Source of the DNA: an uncultured Anaerolineae bacterium
GTDB lineage: Bacteria; Chloroflexota; Anaerolineae; JACIWP01
NCBI GenBank assembly: GCA_938049385.1
Contig: CALIBQ010000063.1
Span: 1-58,626 of the forward strand
Length of the DNA: 58,626 bases
Direction: 5' to 3'
The position numbers were made by a program, and so were the translations under genes. Below are positions 1 to 58,626 of this stretch, one piece after another. How positions within the stretch are numbered: the stretch's first letter is position 1; every line of letters starts with the position of its first letter. A model generated the notes under the pieces. That model was not told where the DNA came from, ran no database searches, and saw only the letters and a program-made list of their open reading frames with translations.

Positions 1-34
1 TCAGCTCGACTGCGTACACCTTGGGCCTGGGCAT
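1..34 (-). CDS. 5' end of a truncated minus-strand gene, possibly an IS630-type transposase
   Basis: Only the first 11 codons are in the window (MPRPKVYAVEL). An ATG at 34-32 is preceded by a good ribosome binding site (GGAGGGAAGG on the minus strand). A short basic start running into 'KVYAVEL' resembles the N-terminus of IS630-family transposases, where 'K-Y-V-V-x-L-T-x-E-E-R' is common. Eleven residues cannot establish this. A possible promoter (TTGACC, 17-nt spacer, TATCCT) lies upstream on the same strand. The rest of the gene is outside the window. Confidence 0.4.
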   Translation of the reverse strand, partial: MPRPKVYAVEL

Positions 35-141
35 GATTCCTTCCCTCCACATGAATGTCATGGAGAGAAGGATACCGTATGAAACCAACGTGGTCAAGTA
101 CTAGTATAGCATAAGTTTCGATGTTTTTGAAATAGCTTCTA

Positions 142-325
142 GAAAAAGTCCAGATTGTCATTCGATTTGCGGGTATTGACTCATCGCTTGGCAGTTGAAA
201 CTGCGGCTGTGCCTGCGAAGCCGGCCGGCGCCGACTTCGCGAGGCCTGCGCAGGCAGGCTTCGCAGTCATTGCCGCGGCTTCAGCCGCTAGACCGCTTCC
301 ACAGATTGTATGTTTGGACTTTTTC
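142..325 (+). repeat. Intergenic structured repeat, copy 1
   Basis: This is the most complete of five related intergenic repeats. The core has GGCAGTTGAAACTGC (190-204), a GC-rich inverted repeat around GCCGGCGCCGACTTCGC, the palindrome GCCTGCGCAGGC, and GCCGCGGCTTCAGCCGC (272-288). This copy is bounded by an 11-nt inverted repeat, GAAAAAGTCCA (142-152) and TGGACTTTTTC (315-325), and contains CAGATTGT twice (151-158, 302-309). It ends 21 nt before the -35 box of the Rrf2 operon promoter. Only copy 1 shows the terminal inverted repeats clearly. Confidence 0.8.
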
Positions 326-346
326 CAACACTCTCATTGGGCGCGT

Positions 347-375
347 TTGACAGCTAGAAGCTGTTATGCTATAAT
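347..375 (+). promoter_or_regulatory. Sigma-A promoter of the sulfur operon
   Basis: TTGACA (347-352), a 17-nt spacer and TATAAT (370-375): full consensus. Transcription should start near 382, giving a leader of about 45 nt before the Rrf2 regulator. CAACAC of a TTTTTCCAACAC box begins 21 nt upstream of the -35 (326). Confidence 0.9.
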
Positions 376-425
376 CTAGTAAATCTATAGGAATAATGAA
401 ACAAGAAAGTGGGAGAGGGAAGCAC

Positions 426-866
426 ATGAAGCTGACCACCAAGATGCGCTACGGCACGCGGGCTATGCTGGAGCTGGCCCTGCATCAAGGGGAGGAGCCG
501 CTGAGCCTGCGCGAAGTGGCCGAGCGCCAGGGTATTTCTGTCAAATACCTGGAGCAGTTGTTCACCACCCTGCAGACCGCCGGCCTGATCACCGCTGCGC
601 GCGGCCCACGCGGCGGCTATGCGCTCGCTCGGCCGGCGGAGTCCATCAACCTGCGCCAGATATATGAAGCCCTGGAAAGCCCCGACGGCTTCGTGGCATG
701 CACGGCCAATCCGCGGGTCTGTGAACGCGCCGACCACTGCGTGACCCAAGAGGTGTGGGCGCGCCTTTACCAGACTTGCATGGAAATACTGGAGGAAACC
801 ACGTTGGCGGAGCTGGCAGCCCGCGCCCGGGAGAAGGCGGCCTCGGGCTGGATGTACTATATCTAA
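426..866 (+). CDS. Rrf2 family transcriptional regulator (IscR/CymR-like)
   Basis: A 146-residue DNA-binding protein of the Rrf2 family. The N-terminal winged helix carries the family pattern KLTTKxRYGTRAMLELA, then SVKYLEQLF (recognition helix) and the GPRGGYALA wing. Three cysteines (C92, C99, C105; spacing C-x6-C-x5-C) lie where IscR-type members bind a [2Fe-2S] cluster, so Fe-S sensing is likely; CymR-type members lack these. The ATG at 426 follows GGGAGAGGGA; an in-frame ATG 30 nt upstream has no comparable site. It heads an operon of cysteine synthase, cysteine desulfurase, MnmA and a ThiF-like enzyme, so the inferred role is control of cysteine and Fe-S/thiolation sulfur supply, probably with autoregulation at the promoter at 347. 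Confidence 0.93.
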   Translation: MKLTTKMRYGTRAMLELALHQGEEPLSLREVAERQGISVKYLEQLFTTLQTAGLITAARGPRGGYALARPAESINLRQIYEALESPDGFVACTANPRVCERADHCVTQEVWARLYQTCMEILEETTLAELAARAREKAASGWMYYI

Positions 867-887
867 CCCAAAAAGGAGGATTTCGGA

Positions 888-1832
<945 letters not shown>

Positions 1833-1848
1833 GGAAAGGGGGAACTGC

Positions 1849-3006
1849 ATGGGAAGCCTCTATTTCGACCATGCCGCCACCAGCCCAACCCGGCGTGAGG
1901 TCATCGAAGCCATGCTGCCGTACTTTGCGGAATTCGCCGGCAACCCATCCAGCATTCACACGTTCGGCCAGAAGGCCAAGCGCGCGCTGGATGATGCCCG
2001 CCGCACGGTGGCGGATCTGCTGGGCGCCCGACCGGCGGAGATCTACTTCACCAGCGGCGCCACAGAGAGCAATAACATCGCCATCCAGGGAGCGGCGCGC
2101 TCTTACGCGCAGTTCGGCCGGCATCTCATCACCAGCGCCTTCGAGCATCATGCCGTCCTGCATACGTTCCAGGCGCTGGAGAAGCAGGGGTTCCAGGTGA
2201 CCTATCTGCGGCCGGATTCCCAGGGGCTGGTGCGGCCCGAAGATGTGGAGCAGAGCCTGCGGCCGGATACCATCCTGGTCAGCATTATGCTGGCCAACAA
2301 TGAGATCGGCACCATCCAGCCAGTGAAAGAGATCGCGGATATGGTGCGCCGGCGGGGCATCCTCTTCCACACTGATGCTGTGCAAGCGGTAGGCAAGATA
2401 CCCGTGCATGTGCGGGAGCTGGGAGTCGACATGCTGTCCCTGACGGCACATAAGTTCTACGGCCCTAAGGGTGTGGGCGCCTTGTACGTGCGGGAAGGCG
2501 TGGAGATCGCCCCGCTCTTCTTCGGTGGTCATCAGGAAGGTGCCCTGCGGCCGGGCACCCAGAACATGCCGGGCATCGTCGGACTGGCGGCGGCCCTGCG
2601 CCTGGCCTGTCAGGAGATGGAGGAAGAGAGCACACGTTTGCGCCGTTTGCGTGATCTGCTGGAGCAGTCCATCATCGAACGCATTCCAGATGTACATATC
2701 AACGGCCACCCCGAACAGCGGCTGGCCCACATCAGCAACGTCAGCTTTGCCGGCCTCGATGGCGAGGCCCTCCTGCTGGCGCTGGATATGCAGGGCATCG
2801 CTGTCTCCACGGGTTCTGCCTGCACCGCCGGCTCCACTGACCCGTCCCACGTCCTGCGGGCCATGGGCGTGGACCCGGTGCTGGCACGCGGCAGTATCCG
2901 CTTTTCCCTGGGGCGCGACAACACGGAGGAAGATGTGCGCTTCCTTATTGAGGTGCTGGTCACGGCGGTCAGCCGGCTGAGGGAAATGGCGCTGGCAGGT
3001 GTGTAA
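1849..3006 (+). CDS. iscS: Cysteine desulfurase (NifS/IscS family)
   Basis: A 385-residue PLP enzyme that removes sulfur from cysteine as a protein persulfide for Fe-S clusters and tRNA thiolation. The start MGSLYFDHAATSP is the family N-terminus; an in-frame ATG 36 nt upstream lies inside cysK and is not preferred. The PLP lysine is K202 in LTAHKFYGPKG. The catalytic cysteine is C325 in STGSACTAGSTDPSHVL; the long loop following it is typical of group I enzymes. It lies between cysK (cysteine supply) and mnmA (a persulfide acceptor), so thiolation of tRNA is the likeliest direct use. Group I IscS and NifS cannot be told apart here, and no IscU scaffold is adjacent. Confidence 0.93.
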   Translation: MGSLYFDHAATSPTRREVIEAMLPYFAEFAGNPSSIHTFGQKAKRALDDARRTVADLLGARPAEIYFTSGATESNNIAIQGAARSYAQFGRHLITSAFEHHAVLHTFQALEKQGFQVTYLRPDSQGLVRPEDVEQSLRPDTILVSIMLANNEIGTIQPVKEIADMVRRRGILFHTDAVQAVGKIPVHVRELGVDMLSLTAHKFYGPKGVGALYVREGVEIAPLFFGGHQEGALRPGTQNMPGIVGLAAALRLACQEMEEESTRLRRLRDLLEQSIIERIPDVHINGHPEQRLAHISNVSFAGLDGEALLLALDMQGIAVSTGSACTAGSTDPSHVLRAMGVDPVLARGSIRFSLGRDNTEEDVRFLIEVLVTAVSRLREMALAGV

Positions 3007-3018
3007 AGGGTAGTGTGG

Positions 3019-4095
3019 ATGGGACAGCGCGTGATCGTGGCCATGTCCGGCGGTGTGGATTCCTCGGTGGCCGCCGCACTGCTCCGCGAACAAGGATATG
3101 AGGTCATCGGCATTGGCCTGCGTCTGCCGGGCATGTCCGCCGGCGATGGGCGCTACCGCACATGCTGTGGCATCGCCGGCATGGAGGACGCCCGCCGCGT
3201 AGCCCAACTGCTGGATATTCCATTCTATGTCCTGAATTACGAGGATATCTTTGACCGGCTGGTCATCGAGCCGTTCTGCCAGGCCTATGCCGCCGGCCGC
3301 ACCCCCAATCCCTGCATTGACTGCAACGCGCGCATCAAATTCGGGGTACTGCTGGATACCGCGCTGGCGTGGGGTGCCGATTACCTGGCCACCGGCCATT
3401 ACGCCCGCGTGCTCGAGGTTCCAGGTGTAGGGGCGGCGTTATGGATGGCACGTGATCGGGGCCAGGACCAGAGCTATTTCCTGTATGCCCTGACCCGGGC
3501 GCAGTTGGCACACGCGCTGTTCCCCTTGGGCGAGCTGAGCAAAAAGGAGGTGCGGGAGACTGCCCGCCGGCTGGGACTGCCGGTGGCGGAAAAGCCGGCC
3601 AGCCAGGATATCTGCTTCCTGCTGAGCGGTGACTATCGGCCGCTGGTGGCCGAGCGGTATCCCCAGAGCTTTTCTCCTGGGGAAATTGTGGATACCGCCG
3701 GCCGGGTGCTGGGCCGGCATGCCGGCACCGCCGCATATACCGTCGGACAGCGCCGCAGGCTGGGGGTCGCGGCCGGCGTACCTATGTATGTCTTGCGCCT
3801 GGACCCGACGCGCAATCGGGTCATCGTGGGCCGGCGGGAGCAGGCTTTCTGCCGTGAGATGTGGGTGGAGGAGCTGAACTGGCTGGCCAATGACAATGCT
3901 TCAGCCTGGCAGTGTCTGGTGAGGACGCGCCACCGGGGCATAGAGACGCCGGCGGAAGTGCACCTCGATCGGCAGGCGCGCATCGCGCACATCTGCTTCC
4001 AGCGTCCGCATCCCATCTCTGCGCCCGGGCAGGCCGCGGTCTTCTATGATGGAGAAATGGTTCTCGGAGGAGGGATTATCACCGACTATGCCTGA
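3019..4095 (+). CDS. mnmA: tRNA-specific 2-thiouridylase MnmA
   Basis: A 358-residue enzyme that installs 2-thiouridine at U34 of Lys, Glu and Gln tRNAs using persulfide from a cysteine desulfurase. The PP-loop motif SGGVDSSVAA is at the N-terminus. The first catalytic cysteine lies in NPCIDCN and the second in ASQDICFL; YTVGQRRRLG follows in the central domain. The ATG at 3019 is spaced correctly from AAAGGG; a GTG 6 nt upstream is possible but worse placed. The desulfurase gene ends 12 nt upstream, matching the physical coupling of the two enzymes. Its last codons overlap the likely start of the next gene. Confidence 0.95.
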   Translation: MGQRVIVAMSGGVDSSVAAALLREQGYEVIGIGLRLPGMSAGDGRYRTCCGIAGMEDARRVAQLLDIPFYVLNYEDIFDRLVIEPFCQAYAAGRTPNPCIDCNARIKFGVLLDTALAWGADYLATGHYARVLEVPGVGAALWMARDRGQDQSYFLYALTRAQLAHALFPLGELSKKEVRETARRLGLPVAEKPASQDICFLLSGDYRPLVAERYPQSFSPGEIVDTAGRVLGRHAGTAAYTVGQRRRLGVAAGVPMYVLRLDPTRNRVIVGRREQAFCREMWVEELNWLANDNASAWQCLVRTRHRGIETPAEVHLDRQARIAHICFQRPHPISAPGQAAVFYDGEMVLGGGIITDYA

Positions 4096-5110
4096 GCGAA
4101 ACATGGAGCGCTATTCACGACAGATACTGTTCCAGCCCATTGGCAAGCAGGGGCAGGAACGCCTGCTCACCAGCCGCGTGGCCGTCATCGGCCAGGGTGC
4201 GCTGGGCACCGTCATCGCGGACCATCTAGCGCGCGCCGGCGTGGGATCTCTGACGCTGGTGGACCGGGATTTCGTCGAGCTGAGCAATCTTCAGCGCCAA
4301 ACCCTGTTCGACGAGGAGGACGCGCGGAACCGCCTGCCCAAGGCCATTGCCGCGACGCAGAAGCTCGCCCGGGTGAATTCGGAGATAGAGATTCATCCAG
4401 TGATCGCGGATGTGACGCCGCGCAATGTGGAAGAGCTGATCGCCGGCGCCGATCTGGTCATGGATGCCACCGATAATCTGGAAACGCGCTTGCTCCTGAA
4501 TGACGCCTGCCTGAAGGCCGGCATACCCTGGATATACGGCGGCGCGATCGGCTCATCAGGCGTCGTTATGAGTATTGTGCCGGGGAGCACACCCTGCCTG
4601 CGGTGCCTGATTGACGAGCCTCCGCCGCCGGGCGCACTGCCAAGCTGTGATACGGTAGGCGTGCTGAACGCTACCACCGCAGTGGTTGCTTCCATTCAAA
4701 CGGCCGAGGCGCTGAAGCTGTTGACCGGGCACGCACCGGCCGCCGGCGTGCTCTATCTCGATGTCTGGGAGGGGACGTTTGACCGCATGCCGTTGGAGCG
4801 CCGGCCGGACTGTCCTGCCTGCGCGCAGGGGCAGTATGAGTATCTGGCCGGCCAGCGCATCGCCTGGACCACGGTGCTGTGCGGGAGAAACGCTGTGCAG
4901 ATCGTCCCGCCGGATGAACGCGGCATCTCGCTGGAGGAACTGGAGCGCCGGCTGAGGCCCATCGGCCGGGTAACCTATAACGGCTTTCTGCTCAGCCTGG
5001 AAGTGGATGGGCGCGAGTTGGTTATCTTCCCCAACGGCCGCGCCATCATTAAGGGGACCACAGACGAGGCCGAGGCGCGCACGCTGTACGCACGCTATGT
5101 GGGAACGTAA
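4088..5110 (+). CDS. ThiF/MoeB/HesA-type adenylyltransferase (E1-like)
   Basis: A 340-residue E1-like enzyme that adenylates the C-terminal glycine of a ubiquitin-like sulfur carrier (ThiS, MoaD or CysO type). RYSRQILFQPIGKQGQERL and GQGALGTVIADHLARAGVG are the family N-terminus and ATP-binding loop. Two CxxC pairs (CLRC and CPAC) form the structural zinc site, and PSCDTVGVL holds the probable catalytic cysteine. A C-terminal extension of about 80 residues follows the zinc site and is not a rhodanese domain. The ATG at 4088 overlaps the mnmA stop by 8 nt; ATG 4103 is an alternative. The sulfur context is clear, but no carrier-protein gene is adjacent, so the partner is unknown. Confidence 0.87.
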   Translation: MPERNMERYSRQILFQPIGKQGQERLLTSRVAVIGQGALGTVIADHLARAGVGSLTLVDRDFVELSNLQRQTLFDEEDARNRLPKAIAATQKLARVNSEIEIHPVIADVTPRNVEELIAGADLVMDATDNLETRLLLNDACLKAGIPWIYGGAIGSSGVVMSIVPGSTPCLRCLIDEPPPPGALPSCDTVGVLNATTAVVASIQTAEALKLLTGHAPAAGVLYLDVWEGTFDRMPLERRPDCPACAQGQYEYLAGQRIAWTTVLCGRNAVQIVPPDERGISLEELERRLRPIGRVTYNGFLLSLEVDGRELVIFPNGRAIIKGTTDEAEARTLYARYVGT

Positions 5111-5117
5111 GGGAACA

Positions 5118-5152
5118 TGCTAGGGGGCCAGGATACCGCTGGCCCCCTAGCA
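5118..5152 (+). terminator. Rho-independent terminator of the sulfur operon
   Basis: A perfect 13-bp stem TGCTAGGGGGCCA / TGGCCCCCTAGCA closes a 9-nt loop and is followed by GTTTTA. It lies between two convergent genes and may block transcription both ways, but the U-rich tail is only on the plus side. Confidence 0.9.
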
Positions 5153-5166
5153 GTTTTACAGCCGGC

Positions 5167-8100
5167 TCAGCGGGTGATGGTAAAGCGCATGCCGGCGCTC
5201 CGCCCGAAAACTTCGGGGAAGTACATCTCGTAGGCATTCGCCGGCAGGACCTGGAAACTGCCCGGCAGGCTGGCACGCATCAGGTAAGTGTACTGATAGG
5301 TGCCTTTCGCTAAGTACGTGGCAAAGAGCACCACCTTCTCATCCCGCAGTTCGGTATGGGTGGGGGTCCACCAACCGTACCACCACCACTTCCACCAGGG
5401 GCCTTTCTGCTTTTCCACCTGCTCCAGGCGCGGCGGTTCCATAGTGACGCTGGTGATTTCCAGGCTGGTGTCAATAGCCTCACAGCCGGCCGGCAGGGGG
5501 TCTTCCAGCACCACGTAGTGCAGGTCGTTCGGTGCGATGATGGTCAGCCGCACCTGGATCACGTCGCCGACCTTGGCCGCGGTGATGGGGGTGTCCGGGG
5601 AGCCGGCCAGACGGTATTCCCGCGAGACGATGACGCCGCGCGAGAGTTCCTTGACCTCCTCCGCCGGCAGGTAGTATTTCAGGTGCGCGGTGTAGTAGAG
5701 GCGCCCTTTGTCCGATTCGCCGGCGCCGGCACTGCGGGTGATGAGCAGACGGTTGGCTTGGTCCAGCAGGAGATCGGCGATGGCTACCTGTGCCTTCACC
5801 TGCTTGTCCACGTTGTCCGGGGTTACCTTGCCCTGGGCGATGACACTGCCGTTGACGTCCACGGCAAAGGAGTAATCCCCTTCTAGCTCGCCGGTGGCGA
5901 CCATCCAATCGGTCAGGCCAAGCAGGGACCAGACAGTCTCATAGGTGGATTCCCAGCGGCCCTCTTTCCGCACCGACATCAGCCAGCGCACGGCGTTGCC
6001 GGCGAGCGGGTTGTCCTTGTCATAGCGCGCCAGGGCGGAGAGGACGATGGCTGTGGTGCGGGTATCGGTGTTCATGTTGCGATAGTCCTGGTACGCCTCT
6101 TCCCAATGGGCGCCGGTGGCGCTCAGTATGGCCTGGCTGTAGATTTCCGCCAGCAGGGTATCCACCCGGCTCTGCTGACCAGGGTCAATCATGCCCAGCG
6201 CATTGGCCAGCAGGGCCTTGGCCCAGATGCCCATCTTGGCGCGGTTTTCGAAGAGCAGGATGGCCCGGCTGAGTTCCTGGGAGGCATCCGCGCCGGCCAT
6301 TCCGTCATAGTTCGCCAGGACGTAGAGCTTGAATACCTCGCGGTTGAGCTTCCAGACATCTGTGGTAATGCGGATGGAGTACTGGCGCTCCCGCAGGTAG
6401 CGCGCCGCCCGCGCCATGACGTCTTCGTCCACAGGGAAGCCGGCACGCGCCGCCTCCGTCATGCCGAAGAGCACATAGGCGGTCAGATAGTCATCGGCAT
6501 CATCCCGCACCCACCAGCCCCAGCCGCCGTTGAAGCGCTGGGCGGAGTACAACTTCTGAAGGGCAGTATTGACCAATGTGGGCAGTTTTTCCTCCAGCTC
6601 GGCGTTGCGGATGCCCAGGCTCTTCAGCGCACGGTAGGTGAAGACGTTGGGCAGGAAGCGGCTGACGGTCTGCTCGATGCATTCATACGGATACGATTCG
6701 ACGTATTTCAGGCCGTCGCGCATGCCAGCGGCCAGGCTGGGGTCTATGGTCACCGTAAGCTCGCCCATGCTGGGGTCGAGCACCTGCGGCAGGACGATGG
6801 CCTCGACGCGCTCACCCTTGGCGTCGATCTGGCCGGCCGTCGCGACCACTTCCGGCGTGGAGGGGTGATAGACCGGCAGGACAAGTTCCACCGCGTCGCG
6901 CAGGCCGGCACCGGCGTCCGCCGTGAAGCGGATGCGGGCCTGTTCCACGGCCTGCACGCGCACCCGCCAGCTCAGCTTTTGCAGGCCCTGGGCCGGCACG
7001 TCCACCGTCCGCCCAAGCACATCTGCCGTTTCCACGCCGTCCGCGCTGAGGCTCACTTGGACGGAGGCCGGCGCATCGGTGTTGTTGTGCACGATGCAGG
7101 ATATCTCGACCTCATCCCCGATGACGAAGAAGCGCGGCAGGACCGGCCGTGCCAGCAGGGGCAGGGAGGCGACCACGTCCTGTGTCTGTGTACCGACCCG
7201 GGTGTCGGCGGTGATGCCGCGGGCATCCATGCGCCAGGTCGTGAGGTTATCCGGCAGGGTCACGGAGACCTGCGCTTGGCCGCTGGCATCGGTCATGACC
7301 CAAGGGTTCCAGTAAGCGGTGTCGGGAAATTCGGTGCGCACCAATAGCTCAGCACCTTCCATGCCGCCGCCGCCACCCTTGCCGGCTGGCATTTCGGCGG
7401 CGGCCAGCTCCGTGCGCACGTTGACCGAGACCACCAAACTGCCGGCGGTGGTGAAGCCCAGGCCGCGCTCATGCCAGAAGGCGTCCTTCATGAAGCCTTG
7501 ACTTGGCCCGCCCAGTGCCAGCACCGCCTTATCAATCAACCCGAGGGAGAACTCGGCCTGCACCGGCCGGCCCATCCAGTCGGTCGCGCGGATGGTGAAG
7601 CTAGCCTGATCGCGCGGCTGATAAGTCTCCTTATCCGGTATGACCTCCACCTTCAGCTCTTTGGATTCCGAGTTCACCGGCAGTTTGACATACCCGACGC
7701 GGAAGGAACCCAACGGGTCAGCGGCATCCTGCGGCTTCACTAGCACCACCGAGACGAAGATGTCCGGCACATATTCCTCACGGATGGGTACGGTGATGGT
7801 GGCGCTGTTGGATGTCAGCTCCATCAGTTCCACGGAGTACAGCCGGCCGCGTTCGACCGTCACCAGCGCCTTGACCGATCCGACGAAGGGGGAGGGGATC
7901 AGGATGGTGGCCTTGTCCCCAGGGCGGTATTCCTTCTGGTCAGCGACCAGCTCGATGCGGTAGTTGTTCTCCTGCCGCCAGCTAACGAACTCGTCCGGCC
8001 GGCCGCTCACCCAGATGTCCACCGCCGAGCGAATTTCGTTCTCGCGGCTGTCGCGGCCGATGGCGCGCACGCGATAGCTCCCGCCCTTCTCCGGGGTAAA

Positions 8101-11100
8101 GGTGAAGACCGCCTGTCCTTGGGCGTCGGTGGTTACAGTACGGGTGATGACCGGCGTCTCGATGACCTTGCTGGTCCAGAACAGGTTGCCATACTCATCC
8201 TCCTGCTGGACGTTGTCCCAGCGGGTGGAGTACGCCACGACCTGAAGCGAGACATTGGGCACCGGCTGGGACTGCGGGTCCACGGTGATGATCTCGATGT
8301 CCGCCGGCTGGCCGGCGCTCAGCACGTAGCGCTGGGCGCGCAGGCCGATGTAGTACTCGCCCTTATGGACGATGGCGCTGGCGCGCGCTGCCACTACCTG
8401 GTCGTTGACATCGGTGATCGTGACGTCAATGGTGAACCGCTGGCTCAGGCGCGCTTCCTGGATGACGGCCGGCACCTGGAAGACGAAGCGTCCCTCGGTA
8501 TCGGTCTGGCCGGCGCCGCTGGCGATCTCCCGTCCGTAGAAGGCATAGCCCGGCTCCTGCGTCCAATCGTAGTCCTGGAAGCTGTACCAGCCCTTGCCCT
8601 TGTATTCGAACCAATAATCTTGGCTGAGGACGGTCCACTGCACCTTGGCACTGCGCACCGGCCCACCGAAGTAGTAGTTGGCCTGTACCGCTACATTGAT
8701 GATATCCCCCTGGATATACTCATCCTTGTCGGTGGTGACGGAGACCTCGTACTCGGGCTTGCGGTACTCCGCTACCTGGAAGCTTTGGCCGAAGGAATAC
8801 TCTTGTTGCTCCTTGGATTCCCGCGGGACGACAGCTTCCATGTAGTAGTAGCCAAGGGCGGCTTCATCGGCCAGGGCAAAGTCGCCGGCAAAAGTGCCCA
8901 TCGGGGTAAGCGGCAGGTTCTCCTCATACACCTTGTTCCCCTGCGGATCATTGATGCGCACCAGCACCGATTGGATGCTGGTCGGGATGGAGTACTGGGC
9001 GTCCGAGTCGGCGCGCAGTACGCCCTTGAAGTGCACGGTTTGCCCGGGTCGGTAGATGGGGCGGTCCGTGTAGAGATAGCCGATCCAGTAGGGGATAATG
9101 TAGCTCTCCGAAGGCAGGTTGAATTCCCATGGGGCAATACCGTCGCTCCAGCGCCGGCTGATGACGCCGGCAGGCTCGGCCGGGTCGCCCAGGACCGCTA
9201 TCACGGAGCGCCACATGTCCTGCTGGGGATGGGGGGTCCGGAACAACCCGCGCGCGTCGGTGCGGCCGGCGGCGATTTCCTGGCCTCTTTCATCGTACAG
9301 CCGCACAGGGGCATCGCGTATCGGCCCTCCCGTCTTCCAGTCGGTGGCCCAGAGCAGGCTCTCCACCGCGCCGGTCTTCAGGATGAGATGATAGGGGGAC
9401 ACGACCATGACGTGGCGGATGGCGTACTGGGCGCGCTGTTTATCCGTCATGCCGGTCGGCAGAACCCGCAGGAAGTACAGGCCAGGCGGCAGGGATGCGC
9501 CGGCCTCCCCGGCCACGGACAGCTTGGTCTTTCCCAGGGCGTTGGGCGCGGTGTCAAACTTCCGCACGCCCTGGAACAGCAAATCTTTCTCGGACGGGAC
9601 GAAATTTTCATAGGCGCGCCAGCCGTCCTCCCCCTCGAACTTGAGATAGTTTTCCAGGGAAAGGCGGAACAGCGCCCATTCGACGCCCTCGATGTTGCGG
9701 TGATGCAGGACCACCTCCGCCGGCCAGTAGGCGTTGTAAGTGCCGGCGATGCCGCCGGCACCGGCCAGCGAGAGGCTGGGCGGATAGTCGCCGGTGCGGA
9801 AGCGCAGGGTGAAATCGCCGGGCAGATGGTTGCCCCAGCGGTCACTGATGCCGGCGCCCAGGACGATGGTATAGTCGGTCTGCGGCTCTTTCGTGAACGA
9901 GATCCAGAGCCGCGCCTCATATTCGGAATAGTAGGTGTAGACGTCGGTCGGTTCGGGGATAATGCGCAGGTTGGGGCCGATGGTCTTCTCCACCACCGGC
10001 GCGGTGAAGTAGATTTCCACGCCGGTGTACGGGTCCACATTCTTAGCGTCCTGCGCCGGCGAGGTGCTCTTCACCGCCGGCAGGGGCACGACGCGGAATG
10101 CCCATTCGGCCGGCGCGCGCAGGGTCCCCTCCCCGACGACTGGCCGCGCCGTAGCATTTACGGCCGCCCGATATTGCTCGCCGAAGCGGAGCATGGCCTT
10201 CGGCTGGAAGAACATCCGCCGGCCGTCCTCGGACCACTGGAATGTGCCCGGCACCAGCTCCCCGCTTTTCTCATGCCGCAGGGAGAAGGCCTGTTCGGTA
10301 GAAATGGGATCCATGGCTACGGAGAAGGTCACCGTGATGGGGCTGTCGGGAGCGATCATGTCACCCGCCGGCTTGGTGCTGACTACCTCCGCCTGGGCAG
10401 TGCTGAAAGACCAGATGAAGTCCTGGGTCAGCTCGCCGCCGGTGGTGTCCTGCAGGCCGGCCTTGACGGTGACCTGGTACGTGGTCGAGGCGGCCAGGGC
10501 TTTCACCGGCTTGAAGGCGTACACGGAGGTATTGACCCAGGCGCCTTCCCCCTCCAGCGCCGGCTCGATGACCAGCGGCTGGGGCAGGCCCTTCTGGTCC
10601 TCAATGGAGGTGAGGGGGACCACCGGACGGTTGAAGATGACCAGGATCATACTGTCGGGGCTGACATCCACGGCGCCGTCCGCCGGCTGTACCGAGGATA
10701 CCTCCAGGAAGCCGACCGTTTGCAGGCGGAGTTCCAGCGGCCGGCTCAACGGCAGGCCGGCGGCACTTTTCGCCGTCTCTGCCAGCGTCAGGTGATAGGC
10801 GGCGGCGCGCTCGGGTGCCGTCTTGGGCGCGAAGATGACAGATCGTCCCTCAACGCGCAGTTCCCCTGCCAGCGCCGGCCGCACGGAGAAAGAGGCTTTC
10901 ACGGATTCGGCATCCATGGGCTGGTCGAAGGTGAGCACGACCGGCTGGCCGGGACGCCATTCCTCACCAGGGGCCGGCGTGCTGGAGACCAGGACCGGGG
11001 GTAGCGGCCCGAAGGATACCGGCTTCAGCCCGCCCGGGGCCGGCGCTTGCCCGCCCGTGGGGGTGGGCTTGGGGGTAGCTGTGCGCGGCGCACATGCCGG

Positions 11101-11163
11101 CAGGAACATGGAGACAACTACCAGAAGGGACACAACCACAACGACCACTTTCTGCGTGGACAT
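5167..11163 (-). CDS. Alpha-2-macroglobulin family lipoprotein with thioester
   Basis: A 1998-residue protease-trap-type protein. The start at 11163 has a strong ribosome binding site (GGGAGGAAAGG) and gives a lipoprotein signal peptide: a Val-rich core, then LPAC with lipidated Cys24. A Pro/Thr linker is followed by Ig-like (SbsA/Big_5) repeats such as 'TFDQPMDAESV' and 'VIFNRPVV'. Macroglobulin domains, a bait-region/MG7 part (VTVERGRLYSVEL) and the A2M domain (AYWNPWVMTDASGQAQV, LPDNLTTWRM) come next. The thioester motif CIEQ is intact at C1495 in YPYECIEQTVSRF, followed by the alpha-toroid and the C-terminal receptor-like region. In the known bacterial family the thioester covalently traps attacking proteases. 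No penicillin-binding protein 1C gene is adjacent, unlike the E. coli arrangement. It has its own promoter at 11276-11304. Confidence 0.95.
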   Translation of the reverse strand: MSTQKVVVVVVSLLVVVSMFLPACAPRTATPKPTPTGGQAPAPGGLKPVSFGPLPPVLVSSTPAPGEEWRPGQPVVLTFDQPMDAESVKASFSVRPALAGELRVEGRSVIFAPKTAPERAAAYHLTLAETAKSAAGLPLSRPLELRLQTVGFLEVSSVQPADGAVDVSPDSMILVIFNRPVVPLTSIEDQKGLPQPLVIEPALEGEGAWVNTSVYAFKPVKALAASTTYQVTVKAGLQDTTGGELTQDFIWSFSTAQAEVVSTKPAGDMIAPDSPITVTFSVAMDPISTEQAFSLRHEKSGELVPGTFQWSEDGRRMFFQPKAMLRFGEQYRAAVNATARPVVGEGTLRAPAEWAFRVVPLPAVKSTSPAQDAKNVDPYTGVEIYFTAPVVEKTIGPNLRIIPEPTDVYTYYSEYEARLWISFTKEPQTDYTIVLGAGISDRWGNHLPGDFTLRFRTGDYPPSLSLAGAGGIAGTYNAYWPAEVVLHHRNIEGVEWALFRLSLENYLKFEGEDGWRAYENFVPSEKDLLFQGVRKFDTAPNALGKTKLSVAGEAGASLPPGLYFLRVLPTGMTDKQRAQYAIRHVMVVSPYHLILKTGAVESLLWATDWKTGGPIRDAPVRLYDERGQEIAAGRTDARGLFRTPHPQQDMWRSVIAVLGDPAEPAGVISRRWSDGIAPWEFNLPSESYIIPYWIGYLYTDRPIYRPGQTVHFKGVLRADSDAQYSIPTSIQSVLVRINDPQGNKVYEENLPLTPMGTFAGDFALADEAALGYYYMEAVVPRESKEQQEYSFGQSFQVAEYRKPEYEVSVTTDKDEYIQGDIINVAVQANYYFGGPVRSAKVQWTVLSQDYWFEYKGKGWYSFQDYDWTQEPGYAFYGREIASGAGQTDTEGRFVFQVPAVIQEARLSQRFTIDVTITDVNDQVVAARASAIVHKGEYYIGLRAQRYVLSAGQPADIEIITVDPQSQPVPNVSLQVVAYSTRWDNVQQEDEYGNLFWTSKVIETPVITRTVTTDAQGQAVFTFTPEKGGSYRVRAIGRDSRENEIRSAVDIWVSGRPDEFVSWRQENNYRIELVADQKEYRPGDKATILIPSPFVGSVKALVTVERGRLYSVELMELTSNSATITVPIREEYVPDIFVSVVLVKPQDAADPLGSFRVGYVKLPVNSESKELKVEVIPDKETYQPRDQASFTIRATDWMGRPVQAEFSLGLIDKAVLALGGPSQGFMKDAFWHERGLGFTTAGSLVVSVNVRTELAAAEMPAGKGGGGGMEGAELLVRTEFPDTAYWNPWVMTDASGQAQVSVTLPDNLTTWRMDARGITADTRVGTQTQDVVASLPLLARPVLPRFFVIGDEVEISCIVHNNTDAPASVQVSLSADGVETADVLGRTVDVPAQGLQKLSWRVRVQAVEQARIRFTADAGAGLRDAVELVLPVYHPSTPEVVATAGQIDAKGERVEAIVLPQVLDPSMGELTVTIDPSLAAGMRDGLKYVESYPYECIEQTVSRFLPNVFTYRALKSLGIRNAELEEKLPTLVNTALQKLYSAQRFNGGWGWWVRDDADDYLTAYVLFGMTEAARAGFPVDEDVMARAARYLRERQYSIRITTDVWKLNREVFKLYVLANYDGMAGADASQELSRAILLFENRAKMGIWAKALLANALGMIDPGQQSRVDTLLAEIYSQAILSATGAHWEEAYQDYRNMNTDTRTTAIVLSALARYDKDNPLAGNAVRWLMSVRKEGRWESTYETVWSLLGLTDWMVATGELEGDYSFAVDVNGSVIAQGKVTPDNVDKQVKAQVAIADLLLDQANRLLITRSAGAGESDKGRLYYTAHLKYYLPAEEVKELSRGVIVSREYRLAGSPDTPITAAKVGDVIQVRLTIIAPNDLHYVVLEDPLPAGCEAIDTSLEITSVTMEPPRLEQVEKQKGPWWKWWWYGWWTPTHTELRDEKVVLFATYLAKGTYQYTYLMRASLPGSFQVLPANAYEMYFPEVFGRSAGMRFTITR

Positions 11164-11275
11164 ATGTTTCACCTTTCCTCCCGCTATAAATGGCGTAACG
11201 TAAGCGCCTGACCGAAGCGGATCACTACATCGCGGATGCCGCGATAAAGGGGCAGGACCATCCGGGCCTGTTCCC

Positions 11276-11304
11276 ATTATCGCAGGCTGATAGTATGACG
11301 TCAA
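11276..11304 (-). promoter_or_regulatory. Promoter of the macroglobulin gene
   Basis: On the minus strand: TTGACG (11304-11299), a 17-nt spacer and GATAAT (11281-11276). The predicted leader is about 105 nt and contains a 7-bp hairpin (ATCGCGG...CCGCGAT, 11229-11245). Confidence 0.7.
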
Positions 11305-11489
11305 GCTTTGGCAAATGGTTCCATTAGGAAAGGCCGGGGACAGAGGTGAGAGCCGCTTGGATGCTGGTGTGTTGGTGGCTTGGTTCCGCCCGAACGTGGA
11401 ACCTCTGGGGTGAAAGCGTGAAGCGGGCACCGGCTTCGCAGATGCTGTCTCGGCCTATGAAAGTGCTGGTGGCCCCACCCCATCTTGAT

Positions 11490-11613
11490 CTCGCCTGGCA
11501 GTTGAAACTGCTACTGCGCCTGCGAAGTCGGCCTGCGCCGACTTCGCGAAGCCTGCGCAGGCAGGCTTCGCAGTTGTTGCCGTGGCTTCAGCCGTCAGTA
11601 TGTTGGGATTTTT
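11490..11613 (+). repeat. Intergenic structured repeat, copy 2
   Basis: Same core as copy 1: GGCAGTTGAAACTGC, TGCGAAGTCGGCCTGCGCCGAC with its inverted arm, GCCTGCGCAGGCAGGC, then a degenerate GGCTTCAGCC. It ends in TATGTTGGGATTTTTCCACACC and lies directly upstream of the infC promoter. The ~185 nt between the macroglobulin promoter and this repeat show no gene or site I recognise. Confidence 0.8.
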
Positions 11614-11635
11614 CCACACCTTCAGAGGCATTTAT

Positions 11636-11664
11636 TTGACTTTCGGCGATGCTTATGGTATAGT
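11636..11664 (+). promoter_or_regulatory. Promoter of infC-rpmI-rplT
   Basis: TTGACT (11636-11641), a 17-nt spacer and TATAGT (11659-11664), preceded by TGG (extended -10). A TTTTTCC box starts its CC at 11614, the same distance from the -35 as at the Rrf2 promoter. Confidence 0.85.
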
Positions 11665-11675
11665 TTGGATTGTGT

Positions 11676-11702
11676 CGGCCAGGGAAACAGATTCGCTGGC
11701 CG
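11676..11702 (+). promoter_or_regulatory. Hairpin in the infC leader
   Basis: A 7-bp stem CGGCCAG / CTGGCCG encloses 13 nt, about 55 nt upstream of the infC start. No U-tract follows, so it is not a simple terminator. It could stabilise the leader or take part in control. Confidence 0.4.
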
Positions 11703-11755
11703 CTTTGGTGTCGGAATCGTTATCACTGTACCGCTTGTGAAAGGGAGGGGCCGCT

Positions 11756-12271
11756 ATCAGCAGTAAAACACATCGCGTCAACGAGACAATCCGGGCGCCG
11801 CAGGTCCGGGTCATTGACGAGACAGGCAAGCAAATTGGCGTGATGACGCCGGCGGAGGCACTGCGCCTGGCCGAAGAACGGGGTCTTGACCTGGTGGAGG
11901 TCTCCCCCAATGCAGACCCACCCGTCTGCCGGCTGATGGACTATGGGAAATTCGCCTACGAGCGCGCCAAACGCGAGCGAGAGGCCCGCAAGGCCCAAAA
12001 GACCATCGAAGTCAAAGAGGTGCGCTTGCGTCCGAAGATCGGTGAACATGACCTGGCCTTCAAACTGCGGGACATGCGCCGGTTCCTCGCCAGCGGTAAT
12101 AAGGTCAAGGTGCGCGTGCTGTTCCGGGGCCGCGAGGCGGCCCATCCGGAAGTAGGCAAAGAACTGCTGGACCGCCTGACGGCAGAGATGGCGGATGTAG
12201 CATCCGTGGAGCAGGAGCCTCAGGTGGAAGGGCGCACGCTGGTGATGCTGTTTGCCCCCCTTTCCAAATAA
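11756..12271 (+). CDS. infC: Translation initiation factor IF-3, AUC start codon
   Basis: A 171-residue IF-3, complete in both domains: RVNETIRAPQVRVIDETG at the N-terminus, EVSPNADPPVCRLMDYGKF, a basic linker, then the C-terminal domain (RPKIGEHDLAFK, VKVRVLFRGRE). The conserved N-terminus is only encoded if translation begins at ATC 11756, 6 nt after GGGAGGGG. A TGA closes the frame at 11738-11740, and no ATG, GTG or TTG occurs in frame until GTG 11840, which would remove the essential N-terminal strand. Non-canonical AUU/AUC/AUA starts are known in infC and allow IF-3 to repress its own translation. The first gene of the classical infC-rpmI-rplT operon. Confidence 0.95.
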   Translation: MSSKTHRVNETIRAPQVRVIDETGKQIGVMTPAEALRLAEERGLDLVEVSPNADPPVCRLMDYGKFAYERAKREREARKAQKTIEVKEVRLRPKIGEHDLAFKLRDMRRFLASGNKVKVRVLFRGREAAHPEVGKELLDRLTAEMADVASVEQEPQVEGRTLVMLFAPLSK

Positions 12272-12315
12272 CGCGGTTTGTCCATCAGGCGTAAATGGAT
12301 AGGCTTTCAGGGCAT

Positions 12316-12333
12316 GCCGGCTGAAAAGCCGGC
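12316..12333 (+). terminator. Hairpin between infC and rpmI (possible attenuator)
   Basis: A 7-bp GC-rich stem GCCGGCT / AGCCGGC with a GAAA tetraloop, followed by TTCTTCC. It resembles a weak terminator; in this operon type such leaders can reduce or regulate expression of the ribosomal protein genes. Confidence 0.5.
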
Positions 12334-12390
12334 TTCTTCCTGTCAAAGCCGTGCCAGAAGAGGGTATCTCTATCAACAGGGAGGGATAAG

Positions 12391-12606
12391 GTGCCAAAAC
12401 TGAAGACCCATAAAGCGACATCCAAGCGGTTCCGCTACACCGGTTCGGGCAAGCTCATGCGCACGAAGATCGGCAAGAGCCATCTGCGCCGCAAAAAATC
12501 AGCGCGCGTCAAAGCCCTCTTCGATCGCATGATCGAGGTCGAAAGCCGCGGCGCCAAACGCCGTGTTGCACGGCTGGCCCCGTATCTCGAGAAGACCGGA
12601 CACTAG
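12391..12606 (+). CDS. rpmI: 50S ribosomal protein L35
   Basis: A 71-residue basic ribosomal protein. [22 protein letters not shown] is the usual start, and the Lys/Arg-rich C-terminal half includes the [13 protein letters not shown] segment. It begins at GTG 12391 after GGGAGGGATAAG. It lies between infC and rplT, as in most bacteria. The 119 nt before it hold the GCCGGCT hairpin. Confidence 0.96.
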
Positions 12607-12678
12607 AAATACTATCATTCACAGTTCCACCGCCCGGGCGTTGTACACCACGTGCCCGTGCGGTGAGAGGAGGAGAGT

Positions 12679-13038
12679 ATGCCAAGGGTAAAACGTGGTG
12701 TCATGGTTCGTCAGCGTCACAACAAAATCCTCAAGATGGTGAAGGGTCAGCGCTTGACCCGCACGCGCCGCTTCAAGCGAGCGAATGAGGCCATGCTGAA
12801 GTCGCTGTGGTACGCGCAGCGCGACCGCCATAACCGCAAGCGTGATTTCCGCCGGCTGTGGATCACCCGCATCAACGCCGCCGCCCGCCTGCACGGTTTG
12901 AGCTACAGCCGCTTCATGCACGGCCTGAAGCAGGCCGGCATCGAGCTGGACCGCAAAATCCTGGCCGATATGGCTGTGCGCCGGCCCAACGCCTTCGCCG
13001 AACTGGCAGAAGCCGCCAAGGTCGCCCTGGCCAGCTAA
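12679..13038 (+). CDS. rplT: 50S ribosomal protein L20
   Basis: A 119-residue, full-length L20. [23 protein letters not shown] starts the long basic N-terminal extension that threads into 23S r[26 protein letters not shown] is the conserved globular core. The ATG follows GAGAGGAGGAGAG. In other bacteria L20 represses this operon by binding the leader; no leader site was identified with confidence here. The SpoU methyltransferase starts 35 nt downstream and is probably co-transcribed. Confidence 0.97.
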
Positions 13039-13073
13039 CCCTGGAGGCAGGCGCTCGCAAGGGAGGAGTGCCC

Positions 13074-13871
13074 GTGCCGGCAGGCATCACCAGCACCTCC
13101 AACCCCAAGGTCAAATATGTCCGCTCCTTGTACGAGCGGCCGGCACGCTATCGCGAGCGGAGATTCGTCGTCGAAGGCCTGCGCCTGGTGGAAGAAGCCC
13201 TGAGAGCGGGACTGCAGCCCGCTCTCGTTTTTTATACCGCGGAGTTTGCCGAGCGTCCCGAAGGGCGGGCACTGCTGGAGCGCGTTCAAGGACGCGGATG
13301 GCCGGCGGAGCTGGTCGCGCCTCATGTGATGGAGCGCATCTCCGAAACGGTGACGCCGCAGGGCATCCTGGCTGTCTTGCCGTTCCCCGAGCCGCCGGCG
13401 CCGGCGCAACTGGGGCTGGCCTTGATTGTAGACGGGGTGGCGGACCCCGGCAACCTGGGGACGCTTTTGCGTTCCGCGGAGGCCGCCGGCGTGGACCTGG
13501 TGCTGTTGAGCGAAGGGACCACAGATGTCTTCAATCCCAAGGTGGTGCGCGGCGGCATGGGCGCCCACTTTCGCCTTCCAATGCGCTGGGGAATGTCCTG
13601 GGAGGAAATCGCCGGCGCTGTCCGGGGGCTGACGGTCTATCTGGCCGATGTGAAAGGTGTGCGGAGTTATGAAGCGGTGGATTGGACGCGGCCGGCGGCG
13701 CTCATCGTGAGCAACGAGGCGCACGGCGCATCGCCGGCGGCGCGCCGGCTGGCGCATGAGATCATCTACATCCCCATGCGAGGGCAGACCGAGTCCCTGA
13801 ACGTGGGGGTGGCCGGCAGTATCATCCTGTTCGAGGCCGCGCGCCAGCGCAGGGCCTACGGCCGCTGTTGA
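13074..13871 (+). CDS. TrmH/SpoU family RNA 2'-O-methyltransferase
   Basis: A 265-residue SAM-dependent RNA methyltransferase of the trefoil-knot class. The N-terminal RNA-binding domain (TSTSNPKVKYVRSL, RRFVVEGLRLVEEAL) is the form found in the YsgA-like branch. Knot motifs follow: VDGVADPGNLGTLLRSAEAAGVD, IVSNEAHG and SLNVGVAGSIILFEA. GTG 13074 is 5 nt after GGGAGGAG. The exact target nucleotide cannot be read from the sequence, although rRNA is likely from its place behind rplT. A second, different SpoU protein (RlmB type) is encoded at 18989. The stop codon overlaps the -35 of the following promoter. Confidence 0.88.
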   Translation: MPAGITSTSNPKVKYVRSLYERPARYRERRFVVEGLRLVEEALRAGLQPALVFYTAEFAERPEGRALLERVQGRGWPAELVAPHVMERISETVTPQGILAVLPFPEPPAPAQLGLALIVDGVADPGNLGTLLRSAEAAGVDLVLLSEGTTDVFNPKVVRGGMGAHFRLPMRWGMSWEEIAGAVRGLTVYLADVKGVRSYEAVDWTRPAALIVSNEAHGASPAARRLAHEIIYIPMRGQTESLNVGVAGSIILFEAARQRRAYGRC

Positions 13872-13897
13872 CTTGCTGGCAAAGTCGGATATATTAT
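13868..13897 (+). promoter_or_regulatory. Promoter of the PIN/TRAM gene
   Basis: TTGACT (13868-13873) overlaps the upstream stop codon; an 18-nt spacer leads to TATTAT (13892-13897). The roughly 270-nt leader to 14175 contains a strong AAAGGAGGTGATGG with only short open frames behind it; otherwise I see nothing. Confidence 0.65.
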
Positions 13898-14174
13898 AAG
13901 TAGATTATCCCGTAACTTATCGTATGTGTCGAAACGATCATAAGGCGATAGTTTGTTGCGCTGGACCATAAGGTGAAGGGGATAGGGTATTTGGAGCCAG
14001 ATTAACCAGCGGCACGTTTCCAACCGTTATGAAAGGAGGTGATGGAAAGGGAATCCCATCCGCCGGCGGATGAATGTCATTCCGTATTATCGCCTGATCA
14101 TTTTCATTCTGCCGCCGGCCGTACCGCACAACCGAATAGGATAATCCGCAGGGTTTATTATGGGGGGTATGATT

Positions 14175-15221
14175 ATGAGCTTTGAATTTTTCCTGCGCTT
14201 GGTGGGGATGATCGCCTTCGGTATTATTGGCTGGCAGGTGGGATTCATCCTTGGCGGGTCTCAACCCAGCTCCCTACCGTATATCATCGTCTTATCCCTC
14301 GCCGGCGCCGCTCTGGGCCTGCTCGTCACGCCCTATTTCACCACGAGGCCGTTCCGTGCCATCCGACGCGCCATCCGCCAGATGCCGGCCCATCAGCTCA
14401 CCGCCGGCGTCATCGGGTTGGTCGTTGGGCTGATCATCGCGGCACTGCTGGCACTGCCCCTTTCGTTACTGCCGGCGCCGTTCGGGCAGATTCTGCCGTT
14501 CGTGGGCGCGGTGGTCTTCGGCTATCTGGGCGTGGCGGTGATGGTCATGCGGCAGGCGGACCTGTTCGCCCTGTTCGAATCCCGCTTCAGCGGGTTCGAG
14601 GGTGGGGGGCATGGGGCCGGCCGCAGTATGGTACTGCTGGACACCAGCGCCATCATTGACGGCCGCATCGCGGATATCAGCCGCACCGGCTTCATCACCG
14701 GGGTCATCACGGTACCGCGCTTCGTGCTGGCCGAGCTTCAACACATCGCCGATTCGCCGGACCCCCTGCGCCGCAACCGCGGCCGGCGCGGCCTGGAGAT
14801 GCTCAATAAGCTCCAGAAGGATTCGGTGGTCCCCATCCGCATCACCGACATGGATGTGGAAGGCACCCGCGAGGTGGATGACAAGCTCATCCTGCTGGCC
14901 AAGAAGTATCACTGCCCCATCATCACCAACGACTACAATCTCAATCGGGTGGCCGAGCTTCAGGGAGTCACCGTCCTGAACATCAATGAGCTGGCCAACG
15001 CCGTCAAGTCGGTGATCCTGCCCGGGGAGACCATGCAGGTGCACATCATCCAGGAGGGCAAGGAAGTGGACCAGGGCGTGGGCTACCTGGATGACGGCAC
15101 TATGGTGGTGGTGGAGAATGGCAAGTATTACATCAATCAGACCATCACGGTCATGGTGACCAAGGTTCTGCAGACGGCCGCCGGCCGCATGCTGTTCGCC
15201 ACGCCGCAGGTGAATGGTTAG
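14175..15221 (+). CDS. Membrane-anchored PIN/TRAM domain protein (YacL-like)
   Basis: A 348-residue protein. About four membrane helices occupy the first 130 residues. A PIN nuclease-fold domain follows (VLLDTSAIIDGRI, VLAELQHIAD, DDKLILLAKK, IITNDYNL; the acidic residues of the metal site are present), and then a TRAM RNA-binding domain (GETMQVHIIQEGKEVDQGVGYLDDG, TVMVTKVLQTAAGRM). This is the architecture of B. subtilis YacL, probably a membrane-tethered ribonuclease, whose neighbourhood also holds the cysS/gltX region, as here. ATG 14175 is chosen because GGGGGG lies 7 nt upstream; ATGs at 14160 and 14169 precede that site. Confidence 0.9.
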   Translation: MSFEFFLRLVGMIAFGIIGWQVGFILGGSQPSSLPYIIVLSLAGAALGLLVTPYFTTRPFRAIRRAIRQMPAHQLTAGVIGLVVGLIIAALLALPLSLLPAPFGQILPFVGAVVFGYLGVAVMVMRQADLFALFESRFSGFEGGGHGAGRSMVLLDTSAIIDGRIADISRTGFITGVITVPRFVLAELQHIADSPDPLRRNRGRRGLEMLNKLQKDSVVPIRITDMDVEGTREVDDKLILLAKKYHCPIITNDYNLNRVAELQGVTVLNINELANAVKSVILPGETMQVHIIQEGKEVDQGVGYLDDGTMVVVENGKYYINQTITVMVTKVLQTAAGRMLFATPQVNG

Positions 15222-15251
15222 CGCGCACGGGTCTGTGGAGATTCGGCGGGA

Positions 15252-16022
15252 ATGACGATTATCACGGTCTCGCGCCAGATGGGCGCAGGGGCAGATTGGG
15301 TGATCGCCGGCGCGGCGAAGGCCCTGGATTTACGGGTCATTGACAGGGCCTTGATCGGCCGCGCCGCGCTGGCGGCCGGCGTGCCGGAGATCGTCTTCGA
15401 GGAGCTGACCTACGAGGGACAGCGCACACTGGTACAGCGCATGATCGAGCTGATAGGCCTATTGGCCGCCGGCGGCGTGCGCCCTTCCCAGGAAACCCCG
15501 ACGGAGAGCGTCAGCCCCTGGGCGCTTCCCTTCGGCGGGGCCTTCGCCGCGGCCTTCCCTTCCGCCCGCGATACGGCCGCCAGCCTGGAGCGGTACGTGC
15601 AGGTCATTGGTATGGTGGTGCGGAACCTGGCGGAGCAGGGGAACGTGCTTATTGTCGGGATGGGCGGGCAGGCCATTTTACGGGATGACCCGCGCGCCGT
15701 TCATGTGCAGATCATAGCCTCGTTTGAGGACCGTCTGCGCCGGGTGATGGAGCGCGACAAATGTTCGCGGGGGGAGGCCCTGCGCCGGCTGAGGGCCAGC
15801 GATGAGGCGCGCGGCCAGTACCTGCGCCGGCACTACGGTGTGGATTGGATGGACCCGACCCTGTATCACCTGGTGTTGAATACCTCGAAGCTGGGCACTG
15901 GCGGCGCTGTGCGTGCCATCGTGGCGGTGGCGCGGCATTGGCCGGCGGGCGGCGGGGCTTCGGAGAGGGACAGCGGCCAGCCCGCCGGCGGCCCCGAAGG
16001 AGATGAGACGGATGGTAGCTGA
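15252..16022 (+). CDS. Cytidylate kinase-like family protein
   Basis: A 256-residue P-loop protein related to cytidylate kinase. It begins TIITVSRQMGAGADWVIAGAAKALDL, where the phosphate loop is degenerate: the usual GSGG(K/R) is GAGADW, with no lysine. VLIVGMGGQAILRD, a DRLRRVMERD helix and a DEARGQYLRRHYGVDW lid-like segment fit the 'cytidylate kinase-like' family rather than true Cmk. The final ~25 residues are low-complexity Gly/Ser and overlap the gltX start. The substrate is unknown. It sits 30 nt after the PIN/TRAM gene and is probably in the same transcript. Confidence 0.8.
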   Translation: MTIITVSRQMGAGADWVIAGAAKALDLRVIDRALIGRAALAAGVPEIVFEELTYEGQRTLVQRMIELIGLLAAGGVRPSQETPTESVSPWALPFGGAFAAAFPSARDTAASLERYVQVIGMVVRNLAEQGNVLIVGMGGQAILRDDPRAVHVQIIASFEDRLRRVMERDKCSRGEALRRLRASDEARGQYLRRHYGVDWMDPTLYHLVLNTSKLGTGGAVRAIVAVARHWPAGGGASERDSGQPAGGPEGDETDGS

Positions 16023-17511
16023 GAGCACGGTGCGGGTGCGCTTCGCGCCAAGCCCCACCGGCCGGCCGCACCTGGGCAATATGCGCACCGCACTGTTCAA
16101 CTGGCTGTTCGCCCGCTCGCGGGGCGGCGCGTTCGTCCTGCGCATCGAGGACACCGACCAGACGCGCCGCATCGAAGGGGCGGTCGAGGCCATCTATGAA
16201 AGCCTGCGCTGGCTCGGCCTGGATTGGGACGAAGGGCCAGATGTGGGAGGGCCATACGGCCCGTATATCCAGTCCGAGCGGCTTCCCCTGTATCAGGAGT
16301 GGGCGCGTTATCTAGTCGCACATGATAAGGCCTATTACTGCTACTGTTCCAGCGAGCGGCTGGAGCAGATGCGGGCGGAGCAGTTGACGCGCGGTGTGCC
16401 GCCACGCTATGACCGGCGCTGTCGCAACCTGACCGCCGAGGAGCGCCGTGCCTTGGAAGCACAGGGCATTCAGCCGGTCATCCGCTTCAAGACGCCGCTG
16501 TCAGGGAGGACGGAGTATACCGACCTGTTGTTAGGGAAGCGCCAGGTGCGCAATGCAACCCTGGATGATTTCATCCTGCTGAAGTCGGACGGCTTCCCGA
16601 CATATCACCTGGCGAACATCGTGGATGACCATTTTATGCGCATCACGCATGTCATGCGGGCGGATGAGTGGCTTCCCAGCCTGCCGCGCCACATCCTGCT
16701 GTACAAGGCCTTTGGATGGGAGCCGCCGGCCTTCATCCATCTGCCGCTCATCGTCAACAAGGAGCGGAAAAAACTCAGCAAGCGCGACGGGGATATGGAG
16801 CTGGATTGGTACCGCCGGCAGGGATACCTGCCCGAAGCCGTGGCCAACTTCCTGGCGCTCATGGGATGGACGCCGGGCACCGGCACCGAGCTGATGACGC
16901 TGGACGAAATGGTACAGAGTTTCTCCTTGGAGCGGCTGTCGCGCAGTCCGGCGGTGTTCGACATGGAGCGGCTGGCCTGGTTCAACCGCCAGCACCTGAA
17001 GCGCCGGCCGCTGTCCGAGGTTGCGGCGCTGTGCCGGCCGTACCTGCAGGAAGCCTTCGGCGTCGAGACGGCCTGGCGGCCGGACTGCGGGTTCCCCGAC
17101 CCGGAGGCGTGGCTGTCCGCTCTGGTGGAAGCAGTGTATGAGGAAATCGCTTGTCTATCTGAGATACCGGGTGCGGTGCGCTTCCTCTTCGAGGATATCG
17201 TAATGGAGCTGGAGGCCCAACAGGTGCTGGCGGAGCCGGCCGCCGGCGTGGTCCTGGCGGAGTTCGACCAGCGCCTGCGCCGGCTGGCAGACCTGCACCC
17301 GGCGAGCGTCCAGCAGATGCTGGCGGACCTGCGCGGGGCGCTGAAGGCATCGCACGGGCTGGCCGGCCGGCAGGTGATGTTCCCGCTGCGCGCTGCGCTT
17401 ACCGGCCGCTTGCACGGCCCCCAGCTTCACCTAATTATCGCCCTGCTGGGCCGCGAGCGCTGTCTGGAGCGCGTGGCCCGCGTGCGGAATGTGCTTGCGG
17501 AGAGGAGATGA
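16012..17511 (+). CDS. gltX: Glutamyl-tRNA synthetase
   Basis: A 499-residue class I aminoacyl-tRNA synthetase. The first signature (HIGH equivalent) is FAPSPTGRPHLGN, DTDQTRRIEGAVEAIYESLRWLGLDWDEGP is characteristic, and the second signature is KKLSKRDGD. The C-terminal anticodon-binding alpha-helical domain is complete (HPASVQQMLADLRGALK, QLHLIIALLGRERCLERV). ATG 16012 lies 10 nt after GAAGGAG and overlaps the previous gene by 11 nt. Whether it is discriminating (Glu only) or non-discriminating (Glu and Gln) cannot be judged by eye. cysS follows after 4 nt. Confidence 0.96.
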   Translation: MVAESTVRVRFAPSPTGRPHLGNMRTALFNWLFARSRGGAFVLRIEDTDQTRRIEGAVEAIYESLRWLGLDWDEGPDVGGPYGPYIQSERLPLYQEWARYLVAHDKAYYCYCSSERLEQMRAEQLTRGVPPRYDRRCRNLTAEERRALEAQGIQPVIRFKTPLSGRTEYTDLLLGKRQVRNATLDDFILLKSDGFPTYHLANIVDDHFMRITHVMRADEWLPSLPRHILLYKAFGWEPPAFIHLPLIVNKERKKLSKRDGDMELDWYRRQGYLPEAVANFLALMGWTPGTGTELMTLDEMVQSFSLERLSRSPAVFDMERLAWFNRQHLKRRPLSEVAALCRPYLQEAFGVETAWRPDCGFPDPEAWLSALVEAVYEEIACLSEIPGAVRFLFEDIVMELEAQQVLAEPAAGVVLAEFDQRLRRLADLHPASVQQMLADLRGALKASHGLAGRQVMFPLRAALTGRLHGPQLHLIIALLGRERCLERVARVRNVLAERR

Positions 17512-17515
17512 GACT

Positions 17516-18973
17516 ATGACTTTGCACGTGTATAACTCGCTGACCCGGCGCAAAGAGCCTTTCGTCCCTCTGCACGAGGGGAAAGTGGGCATATATGTCT
17601 GCGGCCCGACGGTTTACGGTCATGCCCATCTGGGGCATGCCAAGAGCTATGTGTCCTTTGACGTGGTGGTGCGCTATCTGCGCTATCTGGGCTATCAGGT
17701 GCGCTATGTGCAGAACATCACCGACGTCGGACATTTGACGGATGACGCGGACGCCGGCGAGGACAAAATCCTGAAAAAGGCGCGGCTGGAGCGCTTGGAG
17801 CCGATGGAGCTGGTGGAGATTTACACCCGCTCCTATTTCGAGGACATGGATGCCATGAACGTCCTGCGGCCCAATATCTCGCCGCGCGCCACCTGCCATA
17901 TCCCCGAAATGATCGAGCTGGTGCGCACCCTGCTGGAGAAGGGGCATGCCTATGAGGTGAACGGCTCGGTCTATTTCTCTGTGGAGACCTTCCCGGAATA
18001 CGGCAAGCTGTCAGGCCGGCGCATCGAGGAGCTGGTCGAGGCGGTGCGCATCGAGGCCAACCCTGAGAAGCGGCATCCGGCGGACTTTGCCCTCTGGAAG
18101 CGCGCCGAGCCGGGGCATATCCTGCGCTGGCCCAGCCCCTGGGGGTGGGGATATCCCGGCTGGCATATCGAGTGCTCGGTCATGTCCACCAAATACCTGG
18201 GCCAGCCGTTCGATATCCACGGTGGGGGGCTGGAGAACCAATTCCCGCATCACGAGTGCGAGATCGCCCAGTCGGAGGCGGCCGCCGGCGTGCCCTTCGC
18301 CCGCTACTGGCTCCACAACAACATGGTCACTGTCAACGGCGTCAAGATGGGTAAGTCGCTGGGCAACTTCGTTACCCTCAAGGAGGCGTTCCAGCGCTAT
18401 TCGCCGCTGGCGGTGCGCTTCTTCGTGCTGAGCAGTCACTACCGCTCGCCGCTGGACTTTTCCGAGCCGGCATTGGAGGCCGCCGAGCGCGGGCTGGAGC
18501 GCCTGCATATCGCCGTGCGGCTGGTGCGCGATGCGCTGACACGCGCCGGCCAGCCCACCGATGACCCCGACCCGAAGGTCGTGCGCGTGCTGGAGGAGCA
18601 CAAAGCGCGCTTCCTGGAGGCGATGGATGATGACTTCGGCACGCCGCAGGCGCTGGCGGCGCTGTTCGAGCTGACGCGCGAGACCAACACGTGGATCAAC
18701 AGCGGCCGTCCCCTTTCCGCCGCCTCGCTGGCCGCCATCCATCAGTTGTACAATGAGCTGGCCGGCGATGTGCTGGGTCTCCTGCCGGCCAAGTTTGAGG
18801 ATGCGGCCGGCGCCGACCTGACCGGTCAGCTCGTCCAGCTCCTCATCGAACTGCGGCAGGAAGCGCGCCAGGCTAAGGATTATGCGCGCGCCGACCACAT
18901 CCGACAGCGGCTCAACGAGATGGGCATTATCCTCGAGGACGGCCCCGAGGGCACACGCTGGCGCATGCGCTGA
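17516..18973 (+). CDS. cysS: Cysteinyl-tRNA synthetase
   Basis: A 485-residue class I synthetase. [21 protein letters not shown] carries the HIGH signature and the zinc-binding cysteine. GWHIECSVM and [18 protein letters not shown] complete the zinc/cysteine site. The second signature reads KMGKSLGN instead of KMSKS, a tolerated variant. The C-terminal DALR/anticodon region is present, including the [20 protein letters not shown] helix. ATG 17516 has GGAGAGGAGATGAG upstream. It begins 4 nt after gltX, the usual gltX-cysS-rlmB order. Confidence 0.96.
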
Positions 18974-18988
18974 TGGAACAATTCGACC

Positions 18989-19747
18989 ATGATGATTGAC
19001 CTGCTGTACGGCCGCAACGCGGTGCGGGAAGCTTTGCGTGCCGGCCGGCGGCGCATCTATGCCGTCTACCTCGCAGAGGGCGCCAAAGTGCGCGATGCGC
19101 TGGCCGAGATCGTGGAGATGGCGGAGCGCGCCGGCGTGCCGGTGCGCACGGCCCCGCGCGAGCAGATGGATAAGCGCCTGGCCGGCGCCAAGCATCACGG
19201 CATCCTGGCCGAAACTTCCCCGTACCCGTATGTTTCCCTGCGCGAACTCCAGGAACTGTGCGCGCGGCGCGCTCCACCGCCGCTGATGCTCCTGCTGGAC
19301 CACCTGCAGGACCCGCAGAACGTGGCAACCCTGCTCCGCACGGCCGAGGCGCTGGGCGTGGACGGCGTGGTACTGCCGGCGCATCGGGCGGCCGGCGTGA
19401 CGCCGGCGGTGGTGAACGCGTCCGCCGGCGCGGTGGAGCACCTGCGCATCGCCCAGGAGACCAACCTGGTGCGCGCCATGCAGGCACTGCAGGAGGCCGG
19501 CCTGTGGCTGGTGGGGGTGGAGCTGGCGCCCGGGGCCAGGCTGTATGTGGAAGCGGACCTCACCGGTCCATTGGGTCTGGTGGTCGGGAGCGAGGGGGAG
19601 GGCATGAGCCGGCTGGTGCGCGAGACCTGTGACTTCCTGGTCTATCTTCCCATGGTCGGCAGGGTGAATTCATTGAACGCGGCAGTGGCCGGCTCGGTTG
19701 CCCTGTACGAGGTTTGGCGTCAGCGCGCGCAAAGGGCACGCGGTTGA
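18989..19747 (+). CDS. rlmB: 23S rRNA (guanosine-2'-O-)-methyltransferase RlmB
   Basis: A 252-residue SpoU-class enzyme that methylates a 23S rRNA peptidyl-transferase-loop guanosine (G2251 in E. coli numbering). The N-terminal L30e-like RNA-binding domain starts LLYGRNAVREALRAGRR and includes AGAKHHGILAET. Knot motifs are LLDHLQDPQNVATLLRTAEALG, VVGSEGEGMSRLV and GRVNSLNAAVAGSVALYE. The start is one of two adjacent ATGs (18989 or 18992), with only a weak ribosome binding site, so coupling to cysS 15 nt upstream is likely. Confidence 0.92.
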   Translation: MMIDLLYGRNAVREALRAGRRRIYAVYLAEGAKVRDALAEIVEMAERAGVPVRTAPREQMDKRLAGAKHHGILAETSPYPYVSLRELQELCARRAPPPLMLLLDHLQDPQNVATLLRTAEALGVDGVVLPAHRAAGVTPAVVNASAGAVEHLRIAQETNLVRAMQALQEAGLWLVGVELAPGARLYVEADLTGPLGLVVGSEGEGMSRLVRETCDFLVYLPMVGRVNSLNAAVAGSVALYEVWRQRAQRARG

Positions 19748-19767
19748 GCAGAGAAGGGAGCGGCAGG

Positions 19768-20703
19768 ATGGAACTAGGCATAATTGGATTGGGGCGCATG
19801 GGTGCCAACATGGCGCGCCGGCTCCTGCGCGGCGGCCATCGCGTAGTGGGCTATAACCGCAGTCCGGAGAAGACCCTGGCACTGGTGCCGGAGGGGCTGG
19901 AGCCGGCCTATTCGATTGCAGAGCTGGTCTCGCGGCTGTCCCGGCCGCGCGTGGTGTGGTGCATGGTGCCGGCCGGCGAGACCACGGAGCAGACACTGAC
20001 TGAGGCGTCCGCGCGGCTGGAGGCCGGCGATGTGCTGGTGGACGGCGGGAATTCCTTTTACCGGGACACCCTGCGGCGCGCCGAGCAGTTCACTGCTCGC
20101 GGACTGCATTTTGTGGACGTGGGGACCAGCGGCGGCATCTGGGGCCTGTCCCAGGGCTACAGCCTGATGGTGGGCGGCGCGCAGGAGGCGGTGGAACTCC
20201 TGCGGCCGGCCTTGGAAACGCTGGCGCCGGCACCGGATAAGGGATGGGGTCATGTGGGGCCGACAGGCGCCGGCCACTTCGTGAAAATGGTGCACAACGG
20301 CATCGAGTACGGCATGATGCAGGCCTACGCCGAGGGCTTCGAAATCCTGCACTCCAAAAAGGAGTTTGCCCTGGACCTGCATCAGGTGGCCGAGATATGG
20401 CGCTACGGCAGTGTGGTGCGCTCCTGGCTGTTAGACCTGATCGCCCAAGCGCTGGCGGAAGATGTGAACTTACGGGAAATTGCCCCGTACGTGGAGGATT
20501 CGGGCGAGGGCCGCTGGACGGTGAAAGAGGCCGTTGACCTGGATGTGCCGGCGCCGGTCATCACCCTGTCGCTGATGGCGCGCTTCATCTCCCGGCGGGA
20601 AGACAGCTACGCGGCGCGGCTGTTGGCGGCCATGCGCCAGCAGTTCGGCGGGCACGCGGTGCGCCGCGCCGGTGGGGAGGAGCCGCATGCCGAGAATGCC
20701 TGA
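19768..20703 (+). CDS. gnd: 6-phosphogluconate dehydrogenase, NAD-type short form
   Basis: A 311-residue decarboxylating dehydrogenase converting 6-phosphogluconate to ribulose 5-phosphate. MELGIIGLGRMGANMARRLL is the dinucleotide-binding start; DVGTSGGIWGL and GAGHFVKMVHNGIEYGMMQ carry the substrate and catalytic residues. The short length and GIWGL/IEYGMMQ pattern match the YqeC/GndA-like branch, often NAD-dependent, rather than the ~470-residue form. ATG 19768 follows AAGGGAGCGG. It leads gnd-zwf-pgl, the complete oxidative pentose phosphate branch in tight coupling, with zwf starting inside its last codons. Confidence 0.93.
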   Translation: MELGIIGLGRMGANMARRLLRGGHRVVGYNRSPEKTLALVPEGLEPAYSIAELVSRLSRPRVVWCMVPAGETTEQTLTEASARLEAGDVLVDGGNSFYRDTLRRAEQFTARGLHFVDVGTSGGIWGLSQGYSLMVGGAQEAVELLRPALETLAPAPDKGWGHVGPTGAGHFVKMVHNGIEYGMMQAYAEGFEILHSKKEFALDLHQVAEIWRYGSVVRSWLLDLIAQALAEDVNLREIAPYVEDSGEGRWTVKEAVDLDVPAPVITLSLMARFISRREDSYAARLLAAMRQQFGGHAVRRAGGEEPHAENA

Positions 20704-22159
20704 CGCGCCGGCGGTGCTGGTCATCTTCGGTGCTTCCGGCGACCTGACCCAACGCAAGCTGGTGCCGGCGCTGTTCAGCCTGCACTGCGCCGGCCTTCTG
20801 CCGGAAAAGCTGGAAATCGTGGGGGTAGCCCGCTCCCCGCTGACCGATGAGGAGTTCCGCCGGCGCATGCTGGAGGGTGCTCGGGCGTACGCCCGCCTGT
20901 CGCCGGGCCAGTGCGCTCGTTGGGAAGAGTTTGCCCCGCGCCTGCATTACCGCCACTTGGATTACGAGGCGGACGAATCGTACCAGGCTCTGCGGGCATG
21001 GCTGGAGGAGCTGGCCCGGAAGCAGGATGTTGGTGCAGAGCATGCCCGCCGGCTGTTTTACCTCGCCACACCGCCGGCGCTCTATGTGCCCATCATCCGT
21101 CATTTGGGGGCGGCCGGCCTTTCCCACAGCGAGGCCGGCTGGACGCGCATCGTGGTCGAGAAGCCCTTTGGACACGACCTCGCCAGCGCGCGGGCGCTGA
21201 ACGCGGAACTGCACCATTACTTTGCCGAGGAGCAGATATACCGCATTGACCATTACCTCGGCAAGGAAACGGTCCAGAACCTGCTGGTCTTCCGCTTTGC
21301 CAACACCATTTTCGAGCCGCTGTGGAACCGCACGTACATTGACCATGTGCAGATCACGGTGGCGGAATCCATCGGCGTTGGGCACCGCGCCGGCTATTAC
21401 GATCAGGCCGGCGTCCTGCGGGACATGTTCCAGAATCATCTGATGCAGTTGCTGACCCTGACGACGATGGAGCCGGCGGCCGCCTTCGACGCCAAATGCC
21501 TGCGGGACGAAAAGGCCAAGGTACTGCGCGCCGTCCGGCCGGTGGATGCCCGCCGCGACAGCGTGCGGGGACAGTACTGGGGCTATCGGGAGGAGTCGGG
21601 CATCGCGCCGGCCTCGCGCACTGCTACCTACGGCGCCCTGCGGCTGTACATTGACAACTGGCGTTGGCGGGACGTGCCCTTTTTCCTGCGCTCCGGCAAG
21701 CGCCTGGCGCAGAAGACCAGCGAGATACTGATTCGGTTCAAGGCGGTGCCGCATTTGATGTTTGAGCTGATGGAAGGGCGCAGTCTGCCGGCCAACTCGC
21801 TGGTCATCTGCATCCAGCCGGATGAGGGGTTCCATCTGCACTTCGAGGTGAAGGTGCCGGGCGCCGGCATGCTCACCAAATCGGTCAACATGGAGTACCA
21901 CTACGCCGCCGAGGGCATTGTCCTCCCGGACGCCTATGAGCGCCTGCTCCTGGACGCACTGCAGGGCGACGCGTCCTTGTTCGCGCGGGCGGATGAGATC
22001 GAGCGCTCCTGGGAGCTGATTGACCCCATCGTCGCGGCATGGGATGCCGATGAGGTGCCGCTGTACTTCTATGAGCCAGGGAGCTGGGGGCCGGCGGAGG
22101 CGGAGGCACTGCTGGCGGAGTCCGGCCGGCGCTGGAGCCTGGGCTGTCAGGGCGGGTAA
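20687..22159 (+). CDS. zwf: Glucose-6-phosphate 1-dehydrogenase
   Basis: A 490-residue, full-length enzyme that oxidises glucose 6-phosphate and makes NAD(P)H. The nucleotide loop is VIFGASGDLTQRKL, the substrate motif is RIVVEKPFGHDL, and the active-site motif is RIDHYLGKE. RSGKRLAQKTSEI is also characteristic. ATG 20687 follows GGGGAGGAG and overlaps the gnd end; ATG 20696 is an alternative. Together with gnd upstream and pgl downstream it completes the oxidative branch. Confidence 0.96.
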   Translation: MPRMPDAPAVLVIFGASGDLTQRKLVPALFSLHCAGLLPEKLEIVGVARSPLTDEEFRRRMLEGARAYARLSPGQCARWEEFAPRLHYRHLDYEADESYQALRAWLEELARKQDVGAEHARRLFYLATPPALYVPIIRHLGAAGLSHSEAGWTRIVVEKPFGHDLASARALNAELHHYFAEEQIYRIDHYLGKETVQNLLVFRFANTIFEPLWNRTYIDHVQITVAESIGVGHRAGYYDQAGVLRDMFQNHLMQLLTLTTMEPAAAFDAKCLRDEKAKVLRAVRPVDARRDSVRGQYWGYREESGIAPASRTATYGALRLYIDNWRWRDVPFFLRSGKRLAQKTSEILIRFKAVPHLMFELMEGRSLPANSLVICIQPDEGFHLHFEVKVPGAGMLTKSVNMEYHYAAEGIVLPDAYERLLLDALQGDASLFARADEIERSWELIDPIVAAWDADEVPLYFYEPGSWGPAEAEALLAESGRRWSLGCQGG

Positions 22160-22180
22160 AGCGGTATCAGGAGGTTAGGC

Positions 22181-22942
22181 GTGACGGTCGAGGTGCAGGT
22201 CCTGCCCACCGCGCAGGACGCGGCGATGGAAGCGGCGAGGCGCTTCGTAGCATTCGGCCAGGAAGCCATCGCCGCGCGCGGTCGGTATGCGGCCGCGCTG
22301 GCCGGCGGGAGCACGCCGGCGCCGCTCTACCTCCTGCTGGGTCAGCCTGCCTGGCGGGATGCGCTCCCGTGGGAGCAGGTACACCTCTTCTGGGGGGACG
22401 AGCGCTGTGTGCCCCCCGACCATCCCGACAGCAACTACGGCCTGGCCTGGCGGGAATGGCTCTCCCATGCGGATGTCCCGCCGGCCAATATCCATCGCGT
22501 GCACTGCGAGGAAGACCCGGAACGGGCCGCAAAGCGCTACGAGGAGGAACTGCGCGCCTTTTTCGGGGAAGAGCCGGCCTTCGACCTGGTATTTCTCGGG
22601 GTCGGGGAAGATGGGCACACGGCGTCCATATTCCCCAGCACGCCGGCGGTGATGGAAAGCCGGCGCTGGGTCATGGCGAACCACCGGCTGGGGGATCCGA
22701 CGCCGCGCGTGACCCTGACCCTGCCGGTGCTGAATGCGGCGCGCCATGTGGTCTTTCTGGTAACGGGCGCTCGCAAGGCCGTGGTGGTCTGCCGCATCCT
22801 GCTGGACCCGACATTACACCGCAGTGCACTGCCGGCGGCGCGAGTGCGCCCCTGGGCCGGTTCCGTGACCTGGCTGTTGGATGAGCCGGCGGCCGCCCTA
22901 TGGAAGGATATGCGAGCTTCATCTCATGCGCAAGGTGTATAG
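22181..22942 (+). CDS. pgl: 6-phosphogluconolactonase
   Basis: A 253-residue DevB-type lactonase hydrolysing 6-phosphogluconolactone, the step between zwf and gnd. Motifs: ALAGGSTPAPLYLLL, HLFWGDERCVPPDHPDSNYG and FLGVGEDGHTASIFP. The GTG start at 22181 lies 6 nt after AGGAGG, 21 nt behind zwf. The closeness of all three pathway genes suggests one transcript. Confidence 0.95.
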   Translation: MTVEVQVLPTAQDAAMEAARRFVAFGQEAIAARGRYAAALAGGSTPAPLYLLLGQPAWRDALPWEQVHLFWGDERCVPPDHPDSNYGLAWREWLSHADVPPANIHRVHCEEDPERAAKRYEEELRAFFGEEPAFDLVFLGVGEDGHTASIFPSTPAVMESRRWVMANHRLGDPTPRVTLTLPVLNAARHVVFLVTGARKAVVVCRILLDPTLHRSALPAARVRPWAGSVTWLLDEPAAALWKDMRASSHAQGV

Positions 22943-22943
22943 T

Positions 22944-24242
22944 ATGCAGGCACTTCCGTCTCACGTCCGCCGCAACATGATTATGCTGGTAGGCAACTAC
23001 GTCGCCTTCGGCGTTGGGCTGGCCTTTTTCAGCTCCAACACCGTCATGCCCGTCTTCCTGCGCTATCTGACGTCCTCCAACCCGCTGATCGGCCTCATCA
23101 CGGCCCTGCAGTCGGTCGGCTGGCTGACGACGCAGTTGGTGGCGGCGCGCTGGATCCACAATAAGCCGCGCCGCAAGCCCTATCTGATTTATTTTTCCCT
23201 GGGCGCGCCGGCGGCATATACGGTGCTGGCGCTGGCACTGTTCGGCATCCCGGCCGACCGAAACGCACTCCTACTGGGGGTGTTCGTCCTGTGTGTGCTG
23301 GTGGCGGCGCTGGTGGACGGCCTGATCGGCGTCCCCTGGCTGGATTTCTTCGGCCGGGCGGTGCCGGCGTCGGTGCGCGGCCGGCTGATGGGGGTGGAGG
23401 AACTGCTCTTCGCCATCTGTTCCATTGGGGTAGGGGCAATCGTCGCCTATTATCTCAGCCCGAGTGCGCCGGCGTTCCCGCTGAACTTTGCCTGGCTGGC
23501 CGTCTTTGCCGCGGTCGCATATTGGGTCGCGCTGGTCTTTTTCCTGCCGCTGTACGAGCCGGCGGATCCCAATCCCTCTTCCGAGGCCCAGCCGTCCTGG
23601 AGCGAATATCTTCCCTTACTGCGCCACATCCTGGGCACGGACCGGCACTTCGTGGTGTGGATGGCGGTGCGGGTGCTGGGTGGGTTCTTCGGCCTGGCAC
23701 TGCCGTTCTTCGTGCTGTACGCCACGCGCGAGCTGGGCCTGCCGGCCAGCCTGACCGGTGCCTTTCTCTCCGCCCAGGTGATCGGCTCCGCCGTCGGCAG
23801 TCTGGTGCTGGGCTATGTGTACGACCGGCGGGGGAGCCGGCTCATCATTCGGGTGGTGCTGGTCATCAGCGCCGGGGTGCTGGCGGCGGCCCTGCTGGCT
23901 CCGCTTCTGCGCCACGCCGGCCCGCTCCTGCAGGCCTTCTTTGTGCTCATATTTTTCTTCCTGGGCATCAGCGCGTCCAGCACCGCCGGCTTTTTCATCG
24001 GCCATATGAACTTCATCATCGATTATGCGCCGCCGGCCCAACGCCCCTTGTACATTGGCCTCTCCAACACGCTGGCCGGCCCGGTCTCGTTCGCCTCCAT
24101 CCTGGGCGGCTTGATACTGCAGGTCTCCTCCTACAGCGTGCTGTTCATAGTGACGCTGGCCTTTATCCTGGCGGCACTGCTGTTGAGCGCCCGACTGCCC
24201 GAGCCGAAGCGGGCGCTGAAACGGGAGACTGCGCCGGCGTAA
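22944..24242 (+). CDS. Major facilitator superfamily transporter
   Basis: A 432-residue polytopic membrane protein with about 12 hydrophobic segments. The loop between helices 2 and 3 reads RWIHNKPRRKPYL, a loose version of the MFS A-motif; another basic cytoplasmic loop, VYDRRGSRLIIR, follows in the second half. ATG 22944 lies 1 nt after the pgl stop, with AAGGTG correctly spaced; ATG 22926 would lie inside pgl. The substrate is unknown. Its place behind the pentose phosphate genes suggests a sugar-related or general efflux role, but nothing in the sequence proves it. It ends 4 nt from the convergent amidohydrolase gene. Confidence 0.85.
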   Translation: MQALPSHVRRNMIMLVGNYVAFGVGLAFFSSNTVMPVFLRYLTSSNPLIGLITALQSVGWLTTQLVAARWIHNKPRRKPYLIYFSLGAPAAYTVLALALFGIPADRNALLLGVFVLCVLVAALVDGLIGVPWLDFFGRAVPASVRGRLMGVEELLFAICSIGVGAIVAYYLSPSAPAFPLNFAWLAVFAAVAYWVALVFFLPLYEPADPNPSSEAQPSWSEYLPLLRHILGTDRHFVVWMAVRVLGGFFGLALPFFVLYATRELGLPASLTGAFLSAQVIGSAVGSLVLGYVYDRRGSRLIIRVVLVISAGVLAAALLAPLLRHAGPLLQAFFVLIFFFLGISASSTAGFFIGHMNFIIDYAPPAQRPLYIGLSNTLAGPVSFASILGGLILQVSSYSVLFIVTLAFILAALLLSARLPEPKRALKRETAPA

Positions 24243-24246
24243 TGGG

Positions 24247-25644
24247 CTACTGGACAAGGCGTACCACTGCCGGCAAGTTCACCCGATAGGCCCGACAAGG
24301 GTCGAGGGGCAGAAGGGCCGGCTCCGCCTCCTGCAAGCGTGCTGTGATATCGGCCAGGGTTTGTTCGCTCTTGGGGATGTTCGGCGCGTCCAGGGCTACC
24401 CGGATGCGCCGGCGCTCTCCACATACGGTGATGGGTTCGCCGGCGTCCGGCCCGTACAGCATTGTCAGGAGCGCTTCGCGCCCGTACACGGCTTCGCCGC
24501 CAATGAGCACCAACTGCACATCCTGGGCGCGGGCGGAGACGACCGCCGAGTACGGGTCCCCGGGCGCGCCGGCGATGACCGCAATATCCGCCAGGTAACC
24601 GGGGGTGATGCGCCCCAGCCGGCCGTCCAGCCCCAACTGCCCAGCGGGGTGCGTGGTGACCATCTGTACCAGCGTGGAGGCAGTGATAGCGCCGGCGAAG
24701 CGCTCCCTGTTCAGCGCCTCCGTCGTGTTCAGCTCTCGCAGGATATCGTACGAGCCGGTGAGGGTCCAATCCGGCGCCAGGGATACCTGTAGTCCTAACG
24801 CCAGCGCCGGCCGCGGGTCCAGCGTGGCGCCGTACAGGCGCAGGTTACTGCGCGGCGACCAGACCAGCGATGCGCCGGCGGAGCGCATGGCCTGAAATTC
24901 TGCGGGGCCGTAGGGGATGCCGTGGATGATGACGCTGGCCGGCAGAAGCCTCCAGCTCTGCCATGTGGTGAATTCGGCCAGCGAGGCATCGTCCGTCCCC
25001 TCGCTGAGGTGGATGATGACGCGGGTATAGGCGCTGCTCGCGACGCGCCGGCGGATGGCCTCGCGCTCCACCTCGCTCAGCCTCATAGGGAATACCTCGG
25101 TGCGCAGTGCCGGGTTGATGCGCTCAGGGTTGCGCACGAGGATGCGGGGGTGGGCGTAGCAGGCCCAGTAATCGGTCGGATAGGCGCCCTGCTGAGCCGT
25201 ACTGCCGGCAAGCAGGCTCCGCACCTCCGCGTATTTCCACATCTCGCACATCAGGCCTTGCGACTGCAGGGCGGAGAAGCGCTCTCGAAAGGCGATGTAC
25301 GCGGGGTGGCTCTGCCATGCATACCGGTTGGGGAAGGTCTGCCCGAAGGAGAGTTCTGGGAAGATGTTGTAGGGTGGGTGGTCGTGGGCATTCACCAGGC
25401 CGGGCAGGATGAGGCCGCTGGCCTCCACGATGGGCATGCCGGCCGGGCGGCTCGTGGTCACGTCGGCGATATACTGTCCCTGGACGACCACATAGGCGTC
25501 GGGAACGACTGTGTCGGGCGTCAGGACGGTGCCGTGCAGGGCAAATGGCGTGGACGCCGGCGATCCGATATCCTCGTCCCCGCGCGGCTCCAGCTTGAAC
25601 GCATCGAAGGAGTAGAACACCACGCCGCGCAGGAAAGCCAGCAA
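24247..25644 (-). pseudogene. Amidohydrolase part of a split secreted protein
   Basis: Downstream fragment of a gene interrupted by one stop codon. From TTG 25644 it encodes 465 residues. A short OB-fold remainder (VVFYSFDAFKLEPRG) is followed by an amidohydrolase barrel: LILPGLVNAHDHPP with metal-binding histidines, VIIHGIPYG, SNLRLYG, APDWTLTGSYDILRELN, then GRLGRITPGYLADIAVI near the end. The frame is identical to that of 25663-26208, and only TAA 25665-25663 separates them. Read through, the pair gives about 650 residues with a signal peptide, an OB domain and a hydrolase. Independent translation from TTG would lack a signal peptide and has no good ribosome binding site. The substrate is unknown. 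Confidence 0.75.
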
Positions 25645-25662
25645 ATCGCCGGCGTGCGGCAG

Positions 25663-26208
25663 TTACCAGGTGTCTGCACGGCTTCCCACTCTGGCCGCGC
25701 CGGCGCCGTCTGAGGCTTCCCATTCACCGAATCCCAGCGCCGCGGAGCTTATGGTGACCGGGCCGAGGTCAATCAGCACCCCTTCGTATGCCTCGGCGGC
25801 CATGTCGGCACAGGGAACCTGCAGGGCCGGCGGCAGAGGCTGTCCACGTGCCAGCAAGACGTACTCCTGGACGTTGGTCAGCTCGGTGAAGCCGTGGTAC
25901 TCCTCGACTTGAGCGCGCAGGAGTAGTGCGTCGCCCGGGGCGGGGCGGTGTTCGAGGTCGTAGACATAGATGCCGCTCCAAGGGCCGCCGGCCGGCTCGG
26001 CGATGACGTACCCCTGACGGTATACCGCGGTAACGATGCCCTGGGCGGTGACGATCTGGCCGGCCAGCGAGGAGGCGCCGTCGGGCGCGGTCGTGAACTG
26101 GATGGTATGGATAGGGATGGGTTCATCGCCGGGGCCGGCCTGCGCGGGACAGGGGATGCCGGTGAACAGGAGCATGATGATGCCTGCAGTGATCAGGACC
26201 TTTCGCAC
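25663..26208 (-). pseudogene. Signal peptide and OB-fold part of the split amidohydrolase
   Basis: 181 residues from GTG 26208, which has CGGAGG upstream. A signal peptide (MRKVLITAGIIMLLFTGIP, likely cleaved after AQA) is followed by an OB-like domain seen in secreted nuclease/esterase-type proteins: GQIVTAQGIVTAVYRQGYVIAEP, GIYVYDLEH, VEEYHGFTELTNVQEY. It ends abruptly at DTW-stop, just where family members continue with an aromatic residue and the next strand. That continuation (LPHAGDLLAFLRGVVFYSF) is encoded in frame immediately after the TAA. A single base change (TAC or TAT to TAA), an assembly error or recoding would explain this. Confidence 0.75.
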
Positions 26209-26248
26209 AGCAAGCCTCCGGAGAGAAAACGGCCGGCGCGTCGTGGGT

Positions 26249-26254
26249 ATTATA
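26249..26254 (-). promoter_or_regulatory. Extended -10 promoter of the split amidohydrolase gene
   Basis: TATAAT on the minus strand preceded by TGG (TCTGGTATAAT). The -35 position is poor (AGGTGA), typical of an extended -10 promoter. The leader to GTG 26208 is about 35 nt. Confidence 0.65.
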
Positions 26255-26265
26255 CCAGAAATAGA

Positions 26266-26292
26266 GGATGATCACCTGGGGGGTGACCATCC
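26266..26292. promoter_or_regulatory. Inverted repeat over the -35 region
   Basis: GGATGATCACC / GGTGACCATCC, 11-nt arms with one mismatch and a 5-nt centre. It covers the -35 position of the minus-strand promoter at 26249. It may be a repressor operator; a hairpin at the edge of repeat copy 3 is the alternative. Confidence 0.45.
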
Positions 26293-26296
26293 TAGG

Positions 26297-26437
26297 CTCA
26301 TCGCCTGACAGTTGAAACTGCGGCTAGGCCTGCGAAGTCGGCCGGCGCCGACTGCGCGAAGCCTGCGCAGGCTTCGCAGTTGCTGCCGCGGCTTCAGCCG
26401 CCAGGCCGCTTCTCCACAGTTGTATGGTTGGACTCTT
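26297..26437 (+). repeat. Intergenic structured repeat, copy 3
   Basis: Very similar to copy 1: CTCATCGCC, CAGTTGAAACTGCGGCT, GCGAAGTCGGCCGGCGCCGAC, GCCTGCGCAGGC, GCCGCGGCTTCAGCCGCCAG, CCACAGTTGTATGGTTGGACT. A CTTTCAACACCC box follows, and TTGACA begins at 26460. The -10 position (CATTCT at 26483) is poor, so this promoter may be weak or dead. Confidence 0.8.
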
Positions 26438-26561
26438 TCAACACCCGTGCCCTGCCGATTTGACAAAACCGCCTCCGTATCCCATTCTGTCTGCCGAACG
26501 TCTTTCTTTTGCAGAATCATGCGATTGCATCCTATGGAAATGGGGGACCGATAACAGCTAG

Positions 26562-26750
26562 ATGAAGCGTCCATGGACTTGGATAGGAAGCATTATCGTC
26601 CTGGTGCTGGCCGGGTTGTTCTGGCTTGCGGCCGGCGCGTTTCAGCCGCCGGCGCGCCATACCGCCCCAGCCGGCGGTCTTCTGGGGGAATATCCTCATG
26701 GATGGCGCGAATGTTCCCGCCGGCTCACCGATCACCGCCTTCGTGTATGA
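26562..26750 (+). pseudogene. Signal-peptide fragment, out of frame with the following gene
   Basis: ATG 26562 encodes a good signal peptide (MKRPWTWIGSIIVLVLAGL, then FWLAAGAFQPPA) but then runs into unrelated residues and stops at 26750. The next gene, in the +1 frame, lacks a signal peptide, and its frame is open across this segment. The two fit together if one base is skipped between about 26630 and 26670. This is probably the true N-terminus of the DNRLRE protein, disconnected by a frameshift. Confidence 0.65.
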
Positions 26751-27684
26751 TGGCTCCACCCCGGTGGAATGTGGACATACTTTGGTGCAGATGCAGGAAG
26801 GGCAGTCCGTGTATGCCGTGGCGGTGAACGGAGATGACCCGGATACGCCGGCCAAGGAGGGAGCGCAGGATGGCGAGGCGGTCTATTTCTGGGTGGATGT
26901 GCTGGGGGAGCGGCGGCAGGCTCAACAGTCTGGGATATGGCATAGTGCGGTGACCAGCCGGCTGGACCTGACCATTGCCGGCCCGCCGGCGACAGCCACC
27001 CCAACGCCGACGCGCACCCCGACACCTTCGGCGACCCCATTCCCCGGCGGGCGTAAGGTGTTTCTTCCCCTGCTGACCAAACTACCGCCGCTGAGTGGGC
27101 CGCTGACGGTGGTAGTGTTTCAGGAGGGAAGCGGGGGGTATGCCGGCGTCAAGGATGCTACGCTGGATGCCTGGTCACCGTACAGCAGTTTTGGCGCGGA
27201 TGGGGTTCTGCGTGTGCATGCGTACGATGTGCGCAGTGCACTGCTGATGTTTGACCTTTCCTCTATCCCTAAACGGGCGTATGTGGCGGAGGCTCGGCTG
27301 GAGCTGTATGCCGAAGGGCGCACCGCCGAGGCACCCCTATCCGTGGCGGTATATCGGGTCAAGCGGCCTTGGTCCGAGGAGCACGCCAACTGGCTGTGGG
27401 CGGATGTCGGGCAGGCATGGCAGGAGGCCGGCTGTAACGGCCCGGTGGATCGGGAGCAGGCCCCTTTGTCATCGGTGCAGGCCACTCGCGCCGGTTGGTG
27501 GTACACGTGGGATGTAACGCTCTTCGTGCAGGATTGGGTCCAGTTCCCCGAGAGCAATGCCGGCGTCCTGCTCCGCACTCCTTCGTCCAGCGATTGGGTG
27601 GAGTATCAATTCAGCTCCTCCGAAGCCTCTAACCCCTCTGTACGTCCGCGCCTCACCGTCGCCTACCGTGCGGTGTCTCCGTAA
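26626..27684 (+). CDS. Secreted EWVNFYG-like and DNRLRE (CBM96-like) domain protein, 5' frameshift
   Basis: The open frame starts at TTG 26626; the first ATG is 26698. Residues ~15-118 form the most divergent copy of a ~100-residue domain repeated in the three following genes (VFWGNILMDGANVPAGSPIT, PVECGHTLV, GDDPDTPAKEGAQDGE). A TPTPTRTPTPSATP linker leads to VFLPLLTK. A DNRLRE-type beta-sandwich follows (KDATLDAWSP, SALLMFDLSSIP, EARLELYAEG, WDVTLFVQDWV, VRPRLTVAYR), a module often found in secreted carbohydrate-binding proteins. The upstream signal peptide at 26562 is in another frame, so the gene is either frameshifted or wrongly sequenced there. Function beyond surface binding is unknown. 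Confidence 0.75.
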   Translation: MRPARFSRRRAIPPQPAVFWGNILMDGANVPAGSPITAFVYDGSTPVECGHTLVQMQEGQSVYAVAVNGDDPDTPAKEGAQDGEAVYFWVDVLGERRQAQQSGIWHSAVTSRLDLTIAGPPATATPTPTRTPTPSATPFPGGRKVFLPLLTKLPPLSGPLTVVVFQEGSGGYAGVKDATLDAWSPYSSFGADGVLRVHAYDVRSALLMFDLSSIPKRAYVAEARLELYAEGRTAEAPLSVAVYRVKRPWSEEHANWLWADVGQAWQEAGCNGPVDREQAPLSSVQATRAGWWYTWDVTLFVQDWVQFPESNAGVLLRTPSSSDWVEYQFSSSEASNPSVRPRLTVAYRAVSP

Positions 27685-27742
27685 GAATCCCATCGTCGGA
27701 AGCGTACACTGCCGCGCCCCAAGGCGCAATGTGCTAACAAAC

Positions 27743-27845
27743 GGCAGTTGAAACTGCACCAACGACTGCGAAGTCGGCCGGCGCCGACTGGTATAGCCCA
27801 CGCAGGTGGGCTTCGCAACTGTAGCCGCGACTTCCAGTCGCCCAG
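27743..27845 (+). repeat. Intergenic structured repeat, copy 4 (partial)
   Basis: Shares GGCAGTTGAAACTGC, CTGCGAAGTCGGCCGGCGCC, a variant palindrome CCACGCAGGTGGG and TAGCCGCGACTTCCAGTCG. It lacks the tail with the TTTTTCAACACC box and no -35 follows. A degenerate copy behind the DNRLRE gene. Confidence 0.7.
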
Positions 27846-27907
27846 AATGTTATAGCATTGGAAAGCCCTGGCCGCGCCCCAACTGGGCGTGCAAAACTGG
27901 TAAGTTA

Positions 27908-27916
27908 TGGTATAAT
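27908..27916 (+). promoter_or_regulatory. Extended -10 promoter without an obvious gene
   Basis: TGGTATAAT at 27908-27916; the -35 position (CGTGCA) is poor. No convincing reading frame follows before the promoter at 28176, so it could drive a small RNA or a long leader for the giant protein. The stretch 27920-28170 has several small stems, including CTCGG...CCGAG near 28100, but nothing I recognise. Confidence 0.45.
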
Positions 27917-28175
27917 GTAGGCAGTAAGCTTGCCGGCTGGGAGGCGGCTCCGTACCGCCGGCGTCCCTCTTGCGTCATAATATTGAAGCGCGTGCCATAT
28001 CGCCCCGATGCGCGGTGTCGCGTGTGGATATTGTGCCGGCCTGGGTCTGGTCGGCCCCGATATGTGCCTCTGTGTGCCATCGCCATTGCTCGGAAGAGTG
28101 GATAATAGGGTGAGTCCGAGTTATCTCAGCAGAGCATGCTTTTACGTTAAGATTTCCCCAGTTATGTAATTTGTA

Positions 28176-28204
28176 TTGACACAGGGTATGAGGTGTGATA
28201 TTAT
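28176..28204 (+). promoter_or_regulatory. Promoter of the giant duplicated surface protein
   Basis: TTGACA (28176-28181), a 17-nt spacer and TATTAT (28199-28204). The leader to ATG 28299 is about 88 nt. Confidence 0.85.
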
Positions 28205-28298
28205 GTATACGTGAAAGTTCCCGCGCAAGGATTGGTCCGGCTGGTGGTTGATGCCTACACAACATCTAGGTGGCAGGCTAAGCATAAAGGAGGATGCT

Positions 28299-31200
28299 AT
28301 GCGTAGGACAGTCCCCTGGCAGGCGCTGTGCGCCGCAATGATTGTCGTCATGGTGGTGGGATTCCTTCTCCCGAATCTCATGGTTGCGCCGGCCTCCGCC
28401 AGCTCGCCCCAGGCAGGTGCCGGACAGGATGTGGGGACATCACAGCTCGGCCCGGGTGTGTACAACACACTGCGTGTCTACGGTCGGGATAACGAAGGCG
28501 CCGGCAATCAAGCTGTCGTTGACCCGATCACAAGCCGTCCGCCGGAAGACCCACCGTACACCGAGCTGGGCTCGATCTTCGACCCGCAGGGCCCGCAAGC
28601 GCCGCGCAAGGACTTTATCACCTGGGACCCCATCTGGATGCATGAAGAGTATACCCCAGATGAGAACCAGCGGCTCTACCAGGACATTTACATCAGCGGC
28701 ATCAACGGGTCGGAGAAAGTCAACTTCCGCATGTGGTACGAGCCCCGCCATCTGGACAAGGACCTGAACGCCGACGGCATTATCAGTGAGACGGTGGACA
28801 TTGTCTATCCGGCGCTGATGCAGGAGTTCACCTATCAGCTCACTGATATCGGCTATGTGCCCGGGGCATCGCCCAGCCGCCTGCCACTGCCTGCTGTGGG
28901 GAATGCCGGCAGTACCTCCTTTGTGTTCCCCATGGCCATGCGCGCCGGCGACCTCTTTGACGGCAGTGGGAATGTGGACACTTCCTCTGGCAATGCCCTT
29001 TTTGGCTACGGCCTGACCAGCCTGGATGCCAACTTCGATGGCGCCGGCGATATCGTCAACATTGACAGCGAGACCACGCTGGCTGCCAAACTGGGCCTTG
29101 CGCCGGGTACCTGGCTGGACTTCGACGGCGACGAAGTCTTGGACACCTTGAGCAGCGATGGCGCGGCGCTAAGCGGCGATGAACTGGTGGTGTTGAGCCT
29201 CAACCCTGTCCGCCTGGGCATCGGCGAGTCCGTCCAGTTCCTGGACTACCTGGTAACCCTCCAGGCGGTGGGTGACAGCGACGCCGTTCTGCTGGTGCGC
29301 TATGTCGGCGATCGCATTCCCGATAACCCCGCCCATGCGCATACCATCCCCAACGGTGGTGTGCGGTTTATTGACCGCCACGGCTCCGAGACGCTGGCGC
29401 CTAACGGCGGGGATGCGGTGGTGGCAGTGCCGGTCAGCCCCTTCTTCGTGCAGTTGGTGGCGGTGGATGCTCGCGACAATGCCGCTACGGTGCGCATCGG
29501 GCGCGGCCTCGGCGCGCCGTATTCCGCCATGGAGAGCGCCCCGTTCACCGCGGACCTGCGGCCGGGCGACCCCTGGTTCCTCAAGCGCTTCTATGTGGAC
29601 GGCCATGAGTACAATGTGACCGCCATCGGCACGCTGGGAACCGAGGGTTTCCGCTTCATCACCATCCGCACGCCTGTGCCGAAGGTGCCGGTCTACATCG
29701 CTCAGCACTCCATCGAACTGCAGGATTACGGCGCGCTGGATTGGCTGTCGGTAATGCCGCCGTACAATTACGAGCACTTCATCTTCACGGATGTGCAGGC
29801 CATCAACCGCTTCTCCGATGAGACGGTGCCGCCGACGACCGGCACGACGCCCGATAGAGTCGAGCCGTACATTGACTATGTCGGCCGGCTGGTCGGCCCG
29901 GTGCCGCCCATCCTCCAGCACAACGGCCCCTTCCCGTACTACGGCATCAATCCGAACGTGCCGTACGGCGACCCGCGCGAGATGTTCCTCTTCTACGTCG
30001 CCGAAGATGTCAACCCGCAGTATCTCGGTGAGTTGAAGGAACTCTACGGCGAGGTGCCCAACCCCGACACCGAAGACCCGGTGCCCTACAAAGAGTTCTG
30101 GTACGTCCAGCAGTTCTGGACCCAGCCGTGGGCCTATACCGAGCTGGTCCTGCCGGATATCCGTTCCACTCGCATGCCGGCCGGCCATCCCGACCTGTAT
30201 CTCTTGACCAGCTCGTTCCTGGCCGATGAGACGGAGATGCTCCAGTGGCGCCAGGGTACCCCGCCGCCCTGGGCCTACAACCTGGCGTGGGACCCTGTGC
30301 GGGAGACCTGGGTGCGCGATACGACGGTGAACGACTTCGCCGGCTACTGGGCGCCGCGCGATGTGCCGCGCGTGCAGTTCTGGTTCGACCCGGCGGAGGG
30401 GGGCAAGAAGTACAAGGACGAAGAGGGCATCCGGCTGTACGGCCGGCTGAACGAGGGTGCCGGCCTGGGCACGGTCGGGGATTATATTGATCCGGTCAAC
30501 GGCACCTATCCCGTCGAGGTCATGCCCTACAGCGATCCTTGGGCGCCCTTCAACCCCGATCTGCCAGAAGCTCCGCGCAAGGACTCCCTGACCTTCAACC
30601 CGGTCTACATGAGCCGCGATAACAGCCTGACGGACCCCCTGCGCGGCCTGTACGGGCAGATTTCAGTGGAAGGCCAGGATGCCCGCGAGAAGCTCTTCTT
30701 CCGCATGTGGTATGAACCGCAGTACTACGACAAAATCCGCATCGCCAACACGTCCATCTACAGCTTCCCGGCAGTGATGCAGGAATTCACCTTTATGGTG
30801 CTGGACACCAACGATCAGCCAACGCACGGCCGCGCCGGCGCCACCAACATCGCCTTCCCCATGGCTACCAACGCGGATGGCCTGCCGCGGCCCGATCCCA
30901 GCACCAAGCAACTGCCGGCCAGCCGCCTGCCCAGCTTTGGCTACGGCATCAACAGCTTCGATGCCAACTTCGACGGCACGCCGGATATCGTGCGCGTGCA
31001 CTCGGAGTTCAGCCTGAATCAGTACCTGGGCACGGTGACACTGGACTTCGACGGCGACGGCGTCGGCACGGATTTCATTGACCCCGACGGCGTCGGCGGC
31101 AACCCGTTGATGACTGGCGATGAGATGGTGGTCTTTGCCGTGCAGAACATCCATCTGCGCATCGGGCAGAGCGCCCAGTTCCTGGACTACATGGTTACCC

Positions 31201-33383
31201 TGAACAACGTGGCCAGCACGCCGCTGGGCGTGGCGCAGGCGCAGTTCCAGCTCTGGTACACGGGCGGTGGGCTGTTCCCACGGCCGGGCGGCGGCTATTC
31301 GCTCCAGCCTCTGCCGGTGCCGGCGCTGGGTTCGACCACCGACCTCCAGCCGGGTGACGCGGCGGTGGCCGGCCGCAACCGCGGCTATGTGCGCCGCATC
31401 GCCAACGGCACGAACAACCTGGGTTCCGTGGACGGCGGCTGGTTCATCTACGTTCACAGCGTGAACCGCACGCTGGAAGAGGCCACTATCACCATCGGCC
31501 GCGCGCTGGGTGCCACCTACTCCGCCATCGACAACGGCGCCGCCGGCCATGACCTCGACCCCGGCGACCCCTGGTACTTGAAGCGCTTCTTCGTGGACGG
31601 TCATGAGTACAACGTGGTAGCCATCCGCGCCGAGTTCCAAGGCGATGCCGGCATCAACGAGGACCCGACGGAGTTCAAGTACATCACCATCCGCACGCCG
31701 GTCCCGAAGGTAAACTTCGTCAACCAGCAGGATTCCCAGGTGCTCCAGGGCTACTTCCAGGGGCTGGTATGGGGCGTCAACACGGACCAGATTTCGGTAC
31801 TGCCGCCGTTTGACCGCACCCATACGATATCCGAGGATATTGTTACGCTGGATCCAGCGAAATTTGCCATCCCCTTCTGGTATGACAGCGACTGCGCCGG
31901 CATCGCGCGGCCGTCGCGGGTTGTGCCAGCCCTGAACATCTGCATCATCTCCGAGGACCGCGATCCGCAGTTCTTCGGCGAGCTGAAGGAAATCCTCGAC
32001 CCGTACATCGAGAACCGCTGGGACACCCAGCAGTTCAACACTCTGCCGGACCGCTTCACCGAACTGCGCCTGCCGGCCGGCGAACTGTACCTGCTGACCT
32101 CCAACTGGCGCTCCAGCGAGAGCATCGCGCACTTCTACGGCTGTCCACTGCCGCCGCTCAACCCGTTGACGCCGGATAACCCGGCCATCACCTGGAACCA
32201 GCAGATCGAACTGGCAGGGGTTCGCGCCGGCGACAGCCCTGTCTCGATCCCGATCCCCAACATGGGACCCAACTATGCAATGCTCTACTGGCCGCCCGTG
32301 CCTCAGCCGCCGGCACAGCCCACCAACCAGTACCTGGCGGACTACTACGACGGGCTGTTCGACCCGAACGACACGTGGGCTAACAGCCTGCGGGTGAAGT
32401 TCTGGTATGACCCGCGGGATGTGGAGGACATCTACGTCAACCGCTTCACGATGACGCCGGCGGTGCGCACCATCAACCTGCGGCAGGGCTGGAACCTCAT
32501 CAGCTTCGACGTCTTCCCCATGGACCCGGCCATCGCCTCGGTGCTGTCGGGTATCGCCGGCCGCTACACCCGTGTGCTGTCCTTCGACTGCAACGCTGGC
32601 ACACCGGGCCTGAGCTACTATCCGGATCTGCCGGCGCTCAGCAGTCTCCAGCACATGGATCCGTATCACGGCTACTGGATCTACATGAACTCCAGCGCCA
32701 CGCTGACGGTGCAGGGCTTTGAGATTCCGGACAGCACGCCCATCTACCTGTGCGCCGGCTGGAACCTGGTCAGCTACCTGCCCGAATCGCCTCTGCCAGT
32801 GGATGTGGCGCTCCAGAGCATCAACGGCCTGTACTCGGTCGTGCTGGGCTGGGACAACGGCGCCCTGTCCTACTATCCGGACCTGCCGCCTGGCCTGAAC
32901 AGCTTACACAATCTGGAGCCTGGCCACGGCTACTGGGTGAAGATGACGGCGCCGGCGACCCTGGTCTATCCGGAAGGCTACGCCATGGCCGCCTCCGAGC
33001 TGGAACCCAATGTGCTGAGCACCATGGTGCCGCCGTCCAACATCTGGGCCAACTTCGTGGCGCTCAACTCCCGCTTCCACGGCGATCCTCTGCCGGTGGG
33101 CGCGGTGGTGCGGGCCTTTGACCCGGACGGCGTGATGTGCGGCGAGACGGTCGTGGCGGTGGAAGGCGGCTTCGTCATGGCGGTCTACGGCGATGACCCG
33201 CAGACACCGGAGGACGAAGGCGCGGAGGTCGGCGACATCATCCGCTTCACGGTGAATGACGAGCCAGTCATCACCATGCCGAAAGACCCGATCTGGCCCG
33301 GCAATATGGAGCGGGTGGATATCGTCATCGAACCACTGCGGTCTTTCCTGCCGATCAAGGTGAAGCAGTGGGCTGGGGGGTAA
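28299..33383 (+). CDS. Giant secreted protein with internal ~655-residue duplication
   Basis: 1694 residues. ATG 28299 follows AAAGGAGGATGCT and opens a signal peptide (QALCAAMIVVMVVGFLLPNL, cleavage near ASA). Two homologous units follow, at nt ~28460-30420 and ~30430-32440. Both contain VYGR/LYGR-x-NEGAG, QAPRKD/EAPRKD, FRMWYEP, FDANFDG-type DANFDG(A/T), FDGDxV, QFLDYxVTL, RFxVDGHEYNV and TIRTPVPKV. Two tandem 'GWNLxS...GYW' modules come next (~32470-32990). The C-terminus has one EWVNFYG-type domain (DPLPVGAVVRAFDPDGVMCG, YGDDPQTPEDEGAEVGD) and the tail SFLPIKVKQWAGG. Repeated Asp-rich FDGDGV segments suggest calcium binding. A structural surface role such as an S-layer is inferred, not shown; no enzymatic motif is visible. 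Confidence 0.8.
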   Translation: MRRTVPWQALCAAMIVVMVVGFLLPNLMVAPASASSPQAGAGQDVGTSQLGPGVYNTLRVYGRDNEGAGNQAVVDPITSRPPEDPPYTELGSIFDPQGPQAPRKDFITWDPIWMHEEYTPDENQRLYQDIYISGINGSEKVNFRMWYEPRHLDKDLNADGIISETVDIVYPALMQEFTYQLTDIGYVPGASPSRLPLPAVGNAGSTSFVFPMAMRAGDLFDGSGNVDTSSGNALFGYGLTSLDANFDGAGDIVNIDSETTLAAKLGLAPGTWLDFDGDEVLDTLSSDGAALSGDELVVLSLNPVRLGIGESVQFLDYLVTLQAVGDSDAVLLVRYVGDRIPDNPAHAHTIPNGGVRFIDRHGSETLAPNGGDAVVAVPVSPFFVQLVAVDARDNAATVRIGRGLGAPYSAMESAPFTADLRPGDPWFLKRFYVDGHEYNVTAIGTLGTEGFRFITIRTPVPKVPVYIAQHSIELQDYGALDWLSVMPPYNYEHFIFTDVQAINRFSDETVPPTTGTTPDRVEPYIDYVGRLVGPVPPILQHNGPFPYYGINPNVPYGDPREMFLFYVAEDVNPQYLGELKELYGEVPNPDTEDPVPYKEFWYVQQFWTQPWAYTELVLPDIRSTRMPAGHPDLYLLTSSFLADETEMLQWRQGTPPPWAYNLAWDPVRETWVRDTTVNDFAGYWAPRDVPRVQFWFDPAEGGKKYKDEEGIRLYGRLNEGAGLGTVGDYIDPVNGTYPVEVMPYSDPWAPFNPDLPEAPRKDSLTFNPVYMSRDNSLTDPLRGLYGQISVEGQDAREKLFFRMWYEPQYYDKIRIANTSIYSFPAVMQEFTFMVLDTNDQPTHGRAGATNIAFPMATNADGLPRPDPSTKQLPASRLPSFGYGINSFDANFDGTPDIVRVHSEFSLNQYLGTVTLDFDGDGVGTDFIDPDGVGGNPLMTGDEMVVFAVQNIHLRIGQSAQFLDYMVTLNNVASTPLGVAQAQFQLWYTGGGLFPRPGGGYSLQPLPVPALGSTTDLQPGDAAVAGRNRGYVRRIANGTNNLGSVDGGWFIYVHSVNRTLEEATITIGRALGATYSAIDNGAAGHDLDPGDPWYLKRFFVDGHEYNVVAIRAEFQGDAGINEDPTEFKYITIRTPVPKVNFVNQQDSQVLQGYFQGLVWGVNTDQISVLPPFDRTHTISEDIVTLDPAKFAIPFWYDSDCAGIARPSRVVPALNICIISEDRDPQFFGELKEILDPYIENRWDTQQFNTLPDRFTELRLPAGELYLLTSNWRSSESIAHFYGCPLPPLNPLTPDNPAITWNQQIELAGVRAGDSPVSIPIPNMGPNYAMLYWPPVPQPPAQPTNQYLADYYDGLFDPNDTWANSLRVKFWYDPRDVEDIYVNRFTMTPAVRTINLRQGWNLISFDVFPMDPAIASVLSGIAGRYTRVLSFDCNAGTPGLSYYPDLPALSSLQHMDPYHGYWIYMNSSATLTVQGFEIPDSTPIYLCAGWNLVSYLPESPLPVDVALQSINGLYSVVLGWDNGALSYYPDLPPGLNSLHNLEPGHGYWVKMTAPATLVYPEGYAMAASELEPNVLSTMVPPSNIWANFVALNSRFHGDPLPVGAVVRAFDPDGVMCGETVVAVEGGFVMAVYGDDPQTPEDEGAEVGDIIRFTVNDEPVITMPKDPIWPGNMERVDIVIEPLRSFLPIKVKQWAGG

Positions 33384-33399
33384 TTACAGACCGTCGCTA

Positions 33400-33427
33400 G
33401 GGGGAGGCCAGAGCAACGGCCTCCCCC
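33400..33427 (+). terminator. Hairpin after the giant protein gene
   Basis: A perfect 10-bp stem GGGGGAGGCC / GGCCTCCCCC with an 8-nt loop, 17 nt after the stop. The nearest T run (GTTTTA) is about 12 nt beyond, so it is a probable but not textbook terminator. Confidence 0.6.
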
Positions 33428-33509
33428 ACACTAACAGAGTTTTACCTGCGGGTGCAGTGGTACAGCGTATTGCACTCCACAGGGATGAGTTTCGCTGAAG
33501 GAGGCAGGC

Positions 33510-35807
33510 ATGCCTGACACATTCTCGAACCGCGCGTTTTTCCGGTGGTTACTGCTGGCCCTGCTGGCGCTTCTGCTAGCACTGCCGGCCACCGCCGGCG
33601 CCCAAGGGCCGATTCCCACCAACGAGTGGGTCAACTTTTACGGGCTGAACACCCTGCTGAACGGCGCGCCGGTGCCCGTCGGGGCGGTCATCACCGCCTA
33701 TGACCCGCAAGGGGTGTTGTGCGGGCAGTTCGTCGTGCACACCGCCGGCCGCTACGGCGTGATGCCGGTCTACCGCGATGACCCGATGACCGCCGCCGAT
33801 GAAGGTGCCAGCCCGGGCGATACCATTACTTTCCGCATCAACGGCCTGCCGGCCACTGCGCTCGGCCCCGGCCTGCCGAGGTGGACAGCGAATGGGGATG
33901 TCATTCAGGTGGAGCTGAGCGCCGGCGGCGCAGTCCCGCCCACAAACACGCCTGTTCCGCCCACGAACACCCCGGTGCCGGCCAATACCGCTACGCCTAC
34001 TCGCACGTTCACCCCGGTGCCGCCGACGGCGACGCCGGCCGCGCCCACCGCGACCTTCACGGCGGTGCCGCCGGCCACCTCCACCCCAGGCACCACGCCG
34101 CCAGAATGGGTGAACTTCTACGGCGAGAACTCCACCTATGACGGCGGTCCCCTGCCGGTAGGCGCCCGGGTGGAAGCCTGGAGCACGGACGGGGTCAGGT
34201 GCGGCGAGTTTGTGGTTGCGCAGGCCGGCCGCTACGGCCTGCTGGCCTGCTACCGCGCGCCCAACGGCCAGCCGGGCGTTCAGCCGGGCGAGAACGTCAT
34301 CTTCACCGTCAACGGCCGCGCCGCCCAGGTATTGGGCCCCGATGCCGCGGTCTGGACGGAAATGGGAGCGCGCCTGCATGTGGAGCTGAATGTACCGCCG
34401 CTGACGCCTTTCCCGACGGCGACGGCTACCCGCACCCCGACGCCGACCCCCGCCGGCGGGACGGTGGTTCCGCCGGAGTGGGTGAACTTCTACGGCACTG
34501 CCACCACCTATTACGGCGCGCCGGTGCCGATGGGGGCGCTGGTGGAAGCCTTCGCGCCCGACGGGACGAAATGCGGCCAGTTTGTGGTGACGACCGCTGG
34601 CCAGTACGGCGTCCTGGCATGTGTGCGCTCGCCGCTGGGCGTGCCTGGCGCGCATCCCGGCGACACGATCTCGTTCAGGATCAACGGCCGGCCGGCCAAC
34701 GCCTTGGGGCCTGACTCGGCGGTCTGGACCACCAACGGCGACGTCCGCCATGTGGAGCTGGAGGTACCGCCGCTGACGCCTATCCCCACCAGCACGCCGG
34801 CGCCCACCGCTACTTCCACACCCTCCGGGCCTCCTGGCTCGCCGGAGTGGGTGAACTTCTACGGCATCAATACCATTTATGAGGGTCAGCCCATCCCCGT
34901 CGGTGCGATTGTCCGGGCGTGGAGCCCCGATGGGGTGGAATGCGGCAGTTTCACGGTGAGTGAGCCGGGCAGGTACGGCCTGCTGGCCTGTATGGGTGCG
35001 CCCATCGGCCTGCCTGGCGCGCATCCCGGCGATACCATCTACTTCACCATTAACGGGCGCGCCGCCCTGGCGGTGGGGCCGGACAGCCCGGTGTGGACGA
35101 CCAACGGCGACCTGCGCCATGTGGAGCTGTTCATCCCGCTGTCCACGCCGACGCCGTGCCCTATCTGTACCGCCACGCCGACGCCGGCGCCTGGCACACC
35201 GACGCCGACCCCGCCGGCGCTCACGCAGACCCCGACCGCCACTGTACCGGGCGCGACGGCCACGCCGGCGCCTTCCCCCACCCCCGGCGGCCTCTGCTCA
35301 CAGGGCATCATCTACACGGTGCGCTGGGGTGACTGGCTGTACAAGATCGCTCGCTGTTTCGGTGTCGCGGTGCAGGATATCCTATACTGCAACTACCTGC
35401 CCAACCCGAACTACCTGCGGCCCGGCCAGCAGTTGTTCATCCCGGGCGTGACGCCCACGCCGACGCCGGCTCCTGGCGTAACCCCCACGCCGGCGCCCAC
35501 CACGGTGTACATCGTGCGGCCGGGTGACACGCTGTCGGGCATCGCCTGGCGCTTCGGCACCACCGTGCGTGCCATTATGTCGCTGAACGGCCTGGTGAAT
35601 CCCAACTATATTTACGTGGGACAGCGCCTGCTGATCCCGACGGGCACCACGCCGCCGCCCTCCGGCCGCACGTACATCGTCCAGTACGGCGACTCATTGT
35701 GGAAAATCGCCATGCGCTTCGGCGTCAGCATGTGGCGCCTGGCTGTGGTGAATAACCTGTACTATCCGTATATTATCTATCCAGGCCAGGTGCTGGTTAT
35801 CCCGTAA
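33510..35807 (+). CDS. Secreted protein: four EWVNFYG domains and three LysM domains
   Basis: 765 residues, starting at ATG 33510 behind GAAGGAGGCAGG. A signal peptide ([20 protein letters not shown], cleavage at AGA-Q) is followed by four EWVNFYG domains separated by Thr/Pro linkers. Copy 1 has the acidic [12 protein letters not shown] loop and one Cys (VLCGQF). Copies 2-4 replace that loop by GAP/GVP-type turns and gain a second Cys (LLACYR, VLACVR, LLACMG). Three LysM domains end the protein ([54 protein letters not shown]), each with the GD-x-L/W-xx-IA motif that binds peptidoglycan or other GlcNAc polymers. It is likely held on the cell wall by LysM and presents the repeated domains outside; the domains' ligand is unknown. 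Confidence 0.85.
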
Positions 35808-35853
35808 CGGCCCGTGCCACCCTGTGCCCGGGTTAGCGGGCTTCATACGATTC

Positions 35854-35897
35854 TGCCTGGGGATGTTGTGCCGGCTCTGCGGTGCCATCCCCAGGCA
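35854..35897. terminator. Long hairpin between the LysM and cohesin genes
   Basis: A perfect 12-bp stem TGCCTGGGGATG / CATCCCCAGGCA with a 20-nt loop and no U-tract. It could end or slow upstream transcription, or protect an mRNA end. Confidence 0.45.
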
Positions 35898-35956
35898 TAT
35901 CCCTGTTGTAATACCGCCCATCGCCACCGGGCATTCCATGTGGGAGGTAGGCTGGC

Positions 35957-36679
35957 ATGAAACGCATTGCTATCATCTTGCTCATCGCGGCGCTCGCCGC
36001 CGGCTGGGGCGCCGCATGGCTCTCCGCTTCCACGACCCCACAGGTCACCCCCACCAACCGCTGGGCCAATTTCTATGGGCTGGCCTCCACCCTGGACGGC
36101 GCGCCGCTTCCCATTGGCTCCGTCATCCGCGCCTATGACCCGGATGGGGTCAACTGCGGGGAATGGGTGGTCAATTCGGAAGGCGTCTACGGCATGATGC
36201 CGGTCTACGGAGACGATGTGGAGACGTCGGCGGACGAAGGCGCCGAGGAAGGTGATACCATTACCTTCACTATTAACGGCTGGCCGGCCTCCCCAATAGG
36301 GCCAGACGCCCCGGTGTGGAGCTGGGGAACCCTGCGTCATGTCGAACTGGTGGCCTTCAGCGGCGCCGCCACCGCGACACCGACCGCAACCTCCGAATCG
36401 CCGGGCAAAAAGGCCGCCGAGAAAAAGCCTTCAGCGGCGCCGCCACCGCGACACCGACCGCAACTTCGCCAGCGACCGGCACCGCCACGCCTACTCCCAC
36501 GCAGACCTTTACCCCGACCGCCACACGGACATTCACACCTACACCCACCACCACGACCACGCCGGGCGCCGTGCACATTGAGTTCGTGCCCAATTTCGCC
36601 GGCGTGCCGCTGGGCGGCTCGTTCTATCTGGACGTGTGGGTGCACACCAACGGCTATCCTCTGGACGCCGTGGATGTGA
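35957..36679 (+). pseudogene. 5' part of the frameshifted cohesin-like surface protein gene
   Basis: ATG 35957 follows GGGAGGTAGGCTGGC. It opens a signal peptide (MKRIAIILLIAALAAGWGAA) and one EWVNFYG domain (NRWANFYGLASTLDGAPLPIG, IRAYDPDGVNCG, DEGAEEGDTITFTING, LRHVELV), ending in SGAATATPTATS at about 36394. After this the frame reads Lys/Pro/Arg-rich residues (GKKAAEKKPSAAPPPRHRP) unlike any neighbour, and stops at 36679. The meaningful continuation is in the -1 frame (36316-41442). The switch coincides with a 38-bp direct repeat at 36353 and 36427; without 74 nt the two frames join perfectly. Confidence 0.8.
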
Positions 36680-39600
36680 CCGCGACCTTCAACCCGACCT
36701 ATCTGCGGGTGGACAATATTGACCGGGGGAGCACACTCTCCCAGACGCTGGTGGAGACCTGGAACAATACCGCCGGCACTGTCCGCTACGCTGCCGGCCG
36801 CGCCTTCACTGACCCGCCGGTGAGCGGCTCGTTTATCCTGTGCCGGGTATGGTTCACCGGGCTAGCCACTACCACCGGCACGCCGGTGAACTTCGACGCC
36901 GGCGCTTCCGCCGCCGTCTATATGGGCAACTACCTGCCCCTGACCTTCGGCAATGCTACTGTGACGGTGGGTGTGCCTACCCCGACTCCCACGCCGACCC
37001 CCAGTATCGTTACTTTGCGTGTCAGTCCATCATTTTACGCCGCCAGCCTGGGCGGGACCTTCGCGCTGGATATCGTGGTGGAGGCCGGCACCCAGCCGCT
37101 GGACGGCGTGGACGTGACGCTCAACTTCAATCCGACCTACCTGGCGGTGCAGAGCATCGCCGGCGGCATCGCTTTACCGGTGCCCCTTGCGCAGAGCTGG
37201 AACAACTCGACCGGCGTCCTGCGCTATGCCGCCGGCCGCAATTTCGCTGATCCACCGCCCAGCGGGACCTTTGTCCTGTGCAGTATCACCTTCCAGGCGC
37301 TGAACAACACCGCCGGCACGCCCGTGGAGTTCGATGATCCTTCTATTGAAGTCGCCTACGGCGGTAATCCCTTGCCCTTCACGACAGTGGATGGGCTGGT
37401 AGCGATTGGGCTGGCGACGGCCACCCCGACCCCGACGCCGGGCATGGTGACGGTGCGGGTTCAACCGGCGCTGTATGCCGCTTCACTGGGCGAGACCTTC
37501 GCGGTGAGCCTGATGATTGACGCCGGCGCCCAACCGATCGACGGCGCCGATGTGCTCCTGCAGTTCAACCCGACCTATCTCTCGATCATCGGCGCGGACA
37601 ACGGCGCGACACTGCCCATCGTCCTGACGAAAACCTGGGACAATGCCGCCGGCACCTTCCGCTATGCCGCCGGCCGCAACTTCATGGCGCCGCCGCCCAG
37701 CGGCACCTTTGAGCTGGTGCGCATCTGGTTCCATGCCGACGCGCTGACCGCCGGCACCCCGCTGAGCTTCGATGCCGGCACAACCGATGTGGTTTTTGCC
37801 GGCGGGTCTGTGCTGGGTTCCCTGCAGGGCGGAACGGTGCAGATTACCGCCGGCACTGTGACCCCGACCCTGACGCCCACGCCCACCCCGACCTTTATCG
37901 GCGGGGTGACGCCCACCAACGAATGGGTGAACTTCTACGGGGTGAACTCCCTGCTGAACGGCAGTCCTCTGCCCCTCGGCGCGGTAGTGCGCGCCTATGA
38001 CCCGAACGGCGTGAACTGCGGCATTTGGGTGGTGAACGCGGTGGGCCAGTACGGGCTGATGGCGGTGTACCGCGATGACCCGTCCACGCCGGCGGATGAA
38101 GGGGCTGTGCCCGGCAACACCATCACTTTTACCATCAACGGTGTCCCGGCGGTACCCATGGGACCGGATGCACCCACCTGGACGGCCATGGGCGATGTGC
38201 GGCATGTAGAGCTGAACGCGGCGGCGGCTCCGACGGCCACGCCGACCATCACCAGCACGCCCACCAGGACGCCGACGTTCACCGCCACAGCCACCCATAC
38301 CCCGACCGCTACGGCGACCAGCCCAGCCCCGACTGCGACCCATACGCCAACCGCCACTGGCCCTGCCCCGACGGCTACCCCGACGCCCACGCCGGCCGGC
38401 ACCCCCATCCTCACCAATCTGTGGGTGGATTTCTACGGGGAGAACTCCTTCTATATGAGCAGTCCGCTCCCCATCGGGGCAGTGGTGCGGGCCTATGACC
38501 CGGATGGGGTGATGTGCGGCATGTTCGTCGTGCACACCGCCGGCCAGTACGGGGTCATGGCGGTCTACGGCGATGACCCGACAACGCCGGAGGATGAAGG
38601 CGCGCGCCCTGGCGATACCATCACGTTTACCATCAACGGCGTGCCGGCTGTGCCGCTGGGGCCGGATGATCCCATCTGGACAACACACGGCGACCGCAGG
38701 CACGTGGAGCTGAACGCGGTGCCTTCGGCGGCGACCGCCACGCCGACGGCGACCTCCGTCACTGCCACGCCAACCGCGACCGCCACGCGCACAGCAACGG
38801 CTACTTATACGCCGGCGGCTACATCTACGCATACACCGACCCCCACCATCACCCGGACGCCGACCGCCACTGCCACGCACACGCCTACCCGGACGCCGAC
38901 GGCCACCACACCCGTGACCGGCACACCCACGCCGACACCGCCGGGCGGCATCGTCATCACCAACGAGTGGGTGAACTTCTATGGGCTGGACTCCTACCTA
39001 GATGGTCTGCCTCTGCCGCTGGGGGCGGAAATCCGGGCCTATGACCCGGACGGCGTCCTGTGCGGCGTCTTCACGGTAGTCATGCCTGGGCAGTACGGCC
39101 TACTGCCGGTATATCGGGATGATCCTTCCACGCCGGCGGATGAGGGAGCTGAACCTGGGGATATCATCCATTTCACCATCAACGGCGCGCCGGCGACCCC
39201 CTTGGGCCCGGACGAACCTATCTGGACCAGCAACGGCGACCTGCGGCATGTGGAACTGAACGCGGTCAGCTCGGCGCCGACGCCGACCCGCACCTTCACG
39301 CCCACTATGACGCCGACCGGGACAGTGCCGGCGACGGCGACCCCGACGCCGACACCCACCGTTACGCGCACACCCACGCCCACTGGCGTGACGCCCACGG
39401 TTACGTACACCCCTACCCGCACGCGCACACCCACGCCGACAGGGACGCCGGGGGGCGTCATCCCGACCAACGAATGGGTCAACTTCTACGGCATCAACTC
39501 CTTCCTGGATGGGGCGCCTCTGCCGGTGGGCGCTGTCGTGCGGGCGTATGACCCGGACGGGGTGCTGTGCGGGCTGTTTGTGACCACCATGCCCGGCCAG

Positions 39601-41442
39601 TACGGCATCATGGCGGTCTACCGTGATGACCCGCTGACGGCGGTGGACGAGGGTGCGCGTCCCGGTGATACCATTTCGTTCACCATCAACGGCTGGCCGG
39701 CGACCCCCATGGGGCCTGATACGCCGGTCTGGACCAGCAACGGCGACCTGCGGCATGTGGAACTGAACGCCGTGAGCACCATCACAGGGTATAATGCTTT
39801 CCTGCCCATGGCAGCGCGAGGTTACGAGGGGCCGACCCCCGTGCCCACTGCGACGCCGACCCGCACCGCGACCTTCACGCCTTCGCCGACGCGCACCATC
39901 ACGCCGACGTTCACGCCGACCTTGACACCGACCATTACCCGCACGCCGACGGTGACGTATACACCGACCGTGACGCGCACGCCCACGGCCACGACGACGC
40001 CGGGCGCCGGCAGTGCCATTTACGGGTTCGTCTATCATGACATGAACGGCAACGGCGTGTGGGATATGACGGAGCCCACGCTCTCCGGTGCCCTCCTGAC
40101 CCTGGATGGCGTGTACACCTATACCACCTCGTGGGACGGGTATTACTACTTCGGCGGGCTGACGCCCGGCATGCATACCCTGGTGGAGACTAACCCGCCC
40201 GGGTACCCGGTCTCGACCACGCCGGATACTATCCATTTCGAGATTCCCATGATGGGTGCCATCGTGCGCTATGACTTCGGCGACCGGCCCACTGCGGTGC
40301 CGACCCCGACACCGACAGCCACGGTGGAATGTCCGCCGCCGTTCGTCGTGGATGATCTGGACCCGGGCTTTGCCCGCTTCGGCACGGCCGCATACTGGCA
40401 TGGGGTCAATATGGGGTACGCCGGCCATATGTGGTGGACCCTCTCCAACGGTGCTGTGGTCGACAACTGGGCGCGCTGGCAGCCGACCATCCCCGCCACT
40501 ATGCGCTACAGGGTGGAGGTGTACATCCCCGCCGGCTATGCCGGCTATACGCCCACCTCCAGCGCCCGCTACATGGTCTACCATCGCGACGGCGTGACGC
40601 CGGTGGTGGTGAACCAAGCGGCGCATCCGAACCAGTGGGTCAGCCTAGGCGAGTTCTGCTTCACCGCCGGCACCAGCGGCCGGGTGGAGCTGACGGATGC
40701 CACCGGCGAAGCGGTCGGCACGCGGTCTATCGCCTTCGATGCAGTGCGCTGGACCTGTCTCGGGCCGTGCGGGCCGGTTGTCGGCACACCGACCCCCACG
40801 CCGACCATGACCAGCACGCCGGCGCCTACGACAACACCGACACCCACCAGCACGCCGCTCCCGCCGTCCTGCTCCCAGATTATCGTGAACCCGGGCTTCG
40901 AATATGACGGCGCCTGGAGCATGTTGGGGGCCAAGCCGGGCAGGTACACCACCCTCGACCGGTATGCCGGCCTGCGCGCCGGCTTGATGGGCATCCTGCC
41001 CGATGAGAGGGATTTCGAGGCGCACAGCTCCATCTTCCAGCAGATCACCATCCCTGCCGATGCCCGGTCTGCCACCCTGCGCTTCTGGTATAAGCCCTTC
41101 GCGCAGGCACCGCACGCCGGCGACCCCACTGCCTACGATTGGACCGGCTTCGCGCCTGGGAAAGAGGTCAAGTCAGCAGACCTGCCGGCCATGGTGGATG
41201 GCAAGCCGAACTGGTCGTACGATGACTGGCAGTTCGCGCTCATCCGCTACGGCTATCAGGGCCAGCAGTGGGCCTACGTGCTGATGACCAACTCCAACGC
41301 CGGCGTCTGGCTGGAAAGGACCTATGACCTACTGCCATGGAAGGGACAGAATATCTGGGTGCATTTCGAGGTGCGCAACGATGGGGACGGCGCCCGGAGC
41401 TGGATGTACGTGGATGAGGTAACGGTCACTGTCTGCCGGTAA
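36316..41442 (+). CDS. Main part of a cohesin-like multidomain surface protein
   Basis: The meaningful frame begins at about 36427 (AFSGAATATPTATS) and joins the part starting at 35957 across a frameshift; together ~1803 residues. Order: three cohesin-like domains (nt ~36571-36969, 37008-37410, 37446-37860), each with LGG/LGE-x-F, (L/I)D(A/G)xDVxxxFNPTYL, W(N/D)N, RYAAGR and PPxSG(S/T)F; four EWVNFYG domains (~37908, 38400, 38950, 39458); a short FLPMAARGYEG motif; an SdrD/Cna_B-like domain (YGFVYHDMNGNGVWDMTEP); a golvesin C-terminal-like domain (VVDDLDPGFARFG, TSGRVELTDATGEAVG, IAFDAVRW); and a C-terminal jelly-roll-like region (IVNPGFEYDGAWSML, TLRFWYKPF). TPTPTRTPT linkers separate domains. 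Cohesins normally bind dockerins, but none is seen in the window. Confidence 0.82.
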   Translation: MELGNPASCRTGGLQRRRHRDTDRNLRIAGQKGRREKAFSGAATATPTATSPATGTATPTPTQTFTPTATRTFTPTPTTTTTPGAVHIEFVPNFAGVPLGGSFYLDVWVHTNGYPLDAVDVTATFNPTYLRVDNIDRGSTLSQTLVETWNNTAGTVRYAAGRAFTDPPVSGSFILCRVWFTGLATTTGTPVNFDAGASAAVYMGNYLPLTFGNATVTVGVPTPTPTPTPSIVTLRVSPSFYAASLGGTFALDIVVEAGTQPLDGVDVTLNFNPTYLAVQSIAGGIALPVPLAQSWNNSTGVLRYAAGRNFADPPPSGTFVLCSITFQALNNTAGTPVEFDDPSIEVAYGGNPLPFTTVDGLVAIGLATATPTPTPGMVTVRVQPALYAASLGETFAVSLMIDAGAQPIDGADVLLQFNPTYLSIIGADNGATLPIVLTKTWDNAAGTFRYAAGRNFMAPPPSGTFELVRIWFHADALTAGTPLSFDAGTTDVVFAGGSVLGSLQGGTVQITAGTVTPTLTPTPTPTFIGGVTPTNEWVNFYGVNSLLNGSPLPLGAVVRAYDPNGVNCGIWVVNAVGQYGLMAVYRDDPSTPADEGAVPGNTITFTINGVPAVPMGPDAPTWTAMGDVRHVELNAAAAPTATPTITSTPTRTPTFTATATHTPTATATSPAPTATHTPTATGPAPTATPTPTPAGTPILTNLWVDFYGENSFYMSSPLPIGAVVRAYDPDGVMCGMFVVHTAGQYGVMAVYGDDPTTPEDEGARPGDTITFTINGVPAVPLGPDDPIWTTHGDRRHVELNAVPSAATATPTATSVTATPTATATRTATATYTPAATSTHTPTPTITRTPTATATHTPTRTPTATTPVTGTPTPTPPGGIVITNEWVNFYGLDSYLDGLPLPLGAEIRAYDPDGVLCGVFTVVMPGQYGLLPVYRDDPSTPADEGAEPGDIIHFTINGAPATPLGPDEPIWTSNGDLRHVELNAVSSAPTPTRTFTPTMTPTGTVPATATPTPTPTVTRTPTPTGVTPTVTYTPTRTRTPTPTGTPGGVIPTNEWVNFYGINSFLDGAPLPVGAVVRAYDPDGVLCGLFVTTMPGQYGIMAVYRDDPLTAVDEGARPGDTISFTINGWPATPMGPDTPVWTSNGDLRHVELNAVSTITGYNAFLPMAARGYEGPTPVPTATPTRTATFTPSPTRTITPTFTPTLTPTITRTPTVTYTPTVTRTPTATTTPGAGSAIYGFVYHDMNGNGVWDMTEPTLSGALLTLDGVYTYTTSWDGYYYFGGLTPGMHTLVETNPPGYPVSTTPDTIHFEIPMMGAIVRYDFGDRPTAVPTPTPTATVECPPPFVVDDLDPGFARFGTAAYWHGVNMGYAGHMWWTLSNGAVVDNWARWQPTIPATMRYRVEVYIPAGYAGYTPTSSARYMVYHRDGVTPVVVNQAAHPNQWVSLGEFCFTAGTSGRVELTDATGEAVGTRSIAFDAVRWTCLGPCGPVVGTPTPTPTMTSTPAPTTTPTPTSTPLPPSCSQIIVNPGFEYDGAWSMLGAKPGRYTTLDRYAGLRAGLMGILPDERDFEAHSSIFQQITIPADARSATLRFWYKPFAQAPHAGDPTAYDWTGFAPGKEVKSADLPAMVDGKPNWSYDDWQFALIRYGYQGQQWAYVLMTNSNAGVWLERTYDLLPWKGQNIWVHFEVRNDGDGARSWMYVDEVTVTVCR
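36353..36464 (+). repeat. 38-bp direct repeat (74-nt offset) at the frameshift
   Basis: The same 38 nt, starting GCCTTCAGCGGCGCC and ending GACCGCAAC, occurs exactly at 36353-36390 and 36427-36464. The 36-nt spacer is A-rich (two AAAAAG runs) and unlike the flanking Thr/Pro codons. Losing one repeat copy and the spacer removes 74 nt (3x24+2) and restores one reading frame across the gene. Confidence 0.9.
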
Positions 41443-41455
41443 GCGAAACGTAATG

Positions 41456-41492
41456 CGCCTCCCGCGGGAACCGACCCGCGGGAGGCGTTTTT
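41456..41492 (+). terminator. Rho-independent terminator of the surface protein gene
   Basis: A perfect 13-bp stem CGCCTCCCGCGGG / CCCGCGGGAGGCG with a 6-nt loop, then TTTTT. The T tract overlaps the stop codon of the convergent PfkB kinase gene. Confidence 0.92.
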
Positions 41493-42402
41493 ATTGGGCC
41501 GAGCGCAGGAACGCCTGCACTTCTGCCAGGGTGGGGAGGCCGGCGCGCCCGCCCAACCGCCGGCAGTTCATGGCCGCTACCGCGTTGGCAAAGCGCGCGA
41601 TCTCGTACAGCGGCCAGCCCGGCTGGAGCAGGCCGAAGATAAAGGCGCCGTGAAAGGCATCGCCGGCGCCGGTGGTGTCCACCACCGGCACGGAAAAGCC
41701 AGGCACATGGAAATGCTCTGTCGGGGTTACGCAGAAACAACCGTTCGACCCCAGTGTGGTGACTACCAGACGAGGCCCCCAGTCCATCAGCCGGCGGCTG
41801 GCTTCCAGCAAATCCTCGACGCCCGTGAAGGCGGTCGGGAAGCGCTCAGCGGCAATGAGAATATCCGTGATCTTCAGGACGTCGGGGGTATGCGGGCGGG
41901 GGCGGTTGGCGTCGAACACCACCTGGCCGCCGGCTTCGTGCACGATAGCGGCCGCTTCCGCGATGGCGTGGGGGGAATGGCCGTCCAGATGCAGAAAGCG
42001 TGCGCTCCGCAGGGCCTCTCTGGCTGGCTCTGTCAGGGAGTACAGGGGAAGCTGGCCGCGGAAACAGTGGATGGAGCGCCGGCCAGTGCCCTCTTCCACC
42101 AGCACGATGCAGGAGGGACTGCGGCCGCCGGCCTGAATCTGGATGAAGCGGGTATCCACGCCGGCGGATGCGAATGCCTGTAAGAGGAACTGCCCCGATT
42201 CGTCATCGCCGAGCGCGCCCAAGTACGCGGTGCGAGCGCCCAGTTTGGCGAGGGTTACCAGCGCCGTGGAGACGGGGCCGCCGCCGTCATGAGCGAAGTC
42301 GAGCATGGTGACCGTGTCGCCGTCGAAGGGCGTGATGTGCGGCACGATGCCCAGGTAATCGTCGGAGCAGTATCCCAGTCCGATGACGTCGTAACGTTCC
42401 AT
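41491..42402 (-). CDS. PfkB family carbohydrate kinase
   Basis: A 303-residue ribokinase-family sugar kinase. Signature 1: GGGPVSTALVTLAKLGARTAYLGALGDDESG. Signature 2 with the catalytic base: DTTGAGDAFHGAFIFGLL. VVFDANRPRP and LVVTTLGSNGCF are typical of the fold. ATG 42402 gives MERYDVIGLGYCSDDYLG, the normal strand; a longer upstream frame overlaps ligA and is not preferred. It is the last gene of a five-gene minus-strand operon, 13 nt after ligA. Ribose, fructose and nucleosides are all possible substrates. Confidence 0.9.
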   Translation of the reverse strand: MERYDVIGLGYCSDDYLGIVPHITPFDGDTVTMLDFAHDGGGPVSTALVTLAKLGARTAYLGALGDDESGQFLLQAFASAGVDTRFIQIQAGGRSPSCIVLVEEGTGRRSIHCFRGQLPLYSLTEPAREALRSARFLHLDGHSPHAIAEAAAIVHEAGGQVVFDANRPRPHTPDVLKITDILIAAERFPTAFTGVEDLLEASRRLMDWGPRLVVTTLGSNGCFCVTPTEHFHVPGFSVPVVDTTGAGDAFHGAFIFGLLQPGWPLYEIARFANAVAAMNCRRLGGRAGLPTLAEVQAFLRSAQ

Positions 42403-42415
42403 GGCCCAGGCTCGG

Positions 42416-44547
<2,132 letters not shown>

Positions 44548-44550
44548 TTT

Positions 44551-45096
44551 TTACTGTACCGTTCGCAGGAAATCTCCTACCACCCAGCCGATGGTGCCGT
44601 CGGAAAGCTGGATGCGCCACCACTGGAAGCCGTCCGCCGGCGATGGCCCTTCCAGCACCTGCACCCGTGTGCCGTCAGATACGATTTGCAGTGTGGCATA
44701 CGTAGTGCCAGGCCCACTGCGCACGCGCAGTTGACCGGCTCCGGTGCCGAATACCTCAGCCTGCACGCCGGCGCTTAAGGGGGGCGGGGGCGGCGTGGCG
44801 ACGATGACCATGGGTGTGAATGTAGCGGTTGGCGCCTGAAGGGTGTTGGAGATGCCGGCCGGCGTCTGTGCCGGCGTCGGGGTTGCCGTGGGCGAAAGCA
44901 GGTCTGGCTCGCTCCCGGAGCGGGTCATGACCCACAGCGCCCCGCCGATGAGCACCACCGGCAGGAGGATAAGTATCCATGTCCAGACCGGCAGTTCGTT
45001 GATGTCCAGCCGGCCTCCTCCGCCGGCGGGGGTACCGCCCGGCGCGCCGGCCCGGCGCGAGGATGATGTACGGCGGAAGGGGTTGAGTGATGGCAT
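44551..45096 (-). CDS. Membrane-anchored bacterial SH3 domain protein
   Basis: 181 residues. A basic, Gly/Pro-rich N-terminal tail precedes one transmembrane helix (VWTWILILLPVVLIGGALWVM), a TPTPAQTP linker, and a C-terminal bacterial SH3 (SH3b) domain (GAGQLRVRSGPGTTYATLQIVSDG, FQWWRIQLSDGTIGWVVGDFL). SH3b domains often bind cell-wall peptides. The N-terminus is probably cytoplasmic with the SH3 domain outside. It lies 18 nt after the HhH gene in the same operon. No catalytic domain is present. Confidence 0.85.
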   Translation of the reverse strand: MPSLNPFRRTSSSRRAGAPGGTPAGGGGRLDINELPVWTWILILLPVVLIGGALWVMTRSGSEPDLLSPTATPTPAQTPAGISNTLQAPTATFTPMVIVATPPPPPLSAGVQAEVFGTGAGQLRVRSGPGTTYATLQIVSDGTRVQVLEGPSPADGFQWWRIQLSDGTIGWVVGDFLRTVQ

Positions 45097-45114
45097 GTGG
45101 GTTCTCCTCCTCGG

Positions 45115-45639
45115 TTATGATGCGTTGTTTTCGCCCGTGTTGGCGGAAGATGGGCCGGCGCGAAGCTGGCGGATGCCGGCCAGGATGCGCTGTTCGGCGC
45201 GAGTGCCCAAGCCGCGAATTTCCCGCAGGCGGCCGCTTTCCGCGGCGCGAGCGGCCTCTTCCAGCGAGGTGATGCCCAGTTCCTGCCACAAGGCACGCGC
45301 CGTCTTGGGGCCGATGCCCGGAATGCGGAGCAGTTCCTCGACCCCGCGGGGTATCTCCTGCTCCAGCCGGCGAAGCGCGGTCAGCTCCCCGGTTCTCAGC
45401 ATCTCATCTACCTTTTTCTCGATGGCCGCGCCAACGTTGGGCAGTTCTCCCAGGGTGCCGGCGCGCCAGTGCTCGAAGAGCGCCGGCCCCATCTCCTCGA
45501 TGACGACGGCTGCGCGGCGGTAGGCCGCGCTTTTGAAGGGATTTTCCCCTTTGATTTCCAGCAGGTTGGCCAGCCGGCGCAGGGATTCTGCGACCTCTTC
45601 GGCCGTCATGCGCGGCTGGGACAGTTCCTCCTGCGACAT
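45115..45639 (-). CDS. Helix-hairpin-helix protein like the N-terminus of PolX
   Basis: 174 residues. The first ~75 residues (LLEIKGENPFKSAAYRRAA, LPNVGAAIEKKVDEMLRTG) match the 8-kDa HhH domain at the start of family X DNA polymerases (PolX). Two more HhH motifs follow (LLRIPGIGPKTARALWQELG, IRGLGTRAEQRILAGI). The nucleotidyl-transferase and PHP parts of PolX are absent, and the protein ends with a normal stop. It is therefore a stand-alone DNA-binding module or a shortened PolX. The operon also encodes ligA, so a repair role is plausible. Confidence 0.82.
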   Translation of the reverse strand: MSQEELSQPRMTAEEVAESLRRLANLLEIKGENPFKSAAYRRAAVVIEEMGPALFEHWRAGTLGELPNVGAAIEKKVDEMLRTGELTALRRLEQEIPRGVEELLRIPGIGPKTARALWQELGITSLEEAARAAESGRLREIRGLGTRAEQRILAGIRQLRAGPSSANTGENNAS

Positions 45640-45657
45640 CGCACTCTCCTTGGCGCA

Positions 45658-46452
45658 TTACGGGACATGCGCCACCGCAATCAGGCGCTCACTGCCGGCG
45701 CTGAACGGCTCCAGGTCATACGAGCCGTAGAGCTGGTCCAGGCGAAAGCCGGCGATCTCCAGCATCAACCGCAGTTCGTACGGGTAGATCCAGCGCATGC
45801 GCATGGGGACAATGGTGCGCTGAAGGCGGCCGGCGGCATCCACCTCGTCATAGATGATGGTGATGTCGGAGACCTGCAGAGAGGTATCGGAGCGGTACGA
45901 GACCAGCTTGAGGATGCGGTTGCCCGTCTGCGGGTCCACCAGCTCCTTGTCCAGCGTCAATGGGGTGCGCTCCTCGTGGTGCAGGGAGAGATGCGGGTTG
46001 GGCAAATCAACGGCGAAGATGCCCCCGGAGACCAGATGCCGGCGCGCCGATTCCAGCACCGCAATCTGGTGCTCGATATCGTCAAGGTGCATAAGGGTGT
46101 TGAGGGCGCAGAATGCCAGCCGGAAGCGTGCCGGCAGGTCCAGGCGGCGCATGTCGGCCTGCACCAGGGTCACGCGGTCAGAGACGCCGGCGGCATCCGC
46201 CTTTTCCCTCGCCCGGGCGAGCATGCGCGGGGCCAGGTCTACACCGGTGATGGGGATGCCGGCCTCAGCGAGGGGGATGAGGACGCGGCCGGCGCCGCAC
46301 CCCAGCTCCAGCACCGGCTCGCCGGCCTGCCGGGCCAGGTCCTGGTAGAACGGGATATCCGCGGTGTAATCGGCATGATCCAGCTCGTAGTAGCGGACGA
46401 ACCGGTCGAAGTCGTAGGGAGATTCCATGTCGGGAGCAGTGTTCCCGTTCAT
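45658..46452 (-). CDS. Class I SAM-dependent methyltransferase
   Basis: 264 residues. Motif I is PVLELGCGAGRVLIPLAEAG, followed by the acidic ITGVDLAPRML strand and VTLVQADMRRLDLP (motif II/III area); FCALNTLMHLDD is typical of small-molecule methyltransferases. A C-terminal beta-rich region (RMRWIYPYELRLMLEIAGF) resembles other unannotated methyltransferases of this type. First gene of the operon, with a promoter 32 nt upstream. The substrate is unknown. Confidence 0.87.
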   Translation of the reverse strand: MNGNTAPDMESPYDFDRFVRYYELDHADYTADIPFYQDLARQAGEPVLELGCGAGRVLIPLAEAGIPITGVDLAPRMLARAREKADAAGVSDRVTLVQADMRRLDLPARFRLAFCALNTLMHLDDIEHQIAVLESARRHLVSGGIFAVDLPNPHLSLHHEERTPLTLDKELVDPQTGNRILKLVSYRSDTSLQVSDITIIYDEVDAAGRLQRTIVPMRMRWIYPYELRLMLEIAGFRLDQLYGSYDLEPFSAGSERLIAVAHVP

Positions 46453-46483
46453 TTCCCTGTCCTCTGCTCATGCGCTTACCTTC

Positions 46484-46512
46484 ATCTTATGGCCAATCGG
46501 GCATTCTGTCAA
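46484..46512 (-). promoter_or_regulatory. Promoter of the methyltransferase-ligA-PfkB operon
   Basis: Minus strand: TTGACA (46512-46507), a 17-nt spacer and TAAGAT (46489-46484). It is divergent from the T-box promoter about 70 nt away. Confidence 0.75.
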
Positions 46513-46582
46513 GGTTGCGCAAGGAGAAGGGCGCTGAAGAGGCCTTGTGAGCAATCTTTTTCAACACCTCCAAAATGGTCGT

Positions 46583-46611
46583 TTGACAACTTTCCCGCCC
46601 TGTGCTATATA
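46583..46611 (+). promoter_or_regulatory. Promoter of the trpB T-box transcript
   Basis: TTGACA (46583-46588), a 17-nt spacer and TATATA (46606-46611). TTTTTCAACACC lies upstream, with CAACAC beginning at 46562, exactly 21 nt before the -35, as at 326 and 26439. Confidence 0.85.
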
Positions 46612-46620
46612 AATACCAGC

Positions 46621-46967
46621 AAGTGAATACTCGCAAAGACTGTGAACAGGACGAGTAGGCCGGAAAGCGGGGCCCAGAGAGTCGGGGTAAGGTGGAAGCC
46701 CGATGCCGGCGCACCGGTCGAATGGACCTGGGAGTCGCCCGCTGAACCCCATGATATCATGGGCAGTAGGTAGGGTCGGAGACGCCACCGTTATCAGGGC
46801 TGAGGGTATCGGACACGCGAAGGCGCAGTCCTGTACCTGCAACGAGTGAGGCTGGCATTCACTCCTTCCCGCCATCACGGCGGGTTTTTTGTTTGGAGCG
46901 CAGGCCGGCCTAACGAGGGTGGCACCGCGGGTGAAGCACCTCCCGTCCCTTACGGGAGGTGCTTTTT
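46621..46967 (+). promoter_or_regulatory. T-box riboswitch leader, tryptophan-specific
   Basis: A tRNA-sensing leader. The Stem I features GACGAGTAGG and CCAGAGAG (46674-46681) are present, followed by GGTGG. The specifier codon is read as UGG (46723-46725) in GAATGGACC, a purine following as usual. The T-box core AGGGTGGCACCGCGGG (46916-46930) carries the bulge UGGC; its C can pair with G73, the discriminator of bacterial tRNA-Trp, supporting tryptophan. The terminator at 46934 competes with the antiterminator. Uncharged tRNA-Trp should turn on trpB. Confidence 0.92.
46934..46967 (+). terminator. Regulated terminator of the T-box
   Basis: A 12-bp stem AGCACCTCCCGT / ACGGGAGGTGCT followed by TTTT. 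The 5' arm and loop (TCCCGTCCCT) overlap sequence needed to pair with the T-box core in the alternative antiterminator. A second hairpin with TTTTTT lies upstream at 46868-46890. Confidence 0.9.
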
Positions 46968-47020
46968 GATTTCTCACGCCGGGACTTATACCAATCTGTT
47001 CTACAAAAAGGAGGTGTACA

Positions 47021-48391
47021 ATGACAGGAGAGCACAAAATCTTGCTGAGCGAGCGGGAACTGCCCACCGCCTGGTACAACATCATCCCGGACCTGGACCG
47101 TCCGCCGGCACCACCGCGTCATCCCGCTACGGGAAAGCCCCTTTCGCCCGAGGACCTGGCCGTCCTGTTCCCCATGGCCCTCATCCAGCAGGAGGCCTCG
47201 CCGGAGCGGTTCATCCCTATCCCGGAGCCGGTGCTGGACGTCTACCGTATCTGGAGACCCACGCCGCTGGTGCGGGCCTACCGGCTGGAGCAGGCGCTGG
47301 GCACGCCGGCCCATATCTATTACAAGAATGAAAGCGTCAGTCCCGCCGGCAGTCACAAACCCAACACCGCGGTCCCGCAGGCTTATTACAACAAGATTGA
47401 AGGCACCAAGCGCCTGGTGACCGAGACGGGCGCCGGCCAGTGGGGGAGCGCCCTCTCGATGGCCTGCAATTTCTTCGGGCTGGAGTGCAAGGTCTTCATG
47501 GTCAAGGTCAGCTACCAGCAAAAGCCCTACCGCCGCTCGCTGATGCAGACCTGGGGCGCAACCGTCGTGCCCAGCCCGTCGCCAGAGACCGCCGCCGGCC
47601 GCGCCATCCTGGAGAAAGATCCCAACTCCCCCGGCTCCCTGGGCATCGCCATCAGTGAGGCGGTGGAAGTGGCGGCCAGCGACCCGGCCACCCATTACTC
47701 CCTGGGCAGTGTGCTGAACCATGTGCTCCTGCACCAGACCATCATCGGGGAGGAAGCGTTGAAGCAGTTCGCGCTGGTCGGGGAGTATCCCGATGTGGTC
47801 ATCGGGTGCGTGGGCGGCGGGTCCAACTTCGCCGGCCTGGCCTTCCCGTTTATGCGGGGACGTCTCCAGGAGGGCCGGCCGACCCGCTTCATCGCGGTGG
47901 AGCCGAAGGCCTGCCCGTCGCTGACGCGCGGCATCTATGCCTATGATTTCGGCGATACCGTCGGCCTGACCCCGTTGGTGAAGATGCACACCCTGGGGCA
48001 TAACTTCGTGCCCTCGGGCATCCATGCCGGCGGTCTGCGCTATCACGGCATGGCCCCGCTGGTCAGCCAGCTTGTCGTCTCCGGGCATATCGAGCCGGTG
48101 GCCTACGGCCAGGTGGAGGTGTTCGAGGCGGCGGTGCTCTTCGCCCGCACGGAGGGCATTATCCCGGCGCCCGAGACCGCTCATGCCGTCCGCGCCGCCG
48201 TGGATGAGGCCCTGCGCGCCAAGGAAGAGGGCAAACCGCGCGTCATCGTGTTCAACTTTAGCGGCCATGGGCATTTCGACATGGCGGCCTACGACAGCTA
48301 CTTCAGCGGCACGCTCGTTAACCATGAGCATCCGCAGGAGGATATCATGCGTGCCCTGGAGGATTTGCCGAAGGTGCCGGCCGAGGCATAA
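47021..48391 (+). CDS. trpB: Tryptophan synthase beta chain, TrpB2 type
   Basis: 456 residues, PLP-dependent, joining indole and serine to form tryptophan. PLP lysine K113 lies in [41 protein letters not shown] and GHIEPVAYG are family motifs. Its length and N-terminal extension ([12 protein letters not shown]), and the absence of an adjacent trpA, place it in the TrpB2 branch, which does not bind TrpA tightly and may scavenge indole. AAAAGGAGGTG precedes the ATG. T-box control by tRNA-Trp upstream agrees with a tryptophan role. Stand-alone gene. Confidence 0.93.
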
Positions 48392-48423
48392 GCAGGCATA
48401 AGCGCGGGCCAGCAGACATGCGG

Positions 48424-48467
48424 CATCCATCCTCCCGCGGGCACTACAGCTTACGGGAGGATGGATG
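48424..48467. terminator. Long hairpin between convergent genes
   Basis: A perfect 14-bp stem CATCCATCCTCCCG / CGGGAGGATGGATG with a 16-nt loop, abutting the stop of the minus-strand gene. There is no U-tract on either side, so termination is inferred only from position. Confidence 0.55.
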
Positions 48468-49181
48468 TCATCCGCGCCGGCGCGCGGAGGGACGCCGGCG
48501 GAAGCCGGTGCCGCGGCCGGCCTCCCCTTCTTTCCAATCCCGCCCCGACGTCAGCAGTTCCAGCGTTCTCTGCCAGGAATCCCCTTCCGGCCCGAATGCC
48601 TCATGCCGAAAGCGGTAGTCGTTCTTGCGGATATATTCCCCCAGTTCCTGCCGCAACTGCTCCCACTGCCGGAGATGATGTGCCAACACGAAATGAACAT
48701 CTTCCTCGCGCAAGGGGTGTTCCAGCAGTTTCCTCAGGTGCGCCAGGCAGAGGCCGTCGGAATGTTCCAGCGCTTGGCGGAACGCAGGCCGGTCCATGTA
48801 CTGGACAAAGGCCCCAAGGTAGGCCTGCTCCATGGTCAGGTACTGCTGACAGGCGGGGCAGGGCGCATGCTGGGCCAGCAGGGAATGCCACTCGCCGGCC
48901 GATGGCTGGCGTTCGGCCTCTTCCAGCAAGGTATCCAGGATGTCCTTGTAAAGAATGGCGATGCCCAGGGCGCGGCCGGCGCCGGCCATTTCCGCGGCAT
49001 GCTCGGCGCAAAAGCCCATAGCGGCGCGGAACTTGTCGCGAAAGGAGGGGGCGTTCACCTGTTCATACAAGATGGAGTCAATATACCCCGCAACGGCCTG
49101 CTCGCACAGCCGGCAAATGGGACAGCCGGCCTGCCCCATGGCTTCTATCAGCTCGTGGTAGATGATATGCTCGCCGGGCAT
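48468..49181 (-). CDS. Cys-rich protein, DUF6062-like
   Basis: 237 residues, unknown function. Two similar halves each contain a CxxC motif and a downstream Cys-x-x-His: CPICRLCEQ with FCAEHA in the first, CPACQQY with CLAHLRKLL in the second. The pattern suggests a duplicated metal-binding (zinc) fold, as in proteins labelled DUF6062; the label is from memory of the pattern. No signal peptide is present. The C-terminal 20 residues are basic and low-complexity. It starts 9 nt after dnaE and is probably its co-transcribed partner. Confidence 0.7.
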   Translation of the reverse strand: MPGEHIIYHELIEAMGQAGCPICRLCEQAVAGYIDSILYEQVNAPSFRDKFRAAMGFCAEHAAEMAGAGRALGIAILYKDILDTLLEEAERQPSAGEWHSLLAQHAPCPACQQYLTMEQAYLGAFVQYMDRPAFRQALEHSDGLCLAHLRKLLEHPLREEDVHFVLAHHLRQWEQLRQELGEYIRKNDYRFRHEAFGPEGDSWQRTLELLTSGRDWKEGEAGRGTGFRRRPSARRRG

Positions 49182-49190
49182 GGAACACGC

Positions 49191-52100
49191 TCAGGGATAT
49201 AAGATATAGGAGTCCAGCCAGGCGCCTTTCACACTGCCGATACTGCGCAGTTTCTGCTCCAGTTGCGGGCAGTAGCGGGTGCCGAGGTTGGGGAACTCCA
49301 GCACGGTGCACTGTTGGCCGTCCTGGACGTGGATGACGCAACGGTCATCCCCTTCGAAGGCTTGCAGGAGCTGGTAAATCTGATGGAGCCGGCTGACATC
49401 GCGCTCGTAATCGCCGGTGCGCAGGAAGCGGATGTGCAGGACACGCGGCCGGCGCGGCATCGGTGCAGGAGGGCCAGGCTTTTCCGTCTGGCCGGCGGTA
49501 GGCCCTCCGCTGATCTCCGCCGGCTCCTCTTCCCCCTCGACCTTGACCTTGATGAAGTTCTCCCGCACGGACTCGCAGATGAGGCTGAGCCGGCCTTCCT
49601 GCTGTTCCACTTTGGCGCGCACCAACAGCAGGCGGTCCTCCGCCCAGAGAGATTCCGTCTCCTGGAAGAGGCTTGGAAAGACGACTAGTTCGAAGGAGCC
49701 CTGCAGGTCCTCCATGCGCACGAAGGCCATGGGCTTTTGGGAGCGGGCGATGATGCGGCGCACCTCGGTGACGATGCCGGCGAGCCAGATGGTCTGGCCG
49801 GCCAGTTCCTCGGAGATGGCGCTGGACCAGATGATGGGGATGTCCGGCAGTTCCTGCGCCAGCTTCTGCAGGGGATGTTCGGAGAGGTACACCCCCACCA
49901 GCTCCTTCTCCCATGCCAGCAGTTGTTTGCGCTCGATAGGCGGTGCATCTTCCAGCGGGCAAAGCAGGGAGCCGTTGAGCATCTCGCCGAACGCCGGTGC
50001 CAAATCGAACATGCTCATCTGGCCGATTTGTCGGGCCTGGTGATAGGCGGAGCTTTCGGCCATGACGCGGTCAAGGGCCGCCAGCAGTTGGTTGCGGGGA
50101 CCGAAGCAGTCCAGCGCGCCGGCCTTGATGAGGCATTCCAGGACGCGCTTATTGAGCTGGCGCAGGTCCACGCGCCGGCAAAAATCGGCCAGATCTTTGA
50201 AGGGGCCGCCGGCCTCCCGTTCCTGGAGGATCAGCTCCACTGCCCCCTCACCCACGTTCTTGATGGCGCTGAGGCCGAAGCGGATGGCACCCTCCTCGAT
50301 GGTAAAATCGGCCTGACTGCGGTTGATATCCGGCGGCAGGATTCCGATGCCCATGCGTCGGCATTCCCCGACCAGCATGCCGACCTTTTCCGTGTTGTGA
50401 CGCTCCACGGTCAGCAGAGCGGTCATGTACTCCACAGGATAATGGGCCTTAAGATAGGCCGTCTGACAGGTGATCATGGCATAATCAGCGGCATGGGCCT
50501 TGTTGAAGCCGTAGCGGGCGAAATACAGGATGTCGCTGTAGATGGCGTCCGCGACCTCCTCGTCAATACCGCTGTGCTTCTTACAGCCCTCGATGAACAG
50601 CTCGCGGTGCTTGACCAGCACCTCCTCTTTCTTCTTGCCCACGGCGCGGCGGAGCAGGTCGGCCTCGCTGGCGGTGTAGCCGGCGAGGTCCGTCAGGATG
50701 CGGATGATCTGCTCCTGATAGACGATGATGCCGTAGGTCTCCCCAAGGATGGGTTTCAAGAGCGGGTGCTTGTAAGTAACTTCTTCCTCGCCGTGCATGC
50801 GGCGGATGTAGGTGTCGATGTATTCCATTGGGCCGGGGCGGTAGAGGGCGACGGTGGCGACGATGTGCTCGAACTTCGTGGGGCGCATGTTGGTCAGCAC
50901 CCGGCGCATGCCGGCGGACTCCACTTGGAAGATGCCGGTCACATCGCCCGAGGAGAGCAGTTCAAAGGCCTTCTCATCCTCCATAGGGATGGTGTCCAGG
51001 TCCAGTTTGACTCCGTGACTCTGCTCGATCAGTTCGCATGCCCGCCGCATCAGGGTAAGCGTCGCCAGCCCCAGGAAGTCTACCTTGAGCAGGCCGATGC
51101 TTTCCAGGATTTCCATAGGAAACTGGGTGGTGGGGCACTGTGTGTCGCTGGAATCGCTGGTCGGGCGGTGCAGGGGGGTGTAGTGCACCAGCGGCTTGTC
51201 GGAGATGATCACGCCGGCGGCGTGGGTGGAAGCGTGGCGCGCCAGCCCCTCGACACTGCGGGCGGCATCCAGCAGTTCGCGTATTTTCGGGTCTGAGTCA
51301 TACCACTGGCGCAGTTCCTCGCTTTCCTGCAGGGCTTTCTCGATGGTCACCTTCGGGCCTTCCGGCACCAGCTTGGCGATCTGATTGACGACGCCCAGAT
51401 CAATGTCCATGGCGCGTCCGACGTCGCGGATGGCCGCACGTGCTCCCAACGTCCCAAAGGTGATGATCTGCGCCACGTGGTCGCGGCCGTACTTCTCGAT
51501 AGTGTATTGAATCATCTCGGCCCGGCGGTCATCGGGGAAGTCCAGGTCAATATCAGGCATGGTGACGCGGCCGGGGTTCAGGAAGCGCTCGAACACCAGG
51601 TCATGGCGCAGGGGGTCCAGCTTGGTGATGCCCAAAGCGTAGGCGACGATGCTGGCGGCGCCGGAGCCGCGCACGTTCCACCAGATATCGCGCTCCTTGG
51701 AAGCGCGACACAGGTCCCAGACAATTAGGAAGTAGGTGTCGAAGCCCATCTGATGGATGACGTCCAGCTCGTAGTCGACGCGCGCCCGGATTTGCGGGGT
51801 GATCTCGGGATACAGCCGGCGGATGCCTTCCTCCACCAGGGCGCGCAGGTAGCTCTGGGCGTCCGGGTACTCCGCCGGCACGTCGAAGCGCGGCAGATGA
51901 TAGCCGTTGGAATCCAGGTTGACCTCACAGCGCTCGGCGATCCACAGGGTGTTGCGCAGGGCCTCAGGTATCTCCCCGAACAGTGCCGCCATTTCCTCGT
52001 AGGACTTGAGGTAATAGCCCTCGTCGCTCATGCGCATGCGGTTCGTATCGCGCACGGTGGAGCCGGTCTGGATGCAGAGCAGGATGTCATGGGCGCCGGC

Positions 52101-52742
52101 GTCCTCGCGCCGCACATAATGGACATCGTTAGTGGCCACTAGTGGGATGTCCAGCGCGCGCGCCAGCTCGATGAGCTGAGGGGTGATGCGGCGCAGTTCG
52201 GGTATCTCGTGGTCCTGCAGTTCGATGAAGAAGTGGTCCTTTCCGAAGACGTCGCGGTACCAGGCCGCGGCGCGCCAGGCGGCATCTGGCTGTTCCTCGA
52301 TGAGCAAGCGCGGCACTTCCCCGGAGCCGCAGGCAGAGAGGGCGATAAGTCCCTCGGCATGCGCCGCCAGAAACTCCTTGTCGATGCGGGGCTGGTAGTA
52401 AAAGCCCTCGAGCTGAGCGGCGGAGGCGATTTTCAGCAGGTTCTGGTAGCCCGTTTGGTTCTCCGCTAGCAGGACGAGGTGGAAGGGCCGGCGGTCCAGG
52501 TTGGGATCGCGGTCACACATGCGGCGGGGGGCGATGTACATCTCACAGCCGATGATGGGTTTGATGCCGGCGGCCTTGGCGTCGCGATAGAACTGGATGG
52601 TGGCGTACATGTTACCGTGATCGGTCATGGCGATGGCCGGCATGCCCAGCTCTGCGGCGCGCCGGCAGAGTTCCCTGGTGCGGGCCAGCCCGTCCAGCAG
52701 GGAGAATTCCGTATGTACATGCAGATGCACGAACTGGTCCAT
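49191..52742 (-). CDS. dnaE: DNA polymerase III alpha subunit
   Basis: 1183 residues, the replicative polymerase catalytic subunit. The N-terminal PHP domain is intact (FVHLHVHTEFSLLDG, AIAMTDHGNMY). The polymerase palm carries PDIDLDFPDDRR with catalytic aspartates and GSGAASIVAYALGIT. ARYGFNKAHAADYAMI, the tandem HhH region (FCRRVDLRQLNKRVLECLIKAGA) and an OB domain (IWLAGIVTEVRRI) follow. The start MDQFVHLHVHTEF is the normal DnaE beginning. The gene has an extended -10 promoter 73 nt upstream. Type DnaE1 rather than PolC, because no exonuclease is inserted in the PHP domain. Confidence 0.97.
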   Translation of the reverse strand: MDQFVHLHVHTEFSLLDGLARTRELCRRAAELGMPAIAMTDHGNMYATIQFYRDAKAAGIKPIIGCEMYIAPRRMCDRDPNLDRRPFHLVLLAENQTGYQNLLKIASAAQLEGFYYQPRIDKEFLAAHAEGLIALSACGSGEVPRLLIEEQPDAAWRAAAWYRDVFGKDHFFIELQDHEIPELRRITPQLIELARALDIPLVATNDVHYVRREDAGAHDILLCIQTGSTVRDTNRMRMSDEGYYLKSYEEMAALFGEIPEALRNTLWIAERCEVNLDSNGYHLPRFDVPAEYPDAQSYLRALVEEGIRRLYPEITPQIRARVDYELDVIHQMGFDTYFLIVWDLCRASKERDIWWNVRGSGAASIVAYALGITKLDPLRHDLVFERFLNPGRVTMPDIDLDFPDDRRAEMIQYTIEKYGRDHVAQIITFGTLGARAAIRDVGRAMDIDLGVVNQIAKLVPEGPKVTIEKALQESEELRQWYDSDPKIRELLDAARSVEGLARHASTHAAGVIISDKPLVHYTPLHRPTSDSSDTQCPTTQFPMEILESIGLLKVDFLGLATLTLMRRACELIEQSHGVKLDLDTIPMEDEKAFELLSSGDVTGIFQVESAGMRRVLTNMRPTKFEHIVATVALYRPGPMEYIDTYIRRMHGEEEVTYKHPLLKPILGETYGIIVYQEQIIRILTDLAGYTASEADLLRRAVGKKKEEVLVKHRELFIEGCKKHSGIDEEVADAIYSDILYFARYGFNKAHAADYAMITCQTAYLKAHYPVEYMTALLTVERHNTEKVGMLVGECRRMGIGILPPDINRSQADFTIEEGAIRFGLSAIKNVGEGAVELILQEREAGGPFKDLADFCRRVDLRQLNKRVLECLIKAGALDCFGPRNQLLAALDRVMAESSAYHQARQIGQMSMFDLAPAFGEMLNGSLLCPLEDAPPIERKQLLAWEKELVGVYLSEHPLQKLAQELPDIPIIWSSAISEELAGQTIWLAGIVTEVRRIIARSQKPMAFVRMEDLQGSFELVVFPSLFQETESLWAEDRLLLVRAKVEQQEGRLSLICESVRENFIKVKVEGEEEPAEISGGPTAGQTEKPGPPAPMPRRPRVLHIRFLRTGDYERDVSRLHQIYQLLQAFEGDDRCVIHVQDGQQCTVLEFPNLGTRYCPQLEQKLRSIGSVKGAWLDSYILYP

Positions 52743-52814
52743 GGTGGTTGTGCCTCATCTTGCCGTCAGATTCGTAGAAGATGTACTGCGGTGGCACAGA
52801 AGCTATCAAGTTAT

Positions 52815-52823
52815 ATTATACCA
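52815..52823 (-). promoter_or_regulatory. Extended -10 promoter of dnaE
   Basis: Minus strand TGGTATAAT (52823-52815); the -35 is weak (CTGCGC, 17-nt spacing). The leader is about 65 nt. Confidence 0.7.
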
Positions 52824-52877
52824 CAGATGGCGAAATTGCGCAGGTTGGGGGCCGGCGGTACAAACGCTTGCAAGGTC

Positions 52878-52905
52878 TTGCTTTCCCATCCGGACATGGT
52901 ACAAT
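52878..52905 (+). promoter_or_regulatory. Possible promoter facing the MntA/HepT module
   Basis: TTGCTT, 16-nt spacer and TACAAT (52900-52905), preceded by ATGG (extended -10). It would transcribe through repeat copy 5 into the nucleotidyltransferase gene about 300 nt away. Confidence 0.5.
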
Positions 52906-52933
52906 ATGTTTCGTTAAGTATCTGTCTTCAAGG

Positions 52934-53080
52934 GTGTTGAAAGGTCTACAAGCCTTCTAAGTAGAGAGATTGCCTGAGGATTGAAATCACAGCAACAATT
53001 ACGAAGCCTGCCTAGGCGGGTTCACTGCAAATTGACGTAGGCTGGCTTCGCGAGTGTAGCCGCAGTTTCAACTGCCAGGC
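52934..53080 (-). repeat. Intergenic structured repeat, copy 5 (inverted)
   Basis: Same family on the minus strand: GCCTGGCAGTTGAAACTGCGGCT (here split by position 53080 downwards), CTCGCGAAGCC, CCTAGGCAGGCTTCG, and at the far end CTTTCAACACCC (CAACAC starting at minus 52939). The middle is diverged. Spacing between the GTTGAAAC arm and the CAACAC box (~139 nt) matches copies 1 and 3, so the box belongs to the repeat unit. No good -35/-10 follows it here. The rest of 52743-53201 holds only the two promoters listed. Confidence 0.65.
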
Positions 53081-53201
53081 AAGTGGTTTGAGAATGTCTT
53101 TTCAAGGGTCAAATGAACCCTCTCTTCATCTTCGAGCATGGTTTAAAGAAAGGCGGATATGGTTAGAGACCAGCAACTGGGGACTGCAGAGGAGTTGTGA
53201 A

Positions 53202-53540
53202 ATGAAGCGAGTCACTGAGCTGTTCCCTCTGAACGAGATAGCGGAGTTCTGCAAGCGGTGGAAAGTTCAGGAACTGGCCGTCTTCGGTTCTGCGCTGCGC
53301 GAGGATTTCGGCCCGGAAAGCGATATTGATCTCATCGTGACCTTTGAAGAGGGAGCTGATTGGAGCCTGCTGGATCACATCAGGATGCAAGAAGAACTCC
53401 GAGATATTTTTGGGCGGGAAGTGGACCTGGTAACGAAGCGTGCTGTGGAGCACAGTCACAATTGGGTTCGCCGCAAGGAGATTCTTCGCACAGCGATGAT
53501 CATTTATCCGAAGCACAGGGTGACGTATGAGCCGCGATGA
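53202..53540 (+). CDS. MntA-like minimal nucleotidyltransferase (antitoxin)
   Basis: 112 residues. The catalytic pattern GS-x10-D-x-D is seen in FGSALREDFGPESDID, with a third acidic residue in REVDLVTK. In MntA/HepT modules this enzyme adenylylates the HEPN toxin and neutralises it. ATG 53202 follows AGAGGAG; a longer frame from 53088 lies in repeat-derived sequence. It overlaps the HEPN gene by 14 nt, typical of the pair. The toxin gene is truncated, so the module is probably inactive. Confidence 0.87.
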   Translation: MKRVTELFPLNEIAEFCKRWKVQELAVFGSALREDFGPESDIDLIVTFEEGADWSLLDHIRMQEELRDIFGREVDLVTKRAVEHSHNWVRRKEILRTAMIIYPKHRVTYEPR

Positions 53541-53751
53541 AAGCACTCTACTGGATATTGTGAAAGCCGCGCGGGCAATTGTGACATTTGTGCAGGGCTT
53601 GACGAAAGAGCACTTTCTCCAGGATATGAAGACGCAATCGGCCGTGCTGTATCAGTTGATCGTGATCGGTGAAGCGGTAAAACGCTTTTCTTTGACTTTC
53701 GTTCATCATCTTAATCGGGTTCCGCGCCGGCATGCTCCACTGCTGGAGTGA
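53527..53751 (+). pseudogene. Truncated HepT-like HEPN toxin
   Basis: 74 residues, of which the first ~55 resemble HepT/DUF86 proteins (LLDIVKAARAIVTFVQG, FLQDMKTQSAVLYQLIVIGEAVKRFS). Family members continue another ~55 residues, including the RNase motif R-x4-6-H. Here that part is absent: after KRFS the sequence diverges, and the frame runs into the end of the convergent ECF gene. A 3' deletion or rearrangement near 53695-53710 is the simplest explanation. Probably no ribonuclease activity. Confidence 0.75.
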
Positions 53752-54538
53752 TATGGAAGCGGAAGCGTGCCTGAAAGCGGCGCAGGACCTTCAGCACCGC
53801 CGGCCCGAACAGCAGGATGAGCAGGGCATTGCCGCCGGCGCGCCCCAGGTCCCACCATAACGAGGTCGCCACATAGAACACGGCGTAGCGCTTCAGCGTC
53901 TCGCGCATCCCCAGGCCGGCGCTCCAATACATGGTACTATCCCCGGCCGGCGGCATGACGAACGGCCAGAACCAAATGTTCATGATGGCTCCGAAGACCA
54001 TCCCCAGCACAGCGCCCCACACCGCCAGCACGATGCTCTCCAGCCGCCCAAACCGGCGCAAGTCCGGTATCCAGGCCGATGCCAGCCCGACCCAGCCGGC
54101 GGTGAACATCTGATACGGCAGCCAGGGTCCTACCCCGCCGCCCATAAGCGCCGATACCAGCAGAGAAAGTGCCCCCAGCAAGAAGCCAAAGACCCCGCCG
54201 TACGCATAGCCGCAGAGGATGGGGAGGAAAAAGACGGCCGAGAAGCCGCCCGGCCCGGGGATGGCGCGCAGGACGGCGTTCATAGCTACCAGCACTCCCA
54301 GCACTGCCACCATTTTGGAGTTCATCTCGCCGCTTCCCAAATTGGCCAGGATGGCGCCCAGGCAGAAGACCACCAGGATGATCAGCACCAGCGGAGCGTC
54401 ATTGGCGTGGGCGCGGGCGGCCAGGCCAGCCATCTGCTGGTCGGGGGAAAGCGTGAAAAAGGGGTACAGGAAAGCGGCGACGCCCACCGCGCTGGCCGCC
54501 AGGATGATGAGCGTGTTCATCCAGCCGGCCTGCCTCAT
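53711..54538 (-). CDS. ECF transporter S component
   Basis: A 275-residue membrane protein with about seven hydrophobic helices. GPGGFSAVFFLPILCGYAYG and GVGPWLPYQMFTAGWVGL are typical of S components that bind the vitamin substrate. It overlaps the fused ATPase gene by 4 nt (ATGA) and follows T, in the order T-AA'-S. The substrate is not readable from the sequence; the upstream DUF4430 protein suggests cobalamin, but that is inference. Confidence 0.82.
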   Translation of the reverse strand: MRQAGWMNTLIILAASAVGVAAFLYPFFTLSPDQQMAGLAARAHANDAPLVLIILVVFCLGAILANLGSGEMNSKMVAVLGVLVAMNAVLRAIPGPGGFSAVFFLPILCGYAYGGVFGFLLGALSLLVSALMGGGVGPWLPYQMFTAGWVGLASAWIPDLRRFGRLESIVLAVWGAVLGMVFGAIMNIWFWPFVMPPAGDSTMYWSAGLGMRETLKRYAVFYVATSLWWDLGRAGGNALLILLFGPAVLKVLRRFQARFRFHITPAVEHAGAEPD

Positions 54539-56187
54539 GGGGTGACCTCCGCCGGCGGCATGCCGGCCAGCACATCTTCCACCGTCAGGAAGCGGTCATC
54601 CCGCAGAAGCTTGTTCACCTGGGAGGAGAAAATCATGGAGCTGGTCATCACCTTACGCGCCGGCCCATCCACGATGACCTCCCCTTCGCCCAGGATGACG
54701 ACGCGGTCGGCGCACTCCGCCACCAGCTCCACATCATGAGTGCTCATGATGATCGTCCGACCCTGGGCTTTCTGCCCCTTGAGGAAGCCAGCGAGGGAGC
54801 GCTTCTGCGGGTAGTCCAGGCCGCGGGTAGGCTCATCGAGCAGAATCACCTGCGGCTCCACCACCAGGATGGCTGCCAGGGCGGCGCGCTGGCGCTCTCC
54901 CACACTCAGGTCGCGCGGGTAGCGCTCCAGGTGCGGCTCCAGTCCCAGGGCGCGTATTAGGGCAGAATCATCGCGCGGGGCCAGTCCGTGGTTGCGCAGG
55001 GTGAACTCCAGCTCCTGCCGCAGGGTATCCTGGAAAAGGAGTGCGCCGGGGTTCTGGGGAACATAGCCGACCCAGCGCGCCAGCTCCTCGACGCTGTGCC
55101 GGCGCGTGTCATGGCCGGCGACCAGCACCTGCCCCCGCTGGGGCTGAAGGAGGCCGATGAGGTGCTTCAACAGGGTGGATTTGCCCGAACCGTTGCGGCC
55201 CATCAATGCCACGAATTCTCCCTCTGCCACCTGAAGATGTATGCCCCGCAGGGCCGGCTGATCCGTGCCCGGGTAGGTGTACCACACATCCCGCATGTCT
55301 ACCGCCAGGCTGTCCTGCGGGGCGGAGTTGGCCGGCCGCCGGCGAAGCAATGTCTCTTCATCCTGCAGGGACGGTTCTCGCACCAGGCCGGCGCGCCGGG
55401 CGAAGGGCCGCGCCTGCTTGATGGTCAAGGGCAGAGGCTGCCACTTCAGCACCTTGGCCAGGGTGATGAGCGGCGGCGTGAGGTCCACCTGCGCGAGTAT
55501 CTCGGCCGGCGCGCCCAATGCCGGCGGCTGTCCCGGCGCCGGCACCCACAGGATGCGGTCGGCGTACTGCGCTACCCGCTCCAGCCGATGCTCCGAAAGC
55601 AGGATGGTCAGCCCCAGGTCCTCGTTGAGCTTCTGTAGGACGGTCAGCACCTCCTCCGCCGCCTGCGGGTCGAGCTGGGAGGTCGGCTCATCCAGCACCA
55701 AGACCTTGGGCTGGAGGGTCAGCACCGAGGCGATGGCGACGTGCTGTTTTTCCCCGCCTGAGAGGCTGGAGATACGGCGGTGCCGCAGGTGCGCGATGCT
55801 CAACTGGTCCAGGACCTCCTCGATGCGCTTGCGCATCAGCGTGATGGACAGGCCCTGGTTCTCCATGGCGAAGGCCAGCTCGTCCTCCACGGTATCCACG
55901 ACGAATTGCGCCTCGGGGTCCTGGAGCACGAATCCCACCAGGTGTGCCATGCCCTTGGGGCCAAGCTCGACCGGGTCCAGGCCGGCCACCCGCACCGTAC
56001 CGGCAAATGTCCCACCGTAAAAATGGGGGATCATGCCGTTGATACAGCGCAGAAGGGTGGATTTGCCCGAGCCGGACGGCCCGATAACCAGCACAAATTC
56101 GCCCTCCTCGATGTCGAGGCTCACATCGCGCAGGACGGGTTCTTGGCTCTCCGGGTACCAGTAGGAGACTCGCCGAAAATGTATCAC
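54535..56187 (-). CDS. ECF transporter ATPase, two ABC domains fused
   Basis: 550 residues with two complete ABC ATPase domains in one chain, as in YkoD-type proteins. First: Walker A GPSGSGKST (36-44), signature SLSGGEKQHVAIA, Walker B VLVLDEPTSQLD. Second: Walker A GRNGSGKST, signature DLSVGERQRAALA, Walker B VILLDEPTRGLD. The usual EcfA and EcfA' are thus one polypeptide. It starts at GTG 56187, 5 nt after the T-component gene, and overlaps the S gene by 4 nt. It energises the vitamin transporter at the inner face of the membrane. Confidence 0.93.
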   Translation of the reverse strand: MIHFRRVSYWYPESQEPVLRDVSLDIEEGEFVLVIGPSGSGKSTLLRCINGMIPHFYGGTFAGTVRVAGLDPVELGPKGMAHLVGFVLQDPEAQFVVDTVEDELAFAMENQGLSITLMRKRIEEVLDQLSIAHLRHRRISSLSGGEKQHVAIASVLTLQPKVLVLDEPTSQLDPQAAEEVLTVLQKLNEDLGLTILLSEHRLERVAQYADRILWVPAPGQPPALGAPAEILAQVDLTPPLITLAKVLKWQPLPLTIKQARPFARRAGLVREPSLQDEETLLRRRPANSAPQDSLAVDMRDVWYTYPGTDQPALRGIHLQVAEGEFVALMGRNGSGKSTLLKHLIGLLQPQRGQVLVAGHDTRRHSVEELARWVGYVPQNPGALLFQDTLRQELEFTLRNHGLAPRDDSALIRALGLEPHLERYPRDLSVGERQRAALAAILVVEPQVILLDEPTRGLDYPQKRSLAGFLKGQKAQGRTIIMSTHDVELVAECADRVVILGEGEVIVDGPARKVMTSSMIFSSQVNKLLRDDRFLTVEDVLAGMPPAEVTP

Positions 56188-56192
56188 GGTCG

Positions 56193-57269
56193 CTACCTCG
56201 GCAGAGGGAGCTGTTTTGGCTGGGCGGCGCGCGCCGGCGGCAGGAGCCAGGCCGGCGCCATGAACAGCGCATACAGCAGGCCCAGGCGCCAGTCAAACGC
56301 CGGCCAGACGGAGTAAGGGGGGTAAGGGTAGTAGAACAATGCGGCGCGGTTCAATGCCCGGGCGATAAGGATGCCGGCCGCGGCCGCGGCACCGCACGCT
56401 ACCATGAGCGTATCGCGCGACAACCACAGCTCATGGCGGTAGCGGGAGCGGCGCACCCGCCGGCCCTGTACCCAGAAGGCGGCCGTCATGAGCAGAAGCC
56501 CGCCGGCTGAGAGGAGGATACCGATCCAGGCCTGCCGGGACCAGTAACTGCGGGCGAACATGCCGGCCAGCAGGGCCAGGAGGCCGGCAAGCGTCATCCC
56601 CTTCAGAATGTAATTCAGAGAGCGGCTGATGGACGCGGCGGAGCCGCCGAAACCGCGCGCTTCCATGGATTCGGCGAGCTGTATAGCGCGCTCCAGACCG
56701 GTGGTCAGCAGGGGCATGATGAGCGGCAGGAGGTCGCGGATGGTGCGGAAGCGGTGGCCGCGCACCCGCTGGGCTTCGCGGATTTCCTGCAAGGCGCTGA
56801 TCATCTGGGGGACAAAGGCCAGTGCGATGGAGGTGATCATGCCGGCCAGGTACAGGAAGGCCGGCATGCGCCGCAGGAGCCTGGCGGTGTCCACCGCAGA
56901 GTTAAAAGTGGCGAATATCATCAGCAGGAGGACCAGGCTCAGCCCGCGGGCAAACCCGTATGCGATGGCTTCCAGCGTGATAGCCCCGCCGACCAGCGGC
57001 CAGTTTGCCGGCAGACGGAACAGCACATACCGGCCGTGGTGCGACATCAGGGCGTTGAAAGGGATGGTGATGGCCCAGATGAGCAGGCCGGCCTTCAAGA
57101 ATGCGCCCCACTGCCGCGCGGTGGGGGAGCGCAGGCTGATGACCCGATAGTTGGCCAGCACCGCCAGCGCCAGCAGGGTAAGGTACAGCGGGTTGAGGGT
57201 CATCAGCGCGATGGCGGCCGCGGCGGTTGCCCAGGCAAGCCAGGCCAGCGGATGATACTCCTGACGCAT
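56193..57269 (-). CDS. ECF transporter T component (EcfT/CbiQ family)
   Basis: A 358-residue membrane protein. The two coupling-helix signatures with Ala-Arg-Gly-type motifs are IREAQRVRGHRFRT and ESMEARGFGGS. It is longer than typical EcfT (~260) because of extra C-terminal membrane helices. The ATG at 57269 lies 7 nt downstream of the DUF4430 gene stop; the ATPase follows after 5 nt. It links the S component to the two ATPase domains. Confidence 0.9.
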   Translation of the reverse strand: MRQEYHPLAWLAWATAAAAIALMTLNPLYLTLLALAVLANYRVISLRSPTARQWGAFLKAGLLIWAITIPFNALMSHHGRYVLFRLPANWPLVGGAITLEAIAYGFARGLSLVLLLMIFATFNSAVDTARLLRRMPAFLYLAGMITSIALAFVPQMISALQEIREAQRVRGHRFRTIRDLLPLIMPLLTTGLERAIQLAESMEARGFGGSAASISRSLNYILKGMTLAGLLALLAGMFARSYWSRQAWIGILLSAGGLLLMTAAFWVQGRRVRRSRYRHELWLSRDTLMVACGAAAAAGILIARALNRAALFYYPYPPYSVWPAFDWRLGLLYALFMAPAWLLPPARAAQPKQLPLPR

Positions 57270-57276
57270 GGATGCC

Positions 57277-58545
57277 TCACGCTGTCTGCCGGCGGATGGC
57301 CCAGGCGGCCAGGGCGGCGAGCAGAGATGCTACGCCGGCAAACACCCCATATTCTCCCCAACGCGGCGCCGCTGTCTCCTCTGGCGAGGCGGTGGGCGTT
57401 ACCGCACCCCGTGGTGCCGGCATCTCGCCAGCGCGTGCCCATATCCTGGGTGTATGGGGTGGCAGTGGGGTCGGTTGGGGCACTGCCGCGGCCGGCTGTG
57501 GCGGTGCGGCTGTAGGGAGAGACCCAACCATCGCCAGCGCGGCCGGCGTGTGTGTGGCAGAGGATGTCGGCGTTCCGCTGGGGGGCGTTGGCGTCTCGGT
57601 TGAAGTCAGTGTCGGCGCGGAAACTTGCGGTGCAGGCGTGGTGGCCCGCCGAGCGCCGGCAGACACCGATGTTGGGGTGGCGGACGGCGCGGCAGTGGCT
57701 GGCAGGACGCGCACATCAATCCGCCGATACTCCTCCCCTTCCAGCGTGATCACCCGCAGGACATAGGTGGTATCGCTCGTGGGGCAGACCTGGCGCACTT
57801 CCTCGCCGATGACACCCTGGTCGTTGAGGTACACGGCTTGCACATTGCGCACGCGCCAGCCCAGGTTCAGGCACTGGCCGGCGGGTACCTCCGTGCGGTC
57901 AGCCCAGAACTCGATGCTGGCCGGCCCGGACGTCGGGGTGGGGGTGCGGGTCGGTGTGGATGTGGCCAGCGGGGTTGGTGTCCAGGTGGCGGTGGGAATG
58001 GGCGTCGGGGTGTTCGTCGCCGGCGGAGGACAGACCTGGTCAAAGGTAACCGCCGGCGGCAGGGCGCCGTTCACACCGTAGGTGCCGGAGCCCCAGGCCC
58101 ATCCTTCCACGTCGCCAGGGCGCACCCAGTAATTGCCGGCGCCGACGTTGGAATACTGCCATGTCCCGTTCTGCAGGTGGTAGTAGGCCCAGTACAAGCA
58201 GTCCGCCCCCTCGCACTGACAGAAGCAACTGGTGTATGGGAAGTCACAGCCGTCAGGGCCGATCTTGCAGACCGCGCCGCCGTAAACACCCCCTTCCTCG
58301 ATGATGAGGCTCAGGCCAGAGCGCCGCAGAAGCTCCAGGCCAGTGATCTGGGGTTCGGAGAAGGTGATGCACCCGCTCCAGACGGAGCCGTTGCCGAAGC
58401 GCACCACCAGGCCGGCGCGGTTTGGGCCGTTGGCCAGGGCCGGAGGCGCGCCGGCGAACAAGACGGCGAGCATCAGCAGACATGCCAGCATCCGTACGAA
58501 CGACCGTACACTACGATTTCCCCACCACGGCGTCCCTCGAAACAT
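57277..58545 (-). CDS. Secreted DUF4430-type protein, membrane-anchored, Cys-rich
   Basis: 422 residues. A signal peptide (MLACLLMLAVLFAGAPPALA) is followed by a ~130-residue domain resembling DUF4430 / transcobalamin C-terminal-like domains (ELLRRSGLSLIIEEGGVYG, YWAYYHLQNGTWQYS, NYWVRPGDVEGWAWG). It contains a cysteine cluster in the region CKIGPDGCDFPYTSCFCQC. A Thr/Pro linker leads to a small beta domain (IEFWADRTEVPAGQCLNLGW, TTYVLRVITLEG), a second long Pro/Thr/Ala stalk, and a C-terminal membrane helix (YGVFAGVASLLAALAAWAI). Heading the ECF operon, it may deliver the substrate to the transporter. The start is 58545 or ATG 58491. Confidence 0.78.
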   Translation of the reverse strand: MFRGTPWWGNRSVRSFVRMLACLLMLAVLFAGAPPALANGPNRAGLVVRFGNGSVWSGCITFSEPQITGLELLRRSGLSLIIEEGGVYGGAVCKIGPDGCDFPYTSCFCQCEGADCLYWAYYHLQNGTWQYSNVGAGNYWVRPGDVEGWAWGSGTYGVNGALPPAVTFDQVCPPPATNTPTPIPTATWTPTPLATSTPTRTPTPTSGPASIEFWADRTEVPAGQCLNLGWRVRNVQAVYLNDQGVIGEEVRQVCPTSDTTYVLRVITLEGEEYRRIDVRVLPATAAPSATPTSVSAGARRATTPAPQVSAPTLTSTETPTPPSGTPTSSATHTPAALAMVGSLPTAAPPQPAAAVPQPTPLPPHTPRIWARAGEMPAPRGAVTPTASPEETAAPRWGEYGVFAGVASLLAALAAWAIRRQTA

Positions 58546-58577
58546 GTATACCCCCGCTTTTGTGTGTCATGTCGGCC

Positions 58578-58610
58578 GGCCTGGGGGCAGAATCAACTTG
58601 CCCCCAGGCC
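58578..58610. terminator. Hairpin upstream of the ECF operon
   Basis: An 11-bp stem GGCCTGGGGGC / GCCCCCAGGCC with an ~11-nt loop, 33 nt upstream of the first ECF operon gene. No U-tract follows on the minus strand. It may be the end of an upstream gene or part of a regulatory leader cut off by the window edge. Confidence 0.4.
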
Positions 58611-58626
58611 CCCGAGGTCATGGATT

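Follow-up and report, generated by a model that had tools for sequence, protein, structure and literature searches.

A 58,626-nucleotide stretch of DNA from an uncultured Anaerolineae bacterium (the window) encodes a domain of ~103 residues, here called the EWV domain, that recurs in neighbouring genes for secreted proteins. The locus raises the question of what this domain is and what it does at the cell surface: couple proteins to one another, lift other modules off the cell, or bind a ligand.

Copies of the domain and the proteins that carry them

Translation and a profile search of the whole window located 11 copies, all on the + strand and distributed over four genes (P1, P2, P3 and P5), with starts no more than ~30 bases from those given in an initial annotation that had likewise counted 11 copies in four neighbouring genes. 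When each copy was sought with a profile built on the other ten (E for 5,000 sequences), every one was recovered, with E = 5e-52 to 8.5e-12, compared with a single match at E = 0.034 among 5,000 shuffled versions of the window proteins; thus, the copies are not chance resemblances. The features are listed below; "gene A" and "gene B" denote the two members of the gene pair discussed later.

26626–27684, +: P1 (ORF), an N-terminal EWV copy followed by DNRLRE/CBM96
26668–26979, +: EWV copy 1 (divergent), N-terminal in P1 (profile E 6.3e-34; leave-one-out 8.5e-12)
27151–27660, +: DNRLRE/CBM96 domain of P1 (NCBIfam 2.2e-26, Pfam 1.8e-17)
28248–33383, +: P2, a 1711-aa secreted protein, the large partner or "gene A" (ORF; orthologues in the genus)
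28470–30233, +: N-terminal ~640-aa repeat of P2, copy 1 (35% identity to copy 2, E 5e-84)
30429–32123, +: ~640-aa repeat of P2, copy 2 (present in 25 of 199 genomes of the class)
32445–33035, +: two GWNLIS modules (~88 aa each) ahead of the EWV domain in P2 (alignment A5; confident model)
33036–33341, +: EWV copy 2, C-terminal in P2 (profile E 3.7e-41)
33510–35807, +: P3, 765 aa, signal peptide, four EWV domains and three LysM; "gene B" with a putative wall anchor (ORF, Pfam)
33618–33935, +: EWV copy 3, immediately behind the signal peptide of P3 (this and all later copies: translation and profile)
34101–34409, +: EWV copy 4, in P3
34473–34781, +: EWV copy 5, in P3
34842–35150, +: EWV copy 6, in P3
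35232–35804, +: three LysM domains of P3 (Pfam LysM, three stretches, 1.1e-47; outer limits read from the sequence)
35957–41442, +: P5 gene, split in the window by a frameshift into ORFs 35957–36679 and 36316–41442
36053–36367, +: EWV copy 7, immediately behind the signal peptide of P5
36352–36470, +: apparent 73-bp insertion (~41 bp duplicated, with added filler) disrupting the reading frame of P5 (blastn against L062; absent from the nearest relative)
36560–37860, +: three cohesin-like repeats of P5 (one, ~37048–37338, reaches Pfam Cohesin at 5.9e-8; the other two judged by eye)
37915–38232, +: EWV copy 8, in P5
38413–38730, +: EWV copy 9, in P5
38959–39276, +: EWV copy 10, in P5
39466–39783, +: EWV copy 11, in P5 (structure predicted with AlphaFold2)

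In the nearest relative P5 is one ORF of 1825 aa. Pfam and NCBIfam searches confirmed the partner domains named in the initial annotation (three LysM, cohesin and DNRLRE); copy 1 of the ~640-aa repeat had no match in Pfam, and searches of Pfam and PDB sequences gave no convincing match for the GWNLIS modules, while in a fold search of these modules the neighbouring EWV domain took up the list of hits. SdrD_B and CarboxypepD_reg domains were found near the EWV domain in some proteins.

Two earlier descriptions of the copies hold only in part. All had been placed between Thr/Pro linkers, which is not so for the copy at 33036, preceded instead by the two GWNLIS modules. Identity had been described as highest within a gene, which is true of P5 but not of P3, where the first copy shares 60–69% identity with copies of the next gene and 45–60% with its own neighbours; copy 1 is very divergent (30–39% identity to the others). 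A profile search of the bacterium's own genome found 20 copies, nine of them outside the window. Orthologues of the copies are present in both of the genus's other species and group by position with strong support. Because they cluster by position and stand in register across the three species, a recent amplification is rejected; the local amplification previously proposed is old.

Family searches and predicted fold

Searches of Pfam, NCBIfam and PDB sequences with 135 family members gave no convincing match, in agreement with the earlier statement that no named family could be recognised; in PDB sequences, antibody light chains matched only at E > 0.07, which we took as chance. Cohesin (PF00963) matched none of the 135 isolated domains, and the P5 cohesin (residues 245–341) lies outside the copies. 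Big_6 (PF17936), a bacterial Ig family, resembles the domain only through faint matches to eight of the 135 members (best E 0.0054, not significant). Our literature searches found nothing on the EWV motif, on Zixibacteria with dockerin or on Anaerolineae surface proteins with LysM, and an account of the envelope of the chloroflexotal Litorilinea (PMC13319060) makes no mention of cohesin or dockerin.

The AlphaFold2 model of copy 11 is a seven-strand beta-sandwich (pLDDT 95.6), supported by cysteine pairs that co-occur perfectly among the copies. Its nearest fold neighbours are transthyretin-like and usher C-terminal domains, at weak similarity (Z ≤ 6.5). The best Foldseek match was 3l48, a PapC/FimD usher C-terminal domain (E 0.013, prob 0.99), and a faint match to the corresponding profile, PapC_C (PF13953), recurred over the strand pair "P-GA-V-A-D-DG--CG" (5.1e-5 in P3, 1.5e-4 in the chloroflexotal genome L152). 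However, bit scores of 23.4 (P3), 17.9 (P5) and 21.9 (L152) did not reach the gathering score of 27, and the Z of about 5.6–6.3 to the usher C-terminal fold is too low to single out relatives. In contrast to PapC_C, the EWV domain is longer, has a conserved GDDPxT-DEGA loop and occurs in proteins without an usher barrel, no usher barrel family being among the Pfam matches of the five window ORFs. The predicted seven-strand sandwich also has a weak resemblance to the transthyretin/prealbumin-like adhesin domains CnaB, SdrD_B, SpaA and CarboxypepD_reg, several of which are in the VIA list at Z about 5, but here the Pfam matches were confined to single members at E 0.036–0.059 (for CnaB, SdrD_B and SpaA, one of 135, to SdrD_B at E 0.036; none convincing), and the isopeptide lysine of CnaB-type domains is not conserved, since no well-filled column of alignment A4 is dominated by lysine. 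We conclude that the repeat is probably, as modelled, a transthyretin-like beta-sandwich of an unnamed family; family searches and predicted fold together support an undescribed repeated domain of secreted proteins.

One explanation would give the domain a purely structural role as a spacer: each copy would be a rigid bead, as in CnaB, SdrD-B or bacterial Ig repeats, joined to the next by a Thr/Pro linker, and the resulting stalk would hold other modules away from the cell. The arrays of four and five copies with these linkers, the presence of CnaB2, SdrD and pilins in the fold neighbourhood (Z about 5 to the EWV model; VIA list) and the coexistence of SdrD_B and cohesin-like domains with the EWV domain are consistent with this idea, although the strong conservation of the motifs GDDPxT, DEGA, GD and W90 (alignment A4) seems beyond what a spacer needs and the register of the copies within the genus also speaks against it. 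We regard a pure spacer as possible but rather doubtful.

The initial annotation had instead proposed a module for surface adhesion or ligand binding; the ligand of such an adhesin could be, for example, a glycan. This would fit the surface location, the DNRLRE/CBM96 partner in P1 and an acidic loop (GDDPxTxxDEGA) whose conservation could reflect a bound metal or ligand, and some of the weak fold neighbours are domains of starch or pectin enzymes. However, no CBM or lectin family gave a convincing sequence match, and the starch-binding matches were no better than many unrelated sandwiches. Nothing found favours it over a role in assembly, and we consider a ligand-binding function unlikely.

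Distribution among phyla and in gene pairs

Approximately 207 copies, with identity up to ~60%, were found in Chloroflexota, Zixibacteria, KSB1, Marinimicrobia, Latescibacterota and others. Most loci in other phyla stem from a single pattern scan that used copies of the window as its seed, and several of them stop at contig edges; the seed for the collection scan was a seven-copy alignment, alignment A2 having no sufficiently conserved stretch. With the patterns used, IMG/VR yielded no viral relatives, and plasmids gave no match. Because the domain is present in several phyla, the earlier suggestion that it is specific to this lineage must be abandoned. It is a widespread extracellular domain, unnamed in the curated libraries searched, and naming it would permit the annotation of many surface proteins that are now called "hypothetical" in uncultured bacteria.

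The most conserved setting of the domain is a gene pair and not an array. At 20 of 41 loci outside the genus, adjacent genes on the same strand, separated by a gap of ≤ 153 bp, both carry it, in most cases near the C-terminus of the first, large protein and directly after the signal peptide of the second. Two GWNLIS modules typically precede the domain in the first gene, and this block of two modules and domain forms one ~297-aa unit whose conservation extends from Chloroflexota to several other phyla. The order is the same for P2 and P3 of the window. In L152, a genome from another family of Chloroflexota, a homologue of P2 has the domain at its end, and the gene after it encodes three N-terminal copies, cohesin and dockerin. 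The second gene carries a T9SS sorting domain in L063, L064, L070 and L075, an LPVAG-like tail and a hydrophobic stretch in L105 and LysM in the window (P3).

These findings bear on both alternatives described above. In genomes G481–G484 all three copies found (E ≤ 1e-6) fall within the two paired genes, as do three of four in G478; such restriction to one gene pair is atypical of generic spacers, and fixed terminal placement is atypical of lectins.

A possible coupling function

The domain, its predicted fold, its distribution and the gene-pair architecture are established here. That the domain is shared by an adjacent pair of surface genes in several distant phyla suggests that it joins two proteins and is not a lineage-specific adhesin. 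We therefore favour, tentatively and at somewhat less than even confidence, a coupling module through which a large surface protein docks on a partner that is anchored, the binding being inferred from the gene pairs. The domain would couple two co-encoded, surface-exported proteins: A, carrying it near the C-terminus behind two GWNLIS modules, and B, which has it immediately behind the signal peptide and often also bears an anchor to the surface or a sorting tail. In the window, P2 would be A, P3 would be a B that LysM anchors, and P5 would be an expanded partner, scaffold-like and equipped with cohesin. The domains may bind each other across the pair, with the four and five copies in P3 and P5 offering several docking places; LysM would hold P3 to peptidoglycan, and the whole set may form a surface assembly.

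Counted in favour of coupling are the high-confidence models of the domain and of the GWNLIS block. Against it count the frequent use of repeated Ig-like or TTR-like domains as stalks only, the scattering of the chloroflexotal domain over other proteins, as expected of a generic spacer, and the weak fit to PDB neighbours. A more specific version of coupling, which we hold to be less probable, is that two forms of the domain (C-terminal on A, N-terminal on B) bind mutually as an undescribed coupling pair, with the GWNLIS modules part of the lock; this pair would serve several phyla that differ in how they export and anchor the proteins (T9SS, LysM, sortase-like) and would have been multiplied in the genus into a multivalent surface scaffold.

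In its working, the proposed system would resemble cellulosome-like cohesin–dockerin scaffolds: a linker-spaced, multi-copy module lies on a scaffold-like protein, single EWV copies lie at the ends of other proteins, one member is putatively wall-anchored, and cohesin and dockerin are present in the same proteins as the EWV domain in relatives. In contrast to those scaffolds, the EWV sequence is neither cohesin nor dockerin, both partners carry one family, and no enzymes were seen in the window set. If the gene-pair reading is true, this would be a self-contained surface coupling system of comparable use, common to phyla whose cell envelopes differ, and two short recombinant pieces would be enough to test it; in Chloroflexota it would add a candidate route for holding a large repeated surface protein to peptidoglycan in poorly understood envelopes. 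Two further observations count in favour of coupling. Where P2 homologues lack the domain, their end is often occupied by another docking-type set, made up of a carboxypeptidase-regulatory domain, a dockerin-like stretch and a cohesin-like domain, and in one small protein (L068) the EWV domain is fused to a dockerin.

EWV domains in the window and their host genes

Translation, combined with a profile built from the copies, placed eleven EWV domains of ~103 residues in the window, all on the + strand and starting at 26668, 33036, 33618, 34101, 34473, 34842, 36053, 37915, 38413, 38959 and 39466. Their host genes, with partner domains matched in Pfam and NCBIfam, and the GWNLIS modules (unnamed units preceding the EWV domain of P2) are as follows.

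26626-27684: P1, EWV-bearing gene; DNRLRE/CBM96 domain
28248-33383: P2, EWV-bearing gene
32445-33035: two tandem GWNLIS modules of P2, ~88 aa each (alignment A5)
33510-35807: P3, EWV-bearing gene; three LysM domains
35957-41442: P5, EWV-bearing gene, frame broken in this assembly; cohesin-like repeats, SdrD_B, Golvesin_C and a weak MAM-type match

A profile of the other ten copies recovered each one left out (E = 5e-52 to 8.5e-12), and 5,000 shuffled host proteins gave one match, at E = 0.034. These results bear out the eleven copies in four genes proposed in the initial annotation, and the domain matches confirm the partners that it had named (cohesin-like in P5, LysM in P3, DNRLRE in P1). 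No in-frame signal peptide is evident for P1 (26587-26680), where a stop lies just upstream; in its homologue in genome G001 (L164:7948-9087), one was flagged by a crude pattern.

An unnamed family and its predicted fold

No Pfam or NCBIfam model matched the eleven copies, 135 diverse relatives gave no convincing match to either library, and no PDB sequence matched the domain, so that the initial failure to recognise a named family was well founded. A GTDB pattern scan found 43 EWV loci in Chloroflexota, KSB1, Neomarinimicrobiota, Latescibacterota, Zixibacteria, WOR-3, Cloacimonetes, Calditrichota, Poribacteria, Balneolales and others, including one bin labelled Nanoarchaeia that may be misbinned. 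An iterated search with chloroflexotal genomes added yielded ~207 distinct copies in ~158 ORFs. At E ≤ 0.001, at least one match occurred in 46 of 199 sampled genomes of the class and in 19 of 301 from the phylum; a large share of the matches in both samples are distant 'FYGxVTxNGxxxPxGT' relatives.

The AlphaFold2 model, built from 135 aligned sequences, has seven strands (pLDDT 95.6, pTM 0.88). Foldseek returned nothing under E 1e-3, its best match (E 0.013) being the C-terminal domain of the PapC usher; among VIA neighbours (top Z 6.5) were many usher C-terminal, transthyretin, CnaB/SdrD-B and carboxypeptidase TTR-like domains. Because a Z at this level may reflect a common arrangement only, we term the predicted fold transthyretin-like by arrangement and claim no kinship. 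Cys10 and Cys100, which would link the first and last strands, always co-occur (12 of 12; p 2e-17, optimistic since the sequences are related), and Cys52, found only together with Cys36 (16/16, p 2e-4), spans with it a predicted hairpin. These pairs lend independent support to the model. The EWV domain is an unnamed family with a common fold type.

A gene pair and a putative coupling module

At 20 of 41 loci outside the genus (excluding L062, from the window's own genus, and L097, with a gap of 1.5 kb), an EWV ORF is followed on the same strand by a second, with a gap of at most 153 bp or an overlap. As a rule, the first protein has 1,400-1,900 aa and the arrangement [domain]-GWNLIS-GWNLIS-[domain]-sorting tail; its partner, of 330-700 aa, bears an EWV domain immediately behind a signal peptide. 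P2 followed by P3 matches this order. A single pair holds all three copies detected (E ≤ 1e-6) in G481, G482, G483 and G484, and three of four in G478. We found no prior description of the pair in freely accessible papers or in the libraries covered (Pfam, NCBIfam and PDB). The GWNLIS-GWNLIS-EWV block is confidently modelled (pLDDT 93.2), and its chloroflexotal versions can be aligned with those of the other phyla over ~297 residues. GWNLIS modules form a second widespread family without a name, which across phyla is kept alongside the EWV domain.

Pfam matches nothing along the whole length of P2, which comprises two ~640-aa direct repeats (28470-32123; 35% identical, E 5e-84), the two GWNLIS modules and one C-terminal EWV domain. 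Its N-terminal repeat was also seen in proteins of mostly 1600-2000 aa, in 25 of the 199 genomes sampled from the class, and P2 is a candidate major surface (S-layer-like) protein. Among 17 P2-type loci examined, the EWV domain ends the protein only in the window's genus and G186; at L153, L154, L156, L159 and L160 the end carries, by eye, a carboxypeptidase-regulatory-like domain, a dockerin-like stretch and a cohesin-like domain (in L154 Pfam confirmed the regulatory domain, and the cohesin fell narrowly under the cut-off). This alternation of a docking-type set with the EWV block points to a docking role, short of proof.

We favour a coupling module, and infer the binding itself: the C-terminal EWV domain of the large protein and the N-terminal one of its neighbour would join two exported proteins, the neighbour supplying the anchor (LysM in the window, an LPVAG-like tail in L105, T9SS-dependent attachment elsewhere). 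P3 and P5, each with more than one copy, could offer several docking places. That the domain is a plain spacer seems rather unlikely, and that it is a ligand-binding adhesin less probable still. Separately, the ~200-aa protein encoded at L068:1211-1819 consists, apart from its signal peptide, of a single EWV domain joined to a type I dockerin (Pfam E 1.5e-6). In Chloroflexota, the C-terminus of EWV proteins is often formed by a short Y/F-L-P-L/V/M-x-x-R/K motif (L105, L107, L111, L118, L123, L127, L130 and others), possibly a sorting or anchoring signal.

The P5 frame and the age of the arrays

The P5 frame is broken by a 73-bp insertion (a ~41-bp duplication plus filler, 36352-36470), either a real mutation or an assembly error. 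L062, the nearest relative covering the site, lacks it and has a single 1825-aa frame; L062 and G002 (L165), apparently one MAG, both give the unbroken frame.

In a tree of 55 EWV copies, whose ~100 columns resolve deep branches poorly, each copy joins its positional counterparts from other species of the genus, with support mostly 97-100%. The arrays therefore predate these species, and their copies are without ongoing homogenisation. The first copy of P3 does not cluster with the other three of that gene.
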